Assembly (NCBI GenBank): GCA_903885595.1
Contig: CAISJJ010000116.1
Span: forward strand, 1 to 33,945
DNA: 33,945 bases
Reading direction: 5' to 3'
Origin: an uncultured Bacteroidales bacterium
Lineage (GTDB): Bacteria; Bacteroidota; Bacteroidia; Bacteroidales; FEN-979
Positions within the stretch are counted from its first letter, which is position 1. Every line of letters begins with the position of its first letter. The translations under genes and the position numbers were made by a program. Below, one piece after another: positions 1-33,945 of the stretch. The notes under the pieces were generated by a model. It did no database searches. It saw only the letters and a list, made by a program, of their open reading frames with translations, and had not been told where the DNA came from.

Positions 1-670
1 CGCTTGCAAAGCCCCTGGCCAGCGAAAGTGTCGCTGTACTCCAGGTGTTCGTGGAAAAATTATATATATCAACCCTGTTGGTGGTCGAATTTGAACCATA
101 TTTCCCCCCGGCAAAAAGGGCAAGATTACCAACCACTGCAGATGCCATCCCTTCCCTTGCAAGTGAAAGAGCTGTAGTTGTCCAGTCACCAGACTGAATA
201 TCGTAAATATCCACAACATTTTTGTAAACCTGGCTGGGATATTGAAAACCTCCCGCAAACAGAACTTTGGTGCCATAGGTTACTGCAGCCATCGAAAACC
301 TGGGAACCGAAAGCTGTTCGACTGTCCATTGTTGGGTAACAGTATCAAAGATATCCACCGTGGCATAGGATACGGACCAATCAAAACCGCCTGCAAAAAA
401 GACCTTGCTGCCACAAGCTGCACCAGAAATTACCTCCCGGGCTACGGACAGATCACCAGGGTATTCCCATTCCCCTGTTGAAACGTCATAAACCTCTACA
501 GTTGCCAAAGAATTAGTTCCATTATTCCCTCCTGCAAACCAGGCTTTGTTCCCAAGGGCGGCTGAACCCATCACTCTTTTAGCCTCGGATAAATTGGTAT
601 ACGTCCACTGTCCATGCGAAGTCAATGCAAGGCAGAGCAGGATTGCTGAAATGAGTACATTTTTTTTCAT
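1..670 (-). CDS. Secreted Kelch-repeat beta-propeller protein (partial, 3' end outside window)
   Basis: An open frame runs from an ATG at 670 to the window edge without a stop, giving about 223 residues. It begins with a signal peptide (MKKNVLISAILLCLALTSHG) followed by at least four Kelch-type blades of roughly 48 residues. Each blade has a VxIYD/YDVSTGxW strand, an LSxAR turn and a terminal [FV]FAGG glycine pair (for example KVFFAGG, KVLFAGG, ALFAGG). Kelch propellers are usually protein- or glycan-binding, and the signal peptide places this one outside the cytoplasm. The C-terminus is missing, so a T9SS tail like those of the two upstream neighbours cannot be checked. The specific ligand is unknown. 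Confidence 0.85.
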   Translation of the reverse strand, partial: MKKNVLISAILLCLALTSHGQWTYTNLSEAKRVMGSAALGNKAWFAGGNNGTNSLATVEVYDVSTGEWEYPGDLSVAREVISGAACGSKVFFAGGFDWSVSYATVDIFDTVTQQWTVEQLSVPRFSMAAVTYGTKVLFAGGFQYPSQVYKNVVDIYDIQSGDWTTTALSLAREGMASAVVGNLALFAGGKYGSNSTTNRVDIYNFSTNTWSTATLSLARGFAS

Positions 671-734
671 GTTATTGGGTTATTGATTTTGCCTACTCTG
701 TTGACAGTTTTCGGCATGGCTGTTTGCTATTAAA

Positions 735-800
735 AGTTCACAGTCGGCAGTTCGCAGTTGGCAGTCGGTTTCATTGACTGCCGGCTGGCGGCTGCAGACT
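735..800. repeat. Decayed heptamer inverted-repeat island A
   Basis: Degenerate 7-nt units (CAGTCGG, CAGTTCG, CAGTTGG) at 736-768 are followed after a 7-nt spacer by the same units in opposite orientation at 776-800. The right end overlaps the TAG stop of the neighbouring gene at 799-801. This is the most diverged and most G+C-rich of the islands in this window. Confidence 0.7.
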
Positions 801-3800
801 AATTTTTCATCATTTTCCCGCTCTCTGATTTTTTTCCCGTCACAAGCCGATAAAAATAAATCCCTCCGGGCATACCTTCCGAATTCCACTGCACGCTTTG
901 TTTTCCTGCGGATTGTTGCCCGTTAACCAGAATTTCCACCACCATTCCGATATTATTGAATATCGTCAGGGTGACAACTCCATCTTCCTTAAGTTCATAT
1001 TCAATAGCAACGCGTGAACTGAACGGATTCGGATAACTGCTGACTGCCATCTGCCGACTGCCGGCTTCAGGAACGGTCACCGCGTCACATGCCTCCTGCA
1101 CCTCTTGCTGACTGTTACACCCTGTTGCATTATCAGAAATTGCAATGATTCCATTTTGTGCGGCGAGGTAATCGCACACGCTCTGCACGTGGCATGTTGA
1201 CAAGGCATTATTGCCATAGATAATCAAATTCGCGACGGAGCCTGCAGAAATATTATCCAACCCACCGAGGCTGGTGAGGCTGTCGTTATAACTGATTTCA
1301 AGGGATCCCCCGATGGAATTCAAACCATAAAGCGCCTCAAGGCTGTGCAGGCCATTGTCATATTTCATGCTAAGGTCTCCTCCGATCGAAACCAGGTTCT
1401 CCAGACCGGTCAGGCCAGGCAATGCAATGTTGCCGAACAGCAGAAGTTTTCCTCCGATCGAAGTCAATCCATTCAAAGCAGACAGATCGGCCAGGGAGAA
1501 ATTCAAATAAATGTTCAATCCTCCTCCGATCGTATGTAATCCTTCCAGGCCATGCAGGCTTGTCAGGCCGGGGTTTCCTCCTCCACCGCCATAAATGCCG
1601 ATATAAATGTCGCCCTCCACTTCAGCCAGGTTATAAAGCCCCGAAAGGTCAGGAAGGATGTGATTTTTAGCAACGGTAAGGCTGCCGGAAAGTGATGTCA
1701 GCGAACTCAAACCAGCTAAACCGGTCAGGGCGTCATTGCCAATAATTTCAAGATTTCCCCCGATGGAAGTCAGTTCTTCCGGACCTGCCAGGCTGGCCAG
1801 CGCATCATTGTTTGAAATGAAAAATCCCTGCCCGATCGTCAGAATATTGTCAAGACCCGACAGACTGGTAAGGCTGTTATTATTGGAAATTTCAACCGTC
1901 CCCCCTACAACAATTAAATTTCCCAGGCCCATTAAATTGGCCAGGGATGGATTACCATGAAGGTTACCTGAATAATCGGAAAATCCTATCTGCAGGTTTC
2001 CGCCAATAGAATTCAGGCTCCCAAGTCCTGTTAAACTGTGCAATGAATCGTTGTCAGAAATATCAATACTTTCTCCGATAACATTCAAATTTTCCAGGCC
2101 TGTCAAACTATAAAGGGCAGGGTTGCCTGAAATGTGAATGTTTCCCCATATTGAATTCAAATTCTCCAGCCCGGCCAGACTGGCCAGGGCATCGTTGTCA
2201 GTGATGTCCATGCCTCCTCCGATGGAAGTCAGATTTTCAGGCCCTGTCAGATTTACCATGGCATTATTTGAATAAATTGTCAGGTTACCTGCGACAGTAG
2301 TCAGATTTTCCAGTCCCGTCAAACTGGTGAGGGCATTGTTTGAATTAATTGACAAATCCCCTGTGATGGTGGTCAGGTTTCCCAGCCCGGTCAAACTGGC
2401 CAGGGAGGGATTGCCATTTGAATACCATTGTCCTCCAATGGCAAGGTTTCCCCCGACAAAAATCAAATTGTTTAATCCTGTTATACTTGTCAATGAATCG
2501 TTTCCGGAGATTTCAATGGAGCCTGACAGGGAAGTCAAACCCTCGAGCCCGGCCAGGCTGATCAGTGCAGGATTTTCAAGAATCGTAAGATTTCCCCCGA
2601 TCAAATGCAAATTTTCCAGCCCTGCCAGGCTGGCCAGTGAGAAATTGTATCCCGAGTAAGTTGACCCAATGTAAACGTCTCCACCGATGACATCCAGATT
2701 ATTCAACCCGGCCAGACTTGTCAGGACTGAGTCGGCATATATTTCGAGTCCTCCCCTGATGGATGTTAAATTTTCCAATCCCGCCAAACTGGTCAGCGCC
2801 GGGTTGCCTGTTATGGCGAGTTTACCCGCAATGGATGTGATCCCCGTCAACCCGTTCAGATTTGAAATGTCATTGCCATTTATGATAACATCCCCTTCCA
2901 GGTCGGTGCATCCAGGGTAAACGGTTTGAAAATTGTCAACATCAGCCTGCGAGATAAAATTATATTGCCCGGTAACCCGGCAGGGGAGTGTAATACCGCA
3001 GCCCATTGCCACATCTAATATGCTGTTGCAACCGGGTGCATTGTACCGGATATCAACGGTGCCTCCGGAGCTGGTTAAATAGGCACAGATGCTTTGGATG
3101 GAACAGGCTGATAATGAATTATTGTACAATATTGTCAGGTTGGTGATGGACCCGGCCATGAGGTTGTCCAGCCCTGAAAGACTATTCAGGCTGAAGTTTC
3201 CATAGATCATCAGGGCACCCCCGATGGATGTCAGCGAATTCAGCCCGGCTAAATTTACCAGGGAGTTATTGCCTCCTCCTCCCCACCCCCACATTTTACC
3301 TATTTCAAGGTTCCCCGGAATGGAAGTGAGCGAATTTAACCCGGTTAAACTGACCAGGGAGTTATTACTATAAACAGAAAGGCTTCCGCCGATAGAGGTC
3401 AATCCTTCCAGCCCGGTTAAACTGGTGAGGGAGTCGTTATTATTAATCTGCATATCACCCCCTATGCTGGTCAATCCTTCCAACCCATCAAAGCTGGTCA
3501 GGTAGGCGGAAGAAATTGAGAAGCTCCCCCCGATGGAGTCCAGGTTTTCCAACCCTGTCAAACTGGTCAGGCTGGAAGAATATATTTGAAGACTACCTCC
3601 GATTGAGGTCAAACTTTCCAACCCTGTCGAACTTGTCAGGGAGGGGTTGCCTGATATGGTAAGTCCGCCCGCAATGGATGATACAGCGCTTAGTCCGTTC
3701 AGGTTCGTAATATCATTTCCGCTGATCGAAACGTCGCCTTCAAGGTCGGTGCATCCCGGGTAAAAGATTTGAAAATTGTCTACATCTGCCTGGGAGTAAA

Positions 3801-4494
3801 AATTATAATTCCCGTGAGGCAGGCATGGCATGGTAATGCCGCAGCCTGCCGCCACATCGAATATACTCTTGCACCCTGTTGCATTGTTTCGAATGTCAAT
3901 GATTCCTCCGGGGCTGGCTAAATATGTGCAAATACCTTGTATTGAGCAGGTTGATAATGAGGAGTTATAAGTCACAAACAAATTTGTGATAGTCCCGGCC
4001 GATAGGTTCTCCAGCCCCGCAAGGCTGACAAGACTGTAGTTGTCGGTTATTACCAGGTCACCGCCGATGGAGGTCAATCCCTCCAACCCGGTCAGACTTG
4101 TCAGGTAATTTCCCCAACGAATTTCCAGGCTGCCACCGATGGAGGTCAATCCCTCCAACCCGGTTAAACTTGTGAGGTAGGCGGCATAAATTTCAAGGCT
4201 GCCACCGATAGAAGTAAGATTATTTAATCCTGCCAGACTGCCCAGCGCCCAGTTGTATCCAATATGAAGGGTATCCCCGATGGAAGTCAGCACGCTTAAT
4301 CCATTAAGATTGGTGATATCATCTCCTTCGATCCAGACACTGCCTTCTATCAGGGAACAACCCGGATAATTGGCCTGGAAATTATCGATCTGGGCCTGGT
4401 TGGAGAAGGTAATGCCTTCGGGCAGGCAGCCCTGCGAAAAGGCGATAGTATGACTGATGGCTACAGCTGTGATGATGAGGATAAGTTTTTTCAT
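799..4494 (-). CDS. Giant secreted leucine-rich L-domain repeat protein with T9SS sorting tail
   Basis: The protein has 1231 aa from an ATG at 4494. The open frame continues upstream only because the adjacent heptamer repeat has no stops, and the ATG at 4494 starts a good signal peptide (MKKLILIITAVAISHTIAFS). Three modules follow, starting near 4428, 3825 and 2982. Each opens with a C-x-x-x-G-x(4)-SQAxxDNFQ...YPGC segment, runs through 23-30 residue units of the type LTSLTGLxNLTSIGGxLxI, and closes with a cap containing STCxxQxxCxYL...GC...C. The third module is far longer than the others. The last 80 or so residues contain YPNPF and GGIYFYRLVTG and match a T9SS type A (Por secretion) tail. 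The protein is probably exported and held at the cell surface, with a binding or adhesive role. The ligand is unknown. Confidence 0.9.
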   Translation of the reverse strand: MKKLILIITAVAISHTIAFSQGCLPEGITFSNQAQIDNFQANYPGCSLIEGSVWIEGDDITNLNGLSVLTSIGDTLHIGYNWALGSLAGLNNLTSIGGSLEIYAAYLTSLTGLEGLTSIGGSLEIRWGNYLTSLTGLEGLTSIGGDLVITDNYSLVSLAGLENLSAGTITNLFVTYNSSLSTCSIQGICTYLASPGGIIDIRNNATGCKSIFDVAAGCGITMPCLPHGNYNFYSQADVDNFQIFYPGCTDLEGDVSISGNDITNLNGLSAVSSIAGGLTISGNPSLTSSTGLESLTSIGGSLQIYSSSLTSLTGLENLDSIGGSFSISSAYLTSFDGLEGLTSIGGDMQINNNDSLTSLTGLEGLTSIGGSLSVYSNNSLVSLTGLNSLTSIPGNLEIGKMWGWGGGGNNSLVNLAGLNSLTSIGGALMIYGNFSLNSLSGLDNLMAGSITNLTILYNNSLSACSIQSICAYLTSSGGTVDIRYNAPGCNSILDVAMGCGITLPCRVTGQYNFISQADVDNFQTVYPGCTDLEGDVIINGNDISNLNGLTGITSIAGKLAITGNPALTSLAGLENLTSIRGGLEIYADSVLTSLAGLNNLDVIGGDVYIGSTYSGYNFSLASLAGLENLHLIGGNLTILENPALISLAGLEGLTSLSGSIEISGNDSLTSITGLNNLIFVGGNLAIGGQWYSNGNPSLASLTGLGNLTTITGDLSINSNNALTSLTGLENLTTVAGNLTIYSNNAMVNLTGPENLTSIGGGMDITDNDALASLAGLENLNSIWGNIHISGNPALYSLTGLENLNVIGESIDISDNDSLHSLTGLGSLNSIGGNLQIGFSDYSGNLHGNPSLANLMGLGNLIVVGGTVEISNNNSLTSLSGLDNILTIGQGFFISNNDALASLAGPEELTSIGGNLEIIGNDALTGLAGLSSLTSLSGSLTVAKNHILPDLSGLYNLAEVEGDIYIGIYGGGGGNPGLTSLHGLEGLHTIGGGLNIYLNFSLADLSALNGLTSIGGKLLLFGNIALPGLTGLENLVSIGGDLSMKYDNGLHSLEALYGLNSIGGSLEISYNDSLTSLGGLDNISAGSVANLIIYGNNALSTCHVQSVCDYLAAQNGIIAISDNATGCNSQQEVQEACDAVTVPEAGSRQMAVSSYPNPFSSRVAIEYELKEDGVVTLTIFNNIGMVVEILVNGQQSAGKQSVQWNSEGMPGGIYFYRLVTGKKSESGKMMKN

Positions 4495-4507
4495 ATGTTG
4501 AGGTTTT

Positions 4508-4618
4508 AAAGTTTGCCGTTTGTGGTTTGCAGTTTCCAGTTTCCAGTTCCCAGTTTGCAGTTCGAGGTTTGTAGCCCGCCATCGATGAAACCAACTGGGA
4601 ACTGCAAACTGCAAACTT
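4508..4618. repeat. Heptamer inverted-repeat island B
   Basis: The left arm 4508-4571 is built of GTTTGCA/GTTTCCA/GTTCCCA units. The right arm 4593-4618 carries the reverse-complement units (AACTGGG, AACTGCA). CAGTTCCCAGTT in the left arm has a perfect complement in the right arm. The island fills the whole gap between the stop of the 2021-aa gene (4623) and 14 nt before the next start codon (4494). Confidence 0.9.
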
Positions 4619-4622
4619 TTTA

Positions 4623-7600
4623 CTATTCTACCATCAGTTTTTTCCTTGCTTTCCATTGCCCGGCACCCAGTTCAACGACGTACATCCCCGGCGGAAGTTT
4701 TGAAATATCGAGATTATTATTTACTGTTTTCCCTTGTAGAACCTTTTGCCCGGTTTGGTTGAAAATGACCACCTCTTCAATGAGTCCGCCGTTTTTGGAA
4801 GAAATCGACACCGATTTATCGGCAGGATTGGGAAACAGCGAATATTGGTCCGCTGAAACGATATCCTCCACAGAAACAGCGCAAGCAGCCAGTACTTCTT
4901 CAGGGCTGTTGCATCCCGGGGCATTATTGCCAATATGAATTTCACCATTCGGAGCTGCCAGGTAATCGCAGACACTTTGCACTTCGCATATTGATAAAGA
5001 ACTGTCACTGCAGATCTCAAGGTTGGTGATAGAACCTGCCACAATGTTCTCCAGGCCTGCAAGGCTGGCCAGGGAGGGATTGTGGCCAATATTAAGTGTC
5101 CCGCCAATGCGGGTTAAATTTTCCAGTCCATGGAGGCTGGTTAATGAAGCATTCCCCCCGGGTATGCCCATGCCTGCTTCATAACAATAGCCAATATAAA
5201 GGCCGCCGCTGATGGAATCAAGATTGTCCAGCCCTGATAAATTCACAAGATGACTGTTTTCATACACACTCAGCCCGCCACCGATGTAATTCAGATTGTT
5301 CAGCCCGTCCAGGTTAATCAAACTGCCGTTGCGCTTAATTCCAACCCATCCGTTCAGCGAGGATACACCTTCCAATCCGGTAAGACTGGAAAGAGCGCCA
5401 TTACCACCAATAAATATGTAGCCCCCTACAGAAGTCAGATTGTTTAATCCTGATAAACTGATCAGTGAAGGATTGCCTCCGTCCAATCCTGAACCTTCAA
5501 TCGGAGTCGGTGCTCTCCCGATGAAAAGGTTTCCTCCGATTGAATGCAAACCTTCCAGCCCTGCAAGGCTTGTCAATCCCTGGTTACAATCAATATCCAA
5601 ATCTCCCCCGATGGAATCCAAACCATTCAATCCAGCCAAATTAACCAGGGCGTTATTGCCCTGACAACCCCAGTATTTATGACCTATTATCAGACTACCA
5701 CCAATATAATTCAGATTTTCAAGCCCCGCTAAACTTGTAAGTGGATTGTTGATGATAAAAAGTGAATCACCGATAGCATTCAATACGCTTAATCCATTCA
5801 GGTTGGTAATATCAGTAGTAGCATAAGGTTCTCCAATTTGAACAGTTCCCTCAATTTCAGTGCACCCCGGATAATTAGTCTGGAAATTATCAATCTGTGA
5901 CTGGGTAGTAAAGGTGATGCCTTCGGGCAGGCAGGATGTCTCGCAGGCAGCCAGCACTTCTTCCGGGCTGTTGCAGCCGGGGGCGTTATTTGCGATCGAA
6001 ACGAATCCAGTCGGGCTTGCCAGGTAATCACAAATACTTAGAACATCACAGGTTGACAAAGCGTAATTTCCCCAGATGCTTAAATTACTGATCGAAGCAG
6101 CTTCAACATGATCCAGCCCGGATAAGCTGGTCAGGGCAGTGTTCATAACAATATTGAGTGATCCGGCAATGAAGGTCACTCCCTCCAACCCCGACAAACT
6201 GGTAAGGGAAGGATTGCCTCCACCATGATAGGGACTACCATAATCACCAATTTGCAGCGTTCCACCGATAGAATCAAGGTTGTTCATACCCTCCAGATCC
6301 ACAAGAGCATAATTCCCATAAATTGCCAGGTGGCCTCCGACAGATGTCAAATTTTCCAACCCGGATAAGTTAATCAGGGAACTGGCAACAATGATCAGAT
6401 TGGCACCTATTCGATGTAAATTATCAAGGCCGGTAAGGTAATTCAGACTGGGATTTCCTGTGCAAGGATCTTCAGGGGGACAATCTGCAAGAATAAGACT
6501 GCCTTCGATGGTTGTCAGGTTTTCCAATCCGGTTAAACTTGTGAGATTTTCATTTCCAAATATTTTAAGGTCTGCCTTTAGGGAAGTTAGATTTTCTAAT
6601 CCTGTGACGCTGGTCATATTGCTATTGAAGGCAATCAGGAGGTCTCCCCCGATGGAAGTCAAACTGTCAAGTCCGGTCAGATTGATCAGGGAAGTATAAT
6701 AAATATCAACACTGCCGCCGACGGAGGTTATAACACTTAATCCGTTGAGGTTGTTTATTCCACTTCCGTTGATGGTAACATCTCCTTCAATCTCAGTGCA
6801 TCCCGGATGATTGACCTGGAAACTGTCAACCTGGTTTTGTGTGGTAAAGGTGATGCCTTCGGGCAGGCAATGTGTTTCGCAGGCAGCTTGTACCTCTTCA
6901 GGGCTGTTGCAGCCGGGGGCATTGCCTTCAATCCAAGGATTACTACCCGGGATTGCCAAATAATCGCAAATACTATTTATCGCACAGTCAGATAAAGAAT
7001 GATTCCCAAGGATTTGTAGGTTTCCGACAGAACCGGCTTCTATATTTTCCAGCCCTGTTATATTGGTCAGGTTGGGATTGCCATAAACCGACATACCTCG
7101 CCTAATACCAATTGCAGTGTAGCCCCCAATGGAATTCAAACCATCTAAACCTGACAGGCTGGTCAATGAGTTGTTGCTATAAATAATAAGGCTTCCTCCA
7201 AGGGAGGTCAATGAGGTCAGCCCTGTTAAATCAGTTAGTGAGGAATCTCCATAAATTGAAAGGTCTTCCCCGATGGATGTCAAATTGCTCAATCCATCCA
7301 AATGGGTGATATCACTTCCGCTGATCTCGACATCTCCTGCTAATTCGGTGCAACCGGGATAATTGACCTGGAAATTATCAATGTCTGCCTGCGATAAAAG
7401 ATAATAGTTGCCAAAAGGCAAACATGGAAGTGAAATTCCACAATCACTTGCCACTTCTGCCGGGTTGTTGCAGCCGGGCGCATTCGAATAAATATTAACA
7501 CTGCCGTTCGGGCTGGTTAAATAATTGCAGAGACTTTGGACGGAACAAGTAGATAATGACTCATTGCCAGCGATAGTCCATGAATTGATTGTGCCGGCAT

Positions 7601-10600
7601 CAATAGTTGCCAATGCGGAAATACTGGTCAGTGCCGGATTACCATATAAAACTCCCCAATAGAAAATACCAATTTCGAGATTGCCCCCGATCGAATTCAG
7701 ATTCTCCAGGCCTGTAAGACTGGTCAGGGCGTCATTGCCGTAAATGCTGAGATTACCACCGATGGAGGTTAATGAATTCAGTCCTGTTAAGCTTGTCAAC
7801 GCTGAATTGCGATTCACCGAAGAACTTCCGCCGTCATCGAGAAGAGGGCCAATTGCCAGGTCGCCCCCGATGAAAGTCAAATTATCCAACCCTGTAAGAC
7901 TGGTCAGGGCATCATTGCCGTAAATGCTGAGACTCCCCCCGATGGAAGTTAAGGCATTGAGCCCGGTCAGGCTGGTTAAAGCATTGTTTTCTGTAACTTC
8001 CATCTTTCCGCCGATTGTGGTTAAGGCGTTTAGTCCGGCAATGCTGTTTAAAGCATTGCATAAAATAATTTCAAGGGAACCCCCGATGGAAGTCAACCCC
8101 TCCAGCCCGGTCAGGCTGCTCAGTGCTGAGCTAAAACTGATCCAAACATTTCCCCCAATGGAATTCACATTGTCCAATCCTGTGAGGCTGGTCAGGGCGT
8201 CGTTATTATTTATCCAAAGGTCACCACCGATGGAGGTTAAAATACTTAATCCGTTGAGATTGTTTATTCCACTTCCATTGATCGCAACATCTCCCTCAAT
8301 TTCCGTACACCCCGGATAATTTGTTGAAAAATTATCAATCTGCTCCTGGGTTGTAAACGTGATCCCCTCCGGCAGACAGTAATGCGGCAGGGTGGTTTCA
8401 TAAATGGAACGCCCGAAGGTGCCAACCCTTAAATACCGGGTAGAATTTATGTTCACGTAATCAAAGTCCATTCCCGGTACAAACGGAATTCCTTCACTGG
8501 CGTATGTCCAGGTTGCGCCGCCATCGGTGGAGGAGTAAACACCGATGTCGTTGGCGACATATAAATGATGGGTGTTTTCAGGGTCAATGAAAAGGTCGTT
8601 GCAGGGCAGGTCGGGCAGGTCGCCCGAAATATTGGTCCAGGTTTGCCCGAGGTCGGCGCTTTTCCAGACCTTATTCCCCGGCGAAAATCCTGTCCGGAGA
8701 ACATACATTGCACTGTCATCCACCGGGTCTGTGACCACCCTCGAAATCCAGCGGCTTTCACCGGGAATATGATCGGTCACGTCGATCCAGATGGTGCCCC
8801 CGTTGGTTGACACTTTCACGACAATAATATCTCCCGGTACCGGGGCCTGGGTGCATCCGGCGGCGAAGATCATGTTGTTTGGATTCACCTGGCTTTGTGC
8901 CATGGTGTTAATAAATTCCTGGGAAACATTGGCAGCAATCACAAAAAACGATGCACCGGCGTTCGTTGATTTCAGGATGCTTTTATTGGCCGAGTAAAGT
9001 GTTTTATGGTTGACCGGATGCATAAACAATGGTGTGATCCAGGCGCCATTGACATTATTAAGATATGAAAATGATGCCCCGCCATTCGTACTCCTGAACA
9101 GGTAGCCACATTGAGCTGAAGAGTACACGGTATCCGGGTTGTGGTTAAAAAAACATTCCATCCCGTCGCCGCTGGGCTTCATGGTCCAGGTCGTACCGCC
9201 ATTCCAACTGATCGCATTCGCATTGTCCTGCATTCCTCCGAAAAGTATCTGGGAATTCGAGGGATGGGACGCAATTCTGTAAAACTGAAGGGTTTCCAGT
9301 CCCTGGTTCCGGGAGCTGGCGGTATAGCCTTTATCTGTTGATTGATAAAATCCTCCATCACAGCCAATATAAAGGTAATCTGGGTTTGAGGGCGCAAAAA
9401 CCAGTTTATGGTAATCATTGTGTACGAGACTGCCCCAGAGGTCAGATCCAAATGGCCTGACCGGAGAAAAGTTTGACCCATTTGTTGTCCGGTGCAGTTC
9501 AACGTTCCCGATGAGTACATGATTTGGATTTTCAGGATCTACGGCGATGCACAGGTCATAAAAACCCTGGTCATACCATCCGGAACCATCAAATCCGCCC
9601 AGGTTGGTCCCGGCCGAGATCTGCGCCCAGCTGGTTCCGCCGTTTACCGATTTGTATGCGCTGGTCGACATGGTGTTGAGGTTGAAGATCACCGCATAGA
9701 TCATATTGGGATTCGATTGTGAAACATCGATCTGGATCCTGTGCATTGAACTTCCCGGGGGCAGCCCGAGATTGCTTTTTAACCAGCTGATTCCCTGGTT
9801 GTTGGAAATATAAAATCCGGCATTGTTGTTTCCGCCACCAACTGCAGCATACACCCTGTTCGCATCGGTAGGGTGGTATGCAATATCGTATGCATCCTGT
9901 ACATCCAGCGTCCTGGTCCAGGAAAGCCCGGCGTCACTGCTTCTCCAGATCCCTTCATTGGGCAGGTCGCCGGAGAAAAAATATCCGCTGGCCATGGCGC
10001 CAATAACCAGGTTTGAATTGTAAGGGCTGACGGCAAGATCCCCGAAGTTGGTTATGGGCCCTATCCCGTTGGTGATCCGGGTCCATGTCGCTCCGCCATC
10101 GGTCGATTTGAATATTCCCTTCCCGTCGAACCCAATAAAGCCTTGCAGGTAAGAACATTCCCCCGATCCGGCATAAATGGTTTCAGGATTGTTCGGATCG
10201 ATGGCAATGGCCCCGAAGGAGAGCGATTCAAGGCCATGGCCGATATCCAGCCAGGTCTGACCTCCGTCGTTGGTTTTCCATATTCCGCCGCTGGCAGCTC
10301 CAATATATATGATCAACGGATCGGCAGGATGAACGGCAATGGCCCTGACCCTTCCGCTTACTTTCCCCCAATTTGTGTAGGGACTTTGAATGCCCTGCGG
10401 CCCGACGGATGACCAGGTTAGGCCGGCATCACCATTCTTTGCACTGGTTTGAACTTTTTTGATCTCACGGTCCATCTCCTGTGCATACCTGGTCCGGGGA
10501 ATGGTATCGTAAGGAAACGACCGTTGAACGTTGAACCACTCGGCCCGCTTGTACGCTTTTCGGTTTTTGATGTAATCAGGAATATTTTTTCTGTCTGATG

Positions 10601-10688
10601 TTCCGGAGAAAGCGGTGCTGTCGGCCTGCCCGAAGGAAAGCAGCACAGAAAAAAGCAGGAAAATCGAGAGTAAAGCTCTTGTTTTCAT
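4623..10688 (-). CDS. Giant secreted BNR/Asp-box beta-propeller plus L-domain repeat protein with T9SS tail
   Basis: The protein has 2021 aa. I chose the ATG at 10688 because it starts a signal peptide (MKTRALL...LLSFGQ); an in-frame ATG 10 codons earlier adds only a polar stub. Residues about 55-765 form a sortilin/BNR-type propeller region with roughly eleven Asp-box-like motifs (IWKTNDGGQTW, IFKSTDGGATW, VYSSTDGGATW). Four L-domain modules then begin near residues 771, 1089, 1274 and 1586, each starting CLP[EF]G and ending in the six-cysteine cap seen in the downstream gene. The last 75 residues contain FPNPADK and LPPGMYVVEL, a T9SS type A tail. The modules are close relatives of those in the next gene, so the two genes share an origin by duplication. 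Surface display and carbohydrate or protein binding are plausible; no catalytic motif is visible. Confidence 0.9.
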   Translation of the reverse strand: MKTRALLSIFLLFSVLLSFGQADSTAFSGTSDRKNIPDYIKNRKAYKRAEWFNVQRSFPYDTIPRTRYAQEMDREIKKVQTSAKNGDAGLTWSSVGPQGIQSPYTNWGKVSGRVRAIAVHPADPLIIYIGAASGGIWKTNDGGQTWLDIGHGLESLSFGAIAIDPNNPETIYAGSGECSYLQGFIGFDGKGIFKSTDGGATWTRITNGIGPITNFGDLAVSPYNSNLVIGAMASGYFFSGDLPNEGIWRSSDAGLSWTRTLDVQDAYDIAYHPTDANRVYAAVGGGNNNAGFYISNNQGISWLKSNLGLPPGSSMHRIQIDVSQSNPNMIYAVIFNLNTMSTSAYKSVNGGTSWAQISAGTNLGGFDGSGWYDQGFYDLCIAVDPENPNHVLIGNVELHRTTNGSNFSPVRPFGSDLWGSLVHNDYHKLVFAPSNPDYLYIGCDGGFYQSTDKGYTASSRNQGLETLQFYRIASHPSNSQILFGGMQDNANAISWNGGTTWTMKPSGDGMECFFNHNPDTVYSSAQCGYLFRSTNGGASFSYLNNVNGAWITPLFMHPVNHKTLYSANKSILKSTNAGASFFVIAANVSQEFINTMAQSQVNPNNMIFAAGCTQAPVPGDIIVVKVSTNGGTIWIDVTDHIPGESRWISRVVTDPVDDSAMYVLRTGFSPGNKVWKSADLGQTWTNISGDLPDLPCNDLFIDPENTHHLYVANDIGVYSSTDGGATWTYASEGIPFVPGMDFDYVNINSTRYLRVGTFGRSIYETTLPHYCLPEGITFTTQEQIDNFSTNYPGCTEIEGDVAINGSGINNLNGLSILTSIGGDLWINNNDALTSLTGLDNVNSIGGNVWISFSSALSSLTGLEGLTSIGGSLEIILCNALNSIAGLNALTTIGGKMEVTENNALTSLTGLNALTSIGGSLSIYGNDALTSLTGLDNLTFIGGDLAIGPLLDDGGSSSVNRNSALTSLTGLNSLTSIGGNLSIYGNDALTSLTGLENLNSIGGNLEIGIFYWGVLYGNPALTSISALATIDAGTINSWTIAGNESLSTCSVQSLCNYLTSPNGSVNIYSNAPGCNNPAEVASDCGISLPCLPFGNYYLLSQADIDNFQVNYPGCTELAGDVEISGSDITHLDGLSNLTSIGEDLSIYGDSSLTDLTGLTSLTSLGGSLIIYSNNSLTSLSGLDGLNSIGGYTAIGIRRGMSVYGNPNLTNITGLENIEAGSVGNLQILGNHSLSDCAINSICDYLAIPGSNPWIEGNAPGCNSPEEVQAACETHCLPEGITFTTQNQVDSFQVNHPGCTEIEGDVTINGSGINNLNGLSVITSVGGSVDIYYTSLINLTGLDSLTSIGGDLLIAFNSNMTSVTGLENLTSLKADLKIFGNENLTSLTGLENLTTIEGSLILADCPPEDPCTGNPSLNYLTGLDNLHRIGANLIIVASSLINLSGLENLTSVGGHLAIYGNYALVDLEGMNNLDSIGGTLQIGDYGSPYHGGGNPSLTSLSGLEGVTFIAGSLNIVMNTALTSLSGLDHVEAASISNLSIWGNYALSTCDVLSICDYLASPTGFVSIANNAPGCNSPEEVLAACETSCLPEGITFTTQSQIDNFQTNYPGCTEIEGTVQIGEPYATTDITNLNGLSVLNAIGDSLFIINNPLTSLAGLENLNYIGGSLIIGHKYWGCQGNNALVNLAGLNGLDSIGGDLDIDCNQGLTSLAGLEGLHSIGGNLFIGRAPTPIEGSGLDGGNPSLISLSGLNNLTSVGGYIFIGGNGALSSLTGLEGVSSLNGWVGIKRNGSLINLDGLNNLNYIGGGLSVYENSHLVNLSGLDNLDSISGGLYIGYCYEAGMGIPGGNASLTSLHGLENLTRIGGTLNIGHNPSLASLAGLENIVAGSITNLEICSDSSLSICEVQSVCDYLAAPNGEIHIGNNAPGCNSPEEVLAACAVSVEDIVSADQYSLFPNPADKSVSISSKNGGLIEEVVIFNQTGQKVLQGKTVNNNLDISKLPPGMYVVELGAGQWKARKKLMVE

Positions 10689-10722
10689 AGGGTTGCTATT
10701 TAATGGGTTAGATGGCATGATA

Positions 10723-10753
10723 CAAATTTAATGTCGGTGTTATGTGAAAGCAA
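10723..10753 (-). promoter_or_regulatory. Candidate Bacteroidota promoter for the 2021-aa gene
   Basis: On the minus strand, TTG at 10753-10751 is followed by a 20-nt spacer and TAAATTTG at 10730-10723. This fits the Bacteroidota -33/-7 pattern (TTG, about 19-21 nt, TAnnTTTG). The predicted transcription start leaves a leader of about 30 nt before the ATG at 10688. Confidence 0.5.
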
Positions 10754-10803
10754 TACGCATTTAGTAGTATATTCGTGACTGCCAACGGTTTGAAGTTTCT
10801 TCT

Positions 10804-11208
10804 TCATACATTGGCCTCCAGTGCCTTAAGCTGCAGCAGCAGGTCTTCCTGGTCTGTTTCATCCGTGCGCCCCACAGCTGATTTGAGCTCCTCCGGGTTA
10901 ATCGGTTTTAAAAGGTATTCCATGCTGCTTAACCTCAATGCCTGGATGTTACCCTTATCACCGGCCGAGATGAATATTATTTTGAATTCGATGGCATTCA
11001 GGGAATGGATCAGGTCAAATGCGGTTCCATCGCCCAGGTTGATATCGAGGAAAACAAGATCCGGATGAAGAATTTGAATTACCTTGATCCCCTGTGTCAC
11101 GCCCGAGGCTTCCCCTACCACCTTTACCTGCTGACAATGCCTTGAAAGCAGTTTGGAAAGGGTATCCCGGATATGGGCTTCGTCGTCGATGATGATGGTG
11201 CGGAGCAT
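10804..11208 (-). CDS. Receiver-only response regulator, LytTR-type regulator lacking its output domain
   Basis: The protein has 134 aa. The receiver domain is complete: acidic pair near residues 8-9, phospho-acceptor Asp55 in LVFLDINLGDG, Ser81 in the usual Thr/Ser position, and Lys101 in LLKPI. It aligns along its length with the receiver half of the 250-aa LytTR regulator at 18594-19346 (for example IIIDDEAHIRD against VIIDDEDHIRD). It stops after a short acidic linker where that protein continues into its LytTR DNA-binding domain. No LytTR remnant is visible in the 115 nt after the stop. It may be a truncated paralogue or a working single-domain phosphate sink. The gene lies between the heptamer island at 11215 and the promoter region of the giant gene. 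Confidence 0.85.
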   Translation of the reverse strand: MLRTIIIDDEAHIRDTLSKLLSRHCQQVKVVGEASGVTQGIKVIQILHPDLVFLDINLGDGTAFDLIHSLNAIEFKIIFISAGDKGNIQALRLSSMEYLLKPINPEELKSAVGRTDETDQEDLLLQLKALEANV

Positions 11209-11214
11209 GGGAAG

Positions 11215-11283
11215 AAAGTTTGCAGTTTGCAGTTCGCAGTTTGCAGTTTGATAAACTCACTGGGAACTGGGAACTGGGAACTT
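11215..11283. repeat. Heptamer inverted-repeat island C
   Basis: Four to five GTTTGCA-type units at 11215-11248 are followed by a short centre and three AACTGGG units in the opposite orientation to 11283. The centre can itself fold (AGTTT-GAT-AAACT). The left end is 7 nt upstream of the receiver-only gene's ATG at 11208. Confidence 0.9.
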
Positions 11284-11324
11284 GTTAATCAAAGATACTT
11301 CCCCTGAAAAGCAGAAATGGTTCC

Positions 11325-11387
11325 GTTAAGAGAACGCCGGGAATTGTTTAGTGAACGCGGGGGTGGGTTTAGTGAACGCGGGCTGTA
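11325..11387. repeat. Three tandem 21-bp repeats, possible LytTR-type operator
   Basis: Three consecutive 21-nt units start at 11325, 11346 and 11367 and share GTTtAGtGAACGCgGG. The second and third share GTTTAGTGAACGCGGG exactly. The first unit with its flank reads TCCGTTAAG, which matches the published LytTR-regulator half-site pattern [TA][AC][CA]GTTN[AG][TG]. A 21-bp period equals a 9-bp site plus a 12-bp spacer, the usual LytTR arrangement. The other two units match only in the GTTN[AG][TG] part, and the match is on the plus strand. The third unit overlaps the last codons and stop of the lipoprotein gene ending at 11369. Confidence 0.55.
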
Positions 11388-12193
11388 GCAAGTCCTATCT
11401 TACCTGAAGCGCTGTAATCATAATACATGTAGCAGATGGTATCAAGAAAGAGTACCGATGGGTTTTCTACACATCCTTCAGCACCCAGGCTCATTGCAAA
11501 AGGATCGCTCTCTGTATATGGATGCTGATTTGTAATCGGATCATTGTATTTTTTCCAGTTAATTCCATCCGATGACGTCGCCATGCCTATAAAAAAATCT
11601 TTTAGCGTGATATAATCGTATCCTCCTGAATAATACATGATATAACCGCCCTCTTTTAATGCCAGAATGGAACTTGGAATTACAAAACCAGCATCCCATT
11701 CTCCTTTGCTGCCTGTGGTCAAAACAGGTGTATCACTCCTTGTCCAGGGGCCTGCTGGTAGTTTTGCCGTTGCCCTGCCCATAGAAGGCCCTGGAGAAAA
11801 TCCGGCTGTTTCCAGAGCGTTGAAGTAAATAGCCCATAACGAATCTTCCTTCACCACTATTCCAGGACCAACGGTAAAAGCATCAAATCCATTGTTATCA
11901 GAAGCTAAAACAGGATTACCACCGAACTTCTGATAATGAATACCATCATAAGATGTTGCCAGACCAATGGCTATTCTGCCAGGCACATTTCGTCCCATAT
12001 AAAAAAGATAAAACACACTGTCGTGCCAGATGATATTAGGAACACCTGTTGTAAGGTCATCCCATGAACCTGGCGCTCCCGGACTTAAAATGGGATTAGA
12101 CTCATAAGCCTTGAATTTCAATTGAGAGGGAGAATCGTTCTGCCGGCAAGCGGTGATTAGCAAAAGGATGAGAAGGAATATGGTTTTAGGCAT
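11369..12193 (-). CDS. Glycosidase-like beta-propeller lipoprotein, copy 1 (internally shortened)
   Basis: The protein has 274 aa from an ATG at 12193; the longer upstream frame is only read-through of the heptamer repeat. The N-terminus MPKTIFLLILLLITAC is a lipoprotein signal with the lipobox cysteine at residue 16. The rest resembles the five-bladed propeller glycosidase superfamily (GH32/43/62/68/130 type), with repeated PGSWDD, FYLFYMGxN, AIGLATSxDG, GNPVL and GEWDAGF motifs. Copies 2 and 3 (13567-14622 and 14684-15712) are paralogues. Relative to copy 2, this copy lacks about 71 residues between ESDP and FAMSLG, roughly one blade, so the fold may be altered. The substrate cannot be assigned. 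The last codons lie inside a 21-bp tandem repeat. Confidence 0.8.
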   Translation of the reverse strand: MPKTIFLLILLLITACRQNDSPSQLKFKAYESNPILSPGAPGSWDDLTTGVPNIIWHDSVFYLFYMGRNVPGRIAIGLATSYDGIHYQKFGGNPVLASDNNGFDAFTVGPGIVVKEDSLWAIYFNALETAGFSPGPSMGRATAKLPAGPWTRSDTPVLTTGSKGEWDAGFVIPSSILALKEGGYIMYYSGGYDYITLKDFFIGMATSSDGINWKKYNDPITNQHPYTESDPFAMSLGAEGCVENPSVLFLDTICYMYYDYSASGKIGLATARVH

Positions 12194-12218
12194 GTTGAAA
12201 GATGGGTGTGTTAACTTT

Positions 12219-12253
12219 GAAAGTTTGCAGTTTGCAGTTTGCAGTTTGCAGTT
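12219..12253. repeat. Heptamer array D-left
   Basis: At least four perfect GTTTGCA units lead directly into the TGA stop of the ATPase gene (12253-12255). The array is preceded by the palindrome-like AACTTTGAAAGTT, which also precedes array E-left at 15738. It lies 26 nt upstream of the ATG at 12193, the same distance as E-left from its gene. Confidence 0.9.
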
Positions 12254-13458
12254 CAATTGCCGATCAGATATTCTATCAGGTTCTCCCACTGTATACCTGC
12301 CCTGTTGGGGTCATGGAATTTATCCATTGATAATACAAGTTTCGGAAAGTTATCGTTAATTTTTTCCAATGCCCGGTATTCCCTTTCAATCGTTTTTTGA
12401 TCATGCAACAGGTAGGCTACCTGAATATAGTTTATTTCATTGCCTTTTGTGGCAATAAAATCTATCTCCTGTTCAATATACTTGCCAATTTCAACTTTAA
12501 AGCCCCTGCTGAGCAGCTCCAGGTATACAATATTTTCGAGATGTCCGGATATATCGCCGGTTTTATATCCCAGAAGGATATGCTTTAACCCGATATCGCC
12601 TGAATAATACTTTTCATGAATTTCAAGTAAGCGTTTCCCTTTAATATCAAACCGGTTGACTTTGGCAAAAATAAACGCGGTCGTGAGCATCTGCAGATAA
12701 TTCTGAACGGTATCGACCGAACCGCTGACTTTTTGTGTTTTCAGAAAATCGGCAATTTTTTTTGACGAAGTAATATTTCCGCAATTATCTGCCGTGAATT
12801 TTGCGATCTTTTCTAAAAGCGCTATATCGCGGATCCCATTCCTGGCAACCACATCTTTAAGCAATATGGTATTATACAGCGAATTAACATATTGCCCGAT
12901 TACTTCATCTTCATATTCCATATGATGAATGCCCGGGAAACCTCCATATTTCATGAACAATCCGAATTCCTGGTCGATATTTTCAGAACCTTTTCCCTGG
13001 CGGAATTGTAAAAATTCAGAAAAAGTCAGTGGATACATTCTGAATTCGATATACCTCCCTGATATGAAAGTAGCCAGCTCAGAGGATAACATTTTTGAAT
13101 TGGAACCGGTGATGAACAGGTCGGCTGTGTTATCTGTCAGAAATCCGGAAACGGCTTTCTCCCATCCTTCGATTTCCTGGATTTCATCAATGAATAAATA
13201 AATTTTTCCTGGAATGTTTATTATCCTGTTTTTGACATAATTGTTCAAGTCCAGGTAATTCCTGATAAAATCAAAATCAAGGGAATCCTTGTTGATCAGG
13301 ATGATATTGCCCTGCATTACGCCGCTTTCAGTCAGCGAATTACAGATCATTTTCAGAAATGTACTTTTCCCGCACCGGCGAATCCCGGTGATCACCTTAA
13401 TTACGGGCTTTCCGATAAATGGTGTTATTTGCTTTATATATCGTTCTCGCAGGATCAT
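12253..13458 (-). CDS. AAA-type ATPase with DUF4143 C-terminal domain
   Basis: The protein has 401 aa from an ATG at 13458, which gives the family's usual N-terminus (MILRERYIKQITPFIGKPVI). The Walker A motif is GIRRCGKST at residues 25-33, and the Walker B-like motif is YLFIDEIQEIEGWE. The TGSNSKML and YIEFRMYPLTFSEF motifs are typical of the AAA_14/DUF4143 family. The C-terminal half contains the DUF4143 region, including YLELLSRGFKVEIG and EIDFIATKGNEINYIQVAY, which resembles a nuclease-like fold. These proteins are common, patchily distributed and often multicopy in Bacteroidota, and their role is unsettled. This one splits an array of three lipoprotein paralogues, and heptamer repeats lie at both ends, so it may be an insertion. 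Confidence 0.9.
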   Translation of the reverse strand: MILRERYIKQITPFIGKPVIKVITGIRRCGKSTFLKMICNSLTESGVMQGNIILINKDSLDFDFIRNYLDLNNYVKNRIINIPGKIYLFIDEIQEIEGWEKAVSGFLTDNTADLFITGSNSKMLSSELATFISGRYIEFRMYPLTFSEFLQFRQGKGSENIDQEFGLFMKYGGFPGIHHMEYEDEVIGQYVNSLYNTILLKDVVARNGIRDIALLEKIAKFTADNCGNITSSKKIADFLKTQKVSGSVDTVQNYLQMLTTAFIFAKVNRFDIKGKRLLEIHEKYYSGDIGLKHILLGYKTGDISGHLENIVYLELLSRGFKVEIGKYIEQEIDFIATKGNEINYIQVAYLLHDQKTIEREYRALEKINDNFPKLVLSMDKFHDPNRAGIQWENLIEYLIGN

Positions 13459-13540
13459 AAATATCAGACTATACCAGAAACTTTTCAAATATAATACAAT
13501 TATTTGGACTATGGTCGAAATATTTCATGATAAAACAAAT

Positions 13541-13565
13541 GCACTACCGACTGCACACTGCCGGC
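13541..13565. repeat. Degenerate heptamer arm D-right
   Basis: Units ACTACCG, ACTGCAC, ACTGCCG are spaced by 7 nt. They run in the opposite orientation to array D-left and end one base before the stop codon of lipoprotein copy 2 (13567). The copies are diverged, so assignment to the heptamer family rests on period, orientation and position. Confidence 0.5.
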
Positions 13566-13566
13566 T

Positions 13567-14622
13567 TTATCTTCCTCTGCCCTGCAGCGCTGCAGTTGCG
13601 ATCCCAATCTTACCGGTTATGGTGCCATAGTCGTAATACATGAAACCGGTATTACCCTTGAAAATGACGGAAGGAGATTCAATCACTGTGTTATCCTGGC
13701 CAATACTCATTATAAAAGGATCTTTTTTAACATCATAAAAAGGATTACCCTGATATTTTTTCCATTGAACGCCATCCTGGCTGGTGGCATAGCCTAAAGC
13801 TATTTTTTCAATGTTTCTGTAGATTGTTCTGCCTGAATAATACATTTCAAAACCATCTGAGTTCCTGTTTACAGTCGAAACTCCGACCCAGGTATCATCC
13901 CAGTCTCCCTTACTGCCAATCATTAAAACCGGGTCGCTCCCAGCAAACGGATGCTGTGTTGTAGCCGGATCGTTATATTTTATCCAGTTTATTCCATTGT
14001 TCGAAGTTGCCATACCAATATGAACGGGATTATCTTCAACAAATTCAGTCCCTCCTGTATAGTACATTAACCAGCGGCCATCTTCCTGCCTCAAAACTGA
14101 TGCAGAGACTATAAAACCGGCATCCCATTCGCCTTTCCTGCCGGTTTCAAGCACCGGCATTTCGCTTCGTTGCCAGGGTCCGGTGAGCAATTTAGCAGTT
14201 GCCCGGCCAAATGACGGACCAGGACCGTAGCCGGCAGTTTCACGCCCGTTATAGTACATTACCCAGATTGAATCATCCCTGATCACCGTTACCTCACCTA
14301 TTCCGAAAGCATCAAAACCGGTGTAATCGGGGGAAACAACCGGATTTCCGGCAAACTTTTCAAAATGAAATCCGTCGTCTGAAATAGCCAGGCCGACGGC
14401 TGTTACACCGGTCGTATTGCAGCCCAGGTAAAACATATAGAATACCTGATCGTCCATGACAATGCAGGGGGCTACAATAAACTGGTCATCCCAGGAACCG
14501 GGTGCTCCGGTTTCCAAAATGGGATTGTGCTCATACGCCTTGAATTCCGGAGGTGAGGGGGTGTCGTTCTGCCGGCAGGCTGAGATGAACAGGAGGATGA
14601 GAAGGAATATGGTTTTAGGCAT
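13567..14622 (-). CDS. Glycosidase-like beta-propeller lipoprotein, copy 2
   Basis: The protein has 351 aa. The signal MPKTIFLLILLFISAC has a lipobox cysteine at residue 16 and is followed by RQND, as in the other two copies. Five similar repeat blocks carry PGSWDDQF, FYMFYLGCN, AVGLAISDDG, GNPVV, WVMYYNGRE, RWLMYYTGG and IALGYATSQDG. It belongs to the same propeller superfamily as GH43/GH130-type enzymes, but I could not assign catalytic acids. It retains the blade absent from copy 1. The 60-nt gap to copy 3 lacks a clear heptamer array and holds only a possible remnant, unlike the upstream regions of copies 1 and 3. Confidence 0.8.
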   Translation of the reverse strand: MPKTIFLLILLFISACRQNDTPSPPEFKAYEHNPILETGAPGSWDDQFIVAPCIVMDDQVFYMFYLGCNTTGVTAVGLAISDDGFHFEKFAGNPVVSPDYTGFDAFGIGEVTVIRDDSIWVMYYNGRETAGYGPGPSFGRATAKLLTGPWQRSEMPVLETGRKGEWDAGFIVSASVLRQEDGRWLMYYTGGTEFVEDNPVHIGMATSNNGINWIKYNDPATTQHPFAGSDPVLMIGSKGDWDDTWVGVSTVNRNSDGFEMYYSGRTIYRNIEKIALGYATSQDGVQWKKYQGNPFYDVKKDPFIMSIGQDNTVIESPSVIFKGNTGFMYYDYGTITGKIGIATAALQGRGR

Positions 14623-14683
14623 GGTGAAAGTATTGTCGAAATATTTAAGTTGGGTTTAAATAAACTACCGTTCTGCCTGCGGT

Positions 14684-15712
14684 TTACTTTCCTGTCGCTA
14701 CTCCGATGCTTCCAAATTGAGCGTTTTGTTCAAAGTAATAGTAAAGGAAAAAGATCGTATCAAATCTGAGAAAAAACGGATTTGACGTCGTCGTGATTTC
14801 ACCAGAATATTTTGTATCAAAGCCGTTCTGCAAATTGTATATGGGATTTCCGCGATACCTTTCCCAGTGAATTCCATCCCTGCTCTCTGAATACCCGATG
14901 GCTTCAATTTTTCCGTTGCTTCCGGCATAATACATGATGAATCCTCCGGGGATTTTGGAAACATTCGCCATCCATGCCTCTTTTTCATCCCATGCCCCTT
15001 CTTTCCCGGTCATGAAGACCGGGTCGCTTTCCGCAAAAGGCTGAAGTGTGGTAGAAGGATCATTGTGTTTTTTCCAGGTAAATCCATCCTGTGAAAAAGC
15101 CATGCCGATATAAAAGTCAGCCCTGCCTGCAAAATCTCTTCCACCTGTATAATACATCCGGTAACCTCCATCTTCCAGTTTAAGAACAGAACACGGGAGA
15201 ATGAAGCCATCGTCCCATTCCCCTTTCTTTCCGGAAGTCATTACCGGTGTATTGCCGCGGACCCAGGGTCCGGAAAGCTCCTTTGCCGCTGCCCTCCCGA
15301 CGGAAGGGCCGGGAGAATACCCTGGAAGTTCCTGGCAATTGTAGTACACCACCCAGCAGGTATCTTCTTTCAGAATGATCCCGGGACCAACCGTAAAAGC
15401 GTCAAATCCGGAGGTGTCAGGAGCCAAAACCGGATTTCCTTTAAATTTTCTGAAATTGAATCCGTCGCCTGAAGTTGCGAGTCCTATGGCCATCCTGCCG
15501 GCTACGTTGCCTCCCATGTAGAAGAGATAAAAGGTGTTTTCAAAAAAGATGACCTGGGGCGCTGAAACGAACAGTTCATCCCATGAGCCCGGTTTCCCGC
15601 GTTCGAGTACCGGGTTGTTGTTATAACCCGCAAATTCCGTAGGTGAAGGAGCATCGTTCTGCCGGCAAGTAGAGATCATCAAAGGAAGGAGAAGAAAAAA
15701 GGTTTTAAGCAT
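14684..15712 (-). CDS. Glycosidase-like beta-propeller lipoprotein, copy 3
   Basis: The protein has 342 aa from an ATG at 15712. The frame stays open a further 40 codons upstream, but those codons are the heptamer array read as a GTGNWEL-type peptide, so the later ATG, which gives the lipoprotein signal MLKTFFLLLPLMISTC, is the real start. The body matches copies 1 and 2 (PGSWDELF, FYLFYMGGN, GFDAFTVGPGI, GEWDDGF, YRMYYTGG, GFIMYYAGSN). It is probably anchored in a membrane facing the periplasm or the outside. A glycan-binding or hydrolytic role is a family-level inference only. Confidence 0.8.
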   Translation of the reverse strand: MLKTFFLLLPLMISTCRQNDAPSPTEFAGYNNNPVLERGKPGSWDELFVSAPQVIFFENTFYLFYMGGNVAGRMAIGLATSGDGFNFRKFKGNPVLAPDTSGFDAFTVGPGIILKEDTCWVVYYNCQELPGYSPGPSVGRAAAKELSGPWVRGNTPVMTSGKKGEWDDGFILPCSVLKLEDGGYRMYYTGGRDFAGRADFYIGMAFSQDGFTWKKHNDPSTTLQPFAESDPVFMTGKEGAWDEKEAWMANVSKIPGGFIMYYAGSNGKIEAIGYSESRDGIHWERYRGNPIYNLQNGFDTKYSGEITTTSNPFFLRFDTIFFLYYYFEQNAQFGSIGVATGK

Positions 15713-15737
15713 GTTGAAAGTGTTGTGTGTTAACTTT

Positions 15738-15830
15738 GAAAGTTCCCAGTTCCCAGTTCCCAGTTCCCAGTTCCCAGTTCCCAGTTCCCAGTTTGCAGTT
15801 CCCAGTTTGCAGTTTGCAGTTTGCAGTTTC
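15738..15830. repeat. Heptamer array E-left
   Basis: Twelve full units occupy 15742-15825: seven perfect GTTCCCA copies, then GTTTGCA, GTTCCCA and three GTTTGCA copies. This is the longest forward-oriented array in the window. It ends 18 nt before the stop codon of the four-helix-bundle gene and is complementary to array E-right beyond that gene. Confidence 0.95.
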
Positions 15831-15848
15831 AAATAAAGGTAATAATAT

Positions 15849-16220
15849 TCAATCTTTCCAGATGAATTTATCAGGATTGTCGATCATAAAGGAAAGAATT
15901 TTTCCGATTTCTTCAGCTTGCTGGTACAACTTGATTTGCAACTCCTTATCTATATACCCGCAACTGAACGCAAAATCAATCCAAACCATTGTTTCGGTAT
16001 TTTCCATATCTGAATCTGTCAGTTTGCTGATAAAATGAGCCTTGTACCTTCTTTTTCTATATCCTTCTGCCATATTTGAGCATACCGATCTTGAAGATCT
16101 TCTTATCTGAGATGTCAATCCGTATTTTTCATCTCCTGGAAACCTTTTTGTTATTTGAAAAATGTCCATCGCATTCTCAAATGACTTTTTATAAACAGAT
16201 AAATCCTTAAAATTTCCCAT
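15849..16220 (-). CDS. Free-standing four-helix-bundle (S23-like) protein
   Basis: The protein has 123 aa. It carries the family hallmark FPGDEKYGLTSQIRRSS followed by NMAEGYRKRR, with the expected length and helical, charged composition. The family includes proteins encoded in 23S rRNA intervening sequences and the Avd accessory protein of diversity-generating retroelements. No 23S rRNA, reverse transcriptase or template/variable repeat is visible here. The gene sits between two long heptamer arrays of opposite orientation (15738-15830 and 16296-16400), which no other short gene here shows so clearly. Members are thought to bind nucleic acid or proteins; the function here is unknown. Confidence 0.85.
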   Translation of the reverse strand: MGNFKDLSVYKKSFENAMDIFQITKRFPGDEKYGLTSQIRRSSRSVCSNMAEGYRKRRYKAHFISKLTDSDMENTETMVWIDFAFSCGYIDKELQIKLYQQAEEIGKILSFMIDNPDKFIWKD

Positions 16221-16295
16221 TTCGTTTTCTGCTTAATCGGAAAAAACCGAAAAGGTAATACGATAATTCAAAAAAAATCCTTGTCAACCTTAAAC

Positions 16296-16400
16296 CGCAA
16301 ACTGGGAACTGGGAACTGGGAACTGGGAACTGGGAACTGGAAACTGGAAACTGGGAACTGGAAACTGGAAACTGGAAACTGGGAACTGCAAACAGCAAAC
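16296..16400. repeat. Heptamer array E-right
   Basis: About fifteen units run in the opposite orientation to E-left: CGCAAAC, five TGGGAAC, then a mix of TGGAAAC and TGGGAAC, ending TGCAAAC and AGCAAAC. The last base is also the first base of the stop codon of the histidine kinase gene (16400-16402). The five TGGGAAC units are perfectly complementary to GTTCCCA units of E-left over 35 nt. Confidence 0.95.
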
Positions 16401-18454
16401 TACCTCCCCACCACCGGTATCCCAAATTCCACCCTGGTTCCAATACTTTCACCATAATCATCTTTCAGGTCGATGATCTCCATCCGGATCTTCTTTTTCA
16501 GCTTTTTATTGAGGATATCAAGACGGTCGCGGGTAATGAATATGGCCATGGAACGGTGCCTGATTTTTTGCTTTGATTCAATCTCAAGCGCCTTTTCACG
16601 GCCAACGCCGTCATCTTCCACCTCAACCCGGATAAATCCATCGTTCAACCGGAAATTGACTTCGATATGGCCTGATCTCTCTTTATGCCTGATCCCGTGT
16701 TCAATCGCATTTTCAATGAACGGTTGGGCCAGCATCGGGGGTATCAACACATTTTCGGTATCGATTTTTTCATCAACCGTGATCTTGTAATCAAATTTCC
16801 CGGCATACCTGACCTTCTGCAACTCCAGATAATTTTCAATTGTGCTGACCTCCTTTTCAAGCGGTACATATTCTTCCGTTGAATTGTCAAGGATATTCCT
16901 AACCAGTTGCGAGAATCGGGAAAGATAGATGCTTGCCTGGTCGGAGTTTTCGTTGATCACAAAATTCTGGATGCTGGCAAGGGAATTAAAAATAAAATGA
17001 GGGTTCATCTGCGCCCTGAGCAGCCGCTGTTCCATGCTCACCGATTGTTGTTCTGCCTTGAGTTTTCTTCGCTGAAAAATAAGCAGTAAAATCAGGCTGA
17101 ACAACACAATACCTGCACCCGAACTTATGAAAATCAGCCTGCTCCTGGATAATTTCAACTGGTGAAACTCATTATCCTTTGCAAGGTTGATGATTTTCTG
17201 ATCCAGGCGTTGGGCTTCATCCTCGGCAACCATCAGATCGATCTGTTTCCCTTGCTGTGAAGCATACATGGAATCTCTTGTCTGGTAAGTCAGTTGGAGG
17301 TAATCAATTGCCTCCTGGTATTCACCCTTTGCCACGGCCAGTTTGAAGCGAAACTGGTTCATGTGATATTTTGAGCGCATTGCCATAAAATAATCCATGA
17401 TCTTACCAACAGCATTGACAAGGGCTCCCTGGGCCGACGTGTTTTTCCAATCACGGGAGAAGAAATCTTCCAGTCTTGCCTCGCAAAGATCCAGGTGGTC
17501 TTTTGTATCTGCATATCTCGATGCATTCAGATCAAGCATTGCCAGGTCGATGAGGACTGCCGCCTGCAGGTAACCGCAATTGAATGACTGGCTGGCTTTT
17601 AATGCTTTTTCATAATAATGCCCTGCAAGGGACAGGTCTCCGGTCTCTTTATAAAACGGAGTGAACCAATCATAATAGTTGCCCAGACAAACATTGATGA
17701 TCGTTATAAGGCCATCATGTTGAATTTCAGACGCCAATGCCATTGCTGAATCACAGTAGGTCAGTGCCTTATGTTTTTCCGCCGGCGATATTTTACTAGT
17801 CGTATAAAACCCCGCGATCTGCGCCAGGGAGTACGTCTCTTTATAACGATCGTGATATTTTCGTGAATGATCCAGCATTTTAAAACCATAAAACAAAGCA
17901 CTGTCAGCGGGCCCGTATTTTAAAAAGAACATCGTCATACTCATGGCATCGTAAACATCGTAAAAGGATCGATCATTCCCCGCTGACTGATAATACCCGA
18001 GTGCCTTACGGTAATAGCCGGTGGCTTTGTCTGCCCTCAGGATTGCGAAATTGATATGGCCCATCATCATGTTCAAATCCCCAAGTTCTTTGTTAAACGA
18101 GCCTTTTTCCAGGATCGTTTGTGCTGATAAAAAGGATATAAGTGCATTTTTAAAATCCATCTTATAATAGTAAGCATTTCCGATATTAATCTTCACCAGC
18201 GCAACATCAAAGGCTTTTGTACGGGTTGTTGCCAGCCGGATCGCCTGGCTGGCATACCTGATACTTGAATCAAAATTCAGTGGGGCATAATAAGAGGCGA
18301 GGGTATTCAGAATAAAGAATTGTTCACTGGTTTCTGCAACCGGCAATATTCTCAACAGGCTGTCGATGGTTTGTCGGGAAATAATTTTAAAATCCCTTGA
18401 TAAGGCAGTGAATGAGGAGAGCAGGAGGAGTATAAGGAGTAAGGCTTTTCGCAT
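16400..18454 (-). CDS. LytS/YehU-type sensor histidine kinase with TPR-like sensor region
   Basis: The protein has 684 aa. The N-terminal signal [19 protein letters not shown] is followed by a helical, tetratricopeptide-like region to about residue 410, a membrane segment near 440-460 ([13 protein letters not shown]) and a short coiled-coil linker. The kinase core is the PF06580 type, with phospho-acceptor His486 in [10 protein letters not shown] and an ATP-binding part containing [14 protein letters not shown] and VEDDGVGR. The TPR region should lie in the periplasm. Its partner is the LytTR regulator encoded just upstream at 18594-19346, from which it is separated only by heptamer island F. 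Confidence 0.93.
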
Positions 18455-18480
18455 TTTGAAGGATATGACTGTTAACTTAA

Positions 18481-18590
18481 CAAGTTTGCAGTTTACAGTT
18501 TACAGTTTGCAGTTTGCAGTTCCCAGTTTGCAGTTCGACGCATCCTGCAAACTGGGAACTGGGAACTGGGAACTATGAATTGGGAACTTT
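18481..18590. repeat. Heptamer inverted-repeat island F with a perfect 17-bp stem
   Basis: The left arm 18481-18536 (GTTTGCA, GTTTACA, GTTCCCA units) and the right arm 18545-18590 (AACTGGG units) face each other. CAGTTCCCAGTTTGCAG at 18517-18533 pairs perfectly with 18545-18561 across an 11-nt loop. The island lies between the response regulator stop (18594) and the kinase start (18454). Confidence 0.95.
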
Positions 18591-18593
18591 CTT

Positions 18594-19346
18594 TCATTCC
18601 GCCATCCGCTCCAGCAACTCCATCATCTCCTCCCGCTTCCGCGATGCCACCGGGATTTTCAGCTCATTGGTGAGTACGATGAATCCGCCGTCCTGTTTGT
18701 CAAACCGTTTGATATGTGCCAGGTTGATCAGAAAGGATTTATGAACCCGGTAAAACCCGCAACCTGTCAGCATCTCCTCGTATTCCTTCAGGGTTTTTGC
18801 CACCATGATATGCTGTCCATCGATGGTATGCACCGTGGTGTAGCAGCTGTCGGATTCGCAGGCGACAATGCTTTTCAGGTCAAGCAAATGGATTTGTTCA
18901 GTTGTTTTCAAAATGATCTTTTTGTCCTGCCGGGCGACAGATCTCAGGTTTTCATACAGGGCATCCATCTGGATGTTGAAATGTTCCCTGATCAGCAGGG
19001 CGGCACGATTGATGGCAGCTACAAGATGGTCAGGATTTACAGGTTTCAGAATATAATCTACAGCGCTGAATCGAAATGCCTGGAGGGCATACTGATCATA
19101 AGCTGTAATAAAAATGACCTTGAAATCGACCTGGGAATAGGATTGCAACAGGTCGAAACCAGTACCATCATTCATCTGTATATCAAGCAAAATCAAGTCG
19201 GGATGAAACTCTTCGATGGCTTTTTTCCCACTTTCCACACCGTTGGCTTCCCCTGCGACAATAACCTGAGGACAATGCCGGACCAGCAACTTCAACAGCG
19301 AATCCCGAATGTGATCCTCGTCATCGATGATAACAACCTTAAACAT
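18594..19346 (-). CDS. LytTR-family response regulator
   Basis: The protein has 250 aa. Residues 1-120 form a receiver domain: acidic pocket at 8-10, phospho-acceptor Asp55 in LILLDIQMNDG, Thr81, and Lys101 in YILKPV. Residues about 140-245 form a LytTR DNA-binding domain (IVACESDSCYTTVHTIDG, MLTGCGFYRVHKSFLINLAHI). It is the likely partner of the LytS-type kinase encoded next at 16400-18454; regulator-first order with the kinase directly downstream suggests one transcript. The receiver-only gene at 10804-11208 is a close paralogue. Target genes are unknown, but 21-bp direct repeats at 11325-11387 are candidate sites. Confidence 0.95.
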   Translation of the reverse strand: MFKVVIIDDEDHIRDSLLKLLVRHCPQVIVAGEANGVESGKKAIEEFHPDLILLDIQMNDGTGFDLLQSYSQVDFKVIFITAYDQYALQAFRFSAVDYILKPVNPDHLVAAINRAALLIREHFNIQMDALYENLRSVARQDKKIILKTTEQIHLLDLKSIVACESDSCYTTVHTIDGQHIMVAKTLKEYEEMLTGCGFYRVHKSFLINLAHIKRFDKQDGGFIVLTNELKIPVASRKREEMMELLERMAE

Positions 19347-19372
19347 TGGCAGATGCTTTTAATAAGTTGCGG

Positions 19373-19403
19373 GAAAGATACGATAATTTTATGGCGAATG
19401 CAA
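19373..19403 (-). promoter_or_regulatory. Candidate promoter for the two-component operon
   Basis: On the minus strand, TTG at 19403-19401 precedes TATCTTTC at 19380-19373 with a 20-nt spacer. The -7 element differs from TAnnTTTG only in the last base. The position gives a leader of about 20-25 nt to the ATG at 19346. Confidence 0.4.
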
Positions 19404-19565
19404 GTTGATCACTGCTGTGCTTCTGAAGACTGCTCCAAAACCCGGCAACCATGATGGCAGGTAAACAGTTGCCCGTGGGAATGATAAAGGAAGTGTGTTT
19501 GTGGGTTCTTTGCCGGTAAAACAGCCAGAATAAATTGGGGAACAAGATCAATCGCAGAATATCTC

Positions 19566-19573
19566 TACATTTG
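19566..19573 (+). promoter_or_regulatory. Candidate -7 element for the cysteate-synthase-like gene
   Basis: TACATTTG matches the Bacteroidota -7 consensus TAnnTTTG and lies 20 nt before the ATG at 19594. No well-placed -33 element is seen. Confidence 0.4.
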
Positions 19574-19593
19574 CATATTAAGATTTCGGATAT

Positions 19594-20892
19594 ATGATAG
19601 ATTCTGCGATACAAACTCTTTACAAACTCCGGTCACCGGTTACAGGTAGAATTTATAATGATACCGGGTGGCTGCTTGAAGCTCCAGGAGAAAAGCCGGG
19701 TCTTCTCCGATCGGTATATGCGCAGACACAGCTGAATACCAGGCCGGATTCATACGGCATATACCGTTTTGCCGACTGGCTGCCAGTTAAAAGGATGCTC
19801 AATGGCTCCTCGGCGCCCGTGACCTATAAAAGCGATAAACTGGCCCTTGCCCTTCATTTAGAGAATTTATACATCACCTTCAGTGGATACTGGCCCGAAA
19901 AAGGCGCCCGCATGAGAACCTGTTCATTTAAGGAAACAGAAGCCTATTCGGTATGTGCCCGTTTTGAACCAGGCTCCGGAAAAACGCTGGTGATTGCATC
20001 AGCCGGTAATACCGCCCGTGCCTTTGCCCGCGTTTGTTCAGATAATCATATCCCATTGTTATTATGTGTTCCGTATGATGTCATCGATTCCCTTTGGTTT
20101 GATGAGCCGGTGAACGATTGTGTCAGACTGGTTTGCACACCGGCAGGCAGCGATTATTTTGATGCAATTCATCTGTCAAACCTGGTCTGCCAGATCGATG
20201 GTTTTATTCCCGAAGGCGGCGCCAAAAATATTGCACGCAGAGATGGGATGGGGACAACGGTACTATCAGCTGCCACTTTTATCGGAAAAATTCCTGATTA
20301 TTATTTCCAGGCAGTCGGTAGCGGTACCGGTGCGATTGCCGCATGGGAAGCAAATCTTCGCCTAATTTCCGACTCAAGGTTTGGCGAACATAAAATGAAG
20401 CTGATACTATCCCAGAATAGTCCTTTTCTTCCCATTTATAATGCCTGGCAGGTCGCCTCCCGTGACATGCTGCCCCTTGGCGACGATGTGGCAAGGGATC
20501 AGGTAAGGCAGATCAAAGCCAAAGTGCTCTCCAACCGAAAACCTCCGTATGGTATCACCGGCGGATTATTTGATGCCATGTCTGATTGCAGCGGGAAGAT
20601 GATGCGGGTCAGCAACGGGGAACTGGAAAAGGCCGCACAGCTTTTTTTGGACACTGAAGGAATCGATCTGCATCCGGCTGCAGCGGTAGCAACAGCATCC
20701 CTGATGCATTACGCTGAACAAAAACTGCTGTCGCCTGATGCCATTATCATGCTCAACATCACAGGCGGAGGTGAAGAACGGTTAAAAAAAGAAAAAAGCG
20801 TATTTCCACTGAAACCAGGTGCAATGATTGATTCAGATACTTCTGTTGATCATCTGTCGTTGGTTTTAAAGTCAATATTGCCTGCATCGTAG
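19594..20892 (+). CDS. PLP-dependent cysteate synthase-like enzyme (threonine synthase family)
   Basis: The protein has 432 aa. It is a fold-type II PLP enzyme with the Schiff-base lysine at Lys113 (CSFKETEAY), a substrate/PLP loop ASAGNTARAF near 135, and a phosphate-binding GSGTG at 242-246. Overall it resembles the archaeal cysteate synthase subgroup (phosphoserine plus sulfite to cysteate and phosphate) more than ordinary threonine synthase, because it lacks the usual threonine synthase N-terminal and active-site wording. In Bacteroidota, cysteate is the precursor of sulfonolipids (capnine type). The acyltransferase that would use cysteate is not in this window. The gene stands alone, divergent from the two-component operon. 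Threonine synthase or diaminopropionate lyase activity remains possible. Confidence 0.7.
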   Translation: MIDSAIQTLYKLRSPVTGRIYNDTGWLLEAPGEKPGLLRSVYAQTQLNTRPDSYGIYRFADWLPVKRMLNGSSAPVTYKSDKLALALHLENLYITFSGYWPEKGARMRTCSFKETEAYSVCARFEPGSGKTLVIASAGNTARAFARVCSDNHIPLLLCVPYDVIDSLWFDEPVNDCVRLVCTPAGSDYFDAIHLSNLVCQIDGFIPEGGAKNIARRDGMGTTVLSAATFIGKIPDYYFQAVGSGTGAIAAWEANLRLISDSRFGEHKMKLILSQNSPFLPIYNAWQVASRDMLPLGDDVARDQVRQIKAKVLSNRKPPYGITGGLFDAMSDCSGKMMRVSNGELEKAAQLFLDTEGIDLHPAAAVATASLMHYAEQKLLSPDAIIMLNITGGGEERLKKEKSVFPLKPGAMIDSDTSVDHLSLVLKSILPAS

Positions 20893-20993
20893 TGAAAAAA
20901 CGATTCACTCCTCAATGTAATCAAACCCGGTAGAATTTTTCTGGTGTTTCTGCAACCTCCCGTTGTAACTGAAGTCGACTTCATTCGTCAAAT

Positions 20994-21141
20994 TCAATAT
21001 TGAGCCCACTCCGAAAAGTCAGATCTATTGGCTCCTGAGCGATGCCGAACGATGCATTCACCTGTTAATGAAGACACTTCGACTTCGCTCAGTGTCCGGT
21101 TTTCTTTGAAAATGCCTTTTCGGAGTGGATTCAATATTTGA
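20994..21141. repeat. 148-bp MITE-like element with 25-nt terminal inverted repeats
   Basis: The left end 20994-21018 (TCAATATTGAGCCCACTCCG then AAAAG) is repeated in inverted orientation at 21116-21141, with one inserted base and two mismatches. The interior holds the palindrome GAAGTCGACTTC just outside the left end and a hairpin GACACT...AGTGTC (21073-21096) around TCGACTTCGCTC. It carries no open frame of note. It lies between the stop at 20892 and the ABC transporter start. Confidence 0.6.
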
Positions 21142-21158
21142 TGGCAAATTTGATTGTT

Positions 21159-21884
21159 ATGGAGATATCGGTAAAAGATCTTTCAAAAAAATACAGCGGC
21201 AACAAATTCGGGTTGAAAAATGTAAACCTGGAATTGAAAAACGGGATACTCGGACTCATCGGGCCGAACGGGGCGGGGAAATCGACCCTGATGCGCATCC
21301 TTGCAACCATCTCAAAACCCACATCAGGGTTGGTTACTTTTAACGGCACCGATATTGTAAAACACCCTGATTCCGTCAGAAAGGTGCTTGGGTACCTGCC
21401 CCAGGATTTCGGTATTTATCCGAACCTTTCGGCAGTGGAGTTTCTTGAATATATCGCAGCTATAAAAGGATTTACTGGAAAAAATACCAAACTCAGAATT
21501 GAAGCGCTGCTGGAGGAACTCAACCTCACGTCGGTAAAAAACCATCCGGTGGGAACCTATTCGGGCGGCATGAAACAACGGATTGGTATTGCCCAGGTGC
21601 TTATCGGCGATCCGAAACTTCTGATCCTCGACGAACCAACCGTCAGACTTGATCCCGAAGAACGCATCCGCTTCCGAAACCTGCTGGCTGATCTTTCGGG
21701 CGAAAGGATTGTCATTCTTTCATCCCATATCGTTTCAGATATAGAGACCATGGCCAATGAAATCGCCATCATTTACCAGGGCCGGGTGCTGGAAAACAAC
21801 CTGCCCATTATCAAAGGCACGCTTGAAGACGCCTATCTCCATGCAATAGCCTCGGCAAAAGAGGAGGGTACCCATGGAGACTGA
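21159..21884 (+). CDS. ABC-2 type exporter, ATP-binding subunit
   Basis: The protein has 241 aa. I chose the ATG at 21159 because the protein then begins MEISVKDLSKKY, as is usual; an in-frame ATG at 21141 would start inside the inverted repeat. It has Walker A GPNGAGKST at 35-43, Q-loop Gln82, signature YSGGMKQR at 134-141, Walker B LLILDEPT at 154-161 and switch His190 in SSHIV. The D-loop reads VRLDPEE instead of the common AGLDP. It overlaps the permease gene by 11 nt, so the two should be translationally coupled. The exported substrate is unknown. Confidence 0.95.
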   Translation: MEISVKDLSKKYSGNKFGLKNVNLELKNGILGLIGPNGAGKSTLMRILATISKPTSGLVTFNGTDIVKHPDSVRKVLGYLPQDFGIYPNLSAVEFLEYIAAIKGFTGKNTKLRIEALLEELNLTSVKNHPVGTYSGGMKQRIGIAQVLIGDPKLLILDEPTVRLDPEERIRFRNLLADLSGERIVILSSHIVSDIETMANEIAIIYQGRVLENNLPIIKGTLEDAYLHAIASAKEEGTHGD

Positions 21885-23457
21885 CTATGCCTTGAGCAGC
21901 ATCGGCCATATCGCAAAAGCCGATTTTCTGCAACATATACGGAGCCATTATTTCCTCGTTGCACTGGGGGTTTGCGTGGTGATTATCTATTCCTTTGTTC
22001 CGCCCCTGGATGCCGGATACACAATGGTTTCGCTCGGGAACTACCGCGGATTCTACAATTCAGCATGGATTGGCAGCATGGTAGCCATGTGTGTCCCCTT
22101 CTTTACCCTGATTGGCTTCTATGTGGTGAACAATGCTGTGAAACGCGATACCGATTCGGGCGTTGGGCAGATCATTGCAACAACTCGTATTTCCAAAATC
22201 CAGTACCTTTTCGGAAAACTACTCAGTAACTTCGCAGTACTCCTGCTGATTCTGTCAGTCATTGCCATGATGACCATCGTCATGTTCCTGGTTCGGGGTG
22301 AGACCAGCCACCTGGAATTAGACAAACTGTTGCTCCCGCTTTTGATCCTGACTGTTCCAGCCATGTTCATCCTTGCCGCCCTGGCCCTGTTTTTTGATGC
22401 ACTTTCCGGTATCAGCAGGGGATTCGTAAACATTGCCTATTTTTTCCTTTGGATATTCATGGTATCCGGAAGTCTCTGGTCCCCGGCTACTGATGTTTTT
22501 GCCGTAAATACCTGCATGCTCGACATGAAAGATTCAATTTCAGCAATGCACCCCGACTGGAACGGGCGATACGGCACCGGCATATTAATTATCAATTCGA
22601 TTGAAACATGCAAAGTGTTCACCTGGGAAGGAATGACCTGGACCCCAATGATTTTCCTGCAAAGGATGTTCTGGATGCTTGCTGCTCTCGGACTGGTGAT
22701 GCTGGCATCATTACGTTTTAACAGGTTTGACAATTCAAATTTCAAGGTGAGGAAACAGGGAACATCATGGTTACGCAGGAAACAGATTCCCCTTACCGAC
22801 AGTAAAACCAACACGCTGCGGATGAAATATCATGATCTTCCTCAGGGGGAGGCACGATTCAGCTATATAAGCCTGGTCAGAGCTGAACTTTTGCTGATGC
22901 TCAGGGGAAATACGACCTTGTGGCTGGTTCTCACTGCCGGTATGTTTGTTGCTTCGGTGTTTGCGCCCATTGGATTTTCATATAAAGTTTCCCTTCCACT
23001 GCTGTGGTTCTTCCAGGTTCTGATTCTTTCGAAACTTGGGTCAAGGGAAATCATTTCCCGGTGCAGTGAGTACATATTTTCCGCACCCTATCCACTGAAG
23101 CGTCAACTGCCCGCAATTTTTTCGGCAGCATTACTGGTTCTCCTTCTGCTTGCCCTGCCTGTCCTCATCCGACTGTTTTTGTCCGGGAACTTCTATGGAC
23201 TTTATGCCATCCCGGTGGGCGCAATGTTTATTGTGGCATTTGCACTTACCTCGGGCATTCTGACCGGGGGCAGTAAACTTTTCGAGGTGATTTTCACTGT
23301 CATGGTTTATGGTCTCCTGAACAAGGTTCCTTTCTTTGATTTCATCGGAGCAATTGAAGAATCACAATCGCTGGGGGTCGCACATTATCTCATGGCTGCA
23401 ACCCTGGTTCTTGTCTTCCTGGCGTTTTCGGGCAGACGATGGCAGATATCAGGATAG
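21874..23457 (+). CDS. ABC-2 type transporter permease
   Basis: The protein has 527 aa. About ten to twelve hydrophobic segments are visible, grouped in two halves separated by a polar stretch near residues 295-335 (WLRRKQIPL...HDLPQGEARF). The first half has the KRDTDSGVGQIIATTRISKIQYLFGKL region typical of ABC-2 permeases. The doubled layout suggests that one polypeptide may supply both transmembrane halves. The ATG lies inside the ATPase gene, with an 11-nt overlap. The protein is in the inner membrane with the partner ATPase; the substrate cannot be predicted. Confidence 0.88.
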   Translation: METDYALSSIGHIAKADFLQHIRSHYFLVALGVCVVIIYSFVPPLDAGYTMVSLGNYRGFYNSAWIGSMVAMCVPFFTLIGFYVVNNAVKRDTDSGVGQIIATTRISKIQYLFGKLLSNFAVLLLILSVIAMMTIVMFLVRGETSHLELDKLLLPLLILTVPAMFILAALALFFDALSGISRGFVNIAYFFLWIFMVSGSLWSPATDVFAVNTCMLDMKDSISAMHPDWNGRYGTGILIINSIETCKVFTWEGMTWTPMIFLQRMFWMLAALGLVMLASLRFNRFDNSNFKVRKQGTSWLRRKQIPLTDSKTNTLRMKYHDLPQGEARFSYISLVRAELLLMLRGNTTLWLVLTAGMFVASVFAPIGFSYKVSLPLLWFFQVLILSKLGSREIISRCSEYIFSAPYPLKRQLPAIFSAALLVLLLLALPVLIRLFLSGNFYGLYAIPVGAMFIVAFALTSGILTGGSKLFEVIFTVMVYGLLNKVPFFDFIGAIEESQSLGVAHYLMAATLVLVFLAFSGRRWQISG

Positions 23458-23504
23458 CCAAATCATATTGAAGTCAATCATACGCTATTTCATTTTCATT
23501 TTTT

Positions 23505-23512
23505 ACCTTTGA
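23505..23512 (+). promoter_or_regulatory. Candidate -7 element for the methyltransferase gene
   Basis: TACCTTTG fits TAnnTTTG and lies only 10 nt before the ATG at 23522, which would give an almost leaderless transcript. No convincing -33 element is present. Confidence 0.35.
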
Positions 23513-23521
23513 AAGAAAAAC

Positions 23522-24589
23522 ATGTTATATCTTGGACCAGAAGAAAGCAGGATGTGGAAAACATCGGCTGAACAAATTTTGAAATCCGCCACGGATCCCT
23601 ATCGCTTGAATGACCACATTCGTCCGGGGCTCATCCCGGCTTTTCATTATTACATCGGAACACTCTTACTGGCAAAAGGAATGAACGGGCTGGGCCAGAA
23701 ATGGATAACGGCAGGATTGGCCGGTGAACAGGGCGGACTGTTTTCCAATGCATTTTTATCAAGTTATCTTGGAAGGAATAATGGCAAACTCGTCATCCCT
23801 GAAGTTATCTTTGCCGATCCGGCCCCCTACGTCCATTTTGCCGGGACACCGATGTTGCTTGATTCACGCACAAAGTTCAGGTCCCAATGTGTGCAGGCAT
23901 TGCCAGGATATTCCAAACCGATCAAAATCATGGATATCGGGTGCGGTCATGGGATGGTTTTGGTTGACCTGCTGAAGGAGTTGCTTAAATCAGGGAACAT
24001 CCCCGGTGTCGATGAAATCCTTCTGATCGACCCTTCAGAAGGAATGCTGAGCCTGGCGAGAGAGAACGTTGGCAATGCTTTTCCGGAAGCCCGCATCAGG
24101 TTGTCACAAACCAGGATCGAAGGGTTGACCGATAAAATAGAAGGTTGTTACGATATTGCGCTGGCATCGCTCTCTTACCACCATATGCCCTATGAGGTTA
24201 AATTGCATCACCTGAAAAAGCTCAGCAAACACATCGGCTGTTTTATCCTGTTTGAACTGGATGCTGACAATGACACACCGGAATTACATTCGCCGGAACT
24301 TGCTCTTTCAATTTACCAGTCTTACGGGGCCCTGATGGATTTTGTTTTTGCCCATGATGCCCCAATTGAACTGGCTATTTCGAGCATCGATAAATTCCTG
24401 ATGTCGGAGGCCGTCTATTTTTTCACCGAACCCCGCGGGAAGCGCACCGACTACCATATGCTCCGTTCGCAATGGCACCAGGTTTTCCGGGAAGGACTTG
24501 GGACTGACTTCAACTGCTTCTGCGATTCGATCTGTTATGGCGATGAAAACATGGCAATCTTCACAATGATCTATGGCAAGGATCAATGA
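23522..24589 (+). CDS. Class I SAM-dependent methyltransferase of unassigned specificity
   Basis: The protein has 355 aa. The N-terminal 135 residues are helical and unrecognised. The Rossmann domain begins near 138 with motif I IMDIGCGHGMVLVDLL. It is followed by an acidic motif ILLIDPSEGMLSLAREN and a motif IV region YDIALASLSYHHMPY. An N-terminal helical domain before a Rossmann core is common in O-methyltransferases, but I cannot name a substrate. The gene follows the ABC transporter by 64 nt with its own possible promoter. Its 3' end overlaps the convergent preA gene by 7 nt (24583-24589), leaving no room for a terminator between them. Confidence 0.8.
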   Translation: MLYLGPEESRMWKTSAEQILKSATDPYRLNDHIRPGLIPAFHYYIGTLLLAKGMNGLGQKWITAGLAGEQGGLFSNAFLSSYLGRNNGKLVIPEVIFADPAPYVHFAGTPMLLDSRTKFRSQCVQALPGYSKPIKIMDIGCGHGMVLVDLLKELLKSGNIPGVDEILLIDPSEGMLSLARENVGNAFPEARIRLSQTRIEGLTDKIEGCYDIALASLSYHHMPYEVKLHHLKKLSKHIGCFILFELDADNDTPELHSPELALSIYQSYGALMDFVFAHDAPIELAISSIDKFLMSEAVYFFTEPRGKRTDYHMLRSQWHQVFREGLGTDFNCFCDSICYGDENMAIFTMIYGKDQ

Positions 24590-25851
24590 TCGTTCAAAGG
24601 CATTCCACGCTTCTGAAATTCCTTCCAGTTAAGGTACTCCGCCCCTTTTCGCTGCTCTTTCATGGAAATGCATCCCTCCACCGGACACACCATCTTGCAG
24701 AGGTTGCATCCGACACATTCCTCCTCCTTTATCGTATAAGTATTATACGGAATGCCGTCCTCCTTTGATATGGACTGGTGCGAAGTATCTTCGCAGGCAA
24801 TGTAGCACAATCCGCAACGGATGCATTTATCCTGGTTGATATGGGCAACAATATGATAATTGATGTCAAGGTCTTCCCAATGGGTCAATTTCGGCACTGA
24901 CAATCCTCTGAAATCATCGATGTTCCGGTACCCCTTTTCATCCATCCAGTTATTCATTCCGTCGCATAAATCCCTGATAATCCTGAATCCGCTGAGCATC
25001 ACCGCGGTGCATACCTGTACATTCCATGAGCCTAACAGGATGAACTCTACCGCATCTTTCCACGAGGTGACCCCCCCGATCCCTGAAATGGGGGTGTTGC
25101 GCGTCGCCTCGTCCTGGGCCAGGGTGGTGATGAATTTCAATGCAATGGGTTTTACGGCAGGTCCGCAATAGCCGCCAAATGTAGAACTCCCTGCCACATT
25201 GGGGTTTGGAATAAGGGTATCCAGGTCAATACCGGTGACCGATTGGATCGTGTTGATGAGCGAAAGACCCTGGCTGCCGGCTTCAATAACGGCCCTGGCG
25301 ACCGGTACGACGGAATGGACATTCGGTGTGAGCTTGGTGATGACCGGAATTTCAGCAGCTTCCATCACCCATTCAACGATCATCTTTGCAATTTCAGGAT
25401 CCTGTCCTACCGTGGCGCCCATGCCTCGTTCAACCATGCCATGAGGGCATCCGAAGTTTAGCTCCAGCCCGTGTGCACCGGTATCCTGGACCTTTTTCAC
25501 CAGTTCGTGCCAGCTTTTGCGGTTGTTGTCGGTCATCAGGGAAACCACCATGGCACGATCGGGAAACAGTTTTAACACCTCCCTGATTTCCTGCAGGTTT
25601 AGTTCAAGCGGGCGGTCGGTGATCAGCTCGATGTTGTTGATGCCTGCGATCCTCCTACCGTAAACATTATAGGATGAGTACCTGGATGAAACATTTTTGA
25701 TCTGGGTACCCAGGGTTTTCCAAACAATACCGCCCCAGCCAGCTTCCAGGGCACGCAAAACGTTTATTTTTTTATCGGTCGGAGGACCGGATGCCAGCCA
25801 AAAAGGGTTGGGTGATTTGATTCCCAGGAAACTGGTTTGCAGGTTTGCCAT
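24583..25851 (-). CDS. preA: NAD-dependent dihydropyrimidine dehydrogenase, PreA subunit
   Basis: The protein has 422 aa. Residues 1-310 form the FMN-binding dihydroorotate-dehydrogenase-like barrel, with catalytic Cys135 in NFGCPHGM followed by ERGMGATVGQ, the dihydropyrimidine dehydrogenase signature. The C-terminal part carries two [4Fe-4S] ferredoxin clusters (CIRCGLCYIAC and CVGCNLCKMVC). With PreT it interconverts uracil or thymine and the 5,6-dihydro forms using NAD(P)H, and the context points to the reductive, catabolic direction. It is the last gene of the pyrimidine cluster, 161 nt after preT, and it converges on the methyltransferase gene with a 7-nt overlap. Confidence 0.95.
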   Translation of the reverse strand: MANLQTSFLGIKSPNPFWLASGPPTDKKINVLRALEAGWGGIVWKTLGTQIKNVSSRYSSYNVYGRRIAGINNIELITDRPLELNLQEIREVLKLFPDRAMVVSLMTDNNRKSWHELVKKVQDTGAHGLELNFGCPHGMVERGMGATVGQDPEIAKMIVEWVMEAAEIPVITKLTPNVHSVVPVARAVIEAGSQGLSLINTIQSVTGIDLDTLIPNPNVAGSSTFGGYCGPAVKPIALKFITTLAQDEATRNTPISGIGGVTSWKDAVEFILLGSWNVQVCTAVMLSGFRIIRDLCDGMNNWMDEKGYRNIDDFRGLSVPKLTHWEDLDINYHIVAHINQDKCIRCGLCYIACEDTSHQSISKEDGIPYNTYTIKEEECVGCNLCKMVCPVEGCISMKEQRKGAEYLNWKEFQKRGMPLNDH

Positions 25852-26012
25852 GGTATTTGATATGTTGACTGATTTAATATATTAAGATAAAGACTGATCT
25901 GCTTCTCCCGCCAGATTTATGGCTCCATTTAGTTTGCCCTGCTGACTGTTTCTCATTGTTTGACCGGTTGTCAGATTCACCGGCGAAATGATATTTTTCC
26001 AGCTAAGGCAGA

Positions 26013-27371
26013 TTACTTTATTTCAGAACCCAATCCGAGATAAGCCAGGATGGCTTTGGCCCCGATTTTTCCGTCTTCGACTGCATTGACCACCTCCTTG
26101 CCGCCAGTTACCGCATCGCCACCTGCAAAAACGCCTGGGATATTAGTCTCGGCCTCTCCGCCGACCATAATTTTTCCATCCCTGTTCCGGATGAATAACT
26201 CACTGAGAAGTTCTTCGTAGGGTTCCTGCCCGGTTGCTTTTATGATCATATCGACATCAACAACAAATGTTTTACCGGTTTCAACCGGGATCCGTCGGCC
26301 TGTCAGATCAGGTTCACCTAATTTCATTTCATTGCATATCAACACTTTAACCGTTCCATTTTCTCCGATAATTTCCTTTGGACTGGCAAGCCAGATAATG
26401 GAGCAGCCATCGAGCAGGGCCAGATCAAGTTGAGAATCGGTGCAGGGTTTTTCATGTTTTGAACGCCGATAAATCAGTGTAACCTCCTTTGCGCCAAGTC
26501 TTTTCGATTGCGTAGCAGCATCAATCGCCGTCATTCCCAAGCCAATCACAGCAACCCGGTCGCCGATAGCAACATTTGCATAACCGGAAGTCCGCAGATC
26601 ATAGATAAAGGAAATTGCATCCACCACCCCATGCAGTTTTTCACCCGGAATATCAAGTGAACGGGTTAAACCGACACCGATTCCAAGGAAAACAGCATGA
26701 TACTTTTCCTGGAGATCAGCCAGGGTAAAATCCCTGCCCAGCTCCGTACCCAACCTGATATCAATACCCCCAAGGGATGTTATGAAATCGACCTCCTCCT
26801 TACAGAACTCAGGGGTAACCTTATAGGCCGCAATTCCATAAGTCATCAGACCGCCGGCCTTCTCCTCCTTCTCAAAAACGGTGACATCAACGCCCTCGAG
26901 TGACAGTGCATGGGCACAGGCCAGTCCTGCAGGGCCCGCTCCGACAACCGCCACTTTTTTACCTGTTGGTGCTTTGCGTTCAAAAAGCCTCCATTGCTCC
27001 TGCATGGCCCGTTCTGTTGAATAGCGCTGCAGCTTGGCAATCCGGATGGGCTCCTCCTTCAGCAGGTTAAAAACGCAGACTCCTTCGCACAGCTTTTCCA
27101 CAGGGCAAACCTTAGAACATCCCGCACCCATGATGTTTGACCGGAAAATTGTCCGGGCCGACCCTTTGATATTGCCCGAAGCGATCTGTTTGATGAACAG
27201 GGGAACATCGATGCCGGCCGGGCAGAATTTGGTACACGGGGCGTCATAACAGCCAATGCACCGGTTTGCTTCGAGGATGGCCCCCTCATCATGTGCAAAG
27301 GGCGGGTGGATGTCAGAAAAAGCTTCGTTGTAATCTTCTGTCGTTAATCTATTGTTTTTTATTGCCATCAT
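26013..27371 (-). CDS. preT: Dihydropyrimidine dehydrogenase, PreT subunit (FAD/NAD(P)-binding, Fe-S)
   Basis: The protein has 452 aa. The N-terminal domain holds two cysteine groups for [4Fe-4S] clusters (CIGCYDAPCTKFC and CSKVCPVEKLCEGVC). It is followed by an FAD site (VAVVGAGPAGLACAHAL) and a second nucleotide site (VAVIGLGMTAIDAATQ), ending with GGDAVTGGKEVVNAVEDG. The same domain set occurs in the glutamate synthase small subunit, but the neighbours preA, dihydropyrimidinase and beta-ureidopropionase decide for PreT. It passes electrons from NAD(P)H through FAD and Fe-S centres to PreA. The start lies 14 nt after the beta-ureidopropionase stop, indicating co-transcription. Confidence 0.93.
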   Translation of the reverse strand: MMAIKNNRLTTEDYNEAFSDIHPPFAHDEGAILEANRCIGCYDAPCTKFCPAGIDVPLFIKQIASGNIKGSARTIFRSNIMGAGCSKVCPVEKLCEGVCVFNLLKEEPIRIAKLQRYSTERAMQEQWRLFERKAPTGKKVAVVGAGPAGLACAHALSLEGVDVTVFEKEEKAGGLMTYGIAAYKVTPEFCKEEVDFITSLGGIDIRLGTELGRDFTLADLQEKYHAVFLGIGVGLTRSLDIPGEKLHGVVDAISFIYDLRTSGYANVAIGDRVAVIGLGMTAIDAATQSKRLGAKEVTLIYRRSKHEKPCTDSQLDLALLDGCSIIWLASPKEIIGENGTVKVLICNEMKLGEPDLTGRRIPVETGKTFVVDVDMIIKATGQEPYEELLSELFIRNRDGKIMVGGEAETNIPGVFAGGDAVTGGKEVVNAVEDGKIGAKAILAYLGLGSEIK

Positions 27372-27385
27372 GAATGGATTGCAGG

Positions 27386-28252
27386 TTACAATTCCGTTAT
27401 TTTCTCATAGGTTTCAGGCCGTCTGTCGCGGAAAAACTGCCAGGTTGACCTGACCTCATCGATCATATCGAGATCGAATTCAGCTATGAGCAATTCGTCA
27501 TTGTCTTCAGAAGCACATGCGAAAATTTGCCCTTTCGGATCGACAAAATAGGAAGTCCCGTAAAATTTGCCCAGGTTCCAGGGCTTTTCCGTACCGACCC
27601 TATTTATACAACCCATGAAATAACCATTTGCCGCAGCATGGGCGGGTTGTTCCAGCTTCCATAAATATTGCGACAACCCGGCAACGGTAGCCGATGGATT
27701 GTAAACGATCTCAGCGCCATTTAATCCAAGACACCTGGCTCCCTCCGGAAAATGCCGGTCGTAACAGGTATAAACGCCGATTTTCGCATATTTTGTCTGG
27801 AAAACAGGATATCCAAGGTTTCCAGGTTTAAAGAAAAACTTTTCCCAGAAACCCGCAACATGGGGGATGTGGTTTTTCCTGTATTTACCCAGGTATTTCC
27901 CATCGGCATCAATCACTGCGGCCGTATTATACAACACACCCGGTTGCTCCTTTTCATATACCGGAACCACAATCGCCATGTCGTACTTTTTGGCATATCC
28001 GGCCATCAGTTCCGTGGTCGGTCCCGGAACCGGCTCTGCGGAAGCATACCATTGCTTATCCTGCCCCGGACAAAAATAGGGTGTGTTGAAAATTTCCTGG
28101 AAACAAAGGATCTGAACACCGTTTTCACCGGCTTTTTCGATATAGGGAATATGTTTCTCCACCATGGCATCACAAATCTCGCGGATGGTTCCTTCACCTT
28201 CGGTCATTGGCAGGCTCATCTGGATGAGCCCCGATTTAATTATTCGTGGCAT
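27386..28252 (-). CDS. Beta-ureidopropionase (N-carbamoyl-beta-alanine amidohydrolase), nitrilase superfamily
   Basis: The protein has 288 aa, a normal length for bacterial C-N hydrolases. The Glu-Lys-Cys catalytic triad is visible: Glu53 in CFQEIF, Lys126 in KYRKNHIP and Cys163 in YTCYDRHFPE. It should hydrolyse N-carbamoyl-beta-alanine (from uracil) or N-carbamoyl-beta-aminoisobutyrate (from thymine) to the amino acid, CO2 and ammonia in the cytoplasm. The motifs alone would also fit N-carbamoylputrescine amidase, but the gene sits 11 nt after dihydropyrimidinase and 14 nt before preT, which supports the pyrimidine role. Confidence 0.9.
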   Translation of the reverse strand: MPRIIKSGLIQMSLPMTEGEGTIREICDAMVEKHIPYIEKAGENGVQILCFQEIFNTPYFCPGQDKQWYASAEPVPGPTTELMAGYAKKYDMAIVVPVYEKEQPGVLYNTAAVIDADGKYLGKYRKNHIPHVAGFWEKFFFKPGNLGYPVFQTKYAKIGVYTCYDRHFPEGARCLGLNGAEIVYNPSATVAGLSQYLWKLEQPAHAAANGYFMGCINRVGTEKPWNLGKFYGTSYFVDPKGQIFACASEDNDELLIAEFDLDMIDEVRSTWQFFRDRRPETYEKITEL

Positions 28253-28263
28253 ATGTTATGATT

Positions 28264-29649
28264 TTAACGGTTATGTTTAGATTCCGGCTTTCGTTTTATA
28301 TACTGCCCATATCCCTTTTCAATGAATACCTTGTCATTGTCAACGGCCACTTTACCCCTTAAAAGTACCGTTTTGCATTTGCCGGTGACTTCCCATCCTT
28401 CATATCCTGAGTAATCACAATTCATGTGATGTGTCTTCGCTGAAATGGTATGTTTTTCATTGGGATCAAAAATAACAAGATCAGCATCGGAACCTACGGC
28501 GATGGTCCCTTTGGCCGGGTATACGCCAAATATTCGCGCTGCATTGGCAGATGTTACTTCTACAAATTTATTCAGGCTTATTTTGTCTTTCAGCACCCCT
28601 TCCGAAAACAACAATTCCATCCGGTTTTCGATGCCAGGAGCTCCGTTTGGAATTTTCGAAAAATCGTGTTCTCCTGATTTCTTTTGCTCCCATGCAAAAG
28701 GACAATGATCTGTGGCAACAACGTGTACAATTCCCTGGTCAATTCCGGCCCAAAGTGCCGCCTGGTCTTTTTTCTCCCTCAGCGGAGGGCTCATGACCCA
28801 TTTTGCCGATTCAAAACCCCGATCATACAGTGACGCATCAAGCAGGAGGTACTGAATACAGGTTTCGACAAAGATCTTCTGATTTCTTTTTGTGGCATCC
28901 CTGATCTGGTTGAGCGCACCTTCGCACGACATGTGAACAACATATGGGATCACCCCGGTGTAGTGAGCCATGTCGGCAAACCGCCCGGTAGCCTCCGATT
29001 CGGTAATTTCAGGTTGTGAAAGATAGTGATATAATGGGGCAAGATTCCCTTCCGACCTGTTTTTTGCAACAAGGTAATCGATCATATCTCCGTTGGTGGC
29101 ATGGGTGGTAACAATTCCCCCGTACTTTTTTACTTCATTCATCAAACCCACCATCTGCCGGTCATCAATCATCAGGGAGCCACGATACGCCATAAATGTT
29201 TTGAAAGAGGTGATCCCCTCTTTTTCGATCATATCTTTTATTTCAGTTTTGACATTCTCGTTGAAATCGGTGACAGCCATATGGAATGCATAATCCCCGT
29301 AAGCATTTCCATCGGAACGGCTTTTCCATTCATTCAACGCTGAATACAATGATTTGCCTTTGGTCTGGATGACGAAATCAATCACCATGGTCGTCCCTCC
29401 GAAAAGAGCCGCGCGGGTTCCTGTTTCATAATTATCAGAGGAGAAGGTCCCCATAAAAGGCATATCCAGATGCACATGCGGATCGATGCCCCCGGGAAAA
29501 ACGAATTTTCCCTCTGCATCAATTATTCTACTTGTAGTTGTATGAATATTTTTGCCGATGGCAGATATGATTTCATTTTCGATTAAAATATCGGCGATAT
29601 AATCATCAGCTGCGGTGATGATTCTTCCGTTTTTAATGAGGATCGACAT
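28264..29649 (-). CDS. hydA: Dihydropyrimidinase (D-hydantoinase family)
   Basis: The protein has 461 aa, an amidohydrolase-superfamily metalloenzyme. The binuclear metal ligands are present: His58 and His60 in DPHVHLD, the lysine to be carboxylated Lys150 in SFKTFMAY, His183 in TTHATNGD, His239 in VVHMSCEG and Asp314 in TDHCPF. It opens the ring of dihydrouracil or dihydrothymine to the N-carbamoyl beta-amino acid. It is the first gene of the tight hydA, beta-ureidopropionase, preT run (gaps of 11 and 14 nt). Allantoinase and dihydroorotase are unlikely given the neighbours. Confidence 0.94.
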   Translation of the reverse strand: MSILIKNGRIITAADDYIADILIENEIISAIGKNIHTTTSRIIDAEGKFVFPGGIDPHVHLDMPFMGTFSSDNYETGTRAALFGGTTMVIDFVIQTKGKSLYSALNEWKSRSDGNAYGDYAFHMAVTDFNENVKTEIKDMIEKEGITSFKTFMAYRGSLMIDDRQMVGLMNEVKKYGGIVTTHATNGDMIDYLVAKNRSEGNLAPLYHYLSQPEITESEATGRFADMAHYTGVIPYVVHMSCEGALNQIRDATKRNQKIFVETCIQYLLLDASLYDRGFESAKWVMSPPLREKKDQAALWAGIDQGIVHVVATDHCPFAWEQKKSGEHDFSKIPNGAPGIENRMELLFSEGVLKDKISLNKFVEVTSANAARIFGVYPAKGTIAVGSDADLVIFDPNEKHTISAKTHHMNCDYSGYEGWEVTGKCKTVLLRGKVAVDNDKVFIEKGYGQYIKRKPESKHNR

Positions 29650-29775
29650 ATGATCAGGTGCTTAAATTTATTGAAGTTGTTTCAAATTCTGTTTCAAATT
29701 ATTTACTAATGGGATTCTAATCTACAAAAAATAATTTGTTTTGGTTTCAAATAACTGAAAATGACCGCTACACTG

Positions 29776-29796
29776 CCCTCCCCCTGGAGGGGAGGG
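29776..29796. repeat. Perfect 8-bp G/C hairpin between aminotransferase and dihydropyrimidinase genes
   Basis: CCCTCCCC and GGGGAGGG flank a 5-nt loop. No U-run follows on either strand, so it is not a standard Rho-independent terminator. It could be a small dispersed intergenic repeat or an attenuating structure 35 nt after the aminotransferase stop. Confidence 0.6.
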
Positions 29797-29830
29797 AGAC
29801 GTTTCGGATTTCAATATCATCCTGTTACGC

Positions 29831-31186
29831 TTAGTAACAATGTCCATCAGCAATTGAAATCGCCTGTGAAATGATTTCCAGCCCTTCGTCGATCTGGTCT
29901 TTGGTGATGATCAGCGGGGGCGCGGTGAATATCCAGTTCCAGCGGACAAATGTAAACATGCCCGCAGCACGGATTTTCGCCGCTACCTTATTCATAACCT
30001 CCATTTCACCTGGCTTTGCATTCCAGGGAGCCATCGGTTCTTTGGAGGTTCTGTTCTTAACAATTTCGATGCATCCAAGCAACCCGGTATTCCGGAAATC
30101 GCCGATGGAAATGTGTTTCTTTTTCATTTCTTCCATCCTCGATTCCAGGTACAGGCCCATTTTTGCTGCATTTTCAACAAGATGTTCCTTCTCATAAACA
30201 TCAATTACGGCCAATGCAGCTGCACAGGCCACCGGGTGTGCTGAATAGGTTAACCCTAGTGGCAGGGATTTATCATTAAAGTACGCGGCAATCCTGTCAG
30301 TGACAATGACCCCGCCCAACGGAATGTATCCCGATGTAAGACCCTTGGCCACACACATGATATCAGGTACAATTCCATGATGTTCGATGGCAAACATTTT
30401 ACCGGTTCTTCCGAACCCGCTCATTACTTCATCGGCGATGATTAAAATGCCATATTTATCAGCAATAGCCTTTATTTTCTTCCAGTATCCCGGGGGATAC
30501 TTTATGCATCCCGACGAACCGGATTCCCCTTCTAACAATATCGCAGCAATACTTTCAGGGTTTTCAAATTTTATGACCCGTTCAACATGAGCAGCACAGT
30601 TGTCGGCACACTCATCCCATGTTTTGCTGTTCCAGGGGCAACGATAAAAATAGGGATTTTCGACATGAATAAAATTAGGAGCAGCCTGACTGTCGACACT
30701 ATGTTTTCTTGGATCGCCCCCGGCAGAAAAGGCGCCATAGGTACCTCCATGATACGACAGGTACTGCGAAATAATTTTATGTCTTCCCGTATATATCCGT
30801 GCAATTTTTACCGCGTTTTCAATGGCGTCGGCTCCCCCCAGCGTGAAAAATGTTTTATTCAGCCCTCCGGGTGTAATTTCTGCTAATTTTTTTCCCAGCT
30901 CGCCCCTTGCTTTGGTAATCATACCCGGGTAAACATAGCTCACTTCATTCATTTGCTTTACAACTGCATCCCTTACGCTGGAATTGCCATGGCCTATGTT
31001 CACATTCATCAGCTGGGACGAAAAATCAATATACCGCTTCCCGTCATAATCATAAATATATACACCTTCGGCGTGATGAATGTTGAAAGGGTTCAGTCCG
31101 GACTGTTTCGACCAGGAAAACAGGGTATGTTCCAGGTTGTTTTTCAGGATAATTTCCTTTTCTGTTGATGATATTAATTCTTGCAT
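29831..31186 (-). CDS. Class III aminotransferase, probable beta-alanine/beta-aminoisobutyrate transaminase
   Basis: The protein has 451 aa with fold-type I PLP motifs. Asp252 lies in the LIIADEVMSGFGRTG region, which binds the pyridine nitrogen, and the Schiff-base Lys281 lies in VAKGLTSGYIPLGG. The family includes omega-amino acid:pyruvate and GABA transaminases; sequence motifs alone do not fix the substrate. Its place between the acylating semialdehyde dehydrogenase (91-nt gap) and dihydropyrimidinase (181-nt gap) makes beta-alanine to malonate semialdehyde, and 3-aminoisobutyrate to methylmalonate semialdehyde, the likely reactions. Confidence 0.88.
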   Translation of the reverse strand: MQELISSTEKEIILKNNLEHTLFSWSKQSGLNPFNIHHAEGVYIYDYDGKRYIDFSSQLMNVNIGHGNSSVRDAVVKQMNEVSYVYPGMITKARGELGKKLAEITPGGLNKTFFTLGGADAIENAVKIARIYTGRHKIISQYLSYHGGTYGAFSAGGDPRKHSVDSQAAPNFIHVENPYFYRCPWNSKTWDECADNCAAHVERVIKFENPESIAAILLEGESGSSGCIKYPPGYWKKIKAIADKYGILIIADEVMSGFGRTGKMFAIEHHGIVPDIMCVAKGLTSGYIPLGGVIVTDRIAAYFNDKSLPLGLTYSAHPVACAAALAVIDVYEKEHLVENAAKMGLYLESRMEEMKKKHISIGDFRNTGLLGCIEIVKNRTSKEPMAPWNAKPGEMEVMNKVAAKIRAAGMFTFVRWNWIFTAPPLIITKDQIDEGLEIISQAISIADGHCY

Positions 31187-31277
31187 CGTCTGAATTTTAT
31201 CAGGTATAATCTTTTCGGTGACTTATCTGCGGCTTATGCCGGGTACATGAATAAAGAAATCATGCGTTTACAGGACA

Positions 31278-32735
31278 CTAACTCATCCAGTTTGTCTTTG
31301 CTTCAGGATTCCATTTAGTCGTGGTTTTTTTCAGCTTTGTCCAGAACTGTATGGAACTTTTACCGGTCAGATCGCCAACGCCGAATTTCGATTCATTCCA
31401 GCCGCCGAATGAAAATGGTTCCCTGGGTACCGGAACCCCGATATTCACCCCGATCATTCCCGCGCTGGCCCTTTCAATTATTTGCCGGGCCATGCCTCCG
31501 CTCTGGGTGAACACAGCAGCCGCGTTGCCATAAGGGCTTGCATTTTCAATGGCAATCGCTTCGTCAATGTCTTTTACCCGGATAATCGAAAGCACGGGTC
31601 CGAAAATCTCATCGGTGGCGACCTTCATGGCCGTGTTAACATGATCAATGACTGTTGGTCCGACATAAAAACCGTTTTCTTTCCCTTGGACAACAATGTT
31701 CCGGCCATCAACCAAAATTGTGGCGCCCTGTTCCTCTGCCTCTGAAATGTACTTTTCTATCCGTTCTTTTGCCTCCAGTGAAATTACCGAACCCAAATTT
31801 TGTCCGGGAATAATTTTTCGCGCTTCAACGCAAACCTGTTCGATGATTTTTTCCGATGCGCCAACCGCAACCATCACGGAGGCTGCCATGCAGCGCTGCC
31901 CGGCACAACCCGACATGGATGCGGCTACATTGCTGGCAGTCATCGAAGGATGTGCGTCGGGCAATACGATCAGGTGGTTCTTTGCCCCCCCCAGTGCCAG
32001 TACCCGCTTATGACTGGATGATGCCCTTGCATAGACGAGCTTCGCAACTTTAGTGGATCCCACAAATGATACAGCCTCAATTCCCGGATGGTCACAAATA
32101 GCCTCCACAATTTCGCGGTCACCATTAATAATATTGAACACTCCGTCGGGTAATCCGGCTTTTTTCAATAATTCAGCTATCCTGACGGCGCTTAAGGGAA
32201 CCGATTCCGAGGGCTTTAAAATCATGGTGTTGCCCAGGGCTATTGCATTCGGAATGGTCCAGTTTGGAACCATGCTCGGGAAGTTAAACGGCACTATGCA
32301 GGCCACCACCCCAACCGGGTAGTAATCGGTACGACACTCCACGCCCTTGCTGACCTCAAGAATCTCCCCGCCGGTCATTTGCGGCAGCGAACAGGCAAAT
32401 TCGGTCAGCTCAATGCTTTTTTCAATCTCAGCCCTTGCTTCATCCAGTGTCTTACCGTTTTCTTCCTGGATAAGCTGTGACAATTCCAGCATGTGTTTTT
32501 CCAATAAAACCTTGTACCTGAAAAATACCTGGACCCGCTCTTTAATGGGGACTTTTGACCAGGTTAAAAAAGCATTTTGTGCTTTCGTCACCGCATGGTT
32601 CAGATCTTCCTTTGAAGAAATAGGAACCTTTGACAATAAACTCCCATCGATTGGCGATATTACATCCAGATACTTAGTGTTGGAGCCGTGAAAAAAACTC
32701 CCGCCAATATAATTTTGTACTTCAGGATACTTCAT
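31278..32735 (-). CDS. mmsA: CoA-acylating malonate/methylmalonate-semialdehyde dehydrogenase
   Basis: The protein has 485 aa of the aldehyde dehydrogenase fold. The catalytic Cys282 is in CAGQRCMAAS, and the preceding GGAKNH motif (249-254) replaces the ELGGK/glutamate motif of ordinary aldehyde dehydrogenases. Both are marks of the CoA-dependent methylmalonate-semialdehyde dehydrogenase subgroup, as is PFNFPSMVPNW near 149. It should convert malonate semialdehyde to acetyl-CoA and methylmalonate semialdehyde to propionyl-CoA, releasing CO2 and reducing NAD. The same enzyme also serves valine and inositol catabolism elsewhere, but here it finishes the pyrimidine route. A candidate -7 element lies at 32781-32788. 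Confidence 0.93.
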   Translation of the reverse strand: MKYPEVQNYIGGSFFHGSNTKYLDVISPIDGSLLSKVPISSKEDLNHAVTKAQNAFLTWSKVPIKERVQVFFRYKVLLEKHMLELSQLIQEENGKTLDEARAEIEKSIELTEFACSLPQMTGGEILEVSKGVECRTDYYPVGVVACIVPFNFPSMVPNWTIPNAIALGNTMILKPSESVPLSAVRIAELLKKAGLPDGVFNIINGDREIVEAICDHPGIEAVSFVGSTKVAKLVYARASSSHKRVLALGGAKNHLIVLPDAHPSMTASNVAASMSGCAGQRCMAASVMVAVGASEKIIEQVCVEARKIIPGQNLGSVISLEAKERIEKYISEAEEQGATILVDGRNIVVQGKENGFYVGPTVIDHVNTAMKVATDEIFGPVLSIIRVKDIDEAIAIENASPYGNAAAVFTQSGGMARQIIERASAGMIGVNIGVPVPREPFSFGGWNESKFGVGDLTGKSSIQFWTKLKKTTTKWNPEAKTNWMS

Positions 32736-32780
32736 AGTGATTGCTGCTAGTGGAAATTAATACTCTGTAATGCATTTAAG

Positions 32781-32788
32781 CAAATTTA
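32781..32788 (-). promoter_or_regulatory. Candidate -7 element for the mmsA transcript
   Basis: TAAATTTG on the minus strand matches TAnnTTTG and lies about 46 nt upstream of the ATG at 32735. No clear -33 element is seen. Confidence 0.4.
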
Positions 32789-32824
32789 AAAATAATTCGC
32801 TTATCCGCATTCACTGAATGGATA
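32789..32824 (-). terminator. Possible Rho-independent terminator of the transporter gene
   Basis: Ten nucleotides after the transporter stop codon, a hairpin (CATTC-AGT-GAATG core at 32808-32820, extended by GATA/TATC with a 2-nt bulge) is followed on the minus strand by the T-rich tract ATTATTTTTAA. The stem is short and A/T-rich, so efficiency is uncertain. Confidence 0.4.
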
Positions 32825-32833
32825 CAATCTGAA

Positions 32834-33880
32834 TCATACCGGGTGAATAATCCATAATATACCTATCAGGATGGCCAGTATGCCTCCCGAAAAAGTAAAC
32901 CACTTTAAAAATACTTGTTTATCCTTTACTACCGACTGAAAAGCAACTAATCCAAGAATAAAGGCAAACAAAACCATGGTAAGAATTGTTCCGGCGGCAA
33001 AGGCAGAAATATAGATCACAGTAGCCATTGCCGTGGGAAGGGCAAGTGATGGAAGCAGGGCAAACAAATGGCTGAATCCTGCAAATCCATGAATGATCCC
33101 GATTAAAAGGGCAGTCATTGCATTTTGCTTAATTGTGCCTGTATGCGTATGGTCATGATCACCTGACTGATTAAAATTATTATGATCAGAATGGCCTGTT
33201 GCCTTGATATTCAAGTTTTTTTTAGGATTCACATGGTTATTTGATTGATTCAAGTCATGATTGTCAGATGGGCTGTTTGCTTTGCCGTTCCGGTTTCCAT
33301 GATTTTTGCTATTTGCGTAGTCATGCAGGTGAGCAGATGTATGACCATTTGAGTGATCATGAATGTGGCTGGTGATGTGACCAATTGGGTGATCATGTGA
33401 GGGACTGGCGATAATACCATCTGGGTGATCATGGGAGTGGTCGTTTGTATTACCCGGTTCGTGATCTGTTCCGTGATCGTGTAACGGATTGGCAGAATGA
33501 TGCCTCCCTGCTTTGTGCGAATGCTTATGAATATGTGCATACAAAAACGGCCTTGTATGGAAATGGGTATGAGGCCGGTTTCCATGCGAATGATGAAGAT
33601 ATGTGCGGAAAATGGCATAGCTTCCGATCCCGATCAGCAAAACCCCTATCACTGTTTCACTGTATTTTGAGATCAGGTCAACAGGCAAAAGTTCCTTGAA
33701 CAGGACAAATAACAGGCCGATCAGGAGCATCCCGATTGTATGTCCCAAACCCCATGAAAATCCAATCATCCATGATTTTTTACGGCTGTCGATGGCCAGG
33801 GGTGTAACCGCAGCAAGATGATCGGGCCCGGTAACAACATGCGCAATACTTGCTATAAAACCAGTAAGGAATGTAAGCAT
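32834..33880 (-). CDS. Nickel/cobalt-type membrane transporter (NiCoT/RcnA/UreH-like) with long His-rich loop
   Basis: The protein has 348 aa. The N-terminal part has hydrophobic helices with HVVTGPDHLAAVTPLA (residues 14-29), like the HxxxxDH metal motif of nickel/cobalt transporters, and a second GLGHTIGM motif near 44-51. The C-terminal part has four or so helices and a further histidine site IIHGFAGFSHLFALLP near 262-277. Between them, residues 96-246 are a hydrophilic loop with about 35 histidines in HDH, HSHDH and GHxxSHxHDH patterns. Related efflux proteins such as RcnA have a much shorter His-rich loop. Import, export and sensing of Ni, Co or Zn cannot be separated from sequence. It lies upstream of mmsA in the same orientation, behind a possible terminator. 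Confidence 0.8.
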   Translation of the reverse strand: MLTFLTGFIASIAHVVTGPDHLAAVTPLAIDSRKKSWMIGFSWGLGHTIGMLLIGLLFVLFKELLPVDLISKYSETVIGVLLIGIGSYAIFRTYLHHSHGNRPHTHFHTRPFLYAHIHKHSHKAGRHHSANPLHDHGTDHEPGNTNDHSHDHPDGIIASPSHDHPIGHITSHIHDHSNGHTSAHLHDYANSKNHGNRNGKANSPSDNHDLNQSNNHVNPKKNLNIKATGHSDHNNFNQSGDHDHTHTGTIKQNAMTALLIGIIHGFAGFSHLFALLPSLALPTAMATVIYISAFAAGTILTMVLFAFILGLVAFQSVVKDKQVFLKWFTFSGGILAILIGILWIIHPV

Positions 33881-33945
33881 AGAAAGATATTATCAGGCTA
33901 AAATAGATAAAATATGCATAATTTTACATTTATTAGTAATGTAAG

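Follow-up and report, generated by a model that had tools for sequence, protein, structure and literature searches.

Repeat-Armed S23 Cassettes: A Probable Small Mobile DNA Element of a Hardly Described Type

The DNA analyzed here (the window, meaning the whole stretch of 33,945 nt) comes from an uncultured Bacteroidales bacterium (contig CAISJJ010000116.1). It contains an S23-like gene whose product matched the profiles PF05635 (112 bits, curated cut-off 33.8) and TIGR02436 (100.6 bits, cut-off 24), and 2gsc and 2rld are solved relatives of this protein. The gene is enclosed by inverted arrays of 7-nt repeats, as the first-pass annotation had described with coordinates that proved right within a few bases, and this element is flanked by a kinase gene and a GH43-like gene, outside any rRNA gene. 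The features are as follows.

4511..4617, no strand: gene-less island of window-type units, inverted, with a centre of about 30 nt
11217..11282, no strand: gene-less island of window-type units, inverted, with an 8-nt centre
12222..12253, plus strand: one-sided AGTTTGC array
14684..15712, minus strand: right-hand neighbour, GH43-like gene (PF04616, 25 bits, under the curated cut-off of 32.2)
15741..15829, minus strand: downstream arm, on the 3' side of S23; 89 nt with about 12.7 units, complementing the upstream arm
15849..16220, minus strand: S23-like four-helix-bundle gene, 123 aa (PF05635/TIGR02436)
16221..16299, minus strand: leader from the upstream arm to the S23 start
16300..16400, minus strand: upstream arm (5' of S23 on the sense strand), 101 nt, about 14.4 units
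16400..18454, minus strand: left-hand neighbour, histidine kinase (His_kinase, PF06580), with orthologs found in relatives
18483..18588, no strand: gene-less island of window-type units, inverted, with a short centre, on the 5' side of the kinase

The upstream arm consists of the units AGTTCCC, AGTTTCC and AGTTTGC; the forward strand reads mostly as the complement of AGTTCCC/AGTTTCC, and the downstream arm shows AGTTCCC and AGTTTGC on the forward strand. The longest perfect complementarity between the arms was 44 nt, longer than the 35 nt claimed beforehand. The outer edge was likewise placed correctly at the kinase stop codon; the upstream arm starts inside this codon, whose TAG (TAGTTTGC) supplies the AG of its first unit. 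The leader resembles that of the relative G331 by inspection, and since it is similar there, S23 may carry its own promoter inside the loop. S23 (PF05635) was the sole gene recognized between the arms, and no nuclease family, Y1/HUH transposases included, was among its Pfam and NCBIfam matches. No match to it was obtained in a defence library, and no Rfam match was detected in the window at gathering thresholds. Comparison with the G331 ortholog gave pN 0.118 and pS 0.739, which indicates purifying selection. The islands with the same units and a short centre that had been noticed at first reading were recovered at the three positions listed, together with the one-sided array, and AACTGGG-type arrays also occur on the 5' side of the kinase in G331 and in another relative, G003.

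Armed genes were called elsewhere by one fixed score for complementary flanking arms (at least 16). S23-like genes were detected by the PF05635 search in 12 of 12 genomes, and among the window genome and eleven relatives 66 of 99 S23 ORFs reached this score, compared with 4 of 626 control ORFs, two of which were located at S23 loci. The enrichment proposed as a check by the first-pass annotation was hence observed, and it supports the inverted-repeat element family inferred there. In a wider set of many phyla and viral contigs, 46 of 87 S23 loci were armed, against 38 of 1500 mispaired flanks and 7 of 305 neighbour ORFs; elements of this plan are present in several bacterial phyla and viral contigs. 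Arms were also found at 7 of 10 plasmid S23 genes, and no S23 match was obtained in phage records. About one third of S23 genes fall under the arm score. The arms are not exclusive to S23, because GxxExxY genes were also located within inverted repeats (14 of 22). Armed S23 proteins were positively charged in 105 of 116 cases, and an unarmed group of 141–143 aa was negatively charged throughout (8 of 8). Charge is however no general separator of armed and unarmed genes, since among 26 low-scoring S23 the 18 outside this group were mostly positive (15 positive, 3 neutral).

The arm units are locus-specific and in most cases 7 or 8 nt long, and both arms of one locus match, with a mean score of 24.2 against the own partner arm and 9.1 against arms of other loci. 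Concerted change of the arms was seen at one orthologous locus shared by four species. Variants of the unit tended to be in mirror order across the arms, the observed score exceeding the shuffled mean at 66 of 70 loci; at most 5 of 100 shuffles reached it at 18 loci, and none at 10. As the arms were cut by one shared alignment, which biases this score upward, only the strongest cases (e.g., L033, L131, and L249) carry weight. A contiguous anatomy of "core plus spacer" was also considered for all units, but one variable block was found in 11 of 33 testable loci with 7.9 expected, so that it is not claimed in general, and a CAGT core is assigned to the window clade only. Related S23 genes lie mostly in unrelated neighbourhoods: in the fetched flanks, 881 of 1070 S23 pairs of at least 60% identity had no shared neighbour, as did 37 of 77 pairs of at least 75%. 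Orientation relative to the neighbours was without bias (23 co-directional, 19 opposed).

Filled and unfilled sites were compared at orthologous loci, as had been suggested at the outset. At the window locus, the S23 gene and arms are likewise present in G331, whereas in G003 the flanking neighbours are 4 nt apart and the array is absent; the GH43-like gene follows in G003 without the element and, by inspection, in G331 with it. Further filled and unfilled sites were located on complete cyanobacterial plasmids (Nostoc, Calothrix, Anabaena, and Pseudanabaena), and several plasmid sites without S23 were also without array. The arms and gene are thus one block, present or absent at fixed sites. 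Inverted arrays around a short centre occupy the S23 position of relatives on plasmid pNsp_c of Nostoc sp. ATCC 53789, and Pseudanabaena ABRG5-3 has a short array only. At a TraM site, the element took the place of a short gap rather than being cleanly inserted. Visual inspection of the aligned filled and unfilled sites revealed no target-site duplication. Searches with two cyanobacterial plasmid S23 genes yielded no full near-identical copy of the element from an unrelated site: one gene retrieved itself only, and the other an ortholog along with diverged relatives and matches of 41 nt to the 3' end of the gene. Unlike insertion sequences or MITEs, the ends are arrays with a locus-specific unit in place of fixed terminal inverted repeats.

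The sdhA–sdhB gap gave a different result. Of 13 genomes of the genus that were readable at this gap, 2 have S23 in arms, and in the other 11 gene-less heptamer arrays of differing units follow the sdhA stop, by inspection. Arms independent of the gene at syntenic loci, which the first-pass annotation had set against its own reading, were accordingly found at this gap and not at the window locus and other array-free sites. A census of 800 kb from two relatives counted, among arrays scoring at least 14, 24 at period 7 and 30 at period 8, compared with 0–3 at each of the remaining periods between 5 and 12, and no array of this score appeared in shuffled contigs (one shuffle each, two-base blocks), indicating an excess beyond chance. 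In this census 41 of 55 arrays were outside any inverted pair, and the inverted pairs with loops over 300 nt were three, all of them S23 loci. Arrays can therefore exist without the gene, as both the S23-free sdhA–sdhB gaps and these unpaired arrays demonstrate.

S23 similarity correlated with arm-unit similarity (Mantel r 0.28, reached by 0 of 2000 permutations). The cross-phylum r was 0.27, reached by 0 of 1000 within-phylum permutations, and a reverse-complement arm control gave 0.02; for the nearest cross-phylum protein, arm similarity exceeded the average in only 66 of 116 cases. CAGT-core units were found in 8 of 13 armed loci of window-S23 relatives from other families. CAGTNNN arrays occurred in 17 of 27 genomes with the closest S23 relatives versus 42 of 268, and a control unit in 5 of 27 versus 21 of 268 of the same sets. 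Because protein similarity predicts unit similarity even between phyla, these sequence comparisons suggest that the S23 protein recognizes its own arms, though gene and arms inherited together without binding could also give such a correlation. Of the initial proposal "cargo or helper", the helper fits better than the cargo, since the arm unit varies with protein similarity across phyla.

Several known systems resemble this element in part. The Coxiella 23S rRNA intervening sequence (IVS) is described in the available text of PMC4990558 as an S23 ORF that is preceded by two or three heptamers in tandem, with a 28-bp terminal stem and excision by RNase III, and S23 ORF-bearing IVSs are cited there for Leptospira and others. 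Common to both are the protein family, an ORF inside inverted repeats forming a long stem and, in Coxiella, tandem heptamers; mobility of the IVS has long been suspected. The window element differs in lying between protein-coding genes, in having arrays of mostly 7- or 8-nt units on both sides whose unit correlates with the protein, and in the gene-less arrays scattered around. The four-helix relation to Avd of diversity-generating retroelements was detected as a match to PHROG 3206 ("Avd protein of DGR", E 1.6e-9), and no reverse transcriptase match was found among 16 window ORFs scanned with Pfam. Neither a reverse transcriptase nor a pair of template and variable repeats, as in those retroelements, was noticed next to the S23 gene. 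In REP/RAYT systems a small gene, encoding the tyrosine transposase RAYT, lies between inverted palindromic repeats, and gene-less copies are dispersed intergenically. S23 is without a known nuclease domain, unlike that transposase, and its arms are arrays of 6–9-nt units in contrast to the 20–40-bp palindrome of REPs. Cyanobacterial STRRs are dispersed intergenic 7-nt tandem arrays. Inverted flanking repeats plus dispersed gene-less repeats are shared with REP/RAYT (REPINs; cf. the available parts of PMC3116915 and PMC3733652), and a resemblance of the S23-like four-helix protein to Avd is stated in the accessible part of PMC10053308. The dispersed intergenic 7-nt tandem arrays are shared with STRRs and with the TAACTGA heptamer repeats, of which the sets are reported to be direct, with one inverted case, and the main text of PMC4679880, in its available part, neither contains "S23" nor links an S23 gene to them. 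No description of S23 genes between inverted heptamer arrays was recognized among the listed matches in open-licence literature, which is weak evidence of absence.

Other explanations were weighed against these data. The arms may form the stem of an IVS-like RNA element, cut by RNase III so that the insert is removed harmlessly from the host transcript, with the 23S rRNA inserts being a special case seen first. The predicted RNA across the window element folds with an outer stem of 53 consecutive pairs and an energy of −241.7 kcal/mol, versus −162.1 (sd 7.2) for 20 dinucleotide shuffles (z −11), and both this very stable stem and the Coxiella precedent of S23 ORF, stem, heptamers and RNase III excision (PMC4990558, available text) favor such an element; so does the absent orientation bias, since an inverted-repeat stem forms either way round. 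A selected sense RNA stem should however let arm mismatches favor G·U over A·C, and G·U wobble on the sense strand was not in excess (144 G·U against 207 A·C mismatches; counted per locus, 32 favored G·U, 45 favored A·C, and 39 were tied), so that RNA selection via wobble pairs was not supported. None of eight 23S signature oligos occurred in the 91 wider loci. We judge this explanation unlikely; of the "mobile or RNA-structured element" originally proposed, the mobile half is supported, and an RNA role of the arms may still apply.

Another explanation is that the inverted heptamer arrays are an STRR-like host intergenic feature, in the loops of which S23 settles through recombination between arrays. 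Gene-less arrays are common and are kept at sdhA–sdhB without S23, so the arrays may indeed be host features that S23 joined; the differing units after sdhA, where only two species have S23, the window unit common to four gene-less islands, and the S23-free arrays of pNsp_c and ABRG5-3 are all consistent with this. It is nevertheless quite improbable in our view, given that the window locus and several plasmid sites are array-free when S23 is absent, that the unit correlates with S23 similarity across phyla, and that every long-loop inverted pair in the census was an S23 locus. A plain inverted-repeat transposon, with a transposase acting in trans and S23 as neutral cargo, would account for the inverted ends, the presence or absence at fixed sites and the scatter among unrelated neighbours, but not for end arrays that vary by locus without a fixed terminal repeat, for purifying selection on S23, or for S23 predicting the ends, and it is highly improbable.

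The explanation we lean toward, and regard as fairly probable, is a small discrete element composed of one non-nuclease S23 helper and inverted arrays of the unit it recognizes, accompanied by dispersed gene-less arrays. A solved S23 relative is a pentamer (PMC4990558, available text), and an S23 oligomer, usually positively charged, would bind the repeated units, either as a double-stranded DNA array or as an extruded hairpin. Such binding would help the element and the gene-less arrays to spread and persist in intergenic gaps, often at stop codons. Since S23 has no known nuclease domain, cutting and joining would be supplied by the host or a partner, by analogy with Avd and its separate reverse transcriptase. 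The arms may lengthen through slippage and be kept matched via copying across the hairpin, and arrays lacking the gene would derive from the element as non-autonomous forms, much like REPs relative to RAYTs.

To our knowledge, S23-like genes have no established function, and heptamer arrays have been reported without clear cause. The present analysis ties the two together, and both become directly testable: simple binding assays can probe the predicted code between protein and repeat, and the pairs of filled and unfilled sites on complete plasmids provide clean material on element movement. Tentatively, as plausible yet somewhat short of probable, we extend this to a general class of mobile DNA that would range through bacteria, perhaps into archaea as well, and comprise four-helix non-nuclease cassettes, a clade-wise code from protein to repeat word, gene-less heptamer arrays as footprints, and the rRNA S23 inserts as members that landed in 23S. 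A possible origin is thereby offered for the S23 ORFs in 23S rRNA, and the repeat-armed S23 cassettes would represent small mobile DNA elements of a hardly described type.

The element in the window consists of a gene of the S23-like four-helix-bundle family (S23) placed between two arms, i.e., inverted arrays of short units, here of 7 nt.

Features of the window element and its islands
15741 to the kinase stop codon (16400-16402): window element, S23 gene between two arms
15849-16220, minus strand: S23-like gene, 123 aa (PF05635, 112 bits; TIGR02436, 100.6 bits)
16300-16400: upstream arm, AGTTCCC, AGTTTCC and AGTTTGC units
15741-15829: downstream arm, AGTTCCC, AGTTTCC and AGTTTGC units
4511-4617: gene-less island, window-element units
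11217-11282: gene-less island, window-element units
18483-18588: gene-less island, window-element units
12222-12253: gene-less island, one-sided, window-element units

The long complementary arms described in the first-pass annotation are borne out by a perfect complement of 44 nt and by the fold of the element transcript (z −11); the outer edge does lie at the kinase stop codon, and the islands carry the same units without a gene. The units preceding AGTT across the window were AGTTCCC (23), AGTTTGC (18), AGTTTCC (7), AGTTCGC (2) and AGTTTAC (2). The mechanical start (4656) of the ORF at 799-4656 runs through the island at 4511-4617, and its real start is probably near 4494.

All arms were defined by a single scoring rule, a local alignment that scores how far the 300 nt on either side of each gene are complementary to each other (match 1, mismatch −1.5, gap −3), and loci scoring at least 16 were regarded as armed; all evidence is comparative, and most genomes are fragmented assemblies. 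PF05635 matched 12 places in the genome bin of the window (G000) and 112 in eleven relatives, and 102 loci comprising 105 S23 ORFs were taken from these genomes. Among the 99 genes with both flanks present, 66 were armed, compared with 4 of 626 control ORFs in 800 kb of genomes G019 and G013, which confirms the expected enrichment of S23-like genes between heptamer-type arms. Two of the four scoring controls belong to S23 loci (an S23 gene and an antisense ORF), and the others are a GxxExxY gene and a gene of 599 aa; three S23 genes lie in this region. When flanks of different S23 genes were combined (left from one, right from another), 158 of 8742 combinations reached 16, against 63 of 94 for own flanks of the same set. 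Periods 7 and 8 prevailed in the upstream flank of armed loci (27 and 22 of 66), and they prevail genome-wide too. A census of the 800 kb gave 55 arrays of period 7-9, of which 14 belong to an inverted pair; all three of the ten inverted pairs with loops over 300 nt were S23 loci, and the remaining seven had loops of 32-219 nt, one overlapping an 81-aa ORF.

The two arms of a locus match each other. The mean score was 24.2 for own arms and 9.1 for arms of other loci, and the own partner ranked best in 44 of 63 armed loci, not always, because related units recur among loci. Four species of the genus have the same S23 gene between the same two neighbors at one orthologous locus (L072, L114, L120 and L128), where the unit differs; both arms have changed together, with own scores of 24-42 and scores of 7-10 across unit types. 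G exceeds C in the left arm in 103 of 116 cases, the window element being an exception.

Comparison of filled and unfilled sites indicates that the element is a discrete block. The window locus is filled in G331, from another genus of the same family (kinase 66% identity, S23 97/123 identical, AGTTCCC/AGTTTGC-type arms, and by inspection a GH43-like gene beside the element). In G003, the kinase (63%) and its stop are followed by four bases and the GH43-like gene (142/205 aligned positions identical), without an array. Plasmid sites were read by eye. At a TraM-type locus, Nostoc C052 and N. edaphicum carry the element, two Nostoc C057 plasmids lack it, and pNsp_c of ATCC 53789 has inverted arrays without S23; at an integrase locus, it is present on two plasmids of Calothrix brevissima NIES-22 and absent from Tolypothrix PCC 7601 and N. 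carneum; nrdB-nrdA is filled (antisense) in N. edaphicum and unfilled in Calothrix NIES-4105. In the cas6-cas4 gap, Anabaena 90 and Pseudanabaena galeata have the element, Nostoc UHCC 0302 lacks it, Pseudanabaena ABRG5-3 has only a short array, and Dolichospermum has another hairpin. The latter, on plasmid pUHCC0315a (L332), is the unrelated hairpin-like sequence AGGTTGGGTTGACGC..., and hairpin elements may have a hot spot here. The unfilled G003 and plasmid sites accord with the insertion suggested earlier. Between a few and several tens of bases are replaced or adjoined at the junctions of plasmid sites, and no target duplication was seen by eye at the compared sites. Persistence of arms at syntenic loci without the gene, also raised earlier, holds for sdhA-sdhB but not for the window locus of G003. 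At sdhA-sdhB, S23 occurs in 2 of 13 readable genomes (of 19 in the genus; gaps of 459 and 469 nt), and the other 11 have gene-less heptamer arrays by inspection, in gaps of 59-184 nt. These arrays (L274-L289) lie right behind the sdhA stop with units varying by species, which suggests that units turn over quickly while their place is fixed.

The elements are scattered among neighbors. Among S23 pairs with ≥60% identity to each other, 881 of 1070 had no neighbor protein in common (E 1e-6, fetched flanks; 906/1102 before removal of five duplicate loci), as did 37 of 77 pairs with ≥75% identity, both being upper figures because the flanks are short. Among the junctions of 65 armed loci, 34 of 66 on the stop side of a neighbor had the outer edge within 10 nt of its stop, and 12 of 60 on the start side had it within 10 nt of the start. 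Of 61 loci, 23 have both neighbors in the direction of S23 and 19 have both against it; the neighbors converge on the element in 11 and diverge in 8.

A wider set, the best 80 of 216 loci from named genomes plus 11 from viral contigs, gave 46 armed of 87 loci with both flanks; four came from genomes of the first set (all armed), hence 42/83 are new. Controls reached 16 in 38 of 1500 mispaired flanks and 7 of 305 neighbor ORFs. Nine of the 11 viral contigs were armed, as were 7 of ten S23 loci on named plasmids, which represent 10 of the 43 records with a match. Armed loci of all sets, labeled as in the sequence records, fall in Bacteroidota, cyanobacterial plasmids, Cloacimonadota, Nitrospirota, Proteobacteria, Ignavibacteria, Chloroflexota, Acidobacteria, Acetothermia, Marinimicrobia, Firmicutes and a Syntrophus; the loci from archaea (ANME-1/Methanophagales) and Omnitrophota scored below 16 or had a flank missing. 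The S23 proteins of L185 (Chloroflexota) and L218 (Methanophagales, archaeal assembly) are 86% identical over 86 residues, which reflects either transfer between domains or mis-binning.

The S23 gene is under selection, with pN 0.118 and pS 0.739 between the window and G331 and pN/pS of 0.13-0.40 in eleven further pairs. Solved relatives are 2gsc and 2rld. The net charge of armed S23 proteins averages +3.6 and is positive in 105 of 116. An unarmed subfamily of 141-143 aa (L061, L091, L106, L115, L125, L130, L136 and L139) is negative in 8 of 8 (two identical), and the other 18 low-scoring proteins are positive (15) or neutral (3). DNA similarity between species extends into both flanks of this subfamily; it looks vertically inherited and is perhaps domesticated.

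Protein similarity correlates with arm 4-mer similarity among 116 armed unique S23 proteins (Mantel r 0.28, 0/2000 permutations). For 1806 cross-phylum pairs r was 0.27, and also 0.27 with the G+C difference removed, against 0.02 for reverse-complemented arms; permuting arms within phylum (1000) gave a mean of 0.07 and a maximum of 0.21. Arms of the nearest cross-phylum protein exceeded the average similarity in only 66 of 116 cases, which places this signal in close pairs. By eye, KTHKDLDVWK-type proteins go with GTRA-type units, SYKDL-type with AGGG/AGGC units, and MRDH..KLRAFELAD-type with AGGC-type units in one Bacteroidota genome and two viral contigs. As a check of prediction, 24 of 30 loci of window-S23 relatives across the order were scored; 14 were armed, and CAGTNN or CAGTNNN units occurred in 8 of 13 with the window left out. 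Across 295 genomes (G000, the starting case, included), CAGTNNN arrays (at least five matches) were present in 31/61 genomes with and 28/234 without window-type S23, and for the closest S23 in 17/27 against 42/268 (odds ratio 9.1). A control unit gave 5/27 against 21/268 for the closest S23 (odds ratio 2.7) and 13/61 against 13/234 for the looser list; since the looser list tracks the control too, part of the effect is general array richness.

Most of the 46 AGTT-type matches in the 6-Mb bin fall within the 34-kb window contig, compared with 369 matches of a TGAC control pattern across the bin. Because the bin outside the window contig has hardly any copies of its unit, the contig may have been assigned to the wrong bin or may be a recent acquisition; its G+C of 0.46 is not an outlier, and mis-binning is without effect on the locus comparisons. 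Inverted repeats also surround 14 of 22 scored PF13366 (GxxExxY) genes in G000 and relatives (L292-L321), and their units are looser (for example, CACGAAG or CAGAGACG). The arm plan is therefore not confined to S23, and these loci are possibly a second kind of repeat-armed cassette.

Arm mismatches comprised 144 sense-strand G·U and 207 A·C (32 and 45 by locus, not significant), and DNA is slightly favored because there is no sense-strand G·U excess; the A·C excess would appear as G·U in antisense RNA, so that a role as RNA keeps some probability. We propose that the arm units are bound by S23 oligomers, which would thereby help their own cassette and gene-less arrays to spread or persist, with host or partner enzymes performing the chemistry.
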